Part shown: positions 1-64,000 of the stretch, one piece after another
Layout of the letters: each line of letters begins with the position of its first letter
How positions within the stretch are numbered: position 1 is the first letter of the stretch
Translations under genes and position numbers: made by a program
Notes under the pieces: generated by a model
What the model was told of the DNA's origin: nothing
Seen by the model: only the letters and a program-made list of their open reading frames with translations
Databases searched by the model: none
Source: Rufibacter roseus
GTDB taxonomy: Bacteria > Bacteroidota > Bacteroidia > Cytophagales > Hymenobacteraceae
DNA length: 64,000 bases
Assembly (NCBI RefSeq): GCF_001647285.1
Contig: NZ_LRML01000006.1
Span: forward strand, 62,001-126,000
Reading direction: 5' to 3'

Positions 1-487
1 CAAGTGAATATGATTTACCGGCAAATATTACTACCCCAATTCTATCCTGCACACGGCCATCCACAAAATCTAAGGCTACGCGCTTTGCTGCCTCTAACCT
101 GTTTGGACTAAAGTCGGTGAGCTCCATAGAGCCAGACACATCCAATGCCAGTACAATGTCAATGCCCTCGGCGGATAGTTCTATGGTTTCATTTGTGCGC
201 TGGGGGCGGGCCAAAGCCACTATTACCAGCATAAGGAACAGACCAAACACAATGTCTGGCAGGTAACGCAGCATGCTGGTCCAATGCCAGTTGGCATTTC
301 CTTCAAACAGGGCTACATCCATTTTATTCCGTAAGCGCAAGTGTAAAAGCCAACGGAGTAGAAATATAAATGGCACTGCCAACAGCACATATAAAAACCC
401 CGGATTGGCCCAGTCAAAAGATTGCCAGGTGCGCCAGGAGAACCAGTTGAGGTTGAGCCAAGAAAAATCAGCGGGTGCTTGCCACAT
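1..487 (-). CDS. batA: BatA-like VWA-domain membrane protein (partial, C-terminus outside window)
   Basis: Reading the minus strand from an ATG at 485-487 gives about 162 residues that run off the left edge. The protein starts with a Trp-rich segment, then a hydrophobic helix (about residues 27-45), an arginine-rich loop, a second helix (about 78-93, ending in the typical ALARPQ) and the beginning of a von Willebrand factor A domain with the metal-site motif DVSGSM. Two helices before a VWA domain is the classic BatA/BatB layout of Bacteroidota aerotolerance operons, where the protein is anchored in the inner membrane. Its start overlaps the end of the upstream gene by 20 bp, so the two are probably co-transcribed. 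The assignment to BatA rather than BatB rests on position after the DUF58 gene and is an inference. Confidence 0.85.
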   Translation of the reverse strand, partial: MWQAPADFSWLNLNWFSWRTWQSFDWANPGFLYVLLAVPFIFLLRWLLHLRLRNKMDVALFEGNANWHWTSMLRYLPDIVFGLFLMLVIVALARPQRTNETIELSAEGIDIVLALDVSGSMELTDFSPNRLEAAKRVALDFVDGRVQDRIGVVIFAGKSYSL

Positions 488-1418
488 TTCGCAAAGAATC
501 GTGAATGATGAGGTATCGTGATGCGGCAAATTCTGCCAACTGGCTTAAAGCATTGGCCACCTCAGTTTCATCGTCTGAAATGATGTTTCCATAAATTGCC
601 CGGTCACAAATCCTGAGCGAGTTACTTACCCGCTCGTCTTCCTGGTAGAAAGAGGTAATTTCTTTGGTGGTGAAGGAGCTGATTTCTTCATCCTCCAGTT
701 TTGTGAGATAATTTTTCCAAAGCGTTATAGCTCTTTCAAGGTGTTCCAGCGTTTTGAGCCTTCTAAAGCGGTCTTGTACGGTCTGGAATCTGTTCTGAAA
801 CTGCGCCTGGTCTTTTTGGAGCACGTACAGTTTATACCTGGTGTTAATGCTTTTACCGAAAATTCCCCAAATACCTCCAATTAGTACTGATGCGGCTACA
901 ATGCCCAAACCCCAGTACAGATAATTAAACTGCTCAGGCACCGGTTGTAGCGGCGTGACAGCTTGTAGCTCAAGAGGGTCCTCTACCTGTGCCACATTCT
1001 GTATGAGAAAAACGGAGTCTGGTTTGGTATGCAACTCAAGGGTGTCTCCATACAGAAACAGGCGGACCTTTAACTGCAGTTGTTGTACGGGTTGTAACTT
1101 AAACGTTCGAAGGGTATACACGGTGCTGTCTGTACTCACTCCTTTGACGGTGCGGGTGGTAAAAAAGTCTTTTCGGATTAACTCAAAGGGATCAAACTTG
1201 AACGTTGTATCGGGAAACACAACTTCGGCCTGAGGAGCATGCCGAGACAACAGCACGTATTTCACCGCTTGCCCCAGTTCCACAGAATCGCGCAGAAAGT
1301 ACCCCTCCAGCCGTACGCTAGGCAGTTGTGCCCATCCAAGAACTGGCAATAGCAGCAATAGGGTAATGATGAACGACTTTAGCAGGTTTTTCAATATTTT
1401 ATTTTCAACTAAAAGCAC
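468..1418 (-). CDS. Bat-operon membrane protein of unknown function
   Basis: This 316-residue protein begins with a clear signal peptide (hydrophobic run then GWAQ, cleavage near residue 31). It continues with a beta-rich periplasmic domain of about 130 residues, has one transmembrane helix at about 167-187 and ends in a helical cytoplasmic region rich in charged residues. It sits between a DUF58 gene and a BatA-like VWA gene, the usual place in Bacteroidota for an accessory protein of the bat/MoxR system. The topology resembles BatD- or DUF4381-type proteins, but I do not recognise a diagnostic motif. A role in assembling or sensing for the Bat membrane complex is inferred only from context. 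Confidence 0.8.
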   Translation of the reverse strand: MLLVENKILKNLLKSFIITLLLLLPVLGWAQLPSVRLEGYFLRDSVELGQAVKYVLLSRHAPQAEVVFPDTTFKFDPFELIRKDFFTTRTVKGVSTDSTVYTLRTFKLQPVQQLQLKVRLFLYGDTLELHTKPDSVFLIQNVAQVEDPLELQAVTPLQPVPEQFNYLYWGLGIVAASVLIGGIWGIFGKSINTRYKLYVLQKDQAQFQNRFQTVQDRFRRLKTLEHLERAITLWKNYLTKLEDEEISSFTTKEITSFYQEDERVSNSLRICDRAIYGNIISDDETEVANALSQLAEFAASRYLIIHDSLRNVASTR

Positions 1419-1476
1419 TGGTATACTTTTAGTTATATTGTTTTAGTTACAGCCTTACTGTAAATGTTAGACGGTT

Positions 1477-1515
1477 CGTTTTTTGGCGTATTTTAAGGAA
1501 AACAGGTTAAAAACG
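1477..1515. repeat. Dispersed intergenic palindrome, copy 1
   Basis: Imperfect copy of the ~40 bp palindrome (arms resembling CTGTTTTNGGCCTG and its complement). It lies between the DUF58 gene and the next bat gene. Confidence 0.6.
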
Positions 1516-1546
1516 TGAATTTCTTTTTTTGCTATATAGAACAAAG

Positions 1547-2428
1547 TTAAGCACTACGCTTCATGGTTTTGTTTCGTGACCTGAAAAGGTTTACCAACTG
1601 TGGAACGTAATCTTGGTCTGTAAGAATCGGTAAAAAATCGGCTTGGTATTGGCGGCAAATTTTAGATAGTTTTTCCTGGTTCTGGGCGTAGGGGGCAAGG
1701 TATCTTGACCTGAAAGCTTTGGAAGAAGTATTCATCCAGATGGTTTTTCCGGTTTCTTTGTCCAGCAACGGAATGATGCCGAGCTTAGGAAATTCCATTT
1801 CGCGTTTGTCTATGAGTTGCAAGACAATAAGGTCGTGTTTTTTGGCAATCATGGTTAATTCCCGCTCATAATTCAGGTCAATGAAATCTGAGATAAGAAT
1901 GATAATGCTTTTGCGTTTCACCACATTTAGGGCAAGTCTTATTCCAGCTCCAATGTCTGTTTTAGTAGATTGAGGCTGTAGCTCGGCTAATGCTTTGATC
2001 AAGGCATAGGCATGTTCATTCCCCTTGCCAGGCTTTAGGTAACGTTCTTTCACGTTGCTAAAGCAAATCATGCCAATCTGGCTTCCTTGCTTCAACGCTG
2101 CCAGAGCCAAAATGCCCGAAATCTCTTTGCCGATGTCCATTTTTTGAGCACCCGGCACCCCCAATTCCTGTGAGCTACTGACATCTAAAAGCAGGAAAAC
2201 ATTTTGCTCTTTTTCCTCGCGGTATGTCTTGACAAATGTGCCATGGCCTTTGGCTGTTACGTTCCAGTCTATAGAACGAACATCATCTCCGTACTGGTAC
2301 GCCCGCACATCATCAAACTCAAGACCTGAGCTTTTGAAGACAGACTTAAAATCGCCCTGCATTTGGGAGTCAATTGCCTTTCTTATCTGTATCTCGTATT
2401 TTCGTAGCTTCCTGACTAAGTCTTTCAT
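1547..2428 (-). CDS. DUF58 domain-containing protein (bat operon)
   Basis: The 293-residue protein carries the DUF58 signature region GDDVRSIDWNVTAKGH followed by a VWA-like fold (FLLLDVSSS; later IILISDFIDL). DUF58 proteins are nearly always encoded with MoxR ATPases and Bat VWA proteins and are thought to act with them in envelope or oxidative-stress functions; biochemical activity is not established. The open frame extends upstream to 2602, but homology begins at MKDLVRKLRKYEIQIRKAI, so I place the start at 2426-2428, preceded directly by AGGAGG. The first 58 codons of the longer frame overlap the divergent lipoprotein gene and look non-native. No moxR gene is visible; it may lie elsewhere. 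Confidence 0.9.
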   Translation of the reverse strand: MKDLVRKLRKYEIQIRKAIDSQMQGDFKSVFKSSGLEFDDVRAYQYGDDVRSIDWNVTAKGHGTFVKTYREEKEQNVFLLLDVSSSQELGVPGAQKMDIGKEISGILALAALKQGSQIGMICFSNVKERYLKPGKGNEHAYALIKALAELQPQSTKTDIGAGIRLALNVVKRKSIIILISDFIDLNYERELTMIAKKHDLIVLQLIDKREMEFPKLGIIPLLDKETGKTIWMNTSSKAFRSRYLAPYAQNQEKLSKICRQYQADFLPILTDQDYVPQLVNLFRSRNKTMKRSA

Positions 2429-2483
2429 GCCTCCTGTAGGTTTGTGCTGCGTCTTAAAATTACCTAAACTTACCGACAACCGC

Positions 2484-2879
2484 GTGAGAAAACATTTGTG
2501 CCTGCTTTTTATGCCAGTGGTGCTGTTGGCCTGCGGCCCTAAAGATGATAAACCTGCCGATGTAGTTTCTGAAGATGCCATGACCAGCCTGATGCTGGAC
2601 ATTCATTTGACAGAAGCTATTGTGAACCGCACATACCATCATGTAGACACCTCACGGATGGTTTACCAGAAGGCGCATAAGGATCTGTTGAAAAAGCATG
2701 GCCTTACTGATAGTTCCTTCAAGTACAGTTATGACTATTATGTTCAGCATCCGGACATTATGGACAAAATATATGAACGGATCTTAGACAGCCTCAGCCT
2801 GAAAGAAGCTAAAATGACCGGAAAAGATACTGTAGCGCAACCCAAACCAGTGGCTCCTGGATTTACGCAAGGTCAGTAG
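2484..2879 (+). CDS. DUF4296 lipoprotein
   Basis: Starting at GTG 2484-2486 the product is 131 residues and opens with a textbook lipoprotein signal: MRKH, a hydrophobic stretch and the lipobox LLAC (Cys 17). The mature part (AMTSLMLDIHLTEA ... YDYYVQHPDIMDKIYERI) matches the small helical DUF4296 family that is common in Bacteroidota and has no known function. A longer in-frame reading from 2229 or from ATG 2427 adds residues that are antisense to the DUF58 gene and would spoil the signal peptide, so GTG is preferred. It is divergent from the bat operon and convergent with the next gene, from which a palindrome separates it. Confidence 0.85.
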   Translation: MRKHLCLLFMPVVLLACGPKDDKPADVVSEDAMTSLMLDIHLTEAIVNRTYHHVDTSRMVYQKAHKDLLKKHGLTDSSFKYSYDYYVQHPDIMDKIYERILDSLSLKEAKMTGKDTVAQPKPVAPGFTQGQ

Positions 2880-2892
2880 GGCTTTCGAAATC

Positions 2893-2932
2893 CTGTTTTA
2901 GCCTTAAATTCTATAAAACAGGCTCAAAACAG
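2893..2932. repeat. Dispersed intergenic palindrome, copy 2
   Basis: Left arm CTGTTTTAGCCT, right arm AGGCTCAAAACAG. It lies between the converging DUF4296 and CsaA-like genes, where it could serve as a two-way terminator. Confidence 0.75.
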
Positions 2933-2955
2933 ATTTAAAAAGTCTAGTTTGGCAG

Positions 2956-3294
2956 CTACAGGAGTCTTTGTCCATTAGGTACTTTGGCCTGTGGCTGAGC
3001 CAATACTATATTCTTTTCTTCGTCTTCAAAACCGGTGACCAATACCTCAGACCGCCAGGGGCCAATCTGTTTCACCGGAAAATTAGTGACACAGATAACC
3101 TGTTGCCCCACTACCTCTTCTAACGTGTAGCGTTTGGTGATTTGTGCGCTTGACTTTTTTATTCCTAATTCTCCTAAGTCAACCCAAAGCTTATAAGCCG
3201 GTTTACGGGCTTCCGGAAACTCCTCTGCCTTTATGATTGTGCCTGAACGAAGCTCCACCTGCATAAACTGTTCCCAGCTAATCGTCTGTTCCAT
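2956..3294 (-). CDS. csaA: CsaA-like tRNA-binding domain protein
   Basis: A 112-residue single-domain protein of the tRNA_bind (OB-fold) type: FMQVELRSGTIIKAEEFPEARKPAYKLWVDLG, then KKSSAQIT and CVTNFPVKQIGPWRSEVLV, which are characteristic of CsaA and related stand-alone tRNA-binding proteins. The family binds tRNA or unfolded protein in the cytoplasm as a dimer and has been linked to secretion in Bacillus; the exact role here is unknown. The frame is open further upstream to 3348, but the family start is MEQTISWEQFMQ at 3292-3294, and the extra 18 residues would be an unlikely hydrophobic leader. It is divergently arranged with the next oxidoreductase gene. Confidence 0.87.
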   Translation of the reverse strand: MEQTISWEQFMQVELRSGTIIKAEEFPEARKPAYKLWVDLGELGIKKSSAQITKRYTLEEVVGQQVICVTNFPVKQIGPWRSEVLVTGFEDEEKNIVLAQPQAKVPNGQRLL

Positions 3295-3428
3295 ACTAGT
3301 TTTTTTTATAGCCAATATAAGGGCTTGAAAAAGCACAGGCAAGGTCATTAGAAACTTAGCCCCTGTTGTTGCGTACAGAATTAAAGCAAAACTATATATA
3401 GTAATTTTAATTCTTCCCGCAGACAGCT

Positions 3429-4967
3429 ATGAAAAACAATACCGGAACCACCTTGTCGGTTTGGCAGCCTGGCGTTAGTCTTCCTGCTACACAACCCCTA
3501 ACCGAAAGCATCACCACTGATGTATGTATTGTAGGCGCGGGAATTGCTGGCATGACCACTGCCTATCTTTTAGCCAAAGAAGGTAAAAGAGTGGTAGTGT
3601 TAGACGCCGGGGAAATATGCGGTGGTGAAACAGGACGTACCACTGCCCATTTATCATGGGCCTTAGATGATCGTTTCCATACGCTTATCAAAACTTTAGG
3701 TAAAGCCAACGCCCTATTAGCATATGAAAGCCACAGAGATGCAATAAAAAGAATTGAGCAAATTATAGAAGATGAAGACATTGATTGTGACTTCATGCGT
3801 TTACCCGGTTACCTTTTCTTAGGGGCTACAGACACGGAAGATCAGTTAGACCAGGAACTACAGGCTTGTCATGAGCTGGGACTGAAGGAAGTGGTGAAAT
3901 TGAAGCAGTGTCCTCTTCTGAATATAAGCGACGGGCCTTGCCTGGTATTTCCAGATCAAGGTCAGTTTCACCCCACCAAGTATGTGAGTTCATTGGCTCG
4001 TTATGTACTTGACCACGGGGGGCAGATCTTTACAAACAGCCATGTCAAGAGCTTTGATTCAGGAGTAGTAGCCAGTGTCACAACAGATGCCGGACACCAA
4101 GTGACCGCCAACCATTTGGTGGTCTGCACGAATACGCCTGTCAATGATTTTGTGACCATGCATACCAAACAAGCGCCATATAGAACCTACGTAGTAGGAG
4201 TAAAGGTGCCTAAAGGAAGTGTTCCGGCCGCTCTTTATTGGGATGATTCTGATCCATACCATTATGTGAGGTTGGCCTCAGTGGCAGGAGAGGAGGAAAA
4301 CGAATCAGAGGTATTGATAGTGGGCGGTGAAGATCACAAAACAGGGCAGGCCTCTGGAGATGAAAATGAGCGATATGATTGTTTAGAAGAATGGACTAGG
4401 AAGAAGTTTCCGATGGCACAGGAGGTGGTGTTCAGGTGGTCTGGTCAGGTGATGGAGCCCGTTGACTTTATAGGATTTATTGGCCGCAACCCAAATAACA
4501 GCAAGAACACCTACATTGCTACCGGTGATTCTGGCCATGGCATGACACACGGTACCATAGCCGGTATTTTGATCAGTGACTTGATCTGTGGCAGAGTAAA
4601 TCCGTGGGAGAAGCTTTACGACCCCGGCCGTGTCACATTTGCCTCAGAATCTGCCAAAGAATATTTAAAAGAAAACCTGAACGTGGCGGGCCAATATCTG
4701 GATTGGGTGAAACCTGCTGGTAAAGAAGATGAGAGCATCACACCTGGCACAGGTGCCGTTGTACAAAAAGGACTGAGTAAAGTAGCGGTTTACTGTGATG
4801 CCGAAGGGAAGCGCCATGAATGCTCTGCCGTTTGCACGCACATGGGCTGTATTGTGCAGTGGAACCATTCGGAGAACTCTTGGGACTGCCCTTGTCACGG
4901 CTCACGATTTGATCCTTTCGGGATAGTAGTGTTTGGTCCAGCCTCAAAAGACCTTGAGAAACAGTAA
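3429..4967 (+). CDS. FAD-dependent oxidoreductase with C-terminal Rieske [2Fe-2S] domain
   Basis: The 512-residue protein has an N-terminal dinucleotide fold ([15 protein letters not shown], residues about 36-50) of the DAO/glycine-oxidase superfamily and ends with a Rieske cluster motif: CTHMGC about residues 467-472 and CPCHGSRFD about 488-496, giving the Cys-His/Cys-His ligands. FAD plus Rieske fusions of this size are widespread and poorly characterised; they are expected to pass electrons between a flavin-bound substrate and the iron-sulphur cluster in the cytoplasm. There is no signal peptide. It has no obvious operon partner: the upstream gene is divergent and the downstream one convergent across a strong terminator. 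Confidence 0.9.
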
Positions 4968-5155
4968 GCAGTAAACAGTAAGCAGTAAATAGTGACTAGT
5001 GAATCAATACGAGTAGTAGTTTATAAAGAAATTTAAATCAAGCCAAAAAAGAAAGAGCCGCATAAAATATGCGGCTCTTTCTTTTTTGATATAATATTTT
5101 TGAAACAGAGGCTACTGCAAACTATCACTGTTTACTGATAACTGGTAACTGGCCA
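4962..5155. repeat. Short CAGTAA-type arrays on both sides of a terminator
   Basis: Just after the oxidoreductase stop there are repeated words (AGTAAGCAGTAAACAGTAAG, then AGTAAATAGTGACTAGTG). An inverted counterpart (ACTATCACTGTTTACTGATA) occurs at about 5129-5148. The two arrays bracket the terminator between convergent genes. Confidence 0.5.
5045..5087. terminator. Bidirectional rho-independent terminator
   Basis: A perfect 19 bp stem (5045-5063 pairing with 5069-5087) with a 5-base loop, containing GAAAGAGCCGCAT and flanked by A and T runs. It lies between two converging genes, so it can stop transcription from both sides. Confidence 0.93.
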
Positions 5156-5158
5156 CCT

Positions 5159-5737
5159 TTAGCTGGCATATTCTGCTAACTCAAGCAAACGGGCTTCAAC
5201 AGAGTCAATCCATTCTTGTTGCTTTTCTTTATTTAACCCGTGCCGGCACTCGTGATCATACTGCTCTTGCTCCTTGTGCCAGTTCTCGAAGGCTTGATTC
5301 GCAAACTTATTTAAGTTAATAGAGCCGCGGCCGCCTTGAGCAGCAACCTCAGACAATTTTTTGCGCAACATACGGGCGTGAAGTTCTGTCAAATCAAAAT
5401 GAAGTTGTTCGTGGGCCAGCAATGCAGAGGAATTCCTGTTTCTCGTCCACGATTCTGCAGGATTAAAGACGGCATCAACCTTAAATTTAAGCTGATTGTT
5501 TTCCCACTTCGCTTTCATTTCCATATTAGTGGAAGTGAGGGCGTGGTGGTGGTTTTCAGGCGACGGTTCACCGGAAAAGTCTTCCCATGTCAGTTTTTTC
5601 TGCACACTCCAGGGTATGAAGGCAGAAGATTTCACGGCTACAGCCGGAATTTCAATTGTAACAGATTTGGGCTCAGCTTCCGGGAGCGGACCAAGAAAGA
5701 GTACGCTAAACCAGAGGGTTATAAAGGATAGTGACAT
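5159..5737 (-). CDS. DUF922-like secreted zinc metallopeptidase-type protein
   Basis: This 192-residue protein has an N-terminal hydrophobic segment (residues 3-16) consistent with export. The mature part shows the DUF922 pattern: KKLTWEDFSGEP near residues 47-58, then LLAHEQLHFDLTELHARML near 106-124, which contains an HExxH zinc-site motif (His109, Glu110, His113) with a further His120. DUF922 proteins are annotated as predicted secreted Zn-dependent proteases, but no substrate is known. The catalytic motif is intact here. The gene stands alone, convergent with the FAD/Rieske gene. Confidence 0.75.
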   Translation of the reverse strand: MSLSFITLWFSVLFLGPLPEAEPKSVTIEIPAVAVKSSAFIPWSVQKKLTWEDFSGEPSPENHHHALTSTNMEMKAKWENNQLKFKVDAVFNPAESWTRNRNSSALLAHEQLHFDLTELHARMLRKKLSEVAAQGGRGSINLNKFANQAFENWHKEQEQYDHECRHGLNKEKQQEWIDSVEARLLELAEYAS

Positions 5738-5802
5738 AGCTATTCGGGTAACACACTTCTAACCAAAAGGAGTTTCTTTGACAGCTATTAATTTACAAAA
5801 AA

Positions 5803-7137
5803 TTATGCAGGAACAAATTTTCTGAAGCGGAAAAAAAGAAGCAAGGCCGCCACGGTAAGACCGGTAAAAAGCCCCAACCATACTCCTGTAGCCCCTAAAC
5901 CAGCCCAAAATCCCAAGGTGTACCCTATGGGTAACGCAAGAAACCAGTAAGAGAAAAGTGATATCATACTAGGTACTTTTACATCTTCCAAACCTCTGAG
6001 AGCACCTAAGCCCACCACCTGCACTCCATCAGATAGCTGAAAAATAGCTGCAATCACCAGCAGTTGGGCTGCTAATGCCTGCACGGCTGGGTCTTCTACA
6101 TATATCAAGGGAATTAGATCTTTGGCAAGTATAATTACCAAAGCACTGCCGGCCATAAATAAAGCTCCCATCACCAGACTACTGTAGCCGGCAATATGTA
6201 CCGCTACCAAATCACCAGATCCCCTAAGCTTTCCCACCCGTATGGTGGCTGCCGCTGATATACCACTCGCCATCATGTAGGTAACAGACGCCACATTCAG
6301 AGCTATTTGGTGTGCGGCCAGATCTGTAGCCCCTAACCAACCAATCATAATGGCAGAGAAGCTAAAGGCACCCATTTCAAAGATCATCTGCAGGGAAATA
6401 GGCATTCCTATTTTAAACATCCGGTACATGTGCGCCCATGATAAACTCTGTTTTTTCAGGTAGTTCCGGTAACGCTTAAAGCGGGGGAAGAATATCACAA
6501 ATCCGCCCATCAAAACGGCCATCAGAATTCTGGATACGAGGGTGGACCAAGCGGCGCCAATTAAGCCCATGGCCGGAAAACCTAGCTTGCCAAAAATGAG
6601 CACGTAGTTCAAACCTACATTGAAGACGTTAGCAAAGATGGAAATGTACATGGATTCCTTTGTAAGCGAAAGACCTTCTGCAAACTGCTTAAAAGCCTGG
6701 AACACCATTAAGGGTACCATAGATAAGAACAGCACATTCACATAAGGAATGGCAAGCTTAACCACATGCTCTGGCTGGTCAAGATGCCTGATGAGTGGGG
6801 ATAGGCCATAGAACAGTAGAAACAGAAGTACTCCAATTAAGGTATTGAGCACAACTCCGTTGAGTAAAATCAAGGCAATGCGGGTATGGTTCTTCCGGCC
6901 ATCGGCGCGGGCTACCATTGGCGTGATGCTGAATGAAATGCCTAAACCAAAAACTAAAACAATGGTGAATATACTGTTACCTAAAGAAGCCGCAGCCAAT
7001 TGCGGGGTACCAATTCTTCCTGCCATGATACTGTCGGCCACACTAACCAATATATGACCCAGTTGGCTTAGAACCACAGGATAAGCTAACCAGAAGGTGT
7101 GTTTATAGTGTTGACGGTATACGGAGGAGAAAATCAC
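5803..7137 (-). CDS. norM: MATE family multidrug/sodium antiporter
   Basis: The 444-residue polytopic protein has about 12 hydrophobic segments and the MATE hallmarks: SQLGHILVSVADSIMAGRIG in helix 1, LGNSIFTIVLVFGLGISFSI in helix 2, and a related repeat in the second half (QMIFEMGAFSFSAIMIGWLG). MATE transporters export cationic drugs, dyes or metabolites in exchange for Na+ or H+ across the inner membrane. The length is typical for the NorM branch. The upstream neighbour on the same strand is an aminotransferase gene 180 bp away with a palindrome in the gap, so co-transcription is uncertain. The substrate cannot be read from the sequence. Confidence 0.92.
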   Translation of the reverse strand: MIFSSVYRQHYKHTFWLAYPVVLSQLGHILVSVADSIMAGRIGTPQLAAASLGNSIFTIVLVFGLGISFSITPMVARADGRKNHTRIALILLNGVVLNTLIGVLLFLLFYGLSPLIRHLDQPEHVVKLAIPYVNVLFLSMVPLMVFQAFKQFAEGLSLTKESMYISIFANVFNVGLNYVLIFGKLGFPAMGLIGAAWSTLVSRILMAVLMGGFVIFFPRFKRYRNYLKKQSLSWAHMYRMFKIGMPISLQMIFEMGAFSFSAIMIGWLGATDLAAHQIALNVASVTYMMASGISAAATIRVGKLRGSGDLVAVHIAGYSSLVMGALFMAGSALVIILAKDLIPLIYVEDPAVQALAAQLLVIAAIFQLSDGVQVVGLGALRGLEDVKVPSMISLFSYWFLALPIGYTLGFWAGLGATGVWLGLFTGLTVAALLLFFRFRKFVPA

Positions 7138-7237
7138 AGCGGCAATAAAAAGATAAAATGAGGCCGCAAAGCTACGCCTATTTTGTCTCTCTCCATGGTG
7201 ATGTCTTGACTAAATTTTAGAGTATAAAAATGTAGTT

Positions 7238-7273
7238 GTTTTAGGCCCGTTTTACCGAAAACAGATCTAAAAC
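7238..7273. repeat. Dispersed intergenic palindrome, copy 3
   Basis: Arms GTTTTAGG and its degenerate complement TCTAAAAC around a core GTTTTaccGAAAAC. It lies downstream of the PLP enzyme gene (minus strand). Confidence 0.6.
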
Positions 7274-7319
7274 ACTAGTTAACAAAGATTAGCTACTTGA
7301 TTGAATTCAAACAAGATGG

Positions 7320-8417
7320 CTAGTGCTTTACAAAGGCTGAGAGCCTGTCTAAAGCACTAGCCAATACATAATCGGGTAAGGCATAAGACATTCTAACGGC
7401 CGTGGGCATGCCCATGGCTGTGCCAGGAAGCACTTCAAGCCCTACCTGTTCTTTAAGGGCGGCGGCCCATTCTTCTACTAGTTTAAAAGGAGAGGCAGGA
7501 CTATGTTCTTCTAGACAACCCTTTATGTCAATCGTAAAATAGTAACCGGCATCTGGCAAAACATAAGAAAGCTGGGGCAATTGTTGTAACACTGCAGCTA
7601 CTTTTTCTCTTTTCTGGAGCAGTTCATTTTTAAATCCCTCCCAAATTTGGTGCCGGTGCCGTAATGCCGCCGCAGCCCCTACCTGAGTAAAAGGCGAAAC
7701 CCCAGAAATAATTTTCTGCTGTAACTCATTCACCTTCTGTAGCACAGGAAATGGCGCAATGATATACCCAATGCGCCAACCTGACATGGCAAAAGATTTA
7801 GAGAAACCATTTACTACCGTAACTCTATGGCGCAGGTGCTCAAAGTGCAAGAAGCTTTTGATGGTGCCATGTAAAGCTAACCCGTCATAAATTTCATCAG
7901 ACAAAACGTGCAGGCTAGCGTGTTGCTCCATAAGTTGGGCAACAGCCTCAAGCTCTTTAAGAGAGTATGCTCTTCCTGTAGGGTTGCCAGGGTTAGTTAG
8001 AAGTAAAAGCCGGGTAGTAGGTGAGAGGTGCTCTTTTATGGCAGAAAGAGGCAGAGCATAATCTTCTTCGGGGTTAGGCGGAAGAGAAATCAGTTTACCC
8101 CCGGCTTGACTAACCATCTCAGGAAAAGCAAACCAAAAGGGTGCAGGGGCAATTACTTCATCACCTGGTTGTAAAAAACTTTGCAGGAACAGATGCAGGG
8201 CATGTTTAGTGCCATGGGTAATCAAAACTTGTTCTGCCGGAACGGGGATTCCATCGTCTTCAAAATACCGCTGCGCTACTGCCAACCGAAGCTCCGCAAT
8301 TCCTTCATTTGGTCCATAATAGGTTTCCTGGCTCACCAAAGCTTCCTGCATAGCATCAATGGCTATTTGAGGAGTTTTAAAATGAGCTACGCCCAAGTGC
8401 ATTGGAATAATATCCAT
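7320..8417 (-). CDS. Class I/II PLP-dependent aminotransferase, downstream of egtD
   Basis: A 365-residue fold-type I PLP enzyme. It shows the substrate-domain start YYGPNEGIAELR, the cofactor-binding TNPGNPTGR (about 141-149), SDEIYDGL (173-180) and the Schiff-base lysine in NGFSKSFAMSGWRIGYI (Lys207), with a conserved late Arg (VRMSYA). This is the pattern of aspartate/aromatic-type aminotransferases. It follows egtB and egtD on the same strand with 70 bp after egtD. Ergothioneine synthesis ends with a PLP-dependent C-S lyase (EgtE), so this enzyme may fill that step, but EgtE proper belongs to a different PLP branch and the motifs here look like a transaminase. Function is therefore open. 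Confidence 0.85.
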   Translation of the reverse strand: MDIIPMHLGVAHFKTPQIAIDAMQEALVSQETYYGPNEGIAELRLAVAQRYFEDDGIPVPAEQVLITHGTKHALHLFLQSFLQPGDEVIAPAPFWFAFPEMVSQAGGKLISLPPNPEEDYALPLSAIKEHLSPTTRLLLLTNPGNPTGRAYSLKELEAVAQLMEQHASLHVLSDEIYDGLALHGTIKSFLHFEHLRHRVTVVNGFSKSFAMSGWRIGYIIAPFPVLQKVNELQQKIISGVSPFTQVGAAAALRHRHQIWEGFKNELLQKREKVAAVLQQLPQLSYVLPDAGYYFTIDIKGCLEEHSPASPFKLVEEWAAALKEQVGLEVLPGTAMGMPTAVRMSYALPDYVLASALDRLSAFVKH

Positions 8418-8487
8418 GGAAATGGCTTTAGATAAGTAAAGAAGAGGTTTTACAAATTGATAGTTTTAGGTAGAAAAAATCTTTATG

Positions 8488-9489
8488 CTATACAGGTTTT
8501 AAAAGAACATCTGCAAAACCGTGGCTTGCGTCAGTGAACACATCTTCTATTCTCAAACCACAATGCAAAGCCATTTCTTTCAGCTGTTTTAAGGTGTATT
8601 TATAAGAGTTCTCGGTATGAATAGCCTCCCAGGCATCAAAGTGAAAGGTTTTGTTTAGAGCCTGAACCTGCACTTCCTGATCTTCTTTGCTAATGATGAA
8701 GCTGCGCATGGTTCCCTCAATAGGATCGTATTCAGCAAAATGCTGAAACTTGTCCAGATCAAAATCAGCCTGTAGTTCCTGGTTGATTCGGTGCAGTAGG
8801 TTCAGGTTAAAAGCGGAGGTAACACCAGCAGCATCGTCATAGGCTTGGCGAATCTTTTCCGGTTCTTTTTTTAGATCTACCCCCAATAAAAACCGGTCTT
8901 GAGGCGAGAGACTTTCCCGTACCTGGCAGAGGAATTGCTGTGCGCTGCTAGGTACAAAATTACCTATGTTAGAGCCAAGAAATAGCACCAGCTTTCGGTC
9001 TGTACTGTGCTCATTCAGCCACTTAAGGCCCTGGAAGTATTCCGCCGCCAAGCCCGTTACTTTTAAATCCGGATACGTCTGGCTTAGCTCCTGCAAAAGC
9101 TCCTGCAACTGGTCTTTTGAAATGTCAAGCGGTACAAAGGTGAAATCAGTTTCTGACTGAACCAGTTCTTTGATAAGTAGTTTTGTCTTCAAGGCATCAC
9201 CGGCTCCCAGGTCAATCAACTGAAAAGGAGATTGGGTGCCAAAGGCGAATAAAATTTCTTTACGCTGCCTTTCCAGAATTTCGTGCTCCAACTCAGTGAG
9301 ATAATATTCAGGCAGTTCCATGATCTGCTGAAACAACTGGCTGCCACGGGCATCATAAAAAAACTTTGAAGACAGTTTTTTAGGATACTGTGACAATCCG
9401 TTTGCCACATCTTTCGCCAGTCCTTCATCTTTGCTCAGGTCAGGCGGAAGCAGGTTGATGATGGTATTTGTCTGTGTATTCTCTGCCAT
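8488..9489 (-). CDS. egtD: L-histidine N-alpha-methyltransferase EgtD
   Basis: The 333-residue protein matches the EgtD family: SQYPKKLSSKFFYDARGSQLF, EYYLTELEHEIL, the SAM-site LIDLGAGDALKT (about 97-108), PLDISKDQLQ, and FLGSNIGNF. It makes hercynine by adding three methyl groups from S-adenosylmethionine to histidine, the first step of ergothioneine synthesis, in the cytoplasm. Length is normal for the family. The start lies 14 bp after the egtB stop, which indicates an operon. No egtA or egtC homologue is present, which fits the shorter bacterial route where EgtB uses a simpler thiol donor (inference). Confidence 0.95.
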   Translation of the reverse strand: MAENTQTNTIINLLPPDLSKDEGLAKDVANGLSQYPKKLSSKFFYDARGSQLFQQIMELPEYYLTELEHEILERQRKEILFAFGTQSPFQLIDLGAGDALKTKLLIKELVQSETDFTFVPLDISKDQLQELLQELSQTYPDLKVTGLAAEYFQGLKWLNEHSTDRKLVLFLGSNIGNFVPSSAQQFLCQVRESLSPQDRFLLGVDLKKEPEKIRQAYDDAAGVTSAFNLNLLHRINQELQADFDLDKFQHFAEYDPIEGTMRSFIISKEDQEVQVQALNKTFHFDAWEAIHTENSYKYTLKQLKEMALHCGLRIEDVFTDASHGFADVLLKPV

Positions 9490-9503
9490 AGTAAAGTCGT
9501 ACG

Positions 9504-10796
9504 TTATTTTTTAGCCAAACGGATGCCGGTAAATTGCCAACGTTTGTCTGCATGAAAGAAATTACGGTATGTACAACGTATGTGGCTTTCTGGGGTGGCG
9601 CAGGAGCCGCCCCGTAATACCATCTGGTTCACCATAAACTTTCCGTTGTATTCACCTAAGGCTCCGGGGGCAGCAGAATAACCCGGATATGGCAGATAAG
9701 CACTGTTGGTCCATTCCCAAGTATTTCCCAGCAGGTGGGCTGTTTTAGGTGCGTTTTCAGAAAAAGAGGCCGAAATGGGCTGCAGCTTTCCTGATTCTAA
9801 AAAGTTGCCTTTGGCACTGGGGCTGGCGTGAAGCTGGGCTAAAACTTCCCACTCAAATTCGGTTAATAAACGGTGCCCGCTCCAGTTGGCATACGCTTGG
9901 GCTTCATAGAAGCTAATGTGGGTGACTGGCTCATTCTCCTTTACTTTTTCTACTCCGTGCAAGGTAAAATGGTACCAATCGCCTTCCTGCTGAAACCAGT
10001 ACAACGGTGCTTGCCATTGGTGCTGCTGAACTAATGCCCACCCTTCATCCATCCAATATCTGAAGTCACTATACCCGCCATCATCAATGAACGCCATATA
10101 TTCCCCATTCGTAACGGTACAAGAGCTGGCCTCAAAAGCCGGCAAAAGAACCTTGTGCGGGTTTAATTCATTGTCGAAGCAGAAACCTTCACCTTGGTAG
10201 CCAATGGTATAAATTCCCTCAGGTATGGTAAGCCATGTGTTTTGGGGCTGTTTTCCTGAAAACTCACCTAAAACAGAATTTTGCTGCTCGTGGTAAATAG
10301 GCATTAGCGGATTGCACCCTAAAATATATTTTATGTCAGTAACCAGCAGTTCCTGGTGTTGTTGTTCGTGTTGGAGCCCCAGTTCTATGGCGGCAGTTAT
10401 TTCCTCATTTTTAAGCAGCTCCTCATTCTGCAGAGCTTTTTCCATCCACTGGTCTACGTGCCGGCGATACTCCAGAATGTCTTGTAATGGTGGCCTGGAC
10501 AAAGTACCTCGGTCTGAACGGGCAACCCTGCTGCCCATGCTGTTATAGTATGAGTTAAAAAGAAAAGCATATTGGGAATGAAAGAGTCTATAGCCTTTCA
10601 CATGAGGAGCCAAAATGAAAGTCTCAAAAAACCAGGTGGTATGCCCCATGTGCCATTTAGGAGGACTTACATCTACCATAGGCTGCATCACCGTGTCTTC
10701 GGGAGTAAGCGGTGCGCAAATAGAAAGGGTCTGTTGACGTATGTTCTGGTACCGGGAGAGCAACAGCTCTAAGTAGCTGTGGTGAGTTGAGAGCAT
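9504..10796 (-). CDS. egtB: Ergothioneine biosynthesis protein EgtB (iron sulfoxide synthase)
   Basis: A DinB-like N-terminal helical bundle (PPKWHMGHTTWFFETF and LGLQHEQQHQELLVTDI, which supply the iron-binding histidines) is followed by a formylglycine-generating-enzyme-type C-terminal domain (GNTWEWTNSAYLPYPGY, VLRGGSCATP, RCTYRNFF, GIRLAK). EgtB is a non-haem iron enzyme that joins hercynine to a thiol and oxidises it to the sulfoxide. The frame is open to 10850; I favour the Met at 10796 (MLSTHHSYLELLLSRYQ) because the extra 18 residues look unrelated to the family and leave only 20 bp to the divergent menC gene. The cluster order egtB-egtD-PLP enzyme suggests one transcript. Confidence 0.93.
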   Translation of the reverse strand: MLSTHHSYLELLLSRYQNIRQQTLSICAPLTPEDTVMQPMVDVSPPKWHMGHTTWFFETFILAPHVKGYRLFHSQYAFLFNSYYNSMGSRVARSDRGTLSRPPLQDILEYRRHVDQWMEKALQNEELLKNEEITAAIELGLQHEQQHQELLVTDIKYILGCNPLMPIYHEQQNSVLGEFSGKQPQNTWLTIPEGIYTIGYQGEGFCFDNELNPHKVLLPAFEASSCTVTNGEYMAFIDDGGYSDFRYWMDEGWALVQQHQWQAPLYWFQQEGDWYHFTLHGVEKVKENEPVTHISFYEAQAYANWSGHRLLTEFEWEVLAQLHASPSAKGNFLESGKLQPISASFSENAPKTAHLLGNTWEWTNSAYLPYPGYSAAPGALGEYNGKFMVNQMVLRGGSCATPESHIRCTYRNFFHADKRWQFTGIRLAKK

Positions 10797-10870
10797 TTGA
10801 TCTTGAATTTTATCTTTCCTAAACAGAAAATAGACGTAAAGGTTATACATTCACAAGCTGAATCTGCTTT

Positions 10871-11947
10871 ATGCCCTTTGTTTTAACACCATTTTCTCGC
10901 CAGCTGGAATTTACTTTTAATGCCCGCACCTCAAGGGGGGCAATGCAAACGCATCAGGCGCATTATCTGCGGTTGCACCATACTAAAGAGCCCCAGAAAC
11001 AGGGGTGGGGAGAATGTTCTCCTTTGCCGGGTCTGAGCCCAGACTTTTCTCCAGCTTTCACTCAGAAGCTGCAACAGCTTTGTGGATACTTTAACAGTTT
11101 ACAGATAGAGGAAATTGAAGACGACCGGAAAGGAAGTTATTGGCAATACCTGATAGAGTGGCCGTCTATATGTTTTGCCTGGGAAACAGCTTGGGTAGAT
11201 TATTTCAGGGGAGCCAAGCGTATGCTTTATGACAACCCCTTTAGTAGATCAGAGCAAGGCATCAAAATAAACGGACTCATCTGGATGGGAGATGCCGCGT
11301 TTATGCGGGAACAGATTGAGCAGAAACTGAAGCAAGGCTTCAGTTGCCTTAAACTAAAGATTGGCGGTCTTAACTTTGAACAGGAATTAAACATTCTGGA
11401 AGAGGTAAGAAAAATTGCCGGTCCTGAAGAGTTGGAGGTGCGCCTGGATGCCAATGGTGCTTTCACACCCGAAGATGCTCTGAAGAAACTGGAACAGCTT
11501 GCCCGCTTCTCAATTCATTCTCTAGAGCAGCCAGTTAAGCCGGGGCAGCAAGATATTATGCAGCAAATTTGCGAAGAATCGCCAATTCCCATTGCATTAG
11601 ATGAAGAACTGATAGGGGTAGTGAACCATGAAGACAAGTGGAAGTTGCTACGAACCCTACAGCCTGCCTATATTATTCTGAAGCCAACTTTATTAGGCGG
11701 TTTGATTTCCACGCGGGAGTGGATACAAGTAGCCGACACACTTCAGACCAAATGGTGGCTAACTTCTGCCTTAGAATCTAATATTGGTTTAAATGCCATT
11801 GCCCAGTTCTCGCAAGATTTTGACAACCCACTTCCACAGGGTTTAGGAACGGGGCAGCTGTACCGCAACAATTTGAAGTCGCCGCTGGAGGTAAGAGGGC
11901 AGGAGCTATGGTATAATGCAGATCAGGAGTGGGAGCTGCCAGAGTAG
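10871..11947 (+). CDS. menC: o-Succinylbenzoate synthase MenC
   Basis: This 358-residue enolase-superfamily enzyme has a capping domain (GWGECSPLPGLSPDF near 49-63) and a barrel with the catalytic KLKIGG Lys pair (CLKLKIGGLNF), the metal ligands VRLDANGAF, LEQPVKP and PIALDEELIG, and the last-strand LKPTLLGG. This set identifies MenC-type dehydratases, which convert SHCHC to o-succinylbenzoate in menaquinone synthesis. Menaquinone is the standard quinone of Bacteroidota and would feed the quinone-dependent Mqo encoded further right. No other men gene is adjacent. It is divergent from egtB with a very short shared upstream region. Confidence 0.93.
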   Translation: MPFVLTPFSRQLEFTFNARTSRGAMQTHQAHYLRLHHTKEPQKQGWGECSPLPGLSPDFSPAFTQKLQQLCGYFNSLQIEEIEDDRKGSYWQYLIEWPSICFAWETAWVDYFRGAKRMLYDNPFSRSEQGIKINGLIWMGDAAFMREQIEQKLKQGFSCLKLKIGGLNFEQELNILEEVRKIAGPEELEVRLDANGAFTPEDALKKLEQLARFSIHSLEQPVKPGQQDIMQQICEESPIPIALDEELIGVVNHEDKWKLLRTLQPAYIILKPTLLGGLISTREWIQVADTLQTKWWLTSALESNIGLNAIAQFSQDFDNPLPQGLGTGQLYRNNLKSPLEVRGQELWYNADQEWELPE

Positions 11948-11996
11948 AGGGCTTTGATCGTATTGAATCTTTACAAGACCTATTAACTTGAGTACT

Positions 11997-12686
11997 TTAT
12001 TGCTCTAATAACTGCTGCACTAATGCAGGAACGCCCACTGTCGCTTTTTCCTGAATGATAGTTAAATTTCTGCGGTGACTGACAGCAGGAGCATTCGGAT
12101 CAATCAGATAAATAGGCGTGTCGTGCGGTGCATAAGACAAAAGCCCGGCAGCAGGGTATACCTGTAAAGAGGTTCCAATCACAAGTAGGTAATCGGCCGC
12201 CATAGTTTCATCTACCGCTTTATCAAAGAGGGGCACAGGTTCTCCGAACCACACAATGTTTGGGCGCAATTGTGATCCTTTATCACATACATCTCCCAGC
12301 TTCAATTCCCAGCTCTGCATTGGGTAAATAAGGTTTTCGTCTTTGGTGCTGCGGCTCTCAAATAATTTGCCGTGCAGGTGCAAAATATTAGAAGAGCCAG
12401 CACGCTCATGCAGGTTGTCTACGTTTTGAGTAATAATACGCACATCAAACTTTTGCTCCAGATCTGCCAAGGCCTTATGTGCTGCATTAGGCTCAACACC
12501 TAAAGCGCTTTTCCGACGTTGGTTGTAAAACTCCAGTACCAGTTCAGGGTTCTTTCTCCATCCTTGAGGCGAGGCTACCTCCATCACATCATGCCCCTCC
12601 CAAAGACCATTAGCATCACGAAAAGTAGCCAGCCCGCTTTCAGCACTAATGCCGGCACCTGTTAGAACTACAATTTTCTGCTTCAT
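11997..12686 (-). CDS. cobB: SIR2-family NAD-dependent protein deacylase (class III, CobB-like)
   Basis: The 229-residue protein has the sirtuin motifs VLTGAGISAESGLATFRD, TQNVDNLHERAGS and LHLHGKLFESR (catalytic His), then NIVWFGEPVP and GTSLQVYPAAGLL. The Tyr-x-x-Arg pair in EFYNQRRKSAL is the signature of class III sirtuins, which prefer succinyl, malonyl or glutaryl lysine. The usual zinc ribbon of four cysteines is missing: only one Cys (GDVCDKGSQLRP) remains in the region. That loss makes the zinc site non-functional, although the catalytic residues are intact. The gene lies downstream of topA on the same strand beyond a large hairpin, so it probably has its own promoter. Confidence 0.93.
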   Translation of the reverse strand: MKQKIVVLTGAGISAESGLATFRDANGLWEGHDVMEVASPQGWRKNPELVLEFYNQRRKSALGVEPNAAHKALADLEQKFDVRIITQNVDNLHERAGSSNILHLHGKLFESRSTKDENLIYPMQSWELKLGDVCDKGSQLRPNIVWFGEPVPLFDKAVDETMAADYLLVIGTSLQVYPAAGLLSYAPHDTPIYLIDPNAPAVSHRRNLTIIQEKATVGVPALVQQLLEQ

Positions 12687-12750
12687 TACTTCTTGATGAT
12701 AAGTGCTAGAAAAATATTTTAAAGGAGGTTCATTATACTTGTTAAAAAAA

Positions 12751-12806
12751 TAACGCTTCTGTTTTAGGCCTTATTTAAGAAAAACAGGCCTAAAACAGAA
12801 GCGTTA
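12751..12806. repeat. Dispersed intergenic palindrome, copy 4 (longest perfect arms)
   Basis: A 56 bp element with perfect 21 bp arms (12751-12771 and 12786-12806), including CTGTTTTAGGCCT and its exact complement. It sits downstream of topA (minus strand) and before the sirtuin gene and could form a very stable hairpin in RNA. Confidence 0.92.
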
Positions 12807-12859
12807 TGTAGACAGAGTAAAAGCCTTTTTTCTCAAGTCTTATATTCAGTGATTATCTG

Positions 12860-15274
12860 TTAAGATTTTTTCTTAGTGCCAGTACCTTTCTTTGCGGCTG
12901 TTTTCTTGGCCGGTGTCTTTTTTGCCGCCGCTGGCGTGTCTGCTGAGGCCGATTTTTTCTTGAAACCACCTCTGGCAGGTTTATCAGGAGTCTGCTCTGC
13001 CAGTTCCAGGCATCTTTCCAAAGTCAGCTCAGACGGCTCCTGACCTTTAGGAATCTTCACGTTCTTTTTACCTACTGCTATGTAAGGCCCGAATCTGCCG
13101 TTCAATACCGTTACCTCTGGGTTTTCAGGAAATGATTTTATAAGCTTTTCAGCGTCTGCTTTGCGTTTGGCTTCAATTATTTCAACGGCTTCCTGCTCTG
13201 TGACTAGCAGGGGATCTATCGTTTTGGGAAGTGAGTAAAATTTACTGTTATGTTGTATGTATGGCCCAAAACGCCCTATAGCGGCTTTCATGTCCTTGCC
13301 TTCATATTCACCCACCACTCTTGGTAACTTGAACAATTCCAAGGCTTGCTCTAAAGTGATAGACTCCAAAAACTGGCCTTTCCGTAGGCTCGCATAAACA
13401 GGCTTTTCTTCTGACTCCTCTACTTCTTCACCCAACTGTACATAGGGGCCAAAGCGTCCTAGTTTGGCTATTACTTTCTTACCGGTATTGGGGTCTGTAC
13501 CTAGTTCACGGGCACCGCTGACCGATGACCGCTCTACATCAGCGGAGGCTTCAATGGTTTTATGAAAGCTTGAGTAGAAGGTTTCTAACATGCTATCCCA
13601 CTGCTGCTTACCAGCTGCAATCTCATCAAATTCTTCTTCTACCTTGGCTGTGAAAGAATAATCAATCACGCTCTCGAAGTGTGCTACCAGAAAATCAGTA
13701 ACCACCATGGCAATATCAGTGGGGAAGAGCTTTGCTTTCTCCGCGCCAGCCATTTCGGTTTTCTTCTGCGTAGAGATTTCTCCTTTCTCCAACGTCAGCA
13801 CATGGTAGGGTCTTTCTTTTCCCTCTCTATTGTCTTTTTCTACGTAGCCTCTTTTTTGTATGGTAGAAATGGTAGGCGCATAGGTAGACGGTCTGCCTAT
13901 GCCCATTTCTTCTAATTTCTTCACCAGGCTTGCCTCGGTATAACGTGGGGCAGGGCGGCTGTAACGCTCGGTTGCCTGCAGGCGCTGCATGTTGAGCGAC
14001 TGGCCTTCCTGCAAAGGGGGCAACATCCCTTTCACATCATCATCGGCTATCTCTTCATCATCGGTAGATTCTGTATATACCTTCAGGAAGCCTTCGAATC
14101 GAACAACTTCCCCGGTAGCGACTAGTTTCTCCGGTTGCCCGCTTATGGAAATGGTGGCTGTGGTTTTCTCAATTTCGGCATCAGCCATCTGAGAGGCAAT
14201 AGCTCGCTTGCGAATCAGATCATAGAGACGCTGTTCGTTACGGTCATCGCTCACCGTTACAGCGGCAAAATCTGTTGGCCTGATAGATTCGTGCGCTTCC
14301 TGGGCTTGTTTAGACTTTGTTTTGTACTGCCTGTTTTTTACATAATCTTGACCAAACGTGCGCTGAATTTCAGCCGCGGCAGCCTGCATGGCATCTTGTG
14401 ACAAGTTCACAGAGTCAGTACGCATGTAAGAGATCTTACCAGCCTCGTAAAGCCGTTGCGCTACCGTCATGGTTTGGGCTACAGAGAAATACAGCTTGCG
14501 GCTGGCTTCCTGCTGCAGGGTAGAGGTAGTAAATGGCGGAGCTGGACTACGCTTAGTTGGCTTTTTCTCTAAGCTCTCTATTGAAAAAGAGGCGCCGATG
14601 CAACGTTTTAGAAAATTCTCGGCTTCCTCCTGCGTTTTGAAGCGGGTATTTAATTCCGCCTCCAATTTTTTACCGCCAGCATCAAAGTGCGCGGTAACTT
14701 TATAGGCAGATTCTGCCTTGTGCCGTTCAATTTCGCGCTCTCGCTCTACTACCAGCCTTACAGCAACAGACTGTACCCGTCCGGCAGAAAGACCCGTTTT
14801 AATTTTTTTCCAGAGCACCGGGCTTAACTCAAAACCTACCAAACGATCCAATACCCTTCGGGCTTGCTGCGCGTTCACCAGGTTCACATCTATAGTGCGC
14901 GGATGCTCAATGGCATTTAAAATGGCGTTTTTGGTAATTTCTCTGAATACAATACGCCTTGTTTTTGCTTCGTTTAAGTTTAAAGCCTCAGCCAAATGCC
15001 AGGAGATAGCCTCTCCCTCACGGTCCTCATCTGATGCTAACCAAACCGTTTCGGCTTCTTTGGCTAATTTTTTTAGTTGGCTTATGACTTCCCTTTTATC
15101 AGGGTTTATCACATAAGTAGGTTTGAAGCCATTTTGTATGTCAATTGCATTGTTGTCTTTAGGGAGGTCGCGCACGTGTCCAAAGCTTGACTTCACTACG
15201 AAATCTTTGCCTAAATAGTCTTCAATGGTCTTTGCTTTGGCCGGGGACTCTACTATCACTAAGTTTTTAATCAT
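12860..15274 (-). CDS. topA: DNA topoisomerase I
   Basis: An 804-residue type IA topoisomerase. The Toprim domain begins NLVIVESPAKAKTIEDYLG and has the metal-binding DEDREGEAISWHL. The active-site tyrosine lies in ISYMRTDSVNLS, and the domain ends with GIGRPSTYAPTI. The C-terminus carries several zinc-free repeats of the RFGPYVQLG type, then a Lys/Ala-rich tail (AAKKTPAKKTAAKKGTGTKK) that likely binds DNA. It relaxes negative supercoils. The frame opens 9 codons earlier at 15301, but the conserved N-terminus is MIKNLVIVESPAKAKT, so the start is placed at 15274. Confidence 0.97.
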   Translation of the reverse strand: MIKNLVIVESPAKAKTIEDYLGKDFVVKSSFGHVRDLPKDNNAIDIQNGFKPTYVINPDKREVISQLKKLAKEAETVWLASDEDREGEAISWHLAEALNLNEAKTRRIVFREITKNAILNAIEHPRTIDVNLVNAQQARRVLDRLVGFELSPVLWKKIKTGLSAGRVQSVAVRLVVEREREIERHKAESAYKVTAHFDAGGKKLEAELNTRFKTQEEAENFLKRCIGASFSIESLEKKPTKRSPAPPFTTSTLQQEASRKLYFSVAQTMTVAQRLYEAGKISYMRTDSVNLSQDAMQAAAAEIQRTFGQDYVKNRQYKTKSKQAQEAHESIRPTDFAAVTVSDDRNEQRLYDLIRKRAIASQMADAEIEKTTATISISGQPEKLVATGEVVRFEGFLKVYTESTDDEEIADDDVKGMLPPLQEGQSLNMQRLQATERYSRPAPRYTEASLVKKLEEMGIGRPSTYAPTISTIQKRGYVEKDNREGKERPYHVLTLEKGEISTQKKTEMAGAEKAKLFPTDIAMVVTDFLVAHFESVIDYSFTAKVEEEFDEIAAGKQQWDSMLETFYSSFHKTIEASADVERSSVSGARELGTDPNTGKKVIAKLGRFGPYVQLGEEVEESEEKPVYASLRKGQFLESITLEQALELFKLPRVVGEYEGKDMKAAIGRFGPYIQHNSKFYSLPKTIDPLLVTEQEAVEIIEAKRKADAEKLIKSFPENPEVTVLNGRFGPYIAVGKKNVKIPKGQEPSELTLERCLELAEQTPDKPARGGFKKKSASADTPAAAKKTPAKKTAAKKGTGTKKKS

Positions 15275-15423
15275 AGGGTAAAAGGAGTGGGCTGTACCCA
15301 AAGTTTTTTCAAAGATGACGTAATTTTTTGAGACAATGCAAATGAATGGAGGTTTGATCGTTGGTCATTTGCCATAAAAGAATATACCTTAGAGCTATAA
15401 AAAAGTTTAAAGCCTGCCTCTAA

Positions 15424-15900
15424 ATGAAGAATCTACTATTGATGCGGCACGCTAATGCCGCCGAAAAATTAATTGGTCAGACAGATCATGACCGTGAGTT
15501 AACTTTACTGGGAGAAAGACATGCCGGTGAAGCTGGCATCTGGATGAAAAAGCATGAGCTGGTGCCTCAGCTGGTGCTTTGTAGTACCGCCGTTCGTACC
15601 CTTGCTACCTGCCATGAGGTACTGGAGAGCTTTGCAAAACCTGTTAAGGTGCAACACGAGAAGGTGATCTACAGCGGCTCAGAAACAGACATGTTACATC
15701 TGGTGCAGGATGTAGACGAGCAGGTAGACACACTACTATTAATAGGTCACAATCCTACCATCTCTATTTTAGGGTCACTGTTGGCAAATGAAGAAATTTC
15801 TTTTGAGCCTGCCAATGTAGCCCTCCTTCAGTTTCAGGCCGTAACTTGGGAAGAAGTGAAGAGTGGCCAAGGGAAGCTTACAAATTTTTACAGGGCCTAA
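15424..15900 (+). CDS. sixA: SixA-like histidine phosphatase
   Basis: A 158-residue protein of the histidine phosphatase (phosphoglycerate-mutase-like) family. It starts with the catalytic LLMRHANAAEK (Arg-His-Ala), has an Arg/Glu region (LCSTAVRTLATC, EKVIYSG), and the second histidine in LLIGHNPTISIL. The short length and RHA rather than RHG motif match the SixA branch, which removes phosphate from phospho-histidine on signalling proteins. The Bacteroidota substrate is unknown. The gene stands alone, with a palindrome directly behind the stop codon. Confidence 0.9.
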   Translation: MKNLLLMRHANAAEKLIGQTDHDRELTLLGERHAGEAGIWMKKHELVPQLVLCSTAVRTLATCHEVLESFAKPVKVQHEKVIYSGSETDMLHLVQDVDEQVDTLLLIGHNPTISILGSLLANEEISFEPANVALLQFQAVTWEEVKSGQGKLTNFYRA

Positions 15901-15905
15901 CTATA

Positions 15906-15943
15906 TGTTTTTAAGCTAGTTTTCTGAAAACAAGCCAAAAACA
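15906..15943. repeat. Dispersed intergenic palindrome, copy 5
   Basis: Begins 6 bp after the sixA-like stop. Arms TGTTTTTAAGCT and GCCAAAAACA enclose GTTTTCTGAAAAC. Confidence 0.7.
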
Positions 15944-16111
15944 AGCTTTTCTTATATTTATTAATTTGTAGATTAGCGAATCTGGAGATTCTAGAGGTGG
16001 TACAGATTTAAATTTTTAGCGGAGAGAAATGGTTGAATAGTAGCAGTTAGAATGGCTTCAAAAATTAGGTCCTGAAATCTCTGAAAAAAAATATACCATT
16101 TAGCGTAACCT

Positions 16112-16861
16112 ATGGCAGCAACTATCGTATCGGTCATCAACCAAAAAGGGGGCACCGGCAAAACCACCACTACCATTAATTTGGGAAGTGCCCTTCAGCA
16201 TTTGGGTAAACGCGTACTGTTGATCGATCTTGACCCTCAAGCCAACTTATCTTACTCTCTTGGAATAACGGAACCAGCCTGCACTCTCGCTGATGTATTT
16301 ACCGGACAGCACTCACTGGCGGAATGCATACAAGAGCGCAACGGCCTTTTTGTGGCCCCAGGTTCAAATGAGTTGGTAGATATAGAGATTTCTCTGGTTA
16401 GCCAGGAAGAAAGAGAAAAGTTTCTGCAGCAGATGTTAAGCGGGGCAAAAGGCTACGACTATATATTAATAGATTGTCCTCCTTCCTTGTCATTGCTTAC
16501 GGTTAATGCCTTGGCTGCCTCACATGAAGTGCTGATTCCGCTTCAAATGGAAGTGCTGACATTACAGGGCTTAGGTCAAATTCTGAATACCGTTCAACAG
16601 ATCAAAGGTACGTTGAACAAAAAGTTGAAGGTGAAAGGAATAGTGGTGGTAATGTATGACAAACGCCGGAAGCTTAGCTCAGAGATAGAAGATTATTTGA
16701 AAGAGAATATAGACGAGTATATCTTTCAGCAGCGCATTAGGTTAAACGTGAAGCTCGCAGAGGCGCCTTCTTTTGGGAAAAGTGTCATTGAATATGACGC
16801 TTCCTCTTATGGCGCAAAAGACTACATTGGTCTGGCCAAAGAATTTATAACTGTAAAATAA
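16112..16861 (+). CDS. parA: ParA-family ATPase at the head of a chemosensory locus
   Basis: The 249-residue protein has the deviant Walker A motif NQKGGTGKTTTTINLG (Lys11 and Lys16), LLIDLDPQANLS (Walker A'), and IDCPPSLSLLTVNAL (Walker B), all typical of ParA/Soj ATPases. No parB or parS-like partner follows. Instead a large soluble chemoreceptor gene starts 132 bp downstream on the same strand. In several bacteria ParA-like proteins (PpfA, ParC) position chemoreceptor arrays or cytoplasmic clusters so that both daughter cells inherit them. I infer that role here. A chromosome-partition Soj is the alternative, but one would then expect parB next to it. Confidence 0.92.
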   Translation: MAATIVSVINQKGGTGKTTTTINLGSALQHLGKRVLLIDLDPQANLSYSLGITEPACTLADVFTGQHSLAECIQERNGLFVAPGSNELVDIEISLVSQEEREKFLQQMLSGAKGYDYILIDCPPSLSLLTVNALAASHEVLIPLQMEVLTLQGLGQILNTVQQIKGTLNKKLKVKGIVVVMYDKRRKLSSEIEDYLKENIDEYIFQQRIRLNVKLAEAPSFGKSVIEYDASSYGAKDYIGLAKEFITVK

Positions 16862-16993
16862 AGACAGTTTGCAGTTTCAAAACTTTAAAAATTGTTGCGA
16901 AACCTTTTAGCAAGTTGGCTTGGTTAATACTAGCATGTTTAGCATTTATTTGCTTTAACAATAAGAAAATAACGCTCTTCAATCATAGATAAG

Positions 16994-19900
16994 ATGGCTT
17001 TAGGTAAAAACTTAAAACTGAACAAGGACAAACTGATTGGGAAAACCGAGCCAGGAAATACTCCTGACCCTGCTCCAGAGGCTGCTAAACCAACCCCAGC
17101 AGCTCCAGAAATGCAGGCGAACGATGCTCCCGAGCAGCCAGTGAAGACAGAGGCGTCCACAGAGCCAACCCCAGGATCAAAAGTACGGCCTGGAGGAAAA
17201 GCCATGGAAAAAGGATCTGGCAGAGTTGTCAAGACATTGCTAAGCCCAGACAACGACAATGACAATGCCAGAAAAAGCAACACCCCCCGTGATTCTTCCA
17301 GAATGCAGAGCTCTGACTATATAAATGATCAGTTGAACCGGGTGCTGTATGCACTTGACGCATTCAAAAAAGGAGACGTTTCGGTTCGTTTAACCAAGCA
17401 GAACAACGACATCTTCTCAGAAATAGCCGAAGCCTACAACTCCATGGTGGAGATGATTGGTGGTGTGGGGGGCGAGGTGTCTCGTATCTCAAAAGTAGCT
17501 GGGGTTGAGGGTAACTTGAAAGCCCGTGCCTCTGCTGAGAACGCTTCCGGTTTCTGGAAAGACATGATCAACAATATCAATGGTCTGGTAGACTCCATAG
17601 CCGTTCCGGTATTGGAGGTGGGCAAGGTATTGAAGAATATCTCCAGAGGTAACCTGGACGAGACATTCCAGATTCCGGTGTCTGGTGACTTCAAGATCAT
17701 GGCCGAGACCATTAACCGCACCATTGACAACCTAAACTTGTTTGCCGGTGAGGTAACCCGTGTTGCCTTGGAAGTGGGTACTGAAGGTAAACTGGGCGGA
17801 CAGGCAAGTGTACCTAACGTAGCTGGTATCTGGAAAGAGCTGACAGATAATGTGAACGCGATGGCGTCTAACCTGACTTCTCAGGTACGTGACATTGCAA
17901 AAGTAACGACGGCGGTAGCCCAGGGTAATCTTGACCAGAAAGTAACCGCTGACCTGAAAGGGGAAATGCTCCAACTGAAGGAGAACATCAACCAAATGGT
18001 TGACTCTCTGAATATCTTCGGTGACGAGGTTACCAGAGTGGCCCGTGAAGTGGGTACTGAGGGTAAACTGGGCGGCCAAGCAAAAGTACCAAACGTTGGT
18101 GGTGTATGGAAAGACCTTACCGATAACGTGAACACCATGGCCAGCAACCTTACCTCTCAGCTCCGTGACATTGCCAATGTGGCAACGGCGGTGGCGAAAG
18201 GTGATCTGACCCAGAAAATCACAGTAAACGTGCGTGGAGAGCTGGCCGAGCTGAAAGACAACCTGAACCAGATGGTGGACTCGCTCAATATTTTTGCGGA
18301 CGAGGTAACCAGAGTGGGTCGTGAAGTGGGTACCGAGGGTATTCTTGGTGGTCAGGCCAACGTGCCAAAGGTAGCCGGTATCTGGAAAGAGTTGACAGAC
18401 AATGTAAACTCCATGGCTTCTAATCTAACCCTGCAAGTGCGTGACATTGCTAATGTTGCAACTGCGGTGGCGAGAGGAGATTTGAGCCAGAAGATTACAG
18501 TAAACGTGAACGGTGAGCTTCTCCAGCTGAAGGATTCCTTGAACCAGATGGTGGACTCCCTGAACATCTTCGCCGGTGAGGTAACCCGTGTGGCTCTTGA
18601 GGTAGGTACCGAAGGTAAACTGGGCGGACAGGCAACTGTGCCTAACGTAGGGGGTGTTTGGAAAGACCTTACTGACAACGTAAATAACATGGCGTCTAAC
18701 CTGACGCTGCAAGTACGTGACATCGCCAACGTGGCGACTGCTGTTGCCCGTGGTGACCTGAGCCAGAAGATCACGGTGAACGTAAACGGAGAGCTGGCGG
18801 AGCTGAAGGACAACCTGAACCAGATGGTGGACTCGCTCAATATCTTCGCCGGTGAGGTAACCAGAGTGGCCCGTGAAGTGGGTACCGAGGGTAAGCTAGG
18901 TGGTCAGGCCAACGTGCCTAATGTTGCCGGTGTATGGAAAGACCTCACTGACAACGTAAACAACATGGCTAGCAACCTGACGCTGCAAGTGCGTGACATC
19001 GCAAACGTAGCAACAGCGGTAGCCTTGGGTGACCTGAGCCAGAAGATTACTGTTAATGTGAAAGGCGAGCTGGCAGAGCTGAAGGACAACCTGAACCAGA
19101 TGGTGGATTCGCTCAACATCTTCGCCGGTGAGGTAACCCGTGTGGCCTTGGAAGTAGGTACCGAGGGTAAATTGGGCGGACAGGCAACCGTGCCTAATGT
19201 GGCCGGAACCTGGAAAGCTCTGACAGACAATGTAAACTCCATGGCGTCTAACCTGACGCTGCAAGTAAGAGATATAGCCAACGTGGCTACTGCGGTTGCC
19301 CGTGGTGACCTGAGCCAGAAGATCACGGTGAATGTGAACGGAGAGCTGGCCGAGCTGAAGGACAACCTGAACCAGATGGTGGACTCCCTGAACATTTTCG
19401 CAGGTGAGGTAACCAGAGTGGCCCGTGAAGTGGGTACCGAGGGTAAACTGGGCGGACAAGCCAACGTGCCGAATGTAGCCGGTACCTGGAAAGCATTGAC
19501 CGACAATGTAAACTCCATGGCCAGCAATTTGACCTCTCAGGTACGTGATATCGCTAATGTTGCGACCGCTGTAGCGAGAGGTGATTTGAGCCAGAAGATT
19601 ACAGTTGATGTTAAAGGTGAACTCCTCCAGTTAAAGGACAACCTGAACCAGATGGTGGACTCACTGAACATCTTCGCAGGTGAGGTAACCCGTGTGGCGC
19701 GTGAAGTGGGTACCGAGGGAATCTTAGGTGGTCAAGCCAATGTGCCAAACGTAGGTGGGGTTTGGAAAGACCTTACCGACAACGTAAACAATATGGCTGG
19801 TAATTTAACTAGCCAGGTTCGTGACATTGCCAACGTGGCTACTGCGGTAGCAAGAGGTGACCTAAGCCAAAAAATCACAGTAGATGTAAAAGGCGAATTA

Positions 19901-22408
19901 GCCGAGCTGAAGAATAACCTTAACCAAATGGTGGACTCACTGAATATCTTCGCTGACGAGGTAACTCGGGTAGCGAGAGAAGTGGGTACCGAAGGTAAAT
20001 TAGGTGGTCAGGCTAGTGTACCAAAAGTACGTGGTACCTGGAAAGAACTCACAGACAATGTGAACTCCATGGCGTCTAACCTGACCCTGCAAGTACGTGA
20101 CATTGCTAACGTAGCAACTGCGGTAGCGAAAGGTGACCTTACTCAGAAAATTACGGTTGATGTAAAAGGAGAGCTCTTAGAGCTGAAAAACATCCTGAAC
20201 CAGATGGTGGACTCTCTGAACATCTTCGCCGGAGAGGTAACCAGAGTTGCGCTAGAGGTGGGTACCGAGGGTAAATTGGGCGGACAGGCAACTGTGCCTA
20301 ATGTGGCTGGTACCTGGAAGACCCTTACGGACAATGTGAACTCTATGGCCTCTAACCTTACCAGCCAAGTGCGTGACATTGCTAACGTAGCAACCGCAGT
20401 GGCAAAAGGAGATTTGAGCCAGAAGATGACAGTAAATGTAAAGGGAGAAATCCTGCAACTGAAAGACATCCTGAACCAGATGGTGGACTCGCTGAACATC
20501 TTCGCCGGTGAGGTAACTCGTGTGGCGCTAGAGGTGGGTACAGAGGGTAAACTGGGCGGTCAGGCGACTGTGCCTAACGTAGGGGGTGTTTGGAAAGCAT
20601 TGACTGACAATGTAAACACCATGGCGTCTAACCTTACGCTGCAAGTACGGGATATAGCTAATGTGGCGACCGCCGTGGCGAAAGGTGACTTAAGCCAGAA
20701 AATCACTGTGAATGTGCGTGGTGAGCTGGCTGAGCTGAAAGACAACCTGAACCAGATGGTGGACTCGCTGAACATCTTCGCAGGTGAGGTAACCCGTGTG
20801 GCGCTAGAGGTGGGTACCGAAGGTAAATTAGGTGGTCAGGCATCTGTACCAAATGTAGCTGGTGTCTGGAAAGACCTTACTGATAATGTAAACGTAATGG
20901 CCTCAAACCTGACCACTCAGGTAAGGGGAATCGTGAAAGTAGTAACGGCGGTATCTAAAGGTGACTTAACCCAGAAACTGACCTTACAAGCAAAAGGCGA
21001 GCTAGCCGATCTGGCAGACACCATCAACAGCATGGTGGAAGACCTAAACCGCTTAGCTGGTGAAGTTAGCCGTGTGGCAAGAGTAGCGGGTGTGGAAGGA
21101 AAACTGACTGAGCGTGCTACAGTACATGGTGTAAGCGGAAGCTGGAAAGAACTGGTAGATACCCTTAATGACCTTCTAGAATCAATTGTAACGCCGGTAC
21201 TTGAGGTGTCTCGTGTTGTGCGCTCAATCTCTGAGGGTGATCTTACTCAAAAAGTAGAAATTCATACCGCCGGTGATATTCTGTCCATGTCAAATGCCTT
21301 GAACTTGGCGGTAGATAACCTGAACGCGCTTTTGGGAGAAATCAACGACAGTTCACTTATTGTAGGAAGCTCTTCTGAAGAAATGGCAGCCAAAGGGTTA
21401 GAGATGAACCGCGTTACGGTTGATGTGGCCTTAGCTATGCAACAGATGGCAGAGGGTGCGCAAAACCAAGCGTTGAAAACCGACCAAGCCTTTAAGCTTA
21501 TTGAGGAAATCATGAAAGCTACAAAGGAAACAGCCAATAAAGCAGACGTGGTGAACCGTTCGGCGGTAATGGGTGAGGAAACTTCCCAGCTGGGTCTAAA
21601 GACAGTGGCCGAGGTGGTGCGCAACATGGAAGAAATTTCATCTTCTGCGGCTCTTACCTCCAAAACCATTGAAGTACTAAGTACCCGCAGCCAGGAAATT
21701 TCTAAATCATTGGGTGTAATTACTGATATAGCCTCACAAACTAACTTGCTTGCGTTAAATGCGGCTATTGAGGCGGCCCGTGCCGGAGAGGCAGGGCGTG
21801 GTTTCGCGGTAGTTGCCGAGGAAATCAGAAAACTGGCGGAAGGATCTAGAAAATCAGCCAGTGAGATTGCTACGCTGGTAGAAGATGTGAAAAAAGATAC
21901 GTCGTCTGCCGCCGCTGCGATTGCCACCATGGAAGGACGGGTTTTAAAAGGAAAGAACGCAACATTCGAAGCCTCAGGAGCCTTCAAAAACATTGCTACT
22001 TCCAGCGGTGAAACACTTCGCAGTGCTCAGGACATCTTAGAGTCTACCGAAGTACAGAAAACTTCAATTGGAGACGTAGTGAAATATGTGGAAGAAGTGG
22101 TTGCCATTGCCGAGCAAACGGCTTCTGGTACGCAACAGGTAGCAAGTACAGCTAAACAGCTGTCAGCATCCATGCAAGAACTGACTACTTCGAGCCAACG
22201 CCTAAACGATATCGCCGACGACTTGCAAGTAGGTATTTCTGCCTTTAAGCTGATCAATGGGAACATTGTTTTCCCGAATAGCAACGCCCGGAAACTGTCA
22301 CCGATACGCAAGAAGCCAGTTTCTTTAGAATCGGCGGACGAAGTGTCAAATGAAGAGCAGGTTAAAAGAACTACACCAAAAAAAACTAAGAGCAAAGGCC
22401 AGGAATAA
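16994..22408 (+). CDS. Giant soluble poly-HAMP methyl-accepting chemotaxis protein (1804 aa)
   Basis: Residues 1-100 are Pro/Ala/charged-rich and likely disordered. From about 102 to 1480 there are 15 consecutive units of 92 residues, each with a canonical HAMP ([20 protein letters not shown] ... [11 protein letters not shown]) and a divergent HAMP-like partner ([19 protein letters not shown] ... [10 protein letters not shown]). Residues 286-1297 are 11 nearly identical units. The C-terminus (about 1480-1760) is a chemoreceptor signalling coiled coil with the hairpin tip [20 protein letters not shown] near 1587-1606, followed by a basic tail without a CheR-docking pentapeptide. No signal peptide or membrane helix is visible, so the receptor is cytoplasmic. 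The unit sequence strongly resembles HAMP repeats of fungal group III (Nik1) histidine kinases. It overlaps cheW by one base (TAATG), indicating translational coupling. Confidence 0.95.
17849..20884 (+). repeat. 11 tandem 276-bp coding repeats (HAMP units)
   Basis: Exact 276 bp periodicity inside the receptor gene: each unit starts at an AAT-GT(G/A)-AA(C/T) codon run (NVN) at 17849, 18125 and so on to 20884. Two more diverged units lie on each side. Many adjacent units share long near-identical DNA blocks, so copy number can change by recombination and short-read assembly may be unreliable here. Confidence 0.95.
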
Positions 22409-22905
22409 TGGAACCACAGAACGCACGAGAAAAAAGGGATGCGGCGGTTGAGGCTAGAGTGCACCTGATTGTGTTTAGGTTAGGCGAGGAGGAATACGGT
22501 GTACGCATAGATCAGGTAAAGGAAGTGACCATTACCCCTGAAATCACCCGTATGCCTAAAACTCCCTCCTTCATAAAAGGAGTATCTAACATCAGAGGTG
22601 ACATTATAGCCATCATGGATCTGGAAGAGCGCTTTAATATAACCAGCGCAGCCAGAGACAGCAGGCACACCTATACACTGGTGATGGAAGCCAAGGATTA
22701 TACAATGGGCTTTATAGTGAAAGAAGTACCGCAATCATTGTCTCTGCCCTTATCTAGCTTAGACAAAGCGCCTTCTTTTGTACAAGACTTCAACATCAGT
22801 GAGAATTTCATTGAGGGCATTGGTAAATATGAAAACCGGCTAATCATAGTGTTAGATATTTTCAAAATTTTGACCTCAGATGAGATCATGGAATTGAAAT
22901 CATAG
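22408..22905 (+). CDS. cheW: Chemotaxis adaptor CheW
   Basis: A 165-residue single-domain CheW: VHLIVFRLGEEEYGVRIDQVKEV at 13-35, then the conserved ITRMPKTPSFIKGVSNIRGDIIAIMDLEERF and GIGKYENRLIIVLDIFKIL. CheW couples receptors to the kinase CheA. The ATG overlaps the receptor stop (TAATG), which implies that receptor and adaptor are made together. A dedicated adaptor encoded next to this receptor suggests that they form their own array, separate from any membrane chemotaxis array in the cell. Confidence 0.96.
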   Translation: MEPQNAREKRDAAVEARVHLIVFRLGEEEYGVRIDQVKEVTITPEITRMPKTPSFIKGVSNIRGDIIAIMDLEERFNITSAARDSRHTYTLVMEAKDYTMGFIVKEVPQSLSLPLSSLDKAPSFVQDFNISENFIEGIGKYENRLIIVLDIFKILTSDEIMELKS

Positions 22906-22929
22906 TGCTAACATCTGAACTGAACTATT

Positions 22930-23310
22930 ATGGAAATCACAGAGAAAAAAAGAATATTGATTGTAGATGATTCCTTCTACATGCGCACTATGTTAAAGAA
23001 CATGCTGTTAGATGCAGGGTATGATGTGGTGGGCGAGGCGCCAGACGGAAAAACCGCCTTACAAATGGCGAAGGAAAAAATTCCGGATCTGGTGACGCTT
23101 GATGTTATTCTGCCAGACAACACCGGGCTTGATGTTCTGAAGGGAATCAAACAAGACAATCCAGACATTAAGGTGGTAATTGTAAGCGCAGTAGGCCAGG
23201 AGGTGATCATGAATGAAGCTTCAGAGTATGGTGCCCTGAACTACATCATCAAACCATTTTCTGAAGACAAAGTGCTGGAGGCACTAAATCAGGCCTTCAA
23301 AGAAGATTAA
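22930..23310 (+). CDS. cheY: CheY-like response regulator
   Basis: A 126-residue stand-alone receiver domain with the full phosphorylation set: ILIVDDSFYMRTML (acidic pair), VTLDVILPDNTGLDVL (phospho-acceptor Asp), VVIVSAVGQE (Thr/Ser position as Ser) and IIKPFSEDKV (Lys). It should receive phosphate from CheA encoded downstream. Its output partner is not encoded here: no flagellar or gliding motor genes are in the window. It lies 24 bp after cheW in the same operon. Confidence 0.95.
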   Translation: MEITEKKRILIVDDSFYMRTMLKNMLLDAGYDVVGEAPDGKTALQMAKEKIPDLVTLDVILPDNTGLDVLKGIKQDNPDIKVVIVSAVGQEVIMNEASEYGALNYIIKPFSEDKVLEALNQAFKED

Positions 23311-23337
23311 CAAGAAACCAAAGTACCTTTCTTACCA

Positions 23338-24468
23338 GTGCAGCAAGCGCAAAAAACAAAATTCAGGGTTTTAATAGGGGATACCTCTGTCCGCTCCAGA
23401 ATGGTTTTGTCCGGCATGATTGATGCCGAGCCAAATCTGGAGGTGGTAGATACTGCCCAAACAAAGGAGGAACTGCTGTATAAAGCATTCGCTTCCCGCC
23501 CAGATATTATTGTCACCCACACCGGTCTGACCTCAAGCGGCAATATGCCAGCTTTCAAACCAGTGTATTGGGCAGACGCTGCTTTGTTGCTAATGGTATC
23601 ACAGGAAATGTCTGCTCTGTCGAATCCACTGAACAGACATATGAAAGTGGTGAAGCCGGAGCAGGATAAAGTTGTGAAAGATAAGAATGCTGTTTTCAGA
23701 TTGGCTGCTTCAGGGCTGTTGCTAAAACTGAAAGAGCTAGTGCAGAAACATACTTCACTAAGCTACCAATTTCCGTTGAATAAGCCTACAGTTTCAGATT
23801 TCTTTACGCGGCCCCAATCATCTTTACCTTCACCTGATGTCGACAACCATTCATCATTATGTGTGGTGGCGGTGGGAGCTTCTACAGGAGGGTCAACCGC
23901 TATTGAATACCTTATTAGAGATTTGCAGGTAAGTAAACCAACCGTGGTGCTGGTGGCAGTGCATATGCCAGAGAAATTCACGAAGCTTTTAGCAAAACGT
24001 CTGCAAAAGGCAACCAATTGGCAGGTGGTAGAAGGTTATCAGGGTATGGAGTTGAAGGCAGGCACTGTGGTCATTGCCCCGGGCGGAACTAACACACGTG
24101 TTCAAAAGAGACCTTTTTACCCATACCAACTATTTCTAGAGCTAGAACTGGCCACCGCCCTTGACACTCCGTCTGTTGACATTCTATTTGAAAGTGTAGC
24201 AGATTGTGTTAAGCACAATGCATTGGGCATTATATTAACAGGTATGGGAAGTGATGGTACGGCCGGAGCTGTTGAAATAAGAAAAAACGGGGGAGTAGTC
24301 ATTGCCCAAGACAGAGAGACCTCATCTATATTCGGCATGGCTAAGTCTGCCATTGATAGTGGAGCTGTAAGCGGAGTTTTTGCTTTAGGGCAGATTAATT
24401 CAATCATCCAGAGGTTTGTTGAAGACCGTAACCAGAGCCAGTTGCTCCAAACCTACGTGGCCGGATGA
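23338..24468 (+). CDS. cheB: CheB-like methylesterase with a degenerate receiver domain
   Basis: The C-terminal half is a CheB methylesterase with its catalytic triad motifs: Ser in VAVGASTGGS, His in VAVHMPEKF and Asp in ILTGMGSDGTAG. It should remove methyl groups from receptor glutamates. The first 100 residues keep the receiver-domain outline (FRVLIGDTSVRSRMVLSGMI ... RPDIIVTHTGL) but the acidic pocket is largely lost: IGDT replaces the DD pair and THT stands where the phospho-accepting Asp should be. The enzyme therefore probably cannot be switched on by CheA in the usual way. Start is GTG at 23338; the stop overlaps cheA by 4 bp. No cheR gene is present in this cluster. Confidence 0.92.
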   Translation: MQQAQKTKFRVLIGDTSVRSRMVLSGMIDAEPNLEVVDTAQTKEELLYKAFASRPDIIVTHTGLTSSGNMPAFKPVYWADAALLLMVSQEMSALSNPLNRHMKVVKPEQDKVVKDKNAVFRLAASGLLLKLKELVQKHTSLSYQFPLNKPTVSDFFTRPQSSLPSPDVDNHSSLCVVAVGASTGGSTAIEYLIRDLQVSKPTVVLVAVHMPEKFTKLLAKRLQKATNWQVVEGYQGMELKAGTVVIAPGGTNTRVQKRPFYPYQLFLELELATALDTPSVDILFESVADCVKHNALGIILTGMGSDGTAGAVEIRKNGGVVIAQDRETSSIFGMAKSAIDSGAVSGVFALGQINSIIQRFVEDRNQSQLLQTYVAG

Positions 24469-26096
24469 AGTCGAGAGAGCAGGAATACAAAGAAATATTC
24501 GTAGCCGAGGCGCTTGAGTATTATGATGCTCTCAGCAGGCACATCAGTGAGCTGGAGAAGACCCCGGAAGATGAGCAGATCTTGGCTGAAATCTTTCGTC
24601 TGTTGCATAACCTGAAGGCGAATGCAAAAGCAATAGGTTATCTGGTGATTGCGGATGTTTCTCACAAGCTGGAGACGGCTTTTGGCATGATCCGCAACAA
24701 AGAGCTTAGCTTCTCAGATGAAGTGGTTACCGTTCTCTTTGACGGTATTGACATGCTGGGCGAATTGATTTCAAATGTGGATGGTGCCAAAGAGATAGAG
24801 CCTAGTCCTGCTTTGCTCCGGAACCTCGACATCATCATCAATACACAAACAGATAATAATACAGAACTCAACAAAGTTCAGAAATACTATACCTCAAAAA
24901 ATCTTTCGCTTTCCGATCTGATTTATATCCAGATTAAAAAGCTGGATCATTTGTTAAACTTGGTTGGGGAGTTGATCATTGATAGAGACCGCATAGTATC
25001 TATAAGTAAGGAACTGGACAATGACGACCTGAAAAACGTTAGTGCCCACTTATACCGTATAACGGAAGAACTGCAATACAGCGTCATGGATGCCCGCTTG
25101 GTGAACGTGGGTTCTCTGTTCAATAAATTCCCCCGCATTGTCAGAGATATAGCCGTTGCCGAGAAAAAAGAAATTAATCTTGAAATATCTGGTCAAGACA
25201 TTCAGATTGACCGGAATATTCTTCAGATTATCACTGACTCTTTGCTTCACTTAATGCGGAATGCTATTTCTCACGGAATTGAGAAAGCTGACGTTAGAAA
25301 GAAGAATAAGAAAACACCACAAGGAAACATTGAGCTGTCAGCCCAGAACGACCGTGATACTGTAATTCTAAGGCTGAAAGATGACGGCAAGGGAATAGAT
25401 CAGCAGGAGGTACGTAAAGCCATTGTGCAGAAAGGCTTTCTAAACGCCGATGCTGTAAGCGATCTCCGAGACACAGAGGTTCTGTCGTTCTTGTTTGAAC
25501 CAGGATTTTCGTTGGCCAAGGAAGTAACAGAGGTATCTGGTCGCGGAGTGGGCTTAGACGTGGTAAAGAATGCCATTGACTCAATTGGCGGTAGAATTAA
25601 AGTAGATTCTAAGAAAGGTGTAGGCACTACGTTTACTCTTTATCTGCCTACTTCTATTGCTGTAAAAGGAGCTTTGCTGTGCCAGGTAGAAGAAAATTTC
25701 TATGCTATTCCGCTCATGCACACAGATTCTGTGTTGTCTTTGCCTACAGAAAAACTGCATGAAGTGGGTAACCTGCTGGTAACAGACATCAAAGGAGAAA
25801 CCATTACCGTTGTGCACATGCGGGAGCTCTTCAATAATGATTTAGATACCTACAATGGTACTAAAACAGCGTTGGAGGGAGACGTGCAGAACATCATTAT
25901 AGTAACTTACAACAACCGTAAACTGGGTTTGATAGTTGACAAGCTGCTTCGGCAGCAAGACATAGTGATCAAGTCGCTCAGCAGACCGGTGAACACCATT
26001 GATATTTACGCGGGGGTAACGCTTTTAGGGTCAGGCAAGGTTTGTCTGGTACTGGATGTGGCAGCCATTACTCGCTACTTTATTGCCAGAAGATAA
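24465..26096 (+). CDS. cheA: Chemotaxis histidine kinase CheA
   Basis: The 543-residue protein has an N-terminal Hpt domain with the phospho-accepting His48 in IFRLLHNLKANA. A short linker without an obvious P2 domain follows, then a dimerisation segment (DHLLNLVGELIIDRDRI), a GHKL ATPase (LMRNAISHGIE, LKDDGKGID, SGRGVGLDVVKN, KGVGTTFTLYLP) and a C-terminal CheW-like regulatory domain from about residue 400. It autophosphorylates on ATP and passes phosphate to CheY. The lack of a P2 domain makes it shorter than enterobacterial CheA. ATG overlaps the cheB stop (ATGA). Confidence 0.96.
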   Translation: MKSREQEYKEIFVAEALEYYDALSRHISELEKTPEDEQILAEIFRLLHNLKANAKAIGYLVIADVSHKLETAFGMIRNKELSFSDEVVTVLFDGIDMLGELISNVDGAKEIEPSPALLRNLDIIINTQTDNNTELNKVQKYYTSKNLSLSDLIYIQIKKLDHLLNLVGELIIDRDRIVSISKELDNDDLKNVSAHLYRITEELQYSVMDARLVNVGSLFNKFPRIVRDIAVAEKKEINLEISGQDIQIDRNILQIITDSLLHLMRNAISHGIEKADVRKKNKKTPQGNIELSAQNDRDTVILRLKDDGKGIDQQEVRKAIVQKGFLNADAVSDLRDTEVLSFLFEPGFSLAKEVTEVSGRGVGLDVVKNAIDSIGGRIKVDSKKGVGTTFTLYLPTSIAVKGALLCQVEENFYAIPLMHTDSVLSLPTEKLHEVGNLLVTDIKGETITVVHMRELFNNDLDTYNGTKTALEGDVQNIIIVTYNNRKLGLIVDKLLRQQDIVIKSLSRPVNTIDIYAGVTLLGSGKVCLVLDVAAITRYFIARR

Positions 26097-26134
26097 GAGA
26101 AGTTGGGAAAAAAGAACTTTTAAAAGCCTGATTC

Positions 26135-26758
26135 ATGGAGCTTCAAGTAAATGAACTAGAGCGGGATATCATCAAGGAGATCCTCAACATTGGCCTGGCG
26201 CGCGCTGCAGATTCTTTTGCAGTGATAGCCAAAGACCGTGTTATGCTGAAAGTGCCTGACTTGCAATTAATGGAGCCCGAAAAGCTTTTGGACATTGTGC
26301 GGGCGTATGAAAATTCGCACACTATCATTCAGTCCGACATAAAAGGCGAATTGAATGGCTCTACGTTGATGCTGTTTTCTCCAATGCATGTGCAGCAGTT
26401 ATCAAATGTGTGCTTGGGTATGAAGGTTGAGTTAGGCGATTCGCTTAACATGATGCAGGAGTCTTTGTTGCTGGAAGTAAGCAATATCATAACCGGGGCA
26501 TTGGTGACGCAGCTGGCAAATATTCTAAAATCAAACATATACGGCTCACCTCCGGTAGCGCCTAAGCACGATATTGCCGAATCTTTGAAGAGTATATTCA
26601 CAGAACACCCTCTTTTTAAACCGTTGGTGTTTACTGTTATCACTCAGTTTACCAATAATTCTAAAATGGTGGAGTTGCCTTTGCTTCTTTTCTTTGACAC
26701 CAACACCTTTATCAAAATTCTGGACATTATCAGGTCTTACAATTTCCTGACCCAGTAG
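26135..26758 (+). CDS. cheC: CheC-family CheY-P phosphatase
   Basis: A 207-residue CheC/CheX/FliY-type protein with two copies of the phosphatase signature (Asp or Ser, x3, Glu, x2, Asn, x22, Pro). The first is Asp11-Glu15-Asn18-Pro41 and the second Ser110-Glu114-Asn117-Pro140. Both are intact, so it should hydrolyse phospho-CheY and close the phosphorylation cycle. It is the last gene of the locus, followed by a strong terminator. Having CheC but no CheZ or CheR is consistent with a simplified, possibly non-methylation-based adaptation scheme (inference). Confidence 0.88.
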   Translation: MELQVNELERDIIKEILNIGLARAADSFAVIAKDRVMLKVPDLQLMEPEKLLDIVRAYENSHTIIQSDIKGELNGSTLMLFSPMHVQQLSNVCLGMKVELGDSLNMMQESLLLEVSNIITGALVTQLANILKSNIYGSPPVAPKHDIAESLKSIFTEHPLFKPLVFTVITQFTNNSKMVELPLLLFFDTNTFIKILDIIRSYNFLTQ

Positions 26759-26789
26759 AAAACTTCACCTGAAGTTCCCATAAATACAG

Positions 26790-26826
26790 CAGAAAGGAGT
26801 CGCTAAAAGCGGCTCCTTTCTGTTTG
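26790..26826 (+). terminator. Terminator of the chemosensory operon
   Basis: A 14 bp stem (26790-26803 with 26809-26822, one T-G pair), containing CAGAAAGGAG and CTCCTTTCTG, followed by TTTGTG. It lies 32 bp after cheC. Confidence 0.88.
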
Positions 26827-26845
26827 TGTCACAACCCACTACAAT

Positions 26846-26883
26846 TGTTTTAGGCCTGCTTTTCATAAAACAAGCCTAAAACA
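26846..26883. repeat. Dispersed intergenic palindrome, copy 6
   Basis: Arms TGTTTTAGGCCTG and AAGCCTAAAACA. It follows the chemosensory terminator and precedes the polyamine operon. Confidence 0.85.
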
Positions 26884-26965
26884 CCACCTGCTTCTTATTT
26901 TCCAATACAGTATCTTTTTTGTTGTTTTGTGCGTCTGTTAGAATAACCTCCTTTAAAAAATATTT

Positions 26966-28249
26966 ATGAACGCCTTAGGAAGACACATACTGGTTGAATT
27001 TTACAATTGCACACCAGAGCTGATGAATGACGTGGTACACATTGAGAATAGCATGGTGAGTGCCGCTGAAACGGCTGGTGCTACAGTGATCAACAGTACC
27101 TTTCATCATTTTTCTCCTTATGGCGTTTCTGGGGTGGTGGTAATTCAGGAGAGTCACTTGGCTATTCATACCTGGCCTGAATACGGATATGCGGCGGTAG
27201 ACTTATTTACCTGTGGTGAATCAGTAGATCCTTGGGTGTCATACAACTACCTGAAAGAAGCCTTTAAAGCTAGCCACGGTTCCTCTATGGAGTGCCGCAG
27301 AGGCCAGCAGAGTCTTCTGAAGCGTACAGATTTTACCGTAGAGGCTCGTGATACTGGACAGTCAATAGAAACCTTGCCTACCTTCACCCGCGATGTTTGG
27401 TTTACCGAGCGTGACGAAAACATTGCCCTCTCGCTGAAGCACACCGGAAAGCAACTATACAAGAAGCAATCGGATTATCAACGGGTAGAAGTATTTGAAA
27501 CGCTGGCGTACGGCAATATGCTTACGCTAGATGGCATGGTCATGTGTACGCAGAAAGATGAATACGTGTATCACGAGATGATCACTCACGTACCCGTGCT
27601 CAGTCATGGTAACGTGAGGCGAGCGCTGGTTATTGGGGGCGGAGACGGAGGCACTGTTCGGGAGCTGTTGCGTCATGAATCTATTGAAGAAGTGGTATTG
27701 GTAGAGATAGACGCCTTAGTTATTGAAGCCTGTAAGCTTCACTTGCCAGAAACGGCCAGTGCCTTTGATCACCCAAGGCTAAAGCTGTTAGTGGAAGATG
27801 GTATAAAATATATTCAACAATGCGCTGATGAGGCCTTTGATTTGATAATTGTTGATTCAGCTGATCCGGTAGGACCAGGGGAAGGATTGTTTACAGCTGA
27901 ATTTTATTCTCAGGTGTACCGCTGCCTGACAGGCAATGGCATCATGATCACCCAAAGTGAATCTCCCAGATTTAACACCAAGGTGTTTGTAGAAATTTAC
28001 GACACCTATAGAGGAATCTTCGGAGCGAACAATGTACATTGCTATCTGGCCGCAATTCCTACCTACCCAACCGGCACCTGGAGCTTCTCCTTTAGCTCCA
28101 AAGGGCAGGCACACCCAAAGCAGTTTGATGCCGAGGCTGCTGCCCGTTTCTCCCGCGAACAAGGTCTTCGTTATTATAATGAGGAAATTCATATTGCGGC
28201 CTTTGCCTTACCTAATTATGTTAAAGATTTACTGGCTGTTAAAGCGTAA
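26966..28249 (+). CDS. speDE: Fused S-adenosylmethionine decarboxylase / spermidine synthase (SpeD-SpeE)
   Basis: Residues 1-115 are a bacterial class 1B AdoMet decarboxylase: [11 protein letters not shown], the self-cleavage site at Glu62-Ser63 in [15 protein letters not shown], and DLFTCG with catalytic Cys83. Residues about 130-427 are a complete spermidine synthase ([55 protein letters not shown]). One polypeptide thus makes decarboxylated AdoMet through a pyruvoyl cofactor and uses it to aminopropylate putrescine. The frame is continuous with no internal stop, and both active sites look intact. Fusions of these two enzymes are known from diverse bacteria. A ureohydrolase follows 3 bp downstream, which would supply putrescine. 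Confidence 0.95.
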
Positions 28250-28252
28250 AGC

Positions 28253-29344
28253 ATGAACCTTAACCTTAAGTCAATGTGCGATTCAAAGCGCACGAAAATT
28301 GCCTCTTTTGACCAAAACGGAGTGGGCGAAGTAGGAAGTAATTTGTTTGGGCTTCCATTCACCGAAGAAGAATCAGAGGTAGTAGTTTTTCCTATTCCAT
28401 GGGAAGTAACTGTGTCATATAATGCAGGTACTGCCGAAGGTCCGGCAGCTGTGTTAGATGCGTCTCCCCAATTAGATGTGTTTGATCCGGAGCTTCCGGA
28501 TGTATGGCACTTGGGCATACACATGCCTGAAATTCCTGAGAATTGGGCCTCAGAAAGTAGACGGCTGCGCGAAAAGAGTGAGCACTACATCAAATGGTTA
28601 GAGTCTGGAGAGAATACAGGAATAGAACGGTTTAAGCTGACCATTGACGAAATAAACCGCAAAGGCGAGCAATTGCTGGATTGGTCAAAGACTGAAACAG
28701 GAGCTTTGCTGGACAAAGGGAAACTAGTAGGAGTGTTGGGTGGAGACCACAGTACCCCTCTGGGTTTCATGCACGCCCTAGCCGATAGAAACAGTGAATT
28801 TGGCATACTGCAGATAGACGCACATTCAGATTTGCGCAAGGCGTATGAAGGTTTTCCCTATTCGCATGCCTCTATCATGTACAATGCTTTAAAACTGCCA
28901 CAGGTAAAAAAGCTAGTGCAGGTAGGCATCAGAGATCTATGCCAGGCCGAGGCGGAATTAGTGGATCAAAGCAACGGCAGAGTTACCACCTTCTACGACA
29001 GCAAAATAAAGGCTGCCATGTATGAAGGTACTTCATGGCGCAAGCAGTGTAAAAAGATCATAGCGCAATTACCACAAAAAGTATACATCAGCTTTGACAT
29101 AGACGGATTAGATCCGAAACTATGTCCTGCTACTGGTACTCCGGTGCCAGGTGGTTTTGAATTTGAGGAAGCGGTATACCTGATCAAGGCCTTGGTGAAA
29201 TCAGGTAGGGAAATTATTGGTTTTGACCTTTGTGAAGTAGCTCCTGGTGAAAGTGACTGGAACGGGAACGTAGGTGCCCGTCTTCTGTTCAAACTCTGTA
29301 ACTGGATGGCCGTATCCCAAGGTAGACTTAAATCAGTAGATTAA
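28253..29344 (+). CDS. speB: Agmatinase-family ureohydrolase
   Basis: A 363-residue arginase/agmatinase-fold enzyme with all manganese motifs: GVLGGDHSTP, LQIDAHSDLR and SFDIDGLDP. The typical PGGFEFEEA stretch precedes a C-terminal GFDLCEVAPGESDWNGN. The coupling to speDE (3 bp spacing) makes agmatinase, which releases putrescine and urea from agmatine, the best reading; guanidinobutyrase or arginase activity cannot be excluded from motifs. It is longer than E. coli SpeB because of an N-terminal extension of about 40 residues and an insertion near 105-145. No arginine decarboxylase (speA) is in the window. An alternative start is the Met at codon 8. Confidence 0.88.
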   Translation: MNLNLKSMCDSKRTKIASFDQNGVGEVGSNLFGLPFTEEESEVVVFPIPWEVTVSYNAGTAEGPAAVLDASPQLDVFDPELPDVWHLGIHMPEIPENWASESRRLREKSEHYIKWLESGENTGIERFKLTIDEINRKGEQLLDWSKTETGALLDKGKLVGVLGGDHSTPLGFMHALADRNSEFGILQIDAHSDLRKAYEGFPYSHASIMYNALKLPQVKKLVQVGIRDLCQAEAELVDQSNGRVTTFYDSKIKAAMYEGTSWRKQCKKIIAQLPQKVYISFDIDGLDPKLCPATGTPVPGGFEFEEAVYLIKALVKSGREIIGFDLCEVAPGESDWNGNVGARLLFKLCNWMAVSQGRLKSVD

Positions 29345-29361
29345 TTTAAACCTACAGTTGT

Positions 29362-29700
29362 ATGGGCTTTATTCTAAAGATCATTTTAACAGGTATTGCC
29401 GCTTTATTCCTTGCTAATTTCTTCCCGGGCATTGTATTAGACGGAATAGTGAGCGGTATTTTACTGGCTGTGGTTTTAGCTTTGCTGAATGCTGTGGTGC
29501 GCCCTATACTGGTGTTTTTAACTATACCCGTTACCTTTCTAACCTTAGGGCTATTTCTGCTAGTTATCAATGCAATCATTCTTTACCTCGCCGACTTTAT
29601 TTTAGGGGCTGCCTTTGAGGTGAACGGATTTTTAAATGCCATCATCTTCAGTTTGGTTTTAGCCATAGTAACGGCAATAATTGATGCAATCACTGATTGA
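29362..29700 (+). CDS. YvlD/phage-holin-family small membrane protein
   Basis: A 112-residue protein that is almost wholly hydrophobic, with four predicted membrane helices and the family pattern LNAVVRPILVFLTIPVTFLTLGLFLLVINAI. Such proteins are named phage holin family IV or YvlD-like, but in bacteria they are chromosomal envelope proteins of unknown role, not lysis genes; no other phage gene is near. It starts 17 bp after the agmatinase gene and ends with a terminator, so it belongs to the polyamine transcript by position. Confidence 0.88.
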   Translation: MGFILKIILTGIAALFLANFFPGIVLDGIVSGILLAVVLALLNAVVRPILVFLTIPVTFLTLGLFLLVINAIILYLADFILGAAFEVNGFLNAIIFSLVLAIVTAIIDAITD

Positions 29701-29721
29701 TTTATACCAGTGTTAGAGGAG

Positions 29722-29750
29722 AAAGCCCAGAATAAATTCTGGGCTTTTTT
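29722..29750 (+). terminator. Rho-independent terminator of the polyamine operon
   Basis: Stem AAAGCCCAGA / TCTGGGCTTT (29722-29731 with 29738-29747), loop ATAAAT, then a T run. Confidence 0.92.
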
Positions 29751-29821
29751 TGTGTGTCTGTGGTTAAAAAAGGCGTGAAAAACTTCTGTTTTTGCGGTAT
29801 TTTTGTAAAAACAGCAGCAAA

Positions 29822-31972
29822 ATGGGAATAAGGGAAGCTAGGGAGGTACTGAAACTGTATTTTGGGTATGATAAATTCAGACCCGGCCAGGAAGAAATTG
29901 TCACCAGCGTTTTAGAAAAACGCGACACAGTGGTGTTAATGCCTACCGGAGGTGGCAAGTCTATCTGCTATCAAGTGCCGGGGCTGGTGATGCCCGGTAT
30001 TAGTGTGGTAGTATCTCCCTTGATAGCTCTCATGAAAGACCAGGTAGAGGCATTACTGAGCAATGGTGTGCAGGCGGCTTACCTAAATAGTTCACAGTCC
30101 TCAGCAGAGCAGCAGCGGGTAGAGCAGCAGTGCTATGACGGAAAACTGAAAATGCTGTATGTCTCACCAGAGAAGTTATTATCAGCGGGATTTTTCTCTT
30201 TTCTGAAGAGCCTGAAAATAAATCTTTTTGCTATTGATGAGGCTCACTGCATCTCTGCCTGGGGGCATGATTTCAGACCAGAATACCTGCAGCTCAAAAA
30301 TCTGAAGCTGCAGTTTCCTGATGTACCGGTTATTGCCCTGACCGCCACCGCTGACCGATTAACCCAGCGCGATATTCTGACGCAGCTGTATCTGCAAGAT
30401 CCAAAGGTATTTATTTCTTCTTTTGACAGACCTAATATTTACCTGCAGGTAAAGCCAGGGCAGAAAAGAATGGAGGCCATTCTTGATTTTCTGGAGGAAC
30501 GGCCATTTCAGCCAGGCATCATTTACTGCCTTAGCCGAAAAGCTACGGAGACAATGGCGCGTAAGCTGCAGGAGAAAGGCTACAACGCAGATTATTACCA
30601 TGCCGGCCTTTCGGCGCGAGACAGAGAGAAAGTGCAGGAGAAGTTCTTGCAAGACAACGTGATGATTATGTGTGCCACCATTGCTTTCGGGATGGGCATT
30701 GACAAATCTAACGTGCGCTGGGTCATTCATTACAACCTGCCTAAAAATCTGGAGAGCTATTACCAGGAGATTGGTCGCGGAGGTCGTGACGGAGCTCCGG
30801 CAGAGGCCTTGTTATTCCATAGTCTGGGAGATGTAATGACACTGCGCGATTTTATCACGCAAGGCGGAGAAAATAGCAAAGAGCAGGCTTTGTCGTTGGC
30901 CAAGCTGGACCGCATGCAGCAGTACGCGGAGAGTACCAGTTGCCGTCGTAAAACGCTCATGCATTATTTTGGGGAGGAATATCAGAAAGATTGCGGCAAC
31001 TGTGACATCTGCGACAACCCGCCTACTTCATTCAACGGAACAGAGTTGGCGCAGAAGATATTGTCGGCAGTGGCACGTACAAAAGAAACAGTAGCTTCTG
31101 CTCAGGTAGTAGATATTTTAAGAGGTTCACGCAACCAGATGACTCTTAACAAGGGCTATGATAAACTAAAGACCTTTGGGGCAGGCCGTGATGTGCCGGC
31201 GCAGGAATGGCAAAGGTATATTCACCAACTCATTAACAAAGGGTTGCTTGATATTGCTTATGATGAGCATGGGGCGTTAAAACTCAACGCCAACAGCAAA
31301 GAAGTTCTTTTTGACGGGAAACAGGTGGAGCTGGTTAAATTTCAGCCTATTGATCCGAAGGAAGAGAAAGAAAAGCGCACCAAAGGTAAATCTAGAAGCG
31401 CCGTGGAGAATGCTTTGTTTGAGCATTTGCGCCAGTTAAGAAAAGAATTGGCAGCTGAAAGAAACATTCCGCCGTACGTGGTTTTCACTGACAATACCTT
31501 GCAGGAAATTGTAGAGATGCGGCCAACGAATAAACCTGCCTTTCTCTCTATTTCAGGGGTAGCCCAGGCAAAATATGAGCAGTACGGCGAAATTTTCATC
31601 AATGCCATTCTGGGCTTTCTTGCCCAGCAGGCCGATCAGCAACAGGCACGGTTGAAAGGCACAACCCATTTGGTTACGTATGAGCTGCTTAGACAGGGTA
31701 AAACGCTGGAAGAAATATCTGAACAGAGACAGGTGCAAATGACAACTATTTTTTCTCACTTGGCTACATTGTACCAGCAAGGCTATGACGTAGATCTGAA
31801 GCCATATCTTTCTGATTGGGAATATGAGCGGGTGCGGGAAGGTATCTTACAGACAAACCAAATCACCGCCATGAAACCCATATATGATTATTTGGAAGGG
31901 GAAATTGACTATGGTAAAATCAGATTGGCCATAGGAAGATACAACAGGGAGAAAGAAGCAGTAAACCGCTAA
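29822..31972 (+). CDS. recQ: ATP-dependent DNA helicase RecQ
   Basis: A 716-residue RecQ helicase: VVLMPTGGGKSICYQVPG (Walker A), AIDEAHCISAWGHDFRPEY (DEAH box and aromatic-rich loop), ALTATAD, the second RecA fold ending QEIGRGGRDG, a zinc-binding module CRRKTLMHYFG ... CGNCDIC, a winged-helix RQC region and a C-terminal HRDC domain, followed by a helix-turn-helix-like tail. It unwinds recombination and replication intermediates. The frame opens 10 codons earlier (29792), but MGIREAREVLKLYFGYDKFR is the family start. A strong palindromic terminator follows. Confidence 0.96.
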   Translation: MGIREAREVLKLYFGYDKFRPGQEEIVTSVLEKRDTVVLMPTGGGKSICYQVPGLVMPGISVVVSPLIALMKDQVEALLSNGVQAAYLNSSQSSAEQQRVEQQCYDGKLKMLYVSPEKLLSAGFFSFLKSLKINLFAIDEAHCISAWGHDFRPEYLQLKNLKLQFPDVPVIALTATADRLTQRDILTQLYLQDPKVFISSFDRPNIYLQVKPGQKRMEAILDFLEERPFQPGIIYCLSRKATETMARKLQEKGYNADYYHAGLSARDREKVQEKFLQDNVMIMCATIAFGMGIDKSNVRWVIHYNLPKNLESYYQEIGRGGRDGAPAEALLFHSLGDVMTLRDFITQGGENSKEQALSLAKLDRMQQYAESTSCRRKTLMHYFGEEYQKDCGNCDICDNPPTSFNGTELAQKILSAVARTKETVASAQVVDILRGSRNQMTLNKGYDKLKTFGAGRDVPAQEWQRYIHQLINKGLLDIAYDEHGALKLNANSKEVLFDGKQVELVKFQPIDPKEEKEKRTKGKSRSAVENALFEHLRQLRKELAAERNIPPYVVFTDNTLQEIVEMRPTNKPAFLSISGVAQAKYEQYGEIFINAILGFLAQQADQQQARLKGTTHLVTYELLRQGKTLEEISEQRQVQMTTIFSHLATLYQQGYDVDLKPYLSDWEYERVREGILQTNQITAMKPIYDYLEGEIDYGKIRLAIGRYNREKEAVNR

Positions 31973-31986
31973 ATGTAGTATTTAGC

Positions 31987-32025
31987 CTTTTAGGCCTTTT
32001 TTCTGAAAACCAAGTCTAAAACAAG
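31987..32025. repeat. Dispersed intergenic palindrome, copy 7
   Basis: Arms CTTTTAGGCCT and AGTCTAAAACAAG, immediately before the terminator behind recQ. Confidence 0.65.
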
Positions 32026-32026
32026 A

Positions 32027-32054
32027 AAAGCCCGCTCAATTGAGCGGGCTTTTG
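32027..32054. terminator. Bidirectional terminator between recQ and the S8 protease
   Basis: A 28-base perfect palindrome (AAAAGCCCGCTCAA followed by its complement), with T runs on both strands, between converging genes. Confidence 0.9.
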
Positions 32055-32080
32055 TTTGAAAAATATAATATGGAATAAAA

Positions 32081-33229
32081 TTATTTAAGAGCGATTGGGT
32101 CTGGCTTACCATCTGGATCACCAGTCACGTAGCCTTGGCTATTTACTCTTCCGCCGGTCAAAGCTAGAATACCAGCTACGTGAGGGGCAGCGTAAGAAGT
32201 TCCGTTACCAGTTGCATAGCTACCACCTTTCCAGGTAGTTCTAATGTTTGAACCTGGGGCGGCAAACTTCACAGACTGACCAAAGTTTGAAGACAAGCTA
32301 AAAGTACCAGTTTGCGTCATGTTAGAAACAACAAATACGTTAGGAGCTACCACACGGGCAGGAGAATCGTTTTTGCAGTCAATGTAGCTGTTACCAGATG
32401 CCACGGCAATGAATATACCACGGGCGGCAGTTTTCTTAACCAAGTCATCTAACAAAGTAGATCCATCAACGCGTAAGCTCATGTTTACTACGTCACCGGC
32501 TTTGCCATATTTGTACACGTGGTTCAAGGCAGAGTAGATACGGGTAAGAGTACCAGCACCGTTCGCGTCAAATACTCTCAGGGCAACAATGGTAGCATTG
32601 GCAGCAACACCAACTACACCTATGTTATTGTTTTTTGCACCTATGATACCGGCAACGCCTGTACCGTGTCCATACTCATCTTCAAAAGTAGTACCTGAGA
32701 TGAATGATTTGCTACGGGTTACGTCTACGTTCAGGTCAGGGTGCTTTGAGTCTACACCAGAATCTATTACCCATACTGTTTTACCGGTACCGTCACCATA
32801 ACCTACTCTGGCAACGCCCCAAGGAATAGTCTGGGTTGAAGTTGTGCTAGTTGTGGTGGTGGTAGTTGTGGAAGTAGAGGTATATGTATCTGTGGTAGTA
32901 TTAGATTTTTTAGCGGGTTTACCTAATAATACAGCTTGCTCAGGCTCAATGTAAGCAACATCAGAATCCTGCTTCAGGCTTTCTACTTGCTCTGGCGTCA
33001 AATCGCCGGTGAATCCGTCGGCAAGTCCTTCAAAAACTTCTTTCACGCGTTCGCGGCCAATGTTATTCTGACCTAAAACACGCTCTCTGATAGCTTGGGC
33101 AGAGGCAGTTTCTCCGTTTTTGAATACAACAATATATTTACCGCTTACGGCTCTAGAAGTTGTAGTTGGATCAGTGGGGGTGGTGGGGGAGGTTGATTCT
33201 AAAAGTTCGTCTTTTTGGCAACCGGCCAT
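32081..33229 (-). CDS. S8 (subtilisin-like) serine protease, probably a lipoprotein whose signal peptide is frameshifted
   Basis: The 382-residue open frame has an I9-type inhibitor propeptide (GKYIVVFKNG ... VAYIEPEQAV, about 27-100), a Ser/Thr linker, and a complete subtilase domain with the triad motifs VIDSGVDSKHPDL (Asp), DEYGHGTGVAGI (His) and NGTSYAAPHVAGI (Ser). The frame opens MAGCQKDEL, which is the end of a lipobox without a signal peptide in front. Upstream at 33230-33290 a full signal peptide is present in a frame offset by one base at an A8 tract (33251-33258). With seven A the frames join to give MKSGKFKKAVSFFALASVF followed by TMAGC. The gene is thus either phase-variable, mis-sequenced or newly damaged. 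Confidence 0.85.
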   Translation of the reverse strand: MAGCQKDELLESTSPTTPTDPTTTSRAVSGKYIVVFKNGETASAQAIRERVLGQNNIGRERVKEVFEGLADGFTGDLTPEQVESLKQDSDVAYIEPEQAVLLGKPAKKSNTTTDTYTSTSTTTTTTTSTTSTQTIPWGVARVGYGDGTGKTVWVIDSGVDSKHPDLNVDVTRSKSFISGTTFEDEYGHGTGVAGIIGAKNNNIGVVGVAANATIVALRVFDANGAGTLTRIYSALNHVYKYGKAGDVVNMSLRVDGSTLLDDLVKKTAARGIFIAVASGNSYIDCKNDSPARVVAPNVFVVSNMTQTGTFSLSSNFGQSVKFAAPGSNIRTTWKGGSYATGNGTSYAAPHVAGILALTGGRVNSQGYVTGDPDGKPDPIALK

Positions 33230-33290
33230 TGTAAAAACGGAGGCTAGTGCAAAAAAAAGACACTGCTTTCTTAAACTTTCCTGATTTCAT
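33230..33290 (-). other. Out-of-frame signal peptide of the S8 protease (poly-A8 slip site at 33251-33258)
   Basis: An ATG at 33288-33290 reads MKSGKFKKAVSFF and then leaves the protease frame at a run of eight T on the coding strand. Removing one T continues as ALASVFTMAGC, a canonical Bacteroidota lipoprotein signal that runs straight into the protease. Confidence 0.8.
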
Positions 33291-33628
33291 AGATTTACAT
33301 TTTAATAGTTAAAGAAAAAGCATGAATAAAATACGAAGATGAATCTTTCGTTTATTCTGTCTCGTAACCCGCCCTTTTTATGTTTGGTTCAAATAACTGA
33401 ATAAATAACTTAAATATTTTTTTATTGAACTCTGACGGAATATTTATATTTATCTTTCTATATAGCAGCATATAAATAATTCTATTTCTGTTAAATCTTG
33501 CCTTAAAGAAGATAAATGCATGTGAAATTATCAGCTATAGGTTCTCATTAATATTAAATGCCAAAATGTTTAGTTTTTTGCTAACGAATTAGTACTTTTA
33601 TGGAGCAATACATTTAGCAAGAGAGTCT
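33291..33628. other. Long AT-rich divergent intergenic region
   Basis: This 338 bp gap lies between the divergent protease and XRE/S24 genes. It is strikingly A/T-rich and must hold promoters for both, but I see no strong hairpin, repeat or small gene in it. Confidence 0.5.
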
Positions 33629-34390
33629 ATGCTCAGCACAAATCTTAAATATTTAAGAAAGCAGTATAACCTGACCCAGGTACAGCTGGCAGAAAAGTTA
33701 GAGATCAAAAGATCTTTGATAGGTGCCTATGAAGAAGGTAGGGCAGAGCCTAAATTGGTCACGCTCATGAAAATGGCACAGGTTTTTCAGCTTTCCGTAG
33801 ATGAGCTAATAAACCCGAATCTACCTAATAATCTTAAAGCCGGTAATAGCGCGAAAGCCTCAAACGTAAAAGTGCTTTCCATTACTGTAGATTCTCAGGA
33901 CCGTGAAAACATTGAACTGGTGCCTTATAAAGCCAGTGCCGGTTATTTGAATGGATACGCAGATCCTGAATTTATGGAAGAACTTCCTAAGTTCCGTTTG
34001 CCCATGATTCAGGCTCCTGGTACCTACAGAGCGTTTGAGATCAAAGGTGATTCCATGTTGCCAATACCCTCTGGTACTGTTATAGTGGGTAGGTATGTGG
34101 AAAGATGGCAGGAAATTAAAGATGGTACACCTGCCATTGTGGTGAGCTTGCAAGAAGGGATTGTCTTCAAAAGAATTTACCAGCAAAAAAATCAACCCGC
34201 CCTTAGGTTGCACTCTGATAATCCGGCATACGAACCCTATGAAGTTAGCTTAGAAGATGTGGTAGAGCTTTGGGAAGCAAAAGCGTACATTAGCACCACT
34301 TTCCCTATGGCTGAAATCTCTCTGGACAAACTGACTTCTTTGGTGCTAGACTTACAGCAGCAAGTACACAAGTTAAAGTCAGACAAATAA
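33629..34390 (+). CDS. XRE-family regulator with S24/LexA-like C-terminal domain
   Basis: The 253-residue protein starts with an HTH_3 domain (NLKYLRKQYNLTQVQLAEKL ... SLIGAYEEGRAEPKLVTL) and carries a C-terminal S24-type sensing domain with the nucleophile motif KGDSMLP (near 142-148) and the Lys region GIVFKRIY. CI/LexA-like regulators with this plan can self-cleave on RecA activation; here the AG cleavage site is not obvious, so it may act as a non-cleaved sensor. No prophage genes lie nearby, and stand-alone versions are common in Bacteroidota. It is divergent from the S8 protease, a possible target. A near-perfect hairpin follows its stop. Confidence 0.88.
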   Translation: MLSTNLKYLRKQYNLTQVQLAEKLEIKRSLIGAYEEGRAEPKLVTLMKMAQVFQLSVDELINPNLPNNLKAGNSAKASNVKVLSITVDSQDRENIELVPYKASAGYLNGYADPEFMEELPKFRLPMIQAPGTYRAFEIKGDSMLPIPSGTVIVGRYVERWQEIKDGTPAIVVSLQEGIVFKRIYQQKNQPALRLHSDNPAYEPYEVSLEDVVELWEAKAYISTTFPMAEISLDKLTSLVLDLQQQVHKLKSDK

Positions 34391-34427
34391 GAAGCTGACT
34401 ACGTTCTAGCTAATATTCCTGATCTTA

Positions 34428-34479
34428 AAAAGCCTGTTTTGGGTCTGTTTTTCGAAAAACAGGCTCAAAACAGGCTTTT
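34428..34479. repeat. Dispersed intergenic palindrome, copy 8, acting as terminator
   Basis: A 52 bp near-perfect palindrome: AAAAGCCTGTTTTGGG and CTCAAAACAGGCTTTT arms around CTGTTTTTCGAAAAACAG. It is followed by TCTTTTT, so it looks like the terminator of the XRE/S24 gene as well as a family copy. Confidence 0.88.
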
Positions 34480-34566
34480 CTTTTTATTGCTATATTTGAA
34501 TATGATTATATCTGAACCTCCGGTACAGGTGCACGTATTTATACCTATCCATCAATTTCATGAACA

Positions 34567-35283
34567 ATGCTCAAAATCATACCCGCCGCAGAAAGATACC
34601 ATGCCTCTCACGGGTGGCTGAATTCTTACTTCCTGTTTTCTTTTGCTGAATATTATGACCAGAATAATGTACAACTAGGTCCGCTTAGGGTGTTCAACGA
34701 TGACTATATACAAGGCAATAACGGTTTTCCGGAGCATCCCCATTCTGAGATGGAGGTGGTAACCATTGTGCTGGAGGGAGAAATCACCCACACCGATAGC
34801 CTTGGAAACCATACCACCATACATGCCGGAGAAGTACAACGTATGACCGCCGGTACGGGCATACGTCATTCAGAGCAGAATGAAACTGATAAAGAGGTGC
34901 ACTTGTACCAACTTTGGTTTTTCCCTAATAAGAAAGAGCTTTCCCCAAGTTACGAGCAGAAAAAGATTGATTTTCTGAAAGAGAAAAATGAGCTGATTCC
35001 ATTGGTAACGGGGCAGAAGGTATTGGAAGATGTAGTATACATCAATTCCAACTCTACCATTTACCATGCAAATCTGGAAGAGGGTAAAGGAATTGACTTC
35101 AATACGTTCCCTATCAGAAAAGCATTGCTATATGTAACTTCCGGCGAATTGTTTGTGAACGGAATGCAGGTGCATAAGAACGACCAGGTTCGCTCCTCAG
35201 ACATTGATGCATTACGCATCAAAGCCTCAGTAGATAGCTCTTTTATTCTAATAGATGTACCAGGAGTTGAAGCGAATTACTAA
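34567..35283 (+). CDS. Pirin-family protein (YhaK-like bicupin)
   Basis: A 238-residue pirin: the N-terminal cupin has NDDYIQGNNGFPEHPHSEMEVV with the metal-binding HxH and Glu, followed by EVQRMTAGTGIRHSEQN with the last His and Glu. The C-terminal cupin is degenerate. Pirins of this size bind iron and include quercetin 2,3-dioxygenases and redox sensors, but most bacterial ones have no known role. The gene stands alone, ending in its own terminator. Confidence 0.92.
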   Translation: MLKIIPAAERYHASHGWLNSYFLFSFAEYYDQNNVQLGPLRVFNDDYIQGNNGFPEHPHSEMEVVTIVLEGEITHTDSLGNHTTIHAGEVQRMTAGTGIRHSEQNETDKEVHLYQLWFFPNKKELSPSYEQKKIDFLKEKNELIPLVTGQKVLEDVVYINSNSTIYHANLEEGKGIDFNTFPIRKALLYVTSGELFVNGMQVHKNDQVRSSDIDALRIKASVDSSFILIDVPGVEANY

Positions 35284-35324
35284 TGAATAGATATCGTCAA
35301 CTCCACTTAATTTGATGAACTCAG

Positions 35325-35354
35325 AAACAGGAGGTATTTCCCTCCTGTTTTTTG
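35325..35354 (+). terminator. Rho-independent terminator after pirin gene
   Basis: Stem AAACAGGAGG / CCTCCTGTTT (35325-35334 with 35341-35350), then TTTTG. Confidence 0.9.
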
Positions 35355-35441
35355 TTTTCTAATGATCTATATCCATGATAGCTTGTTTACGGCTGTGAGT
35401 TCAGTCTTTTCTAAATGCTTAGAAAGAAGTAAAGAAGATCA

Positions 35442-36707
35442 ATGAGCACTTTGAGAAAACATATTTTAATAGTTTTACTGCCGCTGCTCTTGTTGACGGC
35501 CAGAGAAAGTGCAGGTTACGGTGTTCTCACGCACCAGGCTATTATTGATGTGGCATGGGATAAATCCATTGTACCGGCTCTGCGGCAAAAGTTTCCGAAA
35601 GCTACCGAAGAAGAGCTGCTGACTGCCTATGCACACGCATACGGAGGAGCTATCATACAAGACATGGGCTACTTCCCGTTCGGGAATACATTCTTTACAG
35701 ATTTAACCCACTATGTGAGAAGCGGAGATTTTATTGAGGCACTGATTACGGAATCAAAAACTCTTCATGAATATGCCTTTGCTCTTGGGGCGCTGGCCCA
35801 TTACTACGCAGACAACTACGGCCACCCAATAGGAACCAATGTAGCAGTGCCCATGGTATATCCTGATTTAAAGGTTAAACACGGCGACACGATCACCTAC
35901 GAGGAAAATCCTGCGGCGCACGTGAAAATGGAATTCGGATTTGATGTGTTACAGGTAGCCCGCGGAAACTATGCTTCAGATGCCTATAGAAACTTTATTG
36001 GTTTTGAGGTAAGTAAGGAAGTGCTGGAAAGAGCCTTTTTGAAAACCTATGGTCTGGAGCTGAAAAGCATTTTCGTAAGTTTAGAACTCGCTATTACTAC
36101 CTTCAGGTACTCTGTCAGAAACCTGATACCTGACTTAACCAAAGCCGCCTGGAACTTAAAAGCAAAAGAAATTCAGTCTTCTCAGCCCAGTATGACCAGA
36201 CGGAATTTTCATTACAGATTGAGGAGGGCCGAGTTTCATAAAACATGGGGACGCGAATATGAGCAACCTAATTTATTCCAGCGTATTTTAAGTTGGCTGC
36301 TCCGGATCTTACCCAAGATTGGGCCTAGTCAAACATTAGCCTTCAAGCCCCCAACACCAGAGGCGGAAAAAGTATTTATGGAAAGTTTCAATGAGACTTC
36401 TAAACGGTACAATGCAGCACTGAACAGAGTAGCACAAGGGAAGCAAACATTTGAAAATAAGGTTTTAGACACGGGTGAGCCCAGTGAACCAGATGCCTAT
36501 ACCAAAACAGATGAAACGTTTGCAGAGCTACTGGAAAAATTAGCTAAAAATGAATTCAAGCACCTGACTAAGCCACTAAAAGAAACTGTTCTACAGTATT
36601 ATCAAGCCATGGCCAAACCAAAACCTACTGAAAAAGAAGAATTGGAAGAGTGGGGAAAAGTACAGGAAAACTTACAAAAGCTACAGCAAGCTACTGTCAC
36701 CAATTGA
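35442..36707 (+). CDS. Zinc-dependent phospholipase C-like protein
   Basis: The 421-residue protein has a signal peptide (hydrophobic run to about residue 24) and then GYGVLTHQAIIDVAW and EYAFALGALAHYYADNYGHPIG, the conserved His/Asp helices of the bacterial zinc-dependent phospholipase C / S1-P1 fold. The family hydrolyses phosphoester bonds in phospholipids outside the cytoplasm. The C-terminal 200 residues are a family-specific helical extension of unknown role. The protein is likely periplasmic. It is convergent with rmuC across a palindrome. Confidence 0.85.
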   Translation: MSTLRKHILIVLLPLLLLTARESAGYGVLTHQAIIDVAWDKSIVPALRQKFPKATEEELLTAYAHAYGGAIIQDMGYFPFGNTFFTDLTHYVRSGDFIEALITESKTLHEYAFALGALAHYYADNYGHPIGTNVAVPMVYPDLKVKHGDTITYEENPAAHVKMEFGFDVLQVARGNYASDAYRNFIGFEVSKEVLERAFLKTYGLELKSIFVSLELAITTFRYSVRNLIPDLTKAAWNLKAKEIQSSQPSMTRRNFHYRLRRAEFHKTWGREYEQPNLFQRILSWLLRILPKIGPSQTLAFKPPTPEAEKVFMESFNETSKRYNAALNRVAQGKQTFENKVLDTGEPSEPDAYTKTDETFAELLEKLAKNEFKHLTKPLKETVLQYYQAMAKPKPTEKEELEEWGKVQENLQKLQQATVTN

Positions 36708-36737
36708 AACTACTACCACTTCCTGCTGCTGAATAAC

Positions 36738-36775
36738 TGTTTTTAACCTGTTTTTCAAAAACAAGTTAAAAACGG
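36738..36775. repeat. Dispersed intergenic palindrome, copy 9
   Basis: Arms CTGTTTTTAACCTG and AAGTTAAAAACGG between the converging phospholipase and rmuC genes. Confidence 0.7.
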
Positions 36776-36778
36776 ATA

Positions 36779-38146
36779 CTATGCTTCGTCTACTTCACTT
36801 GCGGTAAAAGCCAACTCATCTGTAGGGTCAGGAGCTGCGGACTGTAGCCATTGTGTCTCCATAGTCTTACTGGTGCGGGCCCCCAATTTCTTGAGCAGCT
36901 CTACTTTTTTGATCAGGTTGCCGTTGCCTTCGCTAAGCTTGTTCATAGCAGCGGTATATTTCTGCTGGCTACGGTCCAGGTTCACGCCTATGTCTTTCAG
37001 ATCTTCCAGAAAGTTGGCGAACTTGTCATAGAGCTTTCCGCTTTCCTCTGCTATGCGCAGCACGTTCCGCTTCTGGCTTTCCTGTTTCCAGACACTGGCC
37101 ACCGTACGCAGGGTGGCCAAAAGGGTAGAGGTAGTCACAAACACGATGTTGCGGTCCAGTGCTTCCAGAAACAAATCACGATCCTGCTGCACCGCCAGAT
37201 TAAACGCCGGTTCAATAGGTATATACATCAGCACAAAATCAGGGGAATGGATACCGTGCAGGTGCTGGTAATTCTTTCGGCTAAGATCTACAAAGTGCGT
37301 TCTGAGTGATTGAATGTGGCTCTTTAGGTGGAGGAGTTGCTGAGCCTCGTCATCACAGTTGCAATACGCATCATAGGCTACTAAACTTACTTTAGAGTCA
37401 ATGATCAAATGCTTATTGTCAGGTAAGTCAATGATCACATCGGGGCGGAAGATCTTGGAATCATCGTGCTGCAAAACCTGCTCGCGCCGGTAGTGCACAT
37501 CCTTCTCTAGGCCTGATTTCTCCAGTAGGTTTTCCAGCAAATATTCACCCCAGTTGCCCTGAGCTTTCTTTTCGCCCCGAAGTGCTTTGGTGAGGTTTAG
37601 CGCATCTTGGCTCATCTGTTGGTTCAGGCTGGCCATATACGTGATTTGTTCTTTAAGAGAGGTGGTGTCTTTCAGGGTCTTCTCGTACGTCAGTTCCACC
37701 TTGCTTTCAAATTCCTTTATCCGCTCTTTCAACGGCGACAACACTTGCTCCAGATTTTCGGCAGAGGCTTTCCGGAAATGTTCGGCATTGTTTACCAGCA
37801 CCTGATTGCTTACCTGCGTGAACTGCTGCATAAATGTTTCGCGCAAGTGGGTCAGTTCAGAGCGTTCATCAGCAAGTTTCTGCTTGAGGTGGTAGATATC
37901 ATTTTCGGCGCGGGTTACCTCTGCGTGCAGTTCCATTACCTTGCTGCTTTCTTTGCGGAGCAGGTCTTGCAGTTTTTGAACCTCTTGCTGCGCTACTTCC
38001 TGTTGTTTTATGGCAAAAGCTTTGTCCAGCTCATGTTGCTGTATGTTCTTTTGCACGGCAGCCAGCTTTGACTGTAGAAAAAAGTATGCCCCAAGGGCAC
38101 CCACTAAAAAGCAAAGAACAGGCAGCAGAAGATCCATTAGAAACAT
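36779..38146 (-). CDS. rmuC: DNA recombination protein RmuC
   Basis: A 455-residue RmuC: one N-terminal membrane helix (LLLPVLCFLVGALGAYFFL), a long coiled coil (about 25-170), then the nuclease-like core with the family motifs GNWGEYLLENLLEKSGL, FRPDVIIDLPDNKHLIIDSKVS and LMYIPIEPAF. RmuC limits inversions and rearrangements, presumably by cutting DNA secondary structures near the membrane. Given the density of palindromes in this chromosome its presence is of interest, but the gene is common. Single gene, convergent with the phospholipase gene. Confidence 0.95.
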   Translation of the reverse strand: MFLMDLLLPVLCFLVGALGAYFFLQSKLAAVQKNIQQHELDKAFAIKQQEVAQQEVQKLQDLLRKESSKVMELHAEVTRAENDIYHLKQKLADERSELTHLRETFMQQFTQVSNQVLVNNAEHFRKASAENLEQVLSPLKERIKEFESKVELTYEKTLKDTTSLKEQITYMASLNQQMSQDALNLTKALRGEKKAQGNWGEYLLENLLEKSGLEKDVHYRREQVLQHDDSKIFRPDVIIDLPDNKHLIIDSKVSLVAYDAYCNCDDEAQQLLHLKSHIQSLRTHFVDLSRKNYQHLHGIHSPDFVLMYIPIEPAFNLAVQQDRDLFLEALDRNIVFVTTSTLLATLRTVASVWKQESQKRNVLRIAEESGKLYDKFANFLEDLKDIGVNLDRSQQKYTAAMNKLSEGNGNLIKKVELLKKLGARTSKTMETQWLQSAAPDPTDELAFTASEVDEA

Positions 38147-38524
38147 ATTAGTTGAGCGGAAACAACAGTTAAAGATACAGAAGAGTGCCCATTTCTAAAA
38201 ATATTCGCAATGGTAATAGGGTTAGCAAAGAGGTTGGCTGTCTTATAAAGAGAGAACAATGACAGGTCTCAAAGAATTGCTAAAACTTGTTGGTTACTTT
38301 TTAACTTTCTCAGTATTAATAGTAGCTACTGTTTATTGATTTTAAACCTGAATAAGCGGGTGCAAAAAGTAGAGCAAAACCTGCTTGTTGCTGCTAAAAT
38401 GAATCTAACTGTTCAGGGAAAAAAATTAACAAAATTCTTTTACTGATTAATGGATGAAACAGCAACTTTTAGCGTTACCTGCGTAAGCTGAAACAGCAGC
38501 AGCCTAAGAGAAGCTTTTAAGATA
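38147..38524. other. Intergenic gap without recognisable features
   Basis: A 378 bp divergent intergenic region between rmuC and the DUF2062 gene. I see no repeat, hairpin or small ORF that I can support; it should hold both promoters. Confidence 0.5.
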
Positions 38525-39025
38525 ATGGACGTGTTTTTACGGGTAAATTTAAGTGTGATTAAGTTTTTGCGGCGGAAGCTATGGGAGCCCCTCATGGCCT
38601 TGGCGAAGCAGGGCTTTACTCCGCACCAGTTGGCCCTGACCATCACGTTAGGCATGGGCTTCGGCATGATTCCTTTTTTTGGAGGAACTACATTGCTCTG
38701 TACCTTCTGGGCTTTACGGCTTCGCCTGAATGTGGCGTTTACAATATTGTTGGGTTACCTGATGCAGCCTTTCCAGTTGGCTTTGTATGTACCTTTCGTT
38801 GAACTTGGACAAACACTATTTCCGGTCACGCCTATTCCTTTTTCACTGGAGAAACTAAGTCTAATGTTTAAAGCAGATTGGCTTGCCGCCTTGCAGCAGG
38901 TTTGGTTTGCTAATTTGCTCGGTATAATAGCATGGTTTATGTGCTTTATTCCTTTCGGGCTGGCTGTGTATTTCTCTAGCAGAAAAGTATTGCACCGGGT
39001 ATTGCCCCTGCAGCAGGAAGCCTAG
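38525..39025 (+). CDS. DUF2062 membrane protein
   Basis: A 166-residue protein with the DUF2062 pattern: TPHQLALTITLGMGFGMIPFFGGTTLLC, LRLRLNVAFTILLGYLMQPFQLALY, and a last membrane segment (IIAWFMCFIPFGLAVYF). It has about three membrane helices. The family is often found attached to glycosyltransferases or alone, and its function is unknown. No operon partner is close. Confidence 0.87.
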   Translation: MDVFLRVNLSVIKFLRRKLWEPLMALAKQGFTPHQLALTITLGMGFGMIPFFGGTTLLCTFWALRLRLNVAFTILLGYLMQPFQLALYVPFVELGQTLFPVTPIPFSLEKLSLMFKADWLAALQQVWFANLLGIIAWFMCFIPFGLAVYFSSRKVLHRVLPLQQEA

Positions 39026-39063
39026 TGTTTTTGACCTCCTTTTCTGAGAAGAAGTAAAAAACA
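39026..39063. repeat. Dispersed intergenic palindrome, copy 10
   Basis: Degenerate copy starting 1 bp after the DUF2062 stop; arms TGTTTTTGACCT and GTAAAAAACA. Confidence 0.5.
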
Positions 39064-39253
39064 GCAAAGACTGTATTTCCCTAGGTCTTTCAACTCATGC
39101 CACATGAAGCGCCTGTCTTAAAGTGTGCCGTTACCCTAACAAAACTTTAATTATTTCTTAAGAACCAGTCAATTTGTAGTGCGTAGGTTTTAAAGCCGTG
39201 TTGGTGCTCTAACAAGTGTTCACATGGGCAGTATAACTTAATGCACTCACCCC

Positions 39254-40558
39254 ATGACATCAGTTCCTCAGGAAAAAGTACTTGATAATTCAGTTAAACT
39301 ACTGGCAGAAGGTTTTCCATTCATCAACCATCGTGTCAGTCGGTTTCAATCTAATATCTTCTTAACAAGACTGCTTTTACAGAACGTGGTGTGCCTACAC
39401 GGACCGGAGGCGGCTAAAGTGTTTTATGATCCGGATAGGTTCGTCCGCAAAGGTGCTGTTCCTAAGTGGGTTCAAAAAACGCTGCTGGGGGAGAACGCCA
39501 TCATCACCATGGATGGCGATGCCCATGGTCACCGAAAGAGCATGTTCATGTCTTTTATGTCTCCTGATGGGCTACACACCTTTAACCGCCTTCTGCAAAA
39601 ACATTGGAAAGCCTTTATTCATAAGTGGGAAAAGCAGGAGGAGGTAGTGCTGTTTGAAGAAGCGCAGGAACTGTTCTGCCGCGTGGCCTGCGAGTGGGTG
39701 GGAATACCGCTGCGGGAAGAGGAAGCTAGGTTGCGGGCCCAGGATTGCGCCGCTATGGTAGACGCTTTTGGGGCGGTGGGGTTACGGCACTTCAGGGGCA
39801 GACGCGCCCGTAGCCGCACAGAGAACTGGATCAAAAACCTGGTGGCACAAATTAGAAAAGGTGAGTTAACCGTAGAGGAAGGGAAGCCGGCACAGGCCAT
39901 TGCTTTTCATCAGGATCTGGAAGGTAACCTTTTGGATGATGTGATGGCTGCCCGTGAAATAATAAATCTGATCAGGCCTACTGTGGCCATTGCTTATTAT
40001 GTTGCCTTTGGAGCCTTGGCTTTACATGAGCACCCGGTGGCCCGGCAGAAAATAGCCGATGGAGAGGAGGGCTATGCAGAGTTGTTTGTGCAGGAGGTAA
40101 GACGTTATTTCCCGTTTGCGCCTTTTGTGGGAGCCAGGGTGAAGGAAGATTTCAGCTGGGGAGGCCACTGGTTTACCAAAGGCACATTGGTCTTATTAGA
40201 TGTGTATGGCACCTTGCACGACCCAAAGCTGTGGGAGCACCCGGAGGAGTTTTACCCGTACCGCTTCAAGAATTGGCAGGGGAGTGCGTTTGATCTCATT
40301 CCGCAGGGTGGCGGGAACCATACGACCGGACACCGTTGCGCAGGCGAATGGATTACCATAGAAGCCATGAAAGTAAGCATGATCTTTATGGCTAAATTTA
40401 TGGAGTACGAGGTGCCAGAGCAAAACCTGAGCTATAGTCTGCGCCGAATGCCAACGTACCCCAAAAGCAAATTCATCATCAGAAATGTTTCTTCAACTAA
40501 CATAAACGACGAAGCCAGCTTAAGCAGCTTATCGCAGTGCCCGTTCCTGAGGCATTAA
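39254..40558 (+). CDS. CYP152-type cytochrome P450, fatty-acid peroxygenase
   Basis: A 434-residue soluble P450 with the haem-binding Cys362 in GHRCAGEW. It carries the CYP152 hallmark Arg241-Pro242 in LIRPTVAIAYYV, at almost the same position as Arg242-Pro243 of Bacillus P450-BS-beta, where the Arg binds the fatty-acid carboxylate. Such enzymes use hydrogen peroxide directly to hydroxylate or decarboxylate fatty acids and need no reductase, which fits the absence of ferredoxin or reductase genes here. The product regiochemistry cannot be predicted. Single gene, on the same strand as the following DUF4920 gene 123 bp away. Confidence 0.92.
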   Translation: MTSVPQEKVLDNSVKLLAEGFPFINHRVSRFQSNIFLTRLLLQNVVCLHGPEAAKVFYDPDRFVRKGAVPKWVQKTLLGENAIITMDGDAHGHRKSMFMSFMSPDGLHTFNRLLQKHWKAFIHKWEKQEEVVLFEEAQELFCRVACEWVGIPLREEEARLRAQDCAAMVDAFGAVGLRHFRGRRARSRTENWIKNLVAQIRKGELTVEEGKPAQAIAFHQDLEGNLLDDVMAAREIINLIRPTVAIAYYVAFGALALHEHPVARQKIADGEEGYAELFVQEVRRYFPFAPFVGARVKEDFSWGGHWFTKGTLVLLDVYGTLHDPKLWEHPEEFYPYRFKNWQGSAFDLIPQGGGNHTTGHRCAGEWITIEAMKVSMIFMAKFMEYEVPEQNLSYSLRRMPTYPKSKFIIRNVSSTNINDEASLSSLSQCPFLRH

Positions 40559-40681
40559 ACTTTAATGGTTTCGCGGACAAAACATGATGAACTATTTTCT
40601 AAAACATCTATATTTGCTGGTAAATTATTGCTATTCAAGACTGTACCTACATCTATTTCTTTAAAATTTGCTACCAATCAT

Positions 40682-41155
40682 ATGAAAGTATTTCTTCTTT
40701 TGGCCTTTGGCCTTCTTCTGCACACAGCCTCTTTCGCGCAAAAAGACATTCCATCCGCGAAGGCAGGGGTTACCTACGGTAAAAAAGTAACTGCCAAGAA
40801 AGCGATCAAAATGCCGGAGCTAGACCAGAAATTAGCTACCGACTCTGTTTTCACTGGCAAGGTAGAGGGCACCGTGGTAGAGGTCTGCAAAAAGAAAGGT
40901 TGCTTTATGAAAGTGGCCCGCACCAACGGCGAACCCATCATGGTGAAGTTCACCGACTACGCCTTCTTCATGCCGCAAGACATTGTAGGGAAGACGGTGG
41001 TGTTAGAAGGTGTGGCCAAAGTAAAGGAAACCTCAGTGGAGCGTCTGAAGCACTTCGCGGAAGATGCAGGCAAGAGCAAAGAAGAAATTGCCGCTATCAC
41101 GGAGCCTAAAAAAGACATTGAGATTGTAGCGGATGGGGTTCTGGTAGTGAAATAA
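40682..41155 (+). CDS. DUF4920 secreted protein
   Basis: A 157-residue protein with a clear signal peptide (MKVFLLLAFGLLLHTASFAQ, cleavage after residue 19). The mature part matches DUF4920: VEGTVVEVCKKKGCFMKV with two cysteines and MVKFTDYAFFMPQDIVGKTV. The family has an OB-like fold with unknown function and is frequent in Bacteroidota. The frame is open 39 codons further upstream, but only Met40 gives a signal peptide, so the start is 40682. Followed by a strong terminator. Confidence 0.87.
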   Translation: MKVFLLLAFGLLLHTASFAQKDIPSAKAGVTYGKKVTAKKAIKMPELDQKLATDSVFTGKVEGTVVEVCKKKGCFMKVARTNGEPIMVKFTDYAFFMPQDIVGKTVVLEGVAKVKETSVERLKHFAEDAGKSKEEIAAITEPKKDIEIVADGVLVVK

Positions 41156-41173
41156 CTTCCGCTGATTTTTTAT

Positions 41174-41219
41174 AGAAAAGCTCTTCTTTTACCTGAAATG
41201 GTAGGAGAAGAGCTTTTCT
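41174..41219 (+). terminator. Rho-independent terminator after the DUF4920 gene
   Basis: 14 bp stem AGAAAAGCTCTTCT with AGAAGAGCTTTTCT (41174-41187 and 41206-41219), extended by an inner ACC/GGT pairing, then TTTT. Confidence 0.9.
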
Positions 41220-41257
41220 GTTTTGGAGCTGTTTTTGTCAAAGAAGGCCAAAACAAG
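41219..41257. repeat. Dispersed intergenic palindrome, copy 11
   Basis: Arms TGTTTTGGAGCTG and GGCCAAAACAAG, immediately behind the terminator. Confidence 0.6.
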
Positions 41258-41271
41258 ATTTCTTTGGTATT

Positions 41272-41304
41272 GTCATCCTGTGCTTAGCCGAAGGATCTAA
41301 CGAG
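41272..41304. repeat. GTCATCCTG...GGATCTAACGAG intergenic repeat
   Basis: Matches, with a few differences, the segments at 41465-41498 and 62015-62047 (core AGCCGAAGGATCTAACGA). Confidence 0.75.
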
Positions 41305-41383
41305 AAAGTGCTTAATTAAAATACGTAGTTTGCTGGTCCCTTGGCTTTAAACTACCCTGAGGCGAATGCCACATACTACACTT

Positions 41384-41500
41384 CTGATACTCCCCCTTTG
41401 AAGGGGGCGAAGGGGGGATGTTTACACCTGCCGGTCCACGCATTCCTAATCTTACCCTTTTGCGGTCGTCCCGAGCATCGCCGAGGGATCTAACGAAGAC
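41384..41500. repeat. Composite intergenic repeat, copy 1 (downstream of addB-like gene)
   Basis: About 115 bp that aligns along its whole length with 61938-62050: CCCCCTTTGAAGGGGGCGAA, then GATGTTTACAC, a variable middle with CACGCATTCC, and the GTCGTCCCGAGC ... GGATCTAACGA segment. Both copies are in the same orientation. Confidence 0.85.
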
Positions 41501-41965
41501 TTTTGCACCCACCACCGCTTTACCCTTCGCCGTTGTTGTGTGTTCTCACCAACAACTCCAGTGCTGTTGCCCCCCCACAACCGCTTCTCCTTAATCTTTA
41601 GCTGCGTCTCTTTCTGCAGAGGTTTGTTACTTTTCTCCTTGATGAGAAAAGTAACCAAAAGAATCAAGAAGCCCTTAAACTCGCTGCCGCTCAAACAGTA
41701 AGGGCTTCAAATAATTTACCACCTGGCCAATGTGCGCTGTTTCATTGTTTCGGCGGATACTGCTATATTGAACCTGTACCTCGTGCGTCCGCTAAGCGCC
41801 TCGGCGCCTTCGGCTTCTGCGTTGCCCGCTCCCGCAGGAAACGCTAAGGAGGGTGGTACCTACTTATTTGATTTTTGAGACTCAGGACTCAAGACTCAGA
41901 ACTCAGGACTACCCAAGACCTGCTAGTGTCTGTGCCAATACCTTACGCCATCCATCAGCACCTAA
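41501..41965. other. Gene-free intergenic stretch with a short degenerate array
   Basis: No credible gene. At 41879-41911 there is an array of near-repeats of GACTCAGGACT / CAAGACTCAGA. The rest (for example the G+C-rich stretch at 41790-41850) shows nothing I can name. Confidence 0.5.
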
Positions 41966-44881
41966 TCAACCCCTTGCGCAAATGGTTTTGTACGGGCAGT
42001 ATTGGCACGTCTCCAAATCATTGGTCTTTCTAATCGGCTCCTCTGTATCTAGCATCCGCAGCACCAGCTCCCTTAACAATCGTTCTGAAGTCTCCACGAA
42101 ATCAGCGGGGGCACCGGCGGCGTCTACAAAGGGCAACTCTGAAGTCAACACGCCAGCGCCCAAGTTTCTGAAGGAGATGATGCCCGCTTCAAAGTCATAG
42201 TGGCTTTTGGGCAGGTTCAGGACTTTGCTCTCCAATAAGCTGCCTTTATGGATTTCCTTGGCCAGGATGTAGCGGTAAAGCCAGAGCTGGCGGACTTTGT
42301 CCAGGTGGCGGTCGTGGAGGAGGGTGGTTTCCAGTTCCTCGGGGTTCACCTTGAGGTTGCGGGCTTCCACTTTGCCGGTTTTGTAGTCAATCACGCGCAG
42401 GGTAGTGCCGCTCAGGTCAATTCTATCGGCTTTGCCGGCAATGCGGGCGGTAATTTTTTCGCCCGAGGGCAGGGTGACGTCTAAATCGGTGAGCAGGGTT
42501 TCTTCCAGTTGCAGAATATAGAGCGGCAGTTCCTCTGACTCCAGAAGCCCCTGCAGGTAGCGGGTGAGCAGCTGCACGGCCACTTTGTAGAGGATGAGGT
42601 TCATACCCTGCTCGGGCAGGTTGCCCAGGGTGCCGCGCTTGAATTCCTGCTGCACTTTGGTCTCCAACCCCGCCAGCATGCGCTCCACATCGGCCCGCTC
42701 TATGGGGTTTCCTTCTTCGGCATAAGGCTTGAAATAGTCTTCCAGCACCTGGTGCACGATAGTCCCGAAGGTGTCGGCACCGATGGCTTCGTCTATCTCG
42801 TCTACTTCTTCCAGCTTGGCGATGCGGCTGAAATAGTATTGCAGGGAGCAGTTCACAAACTGGTTCAGGTGCGAAGGATACAGACCACGCCTCAGCTGTT
42901 CCTTCAGCTTGAACAGCACTTCTTCGTCTTTCTGGATGATGATATCGGGCTCGTATTCCTTCGTGTCCAGCTGCTCTACCACGGCGGTGAGTTCCCTAAA
43001 TTTAATATTGGGGTTGCGCAGGGCCAGGTCATGCTGCAGTTGCAGGATAAACCTGCTCCTTTCTCCGGAGCCGTAGGTGTCTGAGGGCAGCACGTAGAGC
43101 AGGTTCACCCGTTTGGCGCGCTGCAGCAGGCGGTAGAAATAATAGGAGGTGATGCTTTCCTGCTCGGCGTAGGTGGGCAGCCCGAAGGTGCGCAGCACAT
43201 CATACGGAAATAGGGAGGTCTGTTTCTTGGGCTGGGGCAGCACATTTTCGTTTACGCTCAGAATGATGAGGTTCTCAAAGTCCAGGGCGCGGGTTTCCAG
43301 CATCCCCATGACCTGCGTGGGCGAGATGGGTTCGCCGCTGAACGGAAGCTTGGTGTTGCCAATCTGCTCGTAGAGGAACTTCTTGAAACTGCGCACCGAA
43401 ATCTTGTGCTCGCGGCAGTCAAAGAGCGTGTCCAGCCGCTTCACGATGGTGTAGAGAATGTAGAGGTACTCGGTTTCAATGGGGTTCTCCGATTCTACGC
43501 GGTAAATGCGGCCCAGGGCATCTACCAGTTGGTAGAGCGTGTCAATAAGGTCGGTGCAGTCGTTCCAGGTTCTGAAGAGGGTGATGAACATGGGGTGCTC
43601 GCGGCCCAGCTTGATAAGTTCCTCGGCGGTGAGCAAAACGCTGTTGCGGGCCACCATCTCGTCCAGTACGTGCTGGAACAGGTCTAAATCAGCTTCGCGC
43701 TCGGCCAGGCTGTTGAGGTACTGCTCATAGCGACGCAGGAACGGGTGCTGCAGCAGCTTGGTGACGGCCAGGTGGTGGTAGCGGTTGATTTTGTAACCCG
43801 TATCAGTTGGCTGTACCACGCCTGTGAGGTGCACCTCAAAGAGCAGGTCGATGAGGTTGAACAGGGGCGTTCCCTTGAACGACAAGCCCATTGTGACGTT
43901 GTAATCGGTGACTTCGTCTGAGATGGAGTGCAGCACGGGCAGGAGCAGGGTCTCATCGGGCAAAATGATGGCGATTTCGGCGGCGGGGTCCTGCTGGCGG
44001 ATTTCGCGCAGGAGCTGCCCCGCAATCTTGCCCTGCATGCTGGCGTTGGCCACCCCAATGGCGTTAATTTCCTTGGTATCTGAGAGCAGGAGGTTCTGTT
44101 GCCAGTTCCACTCAGGTAGCGGCCATTTGGCTTTGTAGCGCTTGAGGAAATGCCCCGCCCGCTTATCGGCGTCGGGGGCCATGTAGTAGTCATCTGAGTC
44201 AAAGAAGACGTCGGCTTTGCCAGCTTCCAGCAGGGTCTGGATGATTTTCTGCTCGGCGCGGCTCAGGGCGTTCAACCCCACGAACAGGTAACGGTAAGGG
44301 CCCTGCTCGCTCTTGGCAATGTCTTTGATGCGGTTGGCCACCATTCTGAAGGCCATGCCCGTATAGGCCTGCTTGTTTTTCTGCAGGTGCGCCTGCAGGG
44401 CATGGTAGGTCTGCTCCAGGTTGGCCCAAAGCTGGAAATACTGCTTCACGTTGGGGGTGGGGGCGCTGCTACCGGGTTTGCCCGGGTCCCACCGCTCCAG
44501 GGCCTTGGCCTCGCTCACGTACTCAAATACCTTGTGCGCGTCTACCAGTTCCATGTCCAGGCGGGAGAAATCTTCCAGCAGGGTGGCGCTCCAGCCCACA
44601 AACTGGTCGAAGTCCAGCTTGGGGTCTACCCGCAGCAGGAGGTCATAGAGGTCTAGCTGCAGGTGCAGCGGCTCCAGCACCTCTACGTTGGCCATGTTGC
44701 AGACAAAGTCTTCCATGGAGTAAATCTGCGGCGACCAGATACCCGTGGGCGCGGCCTGCGCCAGGGCATTCTTGAAATACAGCGTAGCCCGACGGGTGGG
44801 CAGCACAATGCACAGGTCGCTGAGGCGGTCTGCGTAGGTCTGGTAAATATGCTCGGCGGTCTGCCGCAGGAACGAGTACAT
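41966..44881 (-). CDS. addB: AddB-like PD-(D/E)XK nuclease with Fe-S cluster motif
   Basis: A 971-residue protein with an N-terminal inactivated helicase-like region (IVLPTRRATLYFKNAL) and a C-terminal RecB-family nuclease (GTIVHQVLEDYF near 706-717, RVIDYKTGKVEARNL about 850-865). Four cysteines of an AddB-type iron-sulphur staple are present: one in QFVNCSLQYYF ahead of the nuclease, and CQYCPYKTIC (959-968) at the very end. AddB pairs with the AddA helicase-nuclease to process double-strand ends for RecA. The likely partner is encoded at 58400-61765, 13.5 kb away on the same strand. G+C is higher than in the neighbouring islet. Confidence 0.88.
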   Translation of the reverse strand: MYSFLRQTAEHIYQTYADRLSDLCIVLPTRRATLYFKNALAQAAPTGIWSPQIYSMEDFVCNMANVEVLEPLHLQLDLYDLLLRVDPKLDFDQFVGWSATLLEDFSRLDMELVDAHKVFEYVSEAKALERWDPGKPGSSAPTPNVKQYFQLWANLEQTYHALQAHLQKNKQAYTGMAFRMVANRIKDIAKSEQGPYRYLFVGLNALSRAEQKIIQTLLEAGKADVFFDSDDYYMAPDADKRAGHFLKRYKAKWPLPEWNWQQNLLLSDTKEINAIGVANASMQGKIAGQLLREIRQQDPAAEIAIILPDETLLLPVLHSISDEVTDYNVTMGLSFKGTPLFNLIDLLFEVHLTGVVQPTDTGYKINRYHHLAVTKLLQHPFLRRYEQYLNSLAEREADLDLFQHVLDEMVARNSVLLTAEELIKLGREHPMFITLFRTWNDCTDLIDTLYQLVDALGRIYRVESENPIETEYLYILYTIVKRLDTLFDCREHKISVRSFKKFLYEQIGNTKLPFSGEPISPTQVMGMLETRALDFENLIILSVNENVLPQPKKQTSLFPYDVLRTFGLPTYAEQESITSYYFYRLLQRAKRVNLLYVLPSDTYGSGERSRFILQLQHDLALRNPNIKFRELTAVVEQLDTKEYEPDIIIQKDEEVLFKLKEQLRRGLYPSHLNQFVNCSLQYYFSRIAKLEEVDEIDEAIGADTFGTIVHQVLEDYFKPYAEEGNPIERADVERMLAGLETKVQQEFKRGTLGNLPEQGMNLILYKVAVQLLTRYLQGLLESEELPLYILQLEETLLTDLDVTLPSGEKITARIAGKADRIDLSGTTLRVIDYKTGKVEARNLKVNPEELETTLLHDRHLDKVRQLWLYRYILAKEIHKGSLLESKVLNLPKSHYDFEAGIISFRNLGAGVLTSELPFVDAAGAPADFVETSERLLRELVLRMLDTEEPIRKTNDLETCQYCPYKTICARG

Positions 44882-44927
44882 GTGGGTGTAGTATCTTATG
44901 GTCTGGCGCGGAAAGTAAAGATACTAC

Positions 44928-44966
44928 GTTTTTGGGCTAGTTTTAGGAAAAGAGGGGGAAAACAGG
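44928..44966. repeat. Dispersed intergenic palindrome, copy 12
   Basis: Degenerate copy (GTTTTTGGGCTAG ... GAAAACAGG) just upstream of the addB-like gene. Confidence 0.5.
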
Positions 44967-45131
44967 CAACGGTTCTTATAAAAAAGTGCCAATTTTTAAA
45001 GAGCGTCACTATCCTCGGGTGGCTCGCCAGCATGACAATAATTTACAATTAAATTCCATGCGGGTTTTATAGCTCTGCACTCAATTTATATTCTGAAGGC
45101 AGGCATTTTTAATATAAATTGTTATAATCCG

Positions 45132-46796
45132 TTAATTTTTATTTCTTAGAAGGTCAAGTCTGATTCTCTGCTTATCGATAAAAACTTTGGACACATATAC
45201 ATCTAGACCTTGACCGATAACCAAATTTTGGTGAAAATTTTTATATTCGTATCCTGCCTTTTCTAATGAATCTTTAGGAACAATTCCTATATAATTGTTA
45301 GGTAACTGAACCTGAATGAAGTTTGGTGTTATACCAGAAATTTTTGCATTAAACTCCATACCTACCTTCAAGCTAGAATGTATTGAAGGCCATGGATTAT
45401 TGTCAAGTTGTCTAATACTGCAAAAAATTCGTTGAAGAGCGTCCTCTTTTTGAACGACTTTTACTTTTTGAGTTGTTCCAATTAAGCTTTGGAATTGAAT
45501 ATCTGTTAGGAAAAACCATGAAGTTTCTTCATTTAAAATATAAACTTCAAGTTTGTTATTATAAACACAATTTAACTTTAAATTATCCTTTGACTTAATA
45601 AAGACATCAATCACATCTTTTTCTTTAGGAAGTTCAATTAAATGCCAAGGATTTTCGTCCTCGCTTTTTAGAGTCAAATACAGTAAGCTTAAAGATTTGT
45701 CAATTTTTGTGATTACAAAATCATATTCTTGGCCAATAGATAAAACTTCATTGCAATTATCGATTTGAATCCAAGAACATTCTTGTTTTGTTATATAAGA
45801 ATTTATTCCAAGAACATTAACTAAACATTCATTTTGAGAAATATCTTCAACAATACCTTTTACCTTTGAACCTTCTTTAAGATTCAAATAATTTAATTTA
45901 TCTTCAAACGTTTCATCATTAAAAATATCATTTCTTGAAAGCACGGAGATTCGCAAATTACTTTCACCGCTACTAAAATCATTTTGATAAGTTGTTTTAA
46001 CATGCTTTTTAATAATGACTCTTTCGTACCCATCCAATGCACTTAAAAGTCTATCAAAAAAATGAAATGCAGGGGGAAAAGAAATAATATATATACTTTC
46101 ACTTCCTTTATCAAGATTTATTTTCAACCTTCTTAGATATGGCTTTAGTCCTTCCTTATCTGCTCTATGTGCTTTAGCTAACAAAATTGTACTTACTTTG
46201 AAAGGTGGAACTAGATAAAGTAGTTGTATTTCAGTACCTCTTTCTCGGTTAATGATTGTTAATAGATACTCCAAAAAAGACATTACTTGGTCAGAATAAT
46301 CTTGATTATCATTATTTGCGAAAAGAGCCTCACTAAGGCTTTCTAATTCATTTAAAAAAATTGGCATAAGGAATCCATGTCGATCTAAATTTTGTAATTT
46401 TATTATTAATTCATTGATTTTTATATCTACTTCTGTTTGTGGGTCTAAAAAATATCTTTTGAAAGTCATTCGGCCATGATTACCTAGCTTTTCTGATAAT
46501 TTTTTCAGGACAACCAAATCAATTGAATTATTACAAGTTGAATTAATGTTTTTTCTGATCAGTGGACATAATACATGAGGAAGTGCTGTATGCACTGCAG
46601 ATAATATATTTTTAGTTTGGTCATCATCTTCCTTTAATCTAAGTATTAATGTTCCATTCTCTGATAATATTGGATCATTGGGTTCTTGTACCCATTTTAC
46701 CTTGATGTCATATCTATCCGCATGGCTTAGTTGTGAGAAAATACTGGATTTTAAAAACTCATTAGCTTGAGACGAAACTTTAGAAGAAATATATTC
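45132..46796 (-). CDS. S1-domain RNA-binding-type protein, body of an interrupted gene
   Basis: The minus-strand frame is open from 46796 to the stop at 45132. It lacks any ATG in its first 67 codons; the first usable start is GTG at 46595, which gives 487 residues. Residues about 230-485 of that reading contain three S1-like OB folds (EGSKVKGIVEDISQNECLVN; KLNCVYNNKLEVYILNEETS; VGMEFNAKISGITPNFIQVQ) joined by ENPW and NNPW linkers as in S1-repeat proteins. The first 200 residues are an unrecognised alpha/beta region. The same frame continues upstream across a single TAA (46797-46799) into a 51-codon membrane ORF, so this is probably the larger part of a 606-residue gene broken by one stop. 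AT-rich, unlike the flanking genes. Confidence 0.75.
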   Translation of the reverse strand, partial: EYISSKVSSQANEFLKSSIFSQLSHADRYDIKVKWVQEPNDPILSENGTLILRLKEDDDQTKNILSAVHTALPHVLCPLIRKNINSTCNNSIDLVVLKKLSEKLGNHGRMTFKRYFLDPQTEVDIKINELIIKLQNLDRHGFLMPIFLNELESLSEALFANNDNQDYSDQVMSFLEYLLTIINRERGTEIQLLYLVPPFKVSTILLAKAHRADKEGLKPYLRRLKINLDKGSESIYIISFPPAFHFFDRLLSALDGYERVIIKKHVKTTYQNDFSSGESNLRISVLSRNDIFNDETFEDKLNYLNLKEGSKVKGIVEDISQNECLVNVLGINSYITKQECSWIQIDNCNEVLSIGQEYDFVITKIDKSLSLLYLTLKSEDENPWHLIELPKEKDVIDVFIKSKDNLKLNCVYNNKLEVYILNEETSWFFLTDIQFQSLIGTTQKVKVVQKEDALQRIFCSIRQLDNNPWPSIHSSLKVGMEFNAKISGITPNFIQVQLPNNYIGIVPKDSLEKAGYEYKNFHQNLVIGQGLDVYVSKVFIDKQRIRLDLLRNKN

Positions 46797-46952
46797 TTAA
46801 GAAAACCATTTAAACAATTTATAGAACGGCTCAATTATTACGACCCTTAATTTTACCGCCCTATCAGGATCTTGCACAATTAAAAATAAGGCTATTAATA
46901 GACAGGCAGGTATTAACCCAAATTTTAGAAATAATTCTACAATCTTATCCAT
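46797..46952 (-). CDS. 51-residue membrane ORF, likely N-terminus of the interrupted S1 gene
   Basis: ATG at 46950-46952 reads a 51-residue peptide: a short amphipathic start (MDKIVELFLKFG), one membrane helix (LIPACLLIALFLIV), then a basic stretch ending YKLFKWFS before TAA. The frame after the stop continues EYISSKVSSQANEFLKSS with typical coding quality into the S1-domain protein. An A-to-T change converting AAA to TAA would explain the break. Alternatively it is a genuine small membrane protein translated ahead of the S1 protein. It starts 2 bp after the stop of the upstream 72-codon gene. Confidence 0.65.
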   Translation of the reverse strand: MDKIVELFLKFGLIPACLLIALFLIVQDPDRAVKLRVVIIEPFYKLFKWFS

Positions 46953-46954
46953 AT

Positions 46955-47173
46955 TTATTTTGAAGATTTATCAATACATTCTGGTTCATCACAAAAGATA
47001 ATTATATTTTGATTTAAGACTTTTAATCCATATAAATTATCAAAGGTTATTTGCTTTGAGCAGCTATGACAATTGGCTTTGCCATCGTCAATTAAATTGC
47101 TTAGACCAAATTTATCTAATACTTTTCTTAAGTCTTTATCATGAATGGCAGGTAATTGGATTTTCTGTTTCAT
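46955..47173 (-). CDS. Small zinc-ribbon-like protein of unknown function
   Basis: A 72-residue AT-rich ORF. It has a basic N-terminal half (MKQKIQLPAIHDKDLRKVL), then CHSCSKQITF and FCDEPECID, a CxxC plus CxxxxC pair that could bind one zinc ion. I do not recognise the family. The stop is separated from the ATG of the following membrane ORF by only 2 bp, so the two (and the S1-domain reading) form a single transcription unit. It is probably the first gene of this islet, with the promoter in the A/T-rich 160 bp upstream. Confidence 0.6.
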   Translation of the reverse strand: MKQKIQLPAIHDKDLRKVLDKFGLSNLIDDGKANCHSCSKQITFDNLYGLKVLNQNIIIFCDEPECIDKSSK

Positions 47174-47334
47174 ATATTCTTAGCTGTTGTCTCTAATGTG
47201 CCATAACTAGATACTAAAGTAGTTATTACGTTAATACTACCAAAACCGGATGGTAAACTCAACTGCACTACCGAATATACTATATAGTAATAACTATATT
47301 AGAAACAATTTGTAAAATATTAATAAATTATTTC

Positions 47335-47895
47335 CTACCCCTCCAACCCCCTAAGCACCCTACAAGGATTCCCCGCAGCAAACACATCTGAGGGAATGTC
47401 TTTGGTGACCACGCTGCCGGCGCCAATCACGGTTCGGTCGCCAATGGTCACGCCAGGGCAGATAATTGCGCCACCGCCAATCCAGACGTCTTCGCCAATG
47501 GTGATGGGTTTGGCAAACTCCAGTCCGCTGGCCCGTTCCTGGTGATTCATAGGGTGGGTGGCGGTGTAGAGTTGCACGTTGGGGCCAAACAGGGTGCGGC
47601 TGCCCACGGTCACGGGCATCACGTCCAGCACCACGCAGTTGAAGTTGAAGAACACCTTTTCGCCCAGGGTGAGGTTGTAGCCGTAGTCACAGTAGAAGGG
47701 TGGCTGAATCCAGAGGCCGTCAGCGGCGTGGGGGAGGAGCTGCCGCAGGAGGCGCTGGCGTTCCTCGGGTTGGTCTTCGCGGCTTTCGTTCAGGGCCTTG
47801 AGCAAGAGGCGCGCCTGCGTACGTTCTTCGGTCAGCAGCGGGTCCAGAGCGTTGTAGAGCTCGCCCGCGAGCATTTTCTCTTTTTCGGTTTTCAT
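47335..47895 (-). CDS. maa: Maltose/galactoside-type O-acetyltransferase
   Basis: A 186-residue hexapeptide-repeat acetyltransferase: an N-terminal Mac domain (EKEKMLAGELYNALDPLL), then left-handed beta-helix repeats with FNFNCVVLDVMPVTVGS, the catalytic-region TATHPMNHQER (His), and DVWIGGGAIICPGVTIGDRTVIGAGSVV. It transfers acetyl from acetyl-CoA to a sugar hydroxyl; the natural substrate is not clear for this family. G+C-rich again, so the AT-rich islet ends upstream of it. Single gene. Confidence 0.93.
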   Translation of the reverse strand: MKTEKEKMLAGELYNALDPLLTEERTQARLLLKALNESREDQPEERQRLLRQLLPHAADGLWIQPPFYCDYGYNLTLGEKVFFNFNCVVLDVMPVTVGSRTLFGPNVQLYTATHPMNHQERASGLEFAKPITIGEDVWIGGGAIICPGVTIGDRTVIGAGSVVTKDIPSDVFAAGNPCRVLRGLEG

Positions 47896-47950
47896 AGGGG
47901 AGGTGTTTTTCTGGGAAAAGCGGCGTGCTTTCCTTCCCCTAAAGATATTC

Positions 47951-47989
47951 CGTTTTCGGCCTGTTTTCAGAAAAAGAGGCTAAAAACAG
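47951..47989. repeat. Dispersed intergenic palindrome, copy 13
   Basis: Arms CGTTTTCGGCCTG and AGGCTAAAAACAG upstream of the acetyltransferase gene. Confidence 0.75.
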
Positions 47990-48046
47990 CAGCGGGAAAT
48001 GATTTTGGGAGTGGAAGGGAAAGCGCTATTTGTATGCTTACCTGGT

Positions 48047-48078
48047 TCGCCCACAAGGTCCTTTCAGGATGACAAAAG
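48047..48078. repeat. CCCACAAGGTCCTTTCAGGATGAC intergenic repeat, copy 1 (core only)
   Basis: Core GCCCACAAGGTCCTT followed by ATGACAAA recurs at about 50269-50297 in the same orientation, also between genes and also 60-90 bp from a dispersed palindrome. Confidence 0.65.
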
Positions 48079-48087
48079 GTGGGGAAG

Positions 48088-48142
48088 ACAAAAAGAAGCC
48101 CCGTATAGCGTGTGTACCTGCGGGTACTACCGCTACACGGGG
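48088..48142 (-). terminator. Terminator after the DUF4287 operon (minus strand)
   Basis: A 12 bp stem with one mismatch (CCCCGTATAGCG at 48099-48110 with CGCTACACGGGG at 48131-48142), an inner GTACC/GGTAC pairing, and on the minus strand a downstream TTCTTTTTG. Confidence 0.75.
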
Positions 48143-48178
48143 AAAGGCTACTTATTTTGAGAGAACTGAATGTCTTTG

Positions 48179-48397
48179 TTATTCCGTCTTCCCTTTAAAC
48201 GTGGCATAAATGGCCATGGCATGCCCGTGCCCCAACCCGAAGTCTTCTTTCAACCAATTGGTGATTTCTGTGGCTTTGGTGGCGGGGTTCAGGTTCCCTT
48301 CCAGGAGGAAGCCTTTTGCCTCGGCTAGCTTTTTGAAGTCTGCGGGCGTCTTGCCGGTTTTGGCTTCAATGTTGTCTATATACGCTTGAAAGGACAT
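48179..48397 (-). CDS. DUF4287 small protein
   Basis: A 72-residue protein with the full DUF4287 pattern: MSFQAYIDNIEAKTGKTPADF, GFLLEGNLNPATKATEITNWLKEDFGLGHGHAMAIYATFKG. The function is unknown; the domain is often fused or linked to AHSA1-type proteins. The frame opens upstream to 48469, but that part overlaps the preceding gene and the family starts at MSFQAY. It is the last gene of an ArsR-AHSA1-membrane protein operon. Confidence 0.88.
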   Translation of the reverse strand: MSFQAYIDNIEAKTGKTPADFKKLAEAKGFLLEGNLNPATKATEITNWLKEDFGLGHGHAMAIYATFKGKTE

Positions 48398-48408
48398 GAT
48401 TTTATTAT

Positions 48409-49065
48409 TTATGATGATTGTATGGTTAGAAACAGTTTTGCCAGTAAGACAGGGTAAAGAAGGTAGCAAAGCACCAGCAGACGGTTGGCCCAGCCATTTA
48501 CCCCAATCACACCCTTCGGTAATTCTGCCAGCGGCGGCGCGTCTGGCCCGAACACAATTCCCGCTGATTTAAGGCTTGAAAATAACAGAAACATAGAAAC
48601 CCCCATCAGCACCAGGCTCACCCAGATGGCGTGCGCCGAAAACAAAAGAGCGAAGCTGTGTTCTTGCCACTCGGGTATCTGGATTAAATGATAGGAAAGG
48701 AGCAAGGCGCCAATTGGCATGAACGGCAGTCCCACCCCGAAGGCAGGCCCGTGCAGTTTGTGCTTTACATCAAACAGTCCGCCCATGATAGCGCCCACGC
48801 CCGTGACAAATAACAACACCACGCCAACGGTGGCCCAACCCCTGGTCACTTCGGGCCACAGCATCATGCCCGCGGAGATTGAGCAGAACCCCCAACAGAG
48901 AAAGAACAGGGTGAGCAGTCCTTTGTGATTGCCTAGGGCATATTCACTCACCATCCTGAAACTGGGTTTGAATTCCCTGCTGACCACGTGCAAAGAGACG
49001 AGACAGAGAATAGATAGGATACCTAAAGCAAGGGTGCTGTACGCGAACAAGGCTGTAGTTTCCAT
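48409..49065 (-). CDS. DUF998-type membrane protein
   Basis: A 218-residue protein with about six membrane helices. The pattern HVVSREFKPSFRMVSEYALGNHKGLLTL and GLFDVKHKLHGPAFGVGLPFMPIGALLL is that of DUF998 proteins, in which the Glu-Tyr pair and the HGPAF-like motif are conserved; no function has been established. It starts 3 bp after the AHSA1 gene, so it is translationally linked to it. Confidence 0.8.
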   Translation of the reverse strand: METTALFAYSTLALGILSILCLVSLHVVSREFKPSFRMVSEYALGNHKGLLTLFFLCWGFCSISAGMMLWPEVTRGWATVGVVLLFVTGVGAIMGGLFDVKHKLHGPAFGVGLPFMPIGALLLSYHLIQIPEWQEHSFALLFSAHAIWVSLVLMGVSMFLLFSSLKSAGIVFGPDAPPLAELPKGVIGVNGWANRLLVLCYLLYPVLLAKLFLTIQSS

Positions 49066-49068
49066 TTC

Positions 49069-49566
49069 CTATTTTTGCAGGGAGGCCAATAACTCTTCTA
49101 AATGTGTCAGGGTTTGGGTGAATCCTTCTTTAAAGCCCATCTCTATCATTTGCTCCAGGCGTTCTAACGAGTCATTGTAGATGGTGATGCTCACTTTTGT
49201 GATGCCGCTTTGCTCACTGAAATTGAAGTCCCAATCAGAGCCTGGCAACTGCGGGTTTTCGTCTTTGTCGGCAAACGCATTGAGCATTTTGAAATTGGTC
49301 TTCGGGCTGATGGAGGTGTATTTCTGAAGGGCCCAATGTTCCTGCCCTTCGGGGCCTACCATGGCGTAAAATCTTCTTCCGCCCACTTTGAAGTCCATGT
49401 GTTTGGTTTTGGAGAGCCAAGGTTTAGGCGCCCACCACTGGTCCAGCAGTTCCTGGGTGGTAAAGGCATCCCACACCAAGGCTTGGTCGGCGTTGAATTC
49501 CCTGGTGATGAAGATAGAATGGGTGGTTTTGTCCACGGTGAAGTCGAAGGCTAATACACTGTTCAT
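49069..49566 (-). CDS. SRPBCC/AHSA1-family protein (operon A)
   Basis: A 165-residue START-like protein: [34 protein letters not shown], then [17 protein letters not shown] and the C-terminal helix [21 protein letters not shown]. The AHSA1 branch has a hydrophobic ligand cavity; partners and ligands are mostly unknown. The ATG overlaps the end of the ArsR gene by 4 bp (ATGA). A paralogue with the same regulator arrangement lies at 51438-51917. Confidence 0.9.
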
Positions 49567-49883
49567 TTTTTATTTTTTTGAATAGTTGATAATAACACAT
49601 CTAATTGATTGAACTTGGTTTCCCAAATCTTCCTGAATTGCTCTATCCATTGGTCTATTTCCTTTATTTTCTCCACCTCCAGCGAATAGTAAATTTCACG
49701 GCCTCGTTGCTCTTGCTTCACCAGTTCACACTCCGTGAGAATGCGCAGATGTTTAGACACCGCTTGCCTGGTAGTGTTGAAGTTTTCAGCAATGGCATTT
49801 GGAGTCATGGCCTGTAAGGCAATCAAGACGATGATGGCCCGCCGCGTAGGGTCTGCCACTGCCTGAAAAATGTCTCTCCTCAT
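49563..49883 (-). CDS. ArsR-type HTH regulator (operon A)
   Basis: A 106-residue winged-helix protein of the ArsR superfamily: [21 protein letters not shown], the recognition helix [20 protein letters not shown] and the wing [13 protein letters not shown]. No cysteine metal site is present, so it is not a metal sensor of the ArsR/SmtB kind; it resembles SdpR-like autorepressors. The upstream reading to 49958 is rejected because the family starts at MRRDIFQA and a palindromic operator occupies 49899-49946. It likely represses its own operon. Confidence 0.9.
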
Positions 49884-49898
49884 TTCGCCTTCTTTTTT

Positions 49899-49946
49899 TA
49901 TGAAACTAATCGGTTGTAAATATATGCGCAACTTTTTGGTTTCATA
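49899..49946. promoter_or_regulatory. Palindromic operator of ArsR operon A
   Basis: Arms TATGAAACTAATCGGTTG and CAACTTTTTGGTTTCATA (18 bp each, 14 complementary) around a 12-base AT-rich spacer, 15 bp upstream of the start codon. The position and symmetry fit an ArsR-dimer site. Confidence 0.65.
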
Positions 49947-50050
49947 ATTTATTTTCATTTTTTTGGATATAATTTTTTCCCGGACCTGATGTACTTTCTC
50001 TTCCTAAAAAGCTAAAGAGGTTCTATGCGGTGAGGCAAAGATTACCCAAT

Positions 50051-50126
50051 GGCGCAAGTGTCCGCTTGTTTCCGTGTTTTGAGCTTTCTTTTCCAAAAAC
50101 AGGTCAAAAACAGGAATGCGTGCGGA
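50051..50126. repeat. Degenerate RAYT-flanking element, copy C
   Basis: Left arm GGCGCAAGTGTCCGCTTG (50051-50068) and a truncated right arm ATGCGTGCGGA (50116-50126) enclose a dispersed palindrome. It is a shortened relative of the elements that flank the transposase gene at 57537-58094. Confidence 0.7.
50074..50113. repeat. Dispersed intergenic palindrome, copy 14 (inside element C)
   Basis: Arms TGTTTTGAGCTT and GGTCAAAAACAGG. Confidence 0.65.
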
Positions 50127-50168
50127 GGGGTTCAAATAATGACTTGATTTCTTTCGCATAAGAAATAC

Positions 50169-50208
50169 TGTTTTGGAGCTATTTTCTGAAAAACAGGCTA
50201 AAAACAGA
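50169..50208. repeat. Dispersed intergenic palindrome, copy 15
   Basis: Arms CTGTTTTGGAGCT and AGGCTAAAAACAG around ATTTTCTGAAAAAC, in the same intergenic region as copy 14. Confidence 0.8.
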
Positions 50209-50268
50209 GGAATAAAAATGAGAATTGGAAAGGGGCGGCGACGGCGTTATAATTCTGCTTTCCTGATT

Positions 50269-50297
50269 GGCCCACAAGGTCCTTGCATGATGACAAA
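50269..50297. repeat. CCCACAAGGTCCTT repeat, copy 2
   Basis: Same core as the segment at 48047-48078, again followed by ATGACAAA. Confidence 0.65.
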
Positions 50298-50431
50298 GAG
50301 GGAACGGGGATAGTTTATAACAGAATTGTCTTACCAATATCTAGGTATATAGAAGACTCTCATGTTAAGGTTATGAAGTTTAAATTCCCAATTTTTAATT
50401 TCTAATTCATAATTTTTAATTAAACGCAGTG

Positions 50432-51049
50432 TTAGTCGTGCAAGCCAATTCCTTTCAATATCTTTTCTCTGCACTTTTCAATGCGGCTGAACCTGGTTTG
50501 GGTTTGTTTGGGTTGGGAGAAGAACAGGATATAGCCGCGTTGCCGGCCGGGGGTGAGGCTGTAAAAGGCGCGTTTCAGGTCGGGGTGGTTTTCAAAGGTG
50601 GCCATAAGCTCTTCTGGCACGGGTTCCAAGTTCTGCTTGAATTCCACTTTTAATCCCGCCTTCTCTATTTCTATAGCTTCTTGTAGATAGGCTTTAATAA
50701 GCTCCTGCTGCTGCAGAATCTGGTCTGGGCTGGTGAACCGGAGGGAACGAGCCGACTGAGAGCTTTCACCGTGGGCGGTGAGAAGCTTGGCTTCGTCTTT
50801 CAACAATACGCCTTTAAAAAAGTTAAGCGCGGCATAATTCTTAAAGGCGGTAACCATGAAAATATTTTTGTTACCCAGAGTGTAGCACGGTACGCCCCAC
50901 TTCACTTCCTCGGTGAGGCCGCTCTCCAGCGCCAAGTGCCGGAGCAGCACCAGCTCCCTTTGCCAGGTATGCACTTTGCATTGGGGGGTGCCGCCGTACG
51001 GGCAGCGCATACAACCATCTAAGAGGTACTTGTCAACATGTGGGTTCAT
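50432..51049 (-). CDS. YdeI/DUF1801-type protein
   Basis: A 205-residue protein of the YdeI/OmpD-associated group: a DUF1801 core (LTEEVKWGVPCYTLGNKNIFMVTAFKNYAALNFFKG) followed by the YdeI tail (FENHPDLKRAFYSLTPGRQRGYILFFSQPKQTQTRFSRIEKC). The N-terminus has a Cys cluster (GCMRCPYGGTPQC). The family is cytoplasmic and of uncertain function. It overlaps the preceding DoxX-like gene by 4 bp and is the last gene of operon B. Confidence 0.9.
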   Translation of the reverse strand: MNPHVDKYLLDGCMRCPYGGTPQCKVHTWQRELVLLRHLALESGLTEEVKWGVPCYTLGNKNIFMVTAFKNYAALNFFKGVLLKDEAKLLTAHGESSQSARSLRFTSPDQILQQQELIKAYLQEAIEIEKAGLKVEFKQNLEPVPEELMATFENHPDLKRAFYSLTPGRQRGYILFFSQPKQTQTRFSRIEKCREKILKGIGLHD

Positions 51050-51441
51050 GCGTTATCGAGGGTAAGGGTGGAAGTCACTCTTCTGGAGGCTGGTCTAAAG
51101 TACCAGGAAACGGCAGTCAGCACCAGCAGCAGGGTTGGGCCGAATAACTCCGCGAACGGATCATGGTGGGCAAGGTGTGAAACAACAGCACCCGTCATTA
51201 AAAAGAAAAACCCCGCGTACGCCCACTCTTTCACCAACGGGAAGCGGGGGAGCAGAACCGCCATGACACCCAGTAATTTCCAGATGCCAATCAAGGGCAG
51301 GAAGTAGAGCGGGAAGCCTAAGTCGCTCATCTTCTTCGCCTCTTCTTCCAGCTGGATCAGCTGCACTATTCCCGTAGAGGCCATGCCTAAACAAAGCCAG
51401 ACTGTGGAAACCCAGTAGATGATTTTGTCGCTCTTTTTCAT
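51046..51441 (-). CDS. DoxX-like membrane protein
   Basis: A 131-residue protein with four membrane helices: IIYWVSTVWLCLGMASTGIV, YFLPLIGIWKLLGVMAVLLP, WAYAGFFFLMTGAVVSHLA and LFGPTLLLVLTAVSWYF. The spacing and the GIWKLLG motif match the DoxX-like family, linked to quinone or sulphur redox chemistry in some members. It overlaps both neighbours by 4 bp, within an ArsR-AHSA1-DoxX-YdeI operon that is a common gene set in Bacteroidota. Confidence 0.88.
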   Translation of the reverse strand: MKKSDKIIYWVSTVWLCLGMASTGIVQLIQLEEEAKKMSDLGFPLYFLPLIGIWKLLGVMAVLLPRFPLVKEWAYAGFFFLMTGAVVSHLAHHDPFAELFGPTLLLVLTAVSWYFRPASRRVTSTLTLDNA

Positions 51442-51917
51442 AGGTTAGCTGGTTTAGCTTTGCTCATAATAGTCTGCAGCTGGTTGTGGGCCATGTTGAT
51501 GCCTTGCGCGAAAGGTAATTTCAGCATGTTGTCCCGGTCAGCAACTGATTTAAAAACCATTTGCATGGTAAGCTTGCTTTTTTCATCGGTGATTGCTTCA
51601 AAATCCAGAAACTCCAGTTGCACCGGGAACGGTGTGTTTTCCATTTCAAAGGTTCTGGTGATGTTCTGGTTGGGCACGAACGAATGGATGGTTCCGTTGG
51701 CTCGAAACAAAACTTTTTCTTGCGCGTCACGGGTCTCGAACTGGTACCCACCGTGGGGTGTGTTCTCCAGTTTCAGCACTTTATTTCCCATCCATTGCTC
51801 CACTAGTTCAGGCTCTGTGTAAGCTTTAAAGAGAAGGTCCAGCGGCAGGTCAAAGGATCTGGTAATGAAGATTTCCTGCTTGCCTTCTTCGGCGGTCAGG
51901 TGAGTTTTGGGTTCCAT
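51438..51917 (-). CDS. SRPBCC/AHSA1-family protein (operon B)
   Basis: A 159-residue START-like protein: EIFITRSFDLPLDLLFKAYTEPELVEQWMGNKVL, YQFETRDAQEKVLFRANGTIHSF, ending in a long amphipathic helix (LPFAQGINMAHNQLQTIMS). It is a paralogue of the protein at 49069-49566 but clearly diverged. It follows the ArsR gene by 3 bp and overlaps the DoxX-like gene by 4 bp. Confidence 0.9.
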   Translation of the reverse strand: MEPKTHLTAEEGKQEIFITRSFDLPLDLLFKAYTEPELVEQWMGNKVLKLENTPHGGYQFETRDAQEKVLFRANGTIHSFVPNQNITRTFEMENTPFPVQLEFLDFEAITDEKSKLTMQMVFKSVADRDNMLKLPFAQGINMAHNQLQTIMSKAKPANL

Positions 51918-51920
51918 AGG

Positions 51921-52244
51921 TTATTTTTTGGATTGATACGCCTTCATAACCGCCTCCAACTTGTTAAACCGGTCATCCCAGAGCTGACGGAAGGGCTCCA
52001 AGAAATCGGCAATCTCTTTCATTTTGACGACACTGAGGTGGTAATACACTTCGCGGCCTTTCTGTTCCTGGGCCAATAACTCGCACTCCGTTAATATCTG
52101 CAAATGCTTGGAAACTGTGGGGCGGGCAGTGTCAAAATTGGCGGCAATGGCTCCCGCCGTCATAGACTGGCTAGCCAGCAACAGCAGAATCGCCCTTCGG
52201 GTAGGGTCTGCAATGGCCTGAAATACGTCTCGTCTTAAATTCAT
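51921..52244 (-). CDS. ArsR-type HTH regulator (operon B)
   Basis: A 107-residue winged-helix regulator, paralogous to that at 49563: [55 protein letters not shown]. No metal-binding cysteines are visible. A palindrome beginning 3 bp upstream of its ATG is the likely operator, which implies autoregulation of the four-gene operon. Confidence 0.92.
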
Positions 52245-52246
52245 TA

Positions 52247-52290
52247 TGAAGCTATTTGGCTACAAATTTATATGTAGTTATTTAACTTCA
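52247..52290. promoter_or_regulatory. Palindromic operator of ArsR operon B
   Basis: Arms TGAAGCTATTTGGCTACA and TGTAGTTATTTAACTTCA around an 8-base AT spacer, abutting the ArsR start codon. It has the same layout as the operator of operon A but a different half-site sequence. Confidence 0.7.
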
Positions 52291-52438
52291 TAATTTTTTT
52301 AAAGATTTTTTGATCTACTTAAGAAAGGTAGTCATACGTTGAAGCTGCAGTGGTAAAAGGTACAGAAAAGTAGTAAACGAGGAAGGGAAGGAGAAAAGAT
52401 GTTGGAATGAAGGTTTTGCAAACCTAACAGCTGTAGTT

Positions 52439-52891
52439 TTATTCTTCATTCAAGGACGAAATTCCTTGTTCCTTTAATTTCGCTAATCTTTCTTTCATGA
52501 CCTGCACTTGCTCCTTTGGATGGCCTTGCCACAGCGTCACTTCGCCTACTACTTTAAAAGGATGCTGAGATCTATAAGATTTAGTAGGGTTTCCCGGGAA
52601 TATTTTGTCAGTCAAATCAGGATCATCTTCTAAAGGACCAGTGGGTTCTATCAAATAGATTCTTTCCCGTCCTTCGCCCAGCGCCAGTTCAGCGCCCCAG
52701 ATAGCGGCGTCTAAGGTGGCGGTTAAAAAGATGTGCTTCGCATTTTTCCCTTGCCCAAAATTAGAATTGTATCCAGGTTGTATCAGCTCACCCAATTTGA
52801 GGACAGCTTTTGTTCCGTGGAAAAAGGTTTGCGCAAAAGGTGAGGGGGACGGAGGAGAAGTGGATGCCATCTCAGTGCTGGTTGTTTCCAT
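52439..52891 (-). CDS. arr: NAD+-dependent rifampin ADP-ribosyltransferase Arr
   Basis: The protein matches Arr along its length: FFHGTKAVLKLGELIQPGYNSNFG, HIFLTATLDAAIWGAELALG, GRERIYLIEPTGPLEDDPDL and FPGNPTKSYRSQHPFKVVGEV. Arr adds ADP-ribose to the rifamycin C23 hydroxyl and so inactivates the drug. The start is uncertain between 52915 and 52891 (MSPSINFTM or METTSTEMAS); the first 25 residues are low-complexity Ser/Pro. Chromosomal arr genes occur in many environmental bacteria, and nothing here (no integron or IS) suggests recent mobility. Single gene. Confidence 0.93.
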   Translation of the reverse strand: METTSTEMASTSPPSPSPFAQTFFHGTKAVLKLGELIQPGYNSNFGQGKNAKHIFLTATLDAAIWGAELALGEGRERIYLIEPTGPLEDDPDLTDKIFPGNPTKSYRSQHPFKVVGEVTLWQGHPKEQVQVMKERLAKLKEQGISSLNEE

Positions 52892-53075
52892 GGTAAAATT
52901 GATAGATGGGCTCAAGATAATAATCAGTACCTAATTATTTGCGGCATGTTCTTTAAAATTATTATCTCATTATTAGGGATTTACGTGCATAATATCTTAG
53001 TCTAATAAATTCTGGCACGTGCAGAGGTTTAAGGCATAATATCCATTCGAAAGCTGGGTAATCTATAAAAAAATA

Positions 53076-53117
53076 TGCGTTATAGGGCTGTTTTCTGAAA
53101 AACAGCCCTATAACGCA
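53076..53117. repeat. Dispersed intergenic palindrome, copy 16, probable mqo terminator
   Basis: Near-perfect 42 bp palindrome: TGCGTTATAGGGCTG and CAGCCCTATAACGCA arms around TTTTCTGAAAAA. It lies 21 bp after the mqo stop. Confidence 0.85.
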
Positions 53118-53138
53118 CAGGTGGATTTTTAGATTAAT

Positions 53139-54659
53139 TTATTGCTGTATCGGGTGCTCCTCGTTCAGTTCCAACACTCGGCTGGTGTAGTCTCTTACTT
53201 CAGCGCAGATCTGTGGGTTCTCCAATAAAGAAGTACCTAAAGACGGAATCATTTCTTTCAGCTTTCCTTGCCATTCCGGTGAATTGATTTTGTCCGGGAA
53301 ACACGTATTCAGCAGCTTGACCATGATGGAGACAGCAGTGGAAGCACCAGGCGAAGCCCCTAATAAAGCGGCAATAGAACCATCGGCGGAAGAAACCACT
53401 TCCGTTCCGAATTCCAGGATTCCTCCTTTCACCGGATCGTTTTTAATCACCTGCACCCGTTGCCCGGCCACTTCCAGCTCCCAGTCATCTGGATGAGCAG
53501 TAGGTACAAAATTCTTAAGTGCTTCTAATCTGTCTTCTCTTGACTGCAGCACCTGACTGATCAGGTATTTGGTGAGGGGTATGTTTTTGTAACCCGCCGC
53601 CAGCATAGGCTTCAGGTTTTGAACGTTGATGGAAAGCGGCAGATCCAGGAACGATCCTTTCTTCAAGAATTTGGTTGTAAACCCGGCATAAGGACCGAAC
53701 AGCAGTGCCCGTTTGCCATTGATCATGCGGGTGTCTAAATGCGGAACCGACATGGGGGGCGCTCCAACCGATGCCTTACCATAAACTTTTGCCTGGTGCT
53801 GCTCAATTATCTCAGGGTTGGTGCATCTGAGCCACTGCCCACTCACCGGAAAGCCGCCAAATCCTTCCCCTTCTGGTATGCCTGACGCGTGTAACAGAGG
53901 CAGAGCTCCACCACCGGCGCCGATAAATACAAACTTGGCCCGCGCCAGTTTCTTTTCGCCGGAGCTGCGGTCTTTTACTTTTACGCGCCAGAGACCGTCA
54001 TCTTTCTGCTTTAATTTTCTTACTTCATGGTTGAGGTGAAGTGTGACACCACCCATCTCTTTCAGGTACTTAAACAAATGCCTGGTCAGACAGCCAAAGT
54101 TAACATCGGTGCCAATGTCCATGCGGGTGGCGGCATACTTTTCCTTTTCATCGCGGCCTTGCATGATCAGCGGAAACCACTGCTCCAGTTCCTGTCTGTT
54201 CTCAGAATATACCATTCCCTTGAATAAGGGGGAAGTGGCCATGGCCTCGTACCGCTTCCGGAGAAAATTGACGTTGTCTTGTCCCCACACAAAGCTCATG
54301 TGCGGAATGGGCTTAATGAAAACATTGGGGTCTTCCACAATGCCTTTCTCTATCAGAAAAGCCCAAAACTGGCGCGACTGTTCAAACCATTCGGCAATCA
54401 CGTTGGCTTTTGAAATGTCTATGGATCCGTCAAGGCGTTCAGGGGTGTAGTTCAGTTCACAGAAAGCAGAATGGCCTGTGCCGGCATTGTTCCAGGCATC
54501 AGAGCTTTCTGCCGCCACCTCATCTAAGCGTTCATATATTTCAATGGTTAGTTCCGGCTGAAGTTGCTTGAGCATTACGCCCAAAGTGGCACTCATGATA
54601 CCGGCTCCAATCAAAACAACATCAGGATTAGTAGCGGCGGAGGTATATTTTCTAGTCAT
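53139..54659 (-). CDS. mqo: Malate:quinone oxidoreductase
   Basis: A 506-residue flavoprotein: VVLIGAGIMSATLGVMLKQL (FAD fold), NNAGTGHSAFCELNYTP, FVFIGAGGGALPLLHASGIPEGEGFGGFPVSGQW, and PGASTAVSIMVKLL near the C-terminus, all characteristic of Mqo. It oxidises malate to oxaloacetate at the inner face of the membrane and passes electrons to the quinone pool, here menaquinone (menC is also in the window). Normal length, single gene with a hairpin behind it. Confidence 0.96.
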   Translation of the reverse strand: MTRKYTSAATNPDVVLIGAGIMSATLGVMLKQLQPELTIEIYERLDEVAAESSDAWNNAGTGHSAFCELNYTPERLDGSIDISKANVIAEWFEQSRQFWAFLIEKGIVEDPNVFIKPIPHMSFVWGQDNVNFLRKRYEAMATSPLFKGMVYSENRQELEQWFPLIMQGRDEKEKYAATRMDIGTDVNFGCLTRHLFKYLKEMGGVTLHLNHEVRKLKQKDDGLWRVKVKDRSSGEKKLARAKFVFIGAGGGALPLLHASGIPEGEGFGGFPVSGQWLRCTNPEIIEQHQAKVYGKASVGAPPMSVPHLDTRMINGKRALLFGPYAGFTTKFLKKGSFLDLPLSINVQNLKPMLAAGYKNIPLTKYLISQVLQSREDRLEALKNFVPTAHPDDWELEVAGQRVQVIKNDPVKGGILEFGTEVVSSADGSIAALLGASPGASTAVSIMVKLLNTCFPDKINSPEWQGKLKEMIPSLGTSLLENPQICAEVRDYTSRVLELNEEHPIQQ

Positions 54660-54879
54660 ACATCTTTTTATTGCTTCCTTAGGATACGGAGAAACAACCT
54701 AAAATTGTTTTGACATATCGGCAGAAACTAAATCTTAGATAAAGGAATATGTCATGCCTGAATACAGCTTCTATTCCTTCTTAATAAAATGGTTATCTGA
54801 AGAATAACATGAGAATGTAAAAGAACATCTATCTTGGTAGCAAATGGCAGAGAACCTTACACTAGATTCAATCAGAAAT

Positions 54880-55230
54880 ATGAAAAGCTATTTATTTAAA
54901 ATGTTGCTGGTCTGTCTCTTTATAATGGCAGGAATAAGTTCCTCCTGGGCACAGCAGAACCCAGCCCCTAGAACAGAAGAATACTGTGATGTGGAGATTT
55001 TAAACCATTTATGGAAAGGAATTACTATTGCTATTGATTACGGACAAGAGCCCAAAGTTATGCCTGAGAGCCTGAAAGGGGAAGATGGCAAGCCTATGGT
55101 ATTTAACTCACCCATTCATGCTTTGAATTTTATGAGTAGCCTGGGCTGGGAATTAGTAGAAGTGTATATGGAGAAGGAGGGAAGCAGAGCGTACAAACAC
55201 TTCCTGATGAAGCGGGAAGTAGTGAAATAG
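54880..55230 (+). CDS. Small secreted protein with DUF4177-like region
   Basis: A 116-residue protein with a signal peptide (MKSYLFKMLLVCLFIMAGIS, cleavage near SWAQ). The mature part includes EYCDVEILNHLW and a C-terminal ALNFMSSLGWELVEVYME ... YKHFLMKRE, which recalls the GWELV motif of DUF4177-type domains. I do not recognise a specific family. The frame is open 12 codons earlier (54844), but only the internal Met gives a normal signal peptide. Confidence 0.75.
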   Translation: MKSYLFKMLLVCLFIMAGISSSWAQQNPAPRTEEYCDVEILNHLWKGITIAIDYGQEPKVMPESLKGEDGKPMVFNSPIHALNFMSSLGWELVEVYMEKEGSRAYKHFLMKREVVK

Positions 55231-55514
55231 GTCTAAATGTGAACTTCAATTTACCTTAGCAGCTTTCTTTTCTTTTCCTACTAAGCAAAAAAAAGACTTA
55301 GCAGGAAGTTGCTCTTTTAGTGGCCAGTTACAGTATGTGAGCTTTTACCGTTTGTTCGTTTATCACCCCAGTATCATATATTAAAAAATCTAGCGGGAGC
55401 AGCTGATAGAGGTGTTGTTATTTATTACTAAGAAGATTTGCTAAAAACACCTGTAGCTTTAATAGGTAAGAGGAGAATTAGAAATGTCACCCGTTTTTAA
55501 TGGACGTAGCATCA
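55231..55514. other. Intergenic region between convergent genes
   Basis: A 284 bp gap. It contains a weak hairpin (CCTACTAAG / CTTAGCAGG around an A run, about 55279-55304) that may end the upstream gene; otherwise nothing recognisable. Confidence 0.45.
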
Positions 55515-56861
55515 TTAATTGCTTTTTACTACTCTTTGTGTGGAGGTTTGGTTATCCTGATTGACTTTTAAGATATAGGTTCCTTTGGCCAATGTTTCAA
55601 GATTCTGCAGCTTATACTGGTTTGTTCCTTCTAATGCTGTAGCGGTTTCTGCTTTCACTAGTTTTCCATTTAAGTCATACAAAGAAATAGAAACAGAACT
55701 TTTTAAGGCAGTAGACAATGTAACGGATAGTTCAGATTGGAATGGGTTTGGATAAGCCGCATTAGCTTTGAAAGTTGTGGGAGTAGCTATTGACTTAACA
55801 GAGATGGTTTTAGAATTCTCATAGGCACCGTCAAAATCTATTTGCTTTATACGATAGTACACTGTGCCAGAAGCAGTACTAGCATCTGAAAAAGAATACT
55901 TCTGAGTAGTAGTGGTGGTGCCATTTCCGTTTACAGTTCCAATTGGTTGGTAATTGATACCGTCATTGCTACGCTCTATTACAAACTCTTTATTATCTCT
56001 TTCAGAAGAAGTTACCCAGCTCAAGACTATTTTGCCCCCTTGGTTAATTGCGGTAAATGAAACCAAAGAAACTGGTAAAGTGGGAGGCAGTACAGAATAA
56101 CTGGTCACAGGTAAAGAACCTACGCTATTGTTGTTGATGTTCCTGACCTTTATCTCGCCTGATTGCTCGCCTACTTTCACCGTTATTGATTTTGTGCCTT
56201 GTCCCGAAATTATTTCCCAGCCAGCAGGAGCAGTCCATTCATAGGTGGCTGTTTCATCAGCTTTTTCAATTGTATAAGTTACCGTACTTTTTGCTTCCAT
56301 CAGCTCTGGACCTGCCACCTTTAAAGGTACGGGAGCACAGGATTGGGGCAGAAATGTTACCCTTCCAACAATTGTAGAAGCTTTGGCTTCTACTAAAATA
56401 TTTGAAAGCTGAGAAAATTGCGCGGCGGTAATTGTGTAAGAGAAATTGTCAGTAGCGCCGTTTTTGAAACCTTCAGCGTTTATAGCTTCAAATTTAATGG
56501 AGTTGAAGGGGCTTAAAGTAGAGTTCTCTACAGAATAGGTGAATTTTGAATTAGAATTTTTAGCATTAGTTGCCTTGGCGCCTGAGGGTAGCTGAAAAGC
56601 TATATAGCTAAGCGATGAGGCACAATTGGTCTTAACAGAAAAATTAAGAGTCACAGTGTTATTACTGTTCTTAATGTAACTGTTGTAGGTGATCTCAAAA
56701 CACTGGCTGGTAAGTTTACAATTTAAAGAAGTGGTTTGGGCATTGGCATTGAAGGCAAAAACAACTAGCCCAGCAGTTAAAACTAATATAATATAGTTTT
56801 TTAGGGTGAAATTTGCACTTCTAATGATGCTTCTGAAAGGAGTTTTAGTTAATTGTTTCAT
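55515..56861 (-). CDS. T9SS type A sorting domain-containing secreted protein
   Basis: A 448-residue exported protein: signal peptide ending FAFNANAQ (about residue 42), an N-terminal beta domain, an Ig/PKD-like region (TYEWTAPAGWEIISGQGTKS) and a fibronectin-like segment (VSFTAINQGGKIVLSWVTSS ... YYRIKQIDFDGAYENS). The C-terminus is a type A sorting signal (AYPNPFQSELSVTLS, ISLYDLNGKLV, LAKGTYILKV, QRVVK). It should be exported by Sec, then moved across the outer membrane by the type IX system and attached or released. No catalytic domain is visible, so a structural or adhesive role is likely. The frame opens to 56957, but the signal peptide fits MKQLTKTPFR at 56861. Confidence 0.9.
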   Translation of the reverse strand: MKQLTKTPFRSIIRSANFTLKNYIILVLTAGLVVFAFNANAQTTSLNCKLTSQCFEITYNSYIKNSNNTVTLNFSVKTNCASSLSYIAFQLPSGAKATNAKNSNSKFTYSVENSTLSPFNSIKFEAINAEGFKNGATDNFSYTITAAQFSQLSNILVEAKASTIVGRVTFLPQSCAPVPLKVAGPELMEAKSTVTYTIEKADETATYEWTAPAGWEIISGQGTKSITVKVGEQSGEIKVRNINNNSVGSLPVTSYSVLPPTLPVSLVSFTAINQGGKIVLSWVTSSERDNKEFVIERSNDGINYQPIGTVNGNGTTTTTQKYSFSDASTASGTVYYRIKQIDFDGAYENSKTISVKSIATPTTFKANAAYPNPFQSELSVTLSTALKSSVSISLYDLNGKLVKAETATALEGTNQYKLQNLETLAKGTYILKVNQDNQTSTQRVVKSN

Positions 56862-57183
56862 TTTAGTGAAGAAACTTCTCTTTTGCCTTGATGCCTTATA
56901 ACAATACAAAGGTATGGCCGATGAAGAGGTCAATTCAGGAGATTCGACTAACCTCATATTTTGTGGGACAAAAACAGGATGCTAACTAAAATAGGGGCAG
57001 TTTGCTCGGTGAATGGAGGGATTTACCCGATAAATTTTTATTAAGCTAACGCTTGTTTAAGCCTAATTGTCTTATGAATAAAACACAGGTAAATTGATCT
57101 GTAGCTAAGGAGAAAGCCTCTGCATCAGGCTTGGGACAAATATTTGGCAGTTCTTCAGCTAGAGATAATATGTAAAAGAACAT

Positions 57184-57363
57184 GGCGCAAGCGTCCGCTT
57201 GTGTCCGCACGCATGTCTCTTTTTTTGCGGGCCTTTGCTTTAGTGCATTGTTTAATTGTATAGGAAATTTCTTTTTTGGCCTGTTATTGAGAGACCGGGG
57301 CAAAACAGGAAGATTGAAGAAGTGGATCAGGAATGCATTTGGACACAAGCGAACGCTTGCGCT
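57184..57363. repeat. RAYT-flanking inverted-repeat element, copy A
   Basis: A ~180 bp element with a 31 bp left arm (57184-57214, containing GCGTCCGCTTGTGTCCGC) and an inverted right arm (57333-57363, three or four mismatches) around a dispersed palindrome. It is in the same orientation as copy B at 58164-58350, and both lie outside the transposase gene. A 100-codon minus-strand reading across it (57046-57348) is not credible as a gene. Confidence 0.88.
57272..57309. repeat. Dispersed intergenic palindrome, copy 17 (inside element A)
   Basis: Degenerate: TTTTTTGGCCTG and GGGCAAAACAGG arms. Confidence 0.55.
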
Positions 57364-57536
57364 AGAGACCTTATTTGTTAGTTTTTAATCATTTTTATCA
57401 GTCCAATAGTCAACTAACTCAAAACCTTCAACTTCCAAATGAGCTTTAAAATCATCCCTTGTCAAACTATTGGCTTGTCTGTAATTTCAATAGTAAAAAT
57501 CTCCGCACGCATTCCAGAATCACTCTACTACCTTAT

Positions 57537-58094
57537 TTACTCAATCAACAGTATATCGAGCAATCCTTTTGTTCCAGCATAATCACGAGCGCTGCTGTAA
57601 ATGTAATCTTCAGGTTGCTCTACAAAGCCAGCTTCTACAGGATTATTGTGCAGGTAGTCTAACTTTTGCTGAATAAGAAAATTGCTGTTCAACACAATCG
57701 GGTGGTTGTGCTGCTGCCAGAACTGAAAGCCTTTGTTGTTACCATTGCGCTTTCCTGCCCGTTCCATCACCCAGAGCATCCATTCTTTCCGGCTCTCCTG
57801 CGGATTCTCAGTAATGGCTTTTCTTAGTTGGGTAGAGGTAAAGCTTTTGAAGTCCCTCAAAATTTCTGCTAGAGGCTTGCCTTGGCTACTAATAATCAAA
57901 TGAACATGGCTGGTCATAAGGCAGTAAGCATAGACTTCCAGCCCTTTCTTCTCCTGGCAATACCGCAAGCTGTCGAGCAATACCTGACGGTATTCGTTCC
58001 GAATGAACACGTCTATCCAGTGCACTACGGCAAAGCTGACAAAATACAGCTTCTCATTATCCCTGAACTTGTATTTCCTGCTCATGTAAAACAT
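57537..58094 (-). CDS. rayT: REP-associated tyrosine transposase (RAYT, IS200-like Y1 family)
   Basis: A 185-residue Y1-type HUH protein: LYFVSFAVVHWIDVF (first strand), YAYCLMTSHVHLIISS with the His-x-His metal motif, AEILRDFKSFTSTQL, and the C-terminal KLDYLHNNPVEAGFV ... DYIYSSARDY typical of RAYTs. RAYTs are domesticated single-strand transposases that act on REP-type palindromes flanking them rather than moving their own gene. Two inverted-repeat elements (57184-57363 and 58164-58350) flank this gene in the same orientation, exactly the arrangement expected. The catalytic HUH motif is intact, so it may be active. Start could also be Met at codon 4. Confidence 0.93.
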   Translation of the reverse strand: MFYMSRKYKFRDNEKLYFVSFAVVHWIDVFIRNEYRQVLLDSLRYCQEKKGLEVYAYCLMTSHVHLIISSQGKPLAEILRDFKSFTSTQLRKAITENPQESRKEWMLWVMERAGKRNGNNKGFQFWQQHNHPIVLNSNFLIQQKLDYLHNNPVEAGFVEQPEDYIYSSARDYAGTKGLLDILLIE

Positions 58095-58163
58095 GTACGG
58101 CTGCTACATTAGGAAGATAGTCAGCGTTTATGCATGAATAGTAAGAATATAGTTCATGATCAT

Positions 58164-58350
58164 GGCGCAAGCGTCCGCTTGTGTCCGCACGCATTGTTGG
58201 TCTTTCTATTTCTGGGCTTTTACATTAGCGCATTGTTTGCTGATTAAAAACTAAATCTGTTTTTGGCCTTTTTTAGCAATATTTGACCAAAAACGGCATA
58301 AAGAGCAAAAAGCTCTGCAATGCGTGCGGACACAAGCGGACGCTTGCGCC
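58164..58350. repeat. RAYT-flanking inverted-repeat element, copy B
   Basis: A 187 bp element with perfect 31 bp inverted arms (58164-58194 and 58320-58350; core GCGTCCGCTTGTGTCC) enclosing a dispersed palindrome. It lies 70 bp upstream of the transposase start and 50 bp behind the addA-like stop. Confidence 0.92.
58259..58298. repeat. Dispersed intergenic palindrome, copy 18 (inside element B)
   Basis: Arms CTGTTTTTGGCCTT (its first base at 58258) and GACCAAAAACGGC. Confidence 0.65.
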
Positions 58351-58399
58351 AGAGAAAAATTAAATCAAGCCAGAAGCAGTTCGAATCCGCTCGTTACCT

Positions 58400-61300
58400 C
58401 TACTTCGCCACATCACCCAAAAACTCCCATTCGTCCACGCGCTCCTCTTCAAAGTAGTAAACCACGCACGTAATCTTGCTGAACACCAACTCCCGGAACA
58501 GTGTCGCATAGGAGTTCAGATTCTCCGTGTATTCTTCCTTGGCTGGCGGCAATTTATAGTCAATGAGCGTCACGTCACCTGTTTCCCCGAAAACGATGCG
58601 GTCAGGTTTATAGCGGTTGGTGCGCACATCCAGCACTTCGCGCTCGTTCTCCACGGTAACGGCGCGGCTGAAGTAGCGCTGCATCTGCGGGTGCTGCAGC
58701 ACATGGTTCACCATCTGAGTGAGGGTAGGCAGTTCGCGCTGCGAGATGATGCCTTGGTGCACCAATTGCCTTAGCGCTTTGGGCGCTTCCTCGGCGTAGG
58801 TGATGCGGGCGAGGGCGTAGTGCAGCTTGCGGTTCCAGCGGCGGTGCTCCTGCTGGGTCTCAAAATCGAAGACGTTGTTCGCGTGCTGCTTCAGCTTCAG
58901 GTTCTGTGCCCAGTCGGCGGAGGTGAACTTGTCCAGCACGTACACATCCTCTGAAAGAACTTTATGACTCACCGCCTGCGGCGCGCCTTTAGCAAGTTGG
59001 TAGCAGAATTGGCCTTCTTGCCAGAGCTCTTTGCTCTCCAGGTAACGGTACAGCCAGTAGCTCACGTTCTTCTGCGCTCCGCCTTTCCTGAAATCCTGAG
59101 CCTTGCAAATGAGGTAGAGGCGGTCTACAGGGCGGGTGAGGGCCACGTACAGCATGTTCAGGCTTTCAATAAAGGTCTTCTCCAGCTTCTGGGCGTACTG
59201 CTCGTGCAGGGCCGTCTGCTCCAGCTTTTTGTTCAGGTTCACCACCGCTGTGCGCAGCTTTCCGCCCGCGGCCACACTCTCGGGCAGCGTGCCCCAGAGC
59301 AACGACGAGGTCTGCGGCTCCAGGCTCCATTCGCAGAACGGTACAATCACCACGGGGTAATCCAAGCCCTTGCTTTTGTGGATGCTGGTGATGGTGATGG
59401 CGTCGCGGTCTTTGGGTGTATTAATGCTTAAGTTCTCCTTGTGCAAATCCCAGTACTGAAGGAAGTTATTTAGGTTGTTGCTGTACTTGAGCGTGTACTC
59501 CAGCACCAGATCCAGGAAGCGGAACAGGTACTCGCACTCGTTGTTCTTGCCCAGCAAATCAAACACCCGTATCAGCTTCTCGGTGAGCTCATAGAGGGAG
59601 AGGTTTCCCGCATCGCGGTACGCCAAATCAAAACCTTGCTCCTGCAAAAACCGGAAGAACGGGTCAATGCTCGGCTCTACCGCCAGGGCGGCAATTTTAC
59701 CCGTAGTGGCATTGTCTGGCAGTTCCTGGTGCACTACTTTGTACACCAGGTACAATGCCTGCGACCGCGCCAGGCTGTTGGCGGGCTGGTTCAGAATTCG
59801 GAAGAATGCAATGATAAGGTTGATGACCTCCGCGAACTGCAGCGAGAGCGAGTCCTGTGAGATGATGTCATACTTCTTCTGCTTCAGGAAGTTGGCCACA
59901 AGCTTGCTGTTACGGTTGGTGCGGCTCAGGATGGCAATGTCGCGCGGAGCGTACCCGTCGGCCTGGGCCTGCTGCACCATCTGCAAGACCAGCTGCAACG
60001 TGCTTTCCTGATAGGAGAGGAGGTCCTCTTCGGCGTAACCTTCGTAGATTTCTTCGGTTTGGCGGCAGGCGTCTAGGTCAACTTTAAAAGGTGTCACTTC
60101 GTCTTGCGTAAACAAAACCTGGAGGTGTGCTTTACCAACATCTTTTCCTTCTGGCGATTTCTGTTTGAACTTGTCGTCATAAATGGCCTGCAACAGCGGG
60201 AACTGCGGATTGGCATGGCTGATGAACTCAAACAGCTCGTTGTTGAACTGAATAATCTCAGGAGCGCTGCGGTAATTGGTGTTCAGGTTGTCGGGCGAGA
60301 GGGTCCAGCGGAGGGTGTCATAGCGCGGAGCCACGTTCTCCTCAAAGCGGGAGTTCTGGTAAAGGTTTTCGGTTTGGTTGCGGTGCAGGTGCAGAATCTG
60401 CTCCATCTCGCCGCCGCGCCAGCCGTAGATGGCCTGCTTGGCATCGCCTACCACCATATTGAAATTGTCTCCGGCCAAGGCATTCTCCACCAGCGGCAGC
60501 AGGTTATTCCACTGCAGCACCGAAGTGTCCTGAAACTCGTCAATGAGAATATGCTGGTACCGCTCACCCAGCCGCTCATAGATAAACGGAATAGGCTCCT
60601 GCAGCACAATTTCTGTGATCCGCTTGTTGAACTCCGAGATGTGCACCAGGTTCTTGTCCAGCTTAATTTCCTGAATACAGCGGTCCAGCTCGCTTAGCAC
60701 GCTCAGCTTGTAGAGGTGCGGCAGCATGGCCGAGATGAGGATGTGGTTCTGCGTCTCGCGCTCCTTCAGGTCTTCAATAGCATGGTAAATCTGAGACAGC
60801 CGCGGCTTTATTTGGTCAATGGCCACTTTGGCGCCTGTGCTGGCTTTGGCACTGGTCCATTTGTCATCGGCCACCGTTTTGTCGGCGTTCTTATTGGCGA
60901 TGGTAATGTCAAAGCCGCTGTTCCACTTATTGAAGTAGGAATAGATACCCGTCTTGCCATTTGCCATATCCTCGGGCATAATACCATGGCGGTGAATCAA
61001 ATTAACGGCCTCCTGCGCCAGCGTCTGAATCTGCTTCTCCACGTTTACCTTCTGCGTGTACAGCTCAGAGCGTATCTTCTTGAAATCTTGCAGGGTAAGC
61101 TGCCCTATGTCAAGTAAGTGTTCATAGGTCTGCTCGTTCAGAAGGTTCCGCGCGAAGTCCGCCAGTTCATCGGGCAGCACATTCCAGCTCTTGCCTTCCT
61201 CGGCTTTGTCCAGTGCGTACTGCTGCAGCGTCTCGGCCAGCAGGCGGTTCTCTTCCTGCGTGTTCACCTTGTTCAGGAGCAGACTCACGGCGGTGCTCAA

Positions 61301-61765
61301 CAGCGTCTGCGCGTCCATGTCCACCTCAAAGTTGTGGGGCAGTTTCAGTTCGGTGGTAAAGGCGCTCACCACCTTGTTCACAAACGAGTCAATGGTGCTT
61401 ACTGCAAATTCAGAGTAGTGGAAGAGGAGGTGGTCGAACACCTTCGCCGCCCGCACCCTTAGTTCTTCCTCCGTTAGTTCAGGTTGCTTATATTCTGACT
61501 TTATTTCTTTTACTATGTTAAGTAGCAGGTGGTTGCTATTCTTTTTCTCCTTCTCATTCAGCCCTGCATCATTGAAACCACGCAAAGCCCCCAGAATACG
61601 CGTCTTCATTTCCTGCGCCGCGTCATTGGTGAAGGTAATGGCCAGGATGTTCTTGTAATAAGAAGGCTCCTCGCTCTGCAACGCCAGTTTCAGGTACTCT
61701 TTCGTGAGCTGGTACGTCTTGCCGGAGCCGGCCGAGGAGGAGTATATTTTAAAAGTAGCAGACAC
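58400..61765 (-). CDS. addA: AddA-like UvrD-family helicase/nuclease
   Basis: A 1121-residue protein with SF1 helicase motifs SSSAGSGKTYQLTKEYLKLA (Walker A), LAITFTNDAAQEMKTRI, ILIDEFQDTSVLQWNNLLPL (Walker B), VVGDAKQAIYGWRGGE, a central region with TSIHKSKGLDYPVVIVPF and NMLYVALTRPVDRLYL, and a C-terminal RecB-type nuclease (DRIVFGE, VTLIDYKLPPAKEEY). It should act with the AddB-like protein at 41966-44881 to resect double-strand ends. Such pairs are usually neighbours in Bacteroidota (from general knowledge); here 13.5 kb separates them. The G+C is high relative to the islet between them. Confidence 0.92.
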   Translation of the reverse strand: MSATFKIYSSSAGSGKTYQLTKEYLKLALQSEEPSYYKNILAITFTNDAAQEMKTRILGALRGFNDAGLNEKEKKNSNHLLLNIVKEIKSEYKQPELTEEELRVRAAKVFDHLLFHYSEFAVSTIDSFVNKVVSAFTTELKLPHNFEVDMDAQTLLSTAVSLLLNKVNTQEENRLLAETLQQYALDKAEEGKSWNVLPDELADFARNLLNEQTYEHLLDIGQLTLQDFKKIRSELYTQKVNVEKQIQTLAQEAVNLIHRHGIMPEDMANGKTGIYSYFNKWNSGFDITIANKNADKTVADDKWTSAKASTGAKVAIDQIKPRLSQIYHAIEDLKERETQNHILISAMLPHLYKLSVLSELDRCIQEIKLDKNLVHISEFNKRITEIVLQEPIPFIYERLGERYQHILIDEFQDTSVLQWNNLLPLVENALAGDNFNMVVGDAKQAIYGWRGGEMEQILHLHRNQTENLYQNSRFEENVAPRYDTLRWTLSPDNLNTNYRSAPEIIQFNNELFEFISHANPQFPLLQAIYDDKFKQKSPEGKDVGKAHLQVLFTQDEVTPFKVDLDACRQTEEIYEGYAEEDLLSYQESTLQLVLQMVQQAQADGYAPRDIAILSRTNRNSKLVANFLKQKKYDIISQDSLSLQFAEVINLIIAFFRILNQPANSLARSQALYLVYKVVHQELPDNATTGKIAALAVEPSIDPFFRFLQEQGFDLAYRDAGNLSLYELTEKLIRVFDLLGKNNECEYLFRFLDLVLEYTLKYSNNLNNFLQYWDLHKENLSINTPKDRDAITITSIHKSKGLDYPVVIVPFCEWSLEPQTSSLLWGTLPESVAAGGKLRTAVVNLNKKLEQTALHEQYAQKLEKTFIESLNMLYVALTRPVDRLYLICKAQDFRKGGAQKNVSYWLYRYLESKELWQEGQFCYQLAKGAPQAVSHKVLSEDVYVLDKFTSADWAQNLKLKQHANNVFDFETQQEHRRWNRKLHYALARITYAEEAPKALRQLVHQGIISQRELPTLTQMVNHVLQHPQMQRYFSRAVTVENEREVLDVRTNRYKPDRIVFGETGDVTLIDYKLPPAKEEYTENLNSYATLFRELVFSKITCVVYYFEEERVDEWEFLGDVAK

Positions 61766-61836
61766 TTTTTTAAATTAAGAATTGGGAATTAAGAATTAGG
61801 AATGGTCGCGACACCAATGCTGCCAAAACTCTAGTT

Positions 61837-61876
61837 CTGTTTTTAGGCTGTTTTAGCGAAAATAGGCAAAAAACAG
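61837..61876. repeat. Dispersed intergenic palindrome, copy 19
   Basis: Arms CTGTTTTTAGGCTG and AGGCAAAAAACAG around TTTTAGCGAAAA. Confidence 0.8.
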
Positions 61877-61937
61877 GAGACGGGGCGGAGAATCTTTCAG
61901 CCTTACCGCTTGTAAAAGATTAGTCGCTGGCTAAAAG

Positions 61938-62050
61938 CTGATTCCCCCTTTGAAGGGGGCGAAGGGGGATGTTTACACAGGAGAGCTCACGCATTCCAGA
62001 TCCTTCTTTCTGAGGTCATCCTGAGCAAAGCCGAGGGATCTAACGAGGAA
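61938..62050. repeat. Composite intergenic repeat, copy 2 (upstream of addA-like gene)
   Basis: Aligns with 41384-41500 in the same orientation: CCCCCTTTGAAGGGGGCGAA, GATGTTTACAC, CACGCATTCC and the GTCATCCTGAGC ... GGATCTAACGAG segment (62015-62047). Confidence 0.85.
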
Positions 62051-62131
62051 GCTTAGTGGGTGACGCAAATACTTCGGCCAGCGCAGGGGGACAGGTCAAG
62101 CCCTGTCCGTACAAGCGGAGTGAAGCATTTT

Positions 62132-62170
62132 CTGTTTTGCCTTGTTTTCCGAAAAAGAGGGCTAAAACAC
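62132..62170. repeat. Dispersed intergenic palindrome, copy 20
   Basis: Arms CTGTTTTGCCTTG and GAGGGCTAAAACAC, upstream of thyA. Confidence 0.65.
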
Positions 62171-62305
62171 AAAGCTAGCACGTTTTCTATTATAATGTAG
62201 GCACAAACAAGGGCACAGGTACACAATCTTTCCCCTCACCAATTCCCCGTGCGTTTAGATTTTCCTTATCTTCATGCACCAATTCATAATTCCTAATTAT
62301 TAAAA

Positions 62306-63100
62306 ATGCAGGCTTACCTCGATTTGATGCGCCATATTCTGGACAAGGGCGTGAAGAAAGAAGACCGTACCGGCACCGGTACTCTCAGTGTGTTTGGCTA
62401 CCAGATGCGGTTTAACTTGCAGGAGGGCTTCCCGCTGGTGACCACCAAAAAGGTGCACCTCAAGTCGATTATTTACGAACTGCTGTGGTTTCTGCGCGGC
62501 GAGACGAACGTGCGGTGGCTGCAGGAGCGGGGCGTGAGCATCTGGAACGAATGGGCCGACGAGAACGGCGACCTCGGGCCGGTGTACGGCTCCCAATGGC
62601 GCTCTTGGCCCACACCCGACGGTGGTCACATTGACCAGATCCAGCAGGTCATTAACCAAATTAAGAACAACCCCGACTCGCGCCGGCTGATTGTGAGTGC
62701 CTGGAACGTGGCCGAAGTGAACAACATGAAGCTTCCGCCGTGTCACGCCTTCTTCCAGTTCTACGTAGCCGAGGGCAAACTTTCTTGTCAACTCTACCAA
62801 CGCTCCGCTGATGTCTTCTTAGGCGTGCCCTTTAACATTGCCTCCTACGCGCTGCTCACCATGATGGTAGCCCAAGTCTGCGACTTGGAACCTGGCGAAT
62901 TCATCTGGACCGGCGGCGACACGCACCTCTACACGAACCACCTGGAGCAAACCGAACTTCAGCTTACCCGTGAGCCGCGCCCGCTACCCAAGATGAAGAT
63001 TAATTCGGAGGTGAAAGACATCTTCGGGTTTGACTTCGAGGATTTCACGCTGGAGGATTACCAGCCGTGGCCGGGGATTAAGGCGCCTGTGGCGGTGTAA
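62306..63100 (+). CDS. thyA: Thymidylate synthase
   Basis: A 264-residue ThyA of exactly the enterobacterial length. The folate/dUMP motifs are [19 protein letters not shown], the catalytic Cys146 in [34 protein letters not shown] and the dUMP-binding [10 protein letters not shown]. It converts dUMP to dTMP using methylene-tetrahydrofolate. The downstream dihydrofolate reductase that often follows is absent; an AT-rich nuclease gene lies there instead, which may mark an insertion point. Confidence 0.97.
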
Positions 63101-63224
63101 TATTTAGTTAAAGGAGAGTTTCCACCTTTCTTCTATAAGGTTGGTAGTAAGAAATACTAATAGTGAAAACTATCAAAAAACCTTTAACATAAAGCCATTC
63201 CAAATCCAAAATTTAATCTGATAA

Positions 63225-64000
63225 ATGGAAAGCATAAAACTTAATGAAATTTTAAGGCTTGATAACTTAAACAATGTAAAAATTAGATTTAATCTGATGT
63301 TTCGGCATAATTGGAATCCTATAGAAGATTTCAAAAATGGAAGAACTGAAGTGATGCTAGAAGGACAATATTGGAATTATCAGAATAAAAAATCATTTAA
63401 AAACGGACAATTAACAATAGGTTTAGTTAGAATAAAGCCTAAAGAAGATTTCTGGTTATTGTTTCATATAGGCAGAATTACTAAGGATTTAAATGTGCTA
63501 AACGGAGTTGGTTTTGAATACGAAACTTTACCTGAGTTTAAAAAATATCTTGGGCGTGTAATTGTAAAATACAAAAACACAGCACAAACAATGATTCGTA
63601 ATGCTGAATCAGTAATTAACGATTGTGAAATATCACAGATCTTACCTGATGCATATGATAATGATATTTTCCCGGGTTATGATAAAGTTAATATCACATG
63701 GGGAGAAATGTGTCGTGTATTAGAGAAAGATACTTGGAAAACTGCCCTTCAAAACCAAAAAGGTGTTTACCTTCTAACGGATATATCAAATGGGAAAAAA
63801 TATGTAGGATCAGCTTATGGGGAAAATATGATATTAGGACGTTGGAAATCATATATAAATACTGGACATGGAGGAAATGTCGGCCTTAGAAAATTAACCT
63901 TTGACTATATTAAACGAAATTTTGCGTACTCAATATTAGATATATTTAAATCAACTACTGATGATCAGATAATTCTTGCAAGGGAAAATTGGTGGAAAGA
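63225..64000 (+). CDS. GIY-YIG nuclease family protein (partial, cut by window end)
   Basis: ATG at 63225-63227 opens a frame that runs off the right edge (258 complete codons). After about 170 residues of unrecognised N-terminal domain (MESIKLNEILRLDNLNNVKI, later NDIFPGYDKVNITWGEM) comes a GIY-YIG domain: KGVYLLTDISNGKKYVGSAYG (GVY/YVG pair), ILGRWKSYINTG with the catalytic Arg, and, at the very end, ARENWWKE with the expected Glu. The base composition is markedly AT-rich compared with thyA, which suggests horizontal acquisition. The role may be defence- or mobile-element-related or a stand-alone restriction-type enzyme, but this is only inferred. Confidence 0.82.
   Translation, partial: MESIKLNEILRLDNLNNVKIRFNLMFRHNWNPIEDFKNGRTEVMLEGQYWNYQNKKSFKNGQLTIGLVRIKPKEDFWLLFHIGRITKDLNVLNGVGFEYETLPEFKKYLGRVIVKYKNTAQTMIRNAESVINDCEISQILPDAYDNDIFPGYDKVNITWGEMCRVLEKDTWKTALQNQKGVYLLTDISNGKKYVGSAYGENMILGRWKSYINTGHGGNVGLRKLTFDYIKRNFAYSILDIFKSTTDDQIILARENWWK

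Follow-up and report, generated by a model that had tools for sequence, protein, structure and literature searches.

The closest described counterpart of the locus studied here is the TlpT-PpfA system of R. sphaeroides (CheOp3), which likewise combines a soluble receptor, a che operon, and an orphan ParA gene adjoining the receptor gene. The N-terminus of TlpT is thought to act on PpfA in a ParB-like manner, according to the available part of the source, which gives the spacing of known cytoplasmic arrays as 31-35 nm (PMC3964821). ParA-like ATPases are likewise tied to arrays through a partner in the ParC-ParP system of Vibrio and the ParC-CheW system of Halothiobacillus; these arrays are polar and belong to flagellated bacteria, and the available text of the two sources does not mention a tag (PMC5706961, PMC10241942). 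In the Halothiobacillus text available, the modelled partner of ParC is CheW, and N-terminal peptides are described as partner tags for ParA/MinD proteins (PMC10241942). FrzCD of M. xanthus is likewise soluble, has concatenated HAMP domains, forms clusters on the nucleoid, and belongs to a gliding host. It has two HAMPs, a basic tail that binds DNA directly, its own methyltransferase (FrzF), and its own methylesterase (FrzG); no ParA partner is described in the available parts of the sources (PMC12077210, PMC5716589). Fungal group III (Nik1-type) histidine kinases share double-HAMP repeats of ~90 residues with the receptor studied here (92-residue unit). CaNik1 has nine HAMPs, and in the available text the role of the repeats in fungal kinases is still unsettled; a fungal kinase stripped of all HAMP domains makes its pathway constitutively active (PMC3848655).

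In this study, we analysed a seven-gene chemosensory locus of Rufibacter roseus. The window, i.e., the whole stretch of DNA analysed, is 64,000 nucleotides long. Distinct from TlpT, which has 567 residues, is too short for such a HAMP array, and shares its cell with another array in the membrane, the soluble receptor of this locus is the only receptor and has ~29 HAMPs. The new element is its near-invariant 15-residue N-terminal tag, which is co-inherited with one ParA clade. The locus as a whole is best explained as a stand-alone, nucleoid-positioned cytoplasmic array bound to ParA via the tag, a reading that we consider likely.

Locus layout, chemosensory complement, and output

The genes for ParA, the receptor, CheW, CheY, CheB, CheA, and CheC lie in this order on one strand:

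16112..16861, + strand: ParA-type ATPase, 249 aa (Pfam; deviant Walker A KGGTGKTT; chemosensory ParA clade)
16994..22408, + strand: receptor (MCP), 1804 aa (ORF and Pfam)
16994..17038, + strand: receptor N-terminal tag, residues 1-15, a proposed ParA-recruiting peptide
17039..17350, + strand: hypervariable low-complexity linker, residues 16-119 (receptor alignment)
17351..21184, + strand: poly-HAMP array, residues 120-1397, 13.89 units of 92 residues, ~28 HAMPs (Pfam, repeat phase; solved relatives 9trk, 9trj, and 3vol)
21185..21343, + strand: last HAMP before the signalling hairpin, residues 1398-1450, limits approximate
21344..22258, + strand: MCP signalling hairpin, limits approximate; tip Glu 1593; two methylation-like motifs, at 1710 and 1724
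22408..22905, + strand: CheW (Pfam)
22930..23310, + strand: CheY, a single receiver with all five active-site residues
23338..24468, + strand: CheB, GTG start; esterase triad intact, receiver degenerate (Pfam, site check)
24465..26096, + strand: CheA with Hpt, dimerisation, ATPase, and CheW-like domains and scant space for P2
26135..26758, + strand: CheC, CheY-P phosphatase, both E-N active-site pairs present

The ORF calls and Pfam families reproduced the gene order given by the initial annotation. Its "several" start/stop overlaps were slightly overstated: overlaps occur at two junctions, with 1 base shared at receptor/CheW and 4 at CheB/CheA. Downstream of the operon, most host-family loci carry polyamine genes (speDE in 47/51, the arginase family in 49/51).

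CheA, CheW, and MCP were not found elsewhere in the host genome, the only other CheW domain being that of CheA itself. An MCP match was obtained in 204/204 host-family genomes searched, exactly one in 202. The system had been called self-contained and cytoplasmic, which agrees with the gene content, the soluble receptor, and the lack of a second MCP, CheA, or CheW. The adaptation parts comprise an intact CheB triad, a degenerate CheB receiver (T16 replaces the second acidic residue and H61 the phospho-Asp), and two receptor motifs resembling the methylation-site consensus. CheR was detected in the host only within two large ORFs (1039 and 1364 residues). The CheY active site (D, D, D, K, and S/T) is kept in 95/95 aligned CheY proteins.

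GldK, GldL, and GldM of the host all scored above the cut-offs. No PilT/PilB-family (T2SSE) ATPase was found in the host, the control being matched in 14/14 genomes (13 above cut-off), and type IV pili were rejected as the output on this ground. Relatives of the host are not known to have flagella. For these three reasons, phosphorylated CheY most likely acts on GldL, which makes the gliding (T9SS) motor the probable output, as judged from the absence of alternatives. An output in gene expression, adhesion, or the cell cycle rather than movement is somewhat unlikely: the polyamine genes following the operon are consistent with it, but CheC and an intact CheY suit an output that is both fast and reversible, the host has components of the gliding motor, and a CheY-like protein binds PorL, a homologue of these components, according to the available text of PMC5005315. 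Our literature search found no work on chemotaxis or gliding in Hymenobacter; for Pontibacter chemotaxis and HAMP, it returned a spinach phyllosphere study only.

The HAMP array of the receptor

Pfam assigned 14 HAMP_2 stretches, 13 HAMP stretches, and one MCPsignal (residues 1524-1704) to the receptor. The signalling end is an MCP hairpin (PF00015, E 1.1e-38) with the conserved tip at E1593. Neither a ligand-binding or other sensor domain (Pfam) nor a membrane helix (peak 19-residue hydropathy 1.35) was found in the receptor; a membrane segment or a classical ligand-binding domain was what the initial annotation had named as evidence against its cytoplasmic model.

The regular units recur every 92 residues without deviation (12 starts, 11 spacings of 92). 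Counting the divergent end units as well gives ~14 double units and one last single HAMP, close to the ~15 double-HAMP units first proposed. Of 55 host-family receptor ORFs tried, 21 gave no anchor match; the array spans n x 92 + 82 residues, with n from 7 to 14, in all 34 that were anchored at both ends (34/34). Purifying selection acts on the units: over 48/55 unit pairs, the median dN/dS is 0.07, and synonymous sites are near saturation (mean dS 1.59). Given this selection and a span rule that is constant in 34 receptors, the 92-residue periodicity is not due to chance. One of the two connectors, GTEGKLGGQ, ranks with the best-conserved parts of a 373-unit consensus. Compared position by position, the units share 94-96% identity with four Rufibacter loci and 90% with Sabulibacter, against 86% among units within the window; same-position units thus stay alike inside Rufibacter, but not across genera. 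Recent repeat expansion or gene conversion was rejected as the source of the near-identical units because dS is near saturation and same-position units are closer between loci. An AlphaFold2 model of two HAMP units (pLDDT 50.9) gave only a helix-connector-helix pattern and was set aside as fold evidence.

The unit closely matches solved histidine-kinase arrays (9trk, E 5e-77; 9trj, E 2e-36) and weakly matches Aer2 (E 2.5e-5), whose N-terminal array holds three HAMPs. The kinship to kinase HAMP repeats suggested at the outset is therefore borne out in sequence through 9trk and 9trj; fungal Nik1 is likened by description. Nik1-type kinases hold HisKA, HATPase, and receiver domains in one protein, all absent from the receptor, whose C-terminus is the MCP hairpin; Nik1 has a built-in kinase, whereas the receptor acts via its hairpin on CheA.

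The array may be mainly a rod or spacer that links a ParA anchor to the CheA/CheW baseplate, with ParA/nucleoid tension or some partner protein as the input. The exact 92-residue phase despite varying unit number and the likeness of same-position units inside Rufibacter, not across genera, speak for a spacer; however, HAMP is a signalling fold, and the GTEGKLGGQ connector is more conserved than a spacer requires, so that we hold this reading to be possible but rather doubtful. Alternatively, the array itself would sense the osmotic, mechanical, or crowding state of the cytoplasm, as proposed for fungal Nik1; the initial annotation suggested an osmotic, mechanical, or physico-chemical sensor. 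Such sensing is unlikely, slightly more so than the spacer. The lack of any other sensor domain and of a membrane helix, the kinship to histidine-kinase arrays, the strong purifying selection, and the status of sole receptor in the genome are consistent with it. However, a unit number of 7 to 14 among the species of one family is odd for a tuned sensor, the signal could come from a partner protein, and Nik1 HAMP function is itself unsettled in the available text (PMC3848655). Because of that, and since HAMP deletion gives constitutive activity, the fungal analogy does not prove sensing. More speculative still is a combined reading, in which the whole family would sense and steer with a single receptor whose only input is a rod of ~17-31 HAMPs, held on the nucleoid via a portable ParA tag; instead of a ligand, this rod would read chromosome pull or the physical condition of the cytoplasm, while methylation adaptation decays.

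The N-terminal tag and its ParA

The tag pattern MALGKN[LM]K[LM][SN]K[DE]KLI fits 50/50 host-family receptors with the N-terminus present, the window included. A hypervariable stretch follows it in host-family receptors, and the bases upstream of its Met, translated in frame (15 loci), show no conservation. Positions L3, L/M7, L14, and I15, all hydrophobic, are conserved as well as the lysines in the host family. Outside the family, stretches were fetched from 54 of the 64 genomes with an MCP match. Within the order, the non-family receptors that bear a tag variant are soluble in 21/21 cases, and the 12 scanned all have PAS as the sensor part and a single HAMP_2 stretch in place of a HAMP array. 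These tagged PAS receptors (12/12 scanned), together with tagless poly-HAMP receptors, led us to reject the tag as part of HAMP-array function. A tag pattern derived from 114 loci and run back over their 3,862 ORFs gave 72 matches: 70 MCP, 2 CheW, and 0 others.

The chemosensory ParA formed a group in two trees (98/94 and 100/97), separate from the Soj group (100/99 and 100/100); the Soj-ParB pair of the host sits at another locus (L067). ParA lies directly upstream of the receptor in 49/51 host-family loci, and a contig end cuts the other two. These results support the earlier view of a ParA dedicated to the receptor. The parA-receptor pairing is conserved in the host family, as that view anticipated, but not in L124 and L148, outside it, whose poly-HAMP receptors fall within or beside the host-family branch and have neither tag nor operon ParA; the best ParA of these genomes is Soj. 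Because these receptors lack both, ParA is apparently no part of HAMP-array signalling.

Tag and ParA also went together elsewhere. In L143, the receptors are transmembrane, ParA is present, and both CheWs bear the tag, so L143 was rejected as a case of ParA without tag; the Halothiobacillus partner is likewise a CheW. L119, the sister of L143 by CheA (100/100), has the same layout but is untagged, and Soj is the top ParA match in that genome. Five genomes have a tag and no adjacent ParA, two of them with the MASGKEIKRDRLIP variant, and each encodes a chemosensory-group ParA elsewhere. L107, L112, and L127 were rejected as tags without ParA since a ParA turned up elsewhere when the whole genomes were searched. 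In G438, the tag is degenerate (MALGKNSQKETLAEG) and the top ParA match is Soj. In these absence tests, the best ParA match per genome was placed in the tree; G389 was not placeable.

In independent pairs, the tag goes with ParA in 5/5 supported pairs in the receptor tree and 5/5 in the CheA tree (p 0.0625 each), a number of pairs too small for a phylogeny-aware test to reach 0.05. The Fisher test of tag versus adjacent ParA gave p 2.8e-9, or 9.6e-13 with three trans cases added, but it ignores kinship and predates the L143, G242, and G269 results; we therefore base the claim on the independent pairs and on the tests of single cases. Each tree holds 12 host-family loci and the window, and neither includes the ten classical transmembrane loci (L155-L164). 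The receptor tree omits L126, L132, L140, and L153 (N-terminus missing, or a genome's second locus) and L119, L130, L142, L143, L154, and the L148 N-terminal fragment (no tip motif), and L055 is unscored. The CheA tree omits loci without a long CheA, plus L126, L140, and L153.

The tag resembles the chromosomal ParB peptide, which is likewise N-terminal, in a disordered context, and made up of aliphatic and basic residues, with L11, R13, L15, L18, and I19 as binding-motif residues in the available text (PMC12462528). LG-x-x-L and L-I are common to the tag and the host ParB (LGRGLNALI). However, the spacing is 2-4 residues longer in the tag, the ParB-like central basic residue is lost outside the family (D or N in 17/19 non-family tags), the ParA belongs to a separate group, and Pfam detected neither ParB/Srx CTPase nor HTH domains in the receptor; the likeness is limited to the peptide. 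With ParA tethered to the tag as a monomer, AlphaFold2 modelled ParA mostly confidently; the tag had pLDDT <40 and no docking was seen. The tag is likened to the TlpT N-terminus by description.

The tag appears, from its conservation and its co-inheritance with ParA, to be a ParA-recruiting peptide; ParA would then hold the array in place on the nucleoid, much as PpfA positions TlpT. That it binds DNA or membrane directly, the ParA link being shared operon history only, is very unlikely: its lysine-rich sequence and the FrzCD basic tail, which binds the nucleoid according to the available text of PMC5716589, are consistent with this, but the tag also has conserved hydrophobic residues (L3, L/M7, L14, and I15, as conserved as the lysines in the host family), L124 and L148 keep the receptor yet lose the tag together with ParA, L143 has it on CheW beside ParA, and ParA occurs in trans in all five non-degenerate tagged genomes without a nearby ParA.

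Proposed mechanism and significance

The orphan ParA of the che operon and the soluble MCP fit, by their sequences, a ParA-positioned cytoplasmic array of the TlpT-PpfA kind. In the mechanism that we propose, the receptor tag would bind the neighbouring ParA dimer and stimulate its ATPase, as the N-terminal peptide of ParB does with chromosomal ParA. ParA-ATP would cover the nucleoid, and cycles of binding and release would pull or space the array so that each daughter receives one. The flexible linker would join the tag to the rod of ~29 HAMP domains, presumably ~70 nm long as estimated from HAMP dimensions; the rod would relay, and possibly set, the conformation passed through the MCP hairpin to CheW and CheA. 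CheA would phosphorylate CheY, CheC would dephosphorylate it, and CheY-P would most likely act on the gliding/T9SS motor (GldL).

ParA positioning of protein machines is general, but sequence seldom reveals what ties the cargo to ParA. In this operon, the likely tie can be read as a short tag that stays with ParA while the sensor domains change, is found on CheW when the receptors are transmembrane, and is absent wherever the chemosensory ParA is absent. With a single soluble receptor that has no ligand domain, the operon offers a clean system for asking whether HAMP arrays sense alone, and a route to asking how gliding Bacteroidota steer.

The operon and its distribution

The seven-gene layout proposed in the initial annotation was borne out: the genes lie at the positions claimed, and Pfam identifies every gene product.

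16112-16861, plus strand: ParA
16994-22408, plus strand: poly-HAMP receptor (MCP)
23338-24468, plus strand: CheB, preceded by CheW and CheY and followed by CheA and CheC, the latter ending at 26758

The host genome (5.1 Mb, 99.99% complete) has a single copy each of MCP, CheA, and CheW, all encoded in this operon; CheR is confined to two large ORFs (1039 and 1364 residues). In named genomes, relatives of the CheA were found in Rufibacter, Sabulibacter, Pontibacter, Adhaeribacter, and Botryobacter (51 loci, Hymenobacteraceae), with 86-88% identity between the window CheA and the Rufibacter/Sabulibacter loci. Further matches beyond the 51 loci were Splendidivirga and three weak ones. The order ParA, receptor, CheW, CheY, (CheB), CheA, CheC recurs across the 51 family loci as far as the stretches extend: receptor, CheW, CheY, and CheA in 51/51 each, CheC in 50, ParA in 49, and CheB in 43. 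The locus lacking CheC, L056, stops within CheA, and the two lacking ParA, L027 and L033, are cut by a contig end and start inside the receptor. A fused SAM decarboxylase-spermidine synthase gene lies 3' of the operon in 47/51 family loci, and an arginase-family gene is likewise downstream in 49/51 (together 26966-29344 in the window).

An MCP domain search, which does not imply the whole operon, gave a match in 204/204 family genomes and exactly one in 202; G064 and G108 are the only two with two matches. Of 390 genomes sampled across the order, 143 had a match (79 family, 64 non-family). Same-class genomes outside the order with a match numbered only four in the phylum sample (E 4e-6 to 1e-3). 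The non-family sample comprised 59 stretches from 54 genomes. Outside the family, related operons (receptor, CheW, CheY, in many cases CheB, CheA, CheC) are widespread across the order, and their receptors are mostly soluble: 50 of 54 receptor ORFs (49 loci) are without a membrane-length hydrophobic stretch, and the other four belong to loci L143 and L119. At L131:5986-15765, a ParA-receptor block lies between two CheA genes.

The receptor and its HAMP array

The receptor had been described as soluble, and its 1804 residues reach a maximum hydropathy of 1.35 (19-residue window), hence no membrane-length stretch. HAMP and the MCP hairpin are the only domains found by Pfam. The HAMP units of the window receptor are spaced by exactly 92 residues, and the array measures 1278 residues from first to last HAMP (13.89 units). 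Both anchors could be placed in 34 family receptors, out of 55 receptor ORFs examined, and the span in every one of them was n × 92 + 82 (n = 7 to 14); thus, within this set, unit number varies and phase is constant. Mean identity among the window's 11 core units is 86% at the protein level and 77% at the DNA level, with a median dN/dS of 0.07 (48/55 pairs) and a mean dS of 1.59. As judged from sequence, the HAMP units of the window are old and constrained. Two assemblies carry the family receptor as two ORFs (L028:4445-8784 and L056:1983-7785), possibly owing to frameshifts or assembly errors within the repeat.

The nearest solved structures to the HAMP unit are 9trk (E 5e-77) and 9trj (E 2e-36), both histidine-kinase HAMP arrays in GCN4 fusions, followed by Aer2 (E 2.5e-5). 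The initial annotation had likened the array to the osmosensing repeats of fungal Nik1 kinases. This comparison is weaker than proposed, given that the role of the fungal repeats is called unclear and deleting all of them switches the pathway on (PMC3848655). FrzCD is a better functional comparison: this soluble receptor, from a bacterium that glides, has two HAMPs and is located on the nucleoid, and its HAMP domains modulate both DNA binding and clustering (PMC12077210). The array may serve as sensor, relay, or spacer, readings to which we give similar weight.

Signalling chain, adaptation, and output

The catalytic residues of CheY are all kept in 95/95 aligned sequences. The phosphorylated His of CheA is kept in 100/104, the rest being three gaps and one E. 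The second site of CheC is kept in 86/86, and both sites are present in the window. The CheB esterase triad is kept in 78/78. In the CheB receiver, D occupies the second acidic position in 0/44 family rows (from the window and loci L009-L061) versus 34/34 outside, and the phospho-Asp is retained in 17/44 versus 34/34, the outside numbers being totals minus family counts. The alignment indicates that the CheB receiver is broken in Hymenobacteraceae only. CheB is absent from 8/51 family loci, which have no room for it there. The broken receiver, together with the lack of a stand-alone CheR, points to a methylation branch, and hence feedback, that is decaying or altered.

The relatives of the host are not known to have flagella. 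On the output side, GldK, GldL, and GldM of the host are clustered and score above curated cut-offs; a search of the host for PilT/PilB-type ATPases gave 0 matches (control 14/14). Porphyromonas has a CheY-like protein that binds PorL (PMC5005315).

The N-terminal tag and its association with ParA

The first 15 residues of the receptor form a tag, MALGKN[LM]K[LM][SN]K[DE]KLI, which opens 50/50 family receptors with the N-terminus present, the window included. From residue 16 onward, family receptors are variable except at residue 19 (E in 46/50), and the in-frame bases upstream of the receptor Met are unconserved (15 loci). Outside the family, 19 receptors start with MALG-x-N, typically as MALG-x-N-[ILV]-K-K-[DE]-[KR]-L-[IL], and two further ones carry the variant MASGKEIKRDRLIP (MASG variant). 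All 21 are soluble by hydropathy, and the 12 scanned all have PAS domains and a single HAMP_2 stretch. Scanning 3,862 ORFs from 114 loci for the tag pattern gave 72 matches, 70 MCP and 2 CheW, and none on other proteins; the pattern was derived from those same loci, so the scan tests specificity, not discovery. Loci L108 and L111 are two-receptor operons in which an untagged second MCP gene stands in tandem behind the tagged one.

When only an adjacent ParA was counted and the MASG variant was scored as no tag, 64 non-family MCP ORFs comprised 15 with both tag and ParA, 43 with neither, 4 with the tag alone, and 2 with ParA alone. In L107, L112, and L127, which have the tag and no adjacent ParA, a ParA of 47-49% identity is encoded elsewhere in the genome, as is one of 45-46% in the two MASG-variant genomes. 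The ParAs of all five genomes group with the operon ParAs (100/97), apart from the chromosomal ParA, Soj (100/100). In L143, whose two receptors are transmembrane, the tag is on both CheWs (L143:9408-9962 and L143:13362-14033), one directly after ParA. The remaining exception, L128 (genome G438), has a degenerate tag, and its best ParA is Soj. Conversely, a member of the operon-ParA group was the best ParA match in 0/23 searched genomes with visible tagless receptors (21 plus G424 and G324), a test that placed each genome's best match only; G341 and G389 were left out because the receptor N-terminus is missing.

Phylogeny provided natural experiments. By CheA, L143 and L119 are sisters (100/100) that share a layout of transmembrane receptors plus two CheWs, and only L143 has the chemosensory ParA and tags. 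Two loci from other families carry poly-HAMP receptors: L124 (L124:7461-12395, minus strand; 1644 residues, 13 HAMP units) and L148 (L148:7686-11816, minus strand; split over two ORFs). Their signalling domains fall inside the Hymenobacteraceae group (100/100; inner fork 99/59) and their CheA adjoins it, which suggests that the operon was acquired by transfer. Neither has an operon ParA or a tag, which looks like operon transfer followed by loss of both. The tag went with ParA in 5/5 supported independent pairs on the receptor tree and in 5/5 on the CheA tree, the trees being built on largely identical loci; a sign test on five pairs gives p 0.0625 and cannot go below 0.05.

That che operons can be paired with a ParA is already known, since ppfA homologues were counted in che operons of 77/206 species (PMC2829493). 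Other sources present charged peptides at the N-termini of partner proteins as the general ParA/MinD tag, with CheW modelled as the ParC partner (PMC10241942), and report the same idea of a partner N-terminus acting on ParA for TlpT/PpfA (PMC3964821). No description of this tag, its conservation, or its presence on CheW was found in the literature searched. The ParB N-terminal peptide binds in a pocket at the edge of the chromosomal ParA dimer by way of L11, L15, L18, and I19, and position 13 of the peptide is a central Arg/Lys (PMC12462528). The host ParB peptide is LGRGLNALI, and the first half of the receptor tag matches it. The L-I pair is displaced by four residues in family tags and by two in non-family ones; of the latter, 17/19 have D or N in place of the central basic residue. 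We read this as a binding mode that would be related to that of ParB, with a specificity of its own, and not as ParB ancestry. The dedicated role in distributing receptor clusters that had been proposed for ParA has strong support from inheritance, as tag and ParA occur together, and the tag is a concrete physical candidate for the link to ParA.
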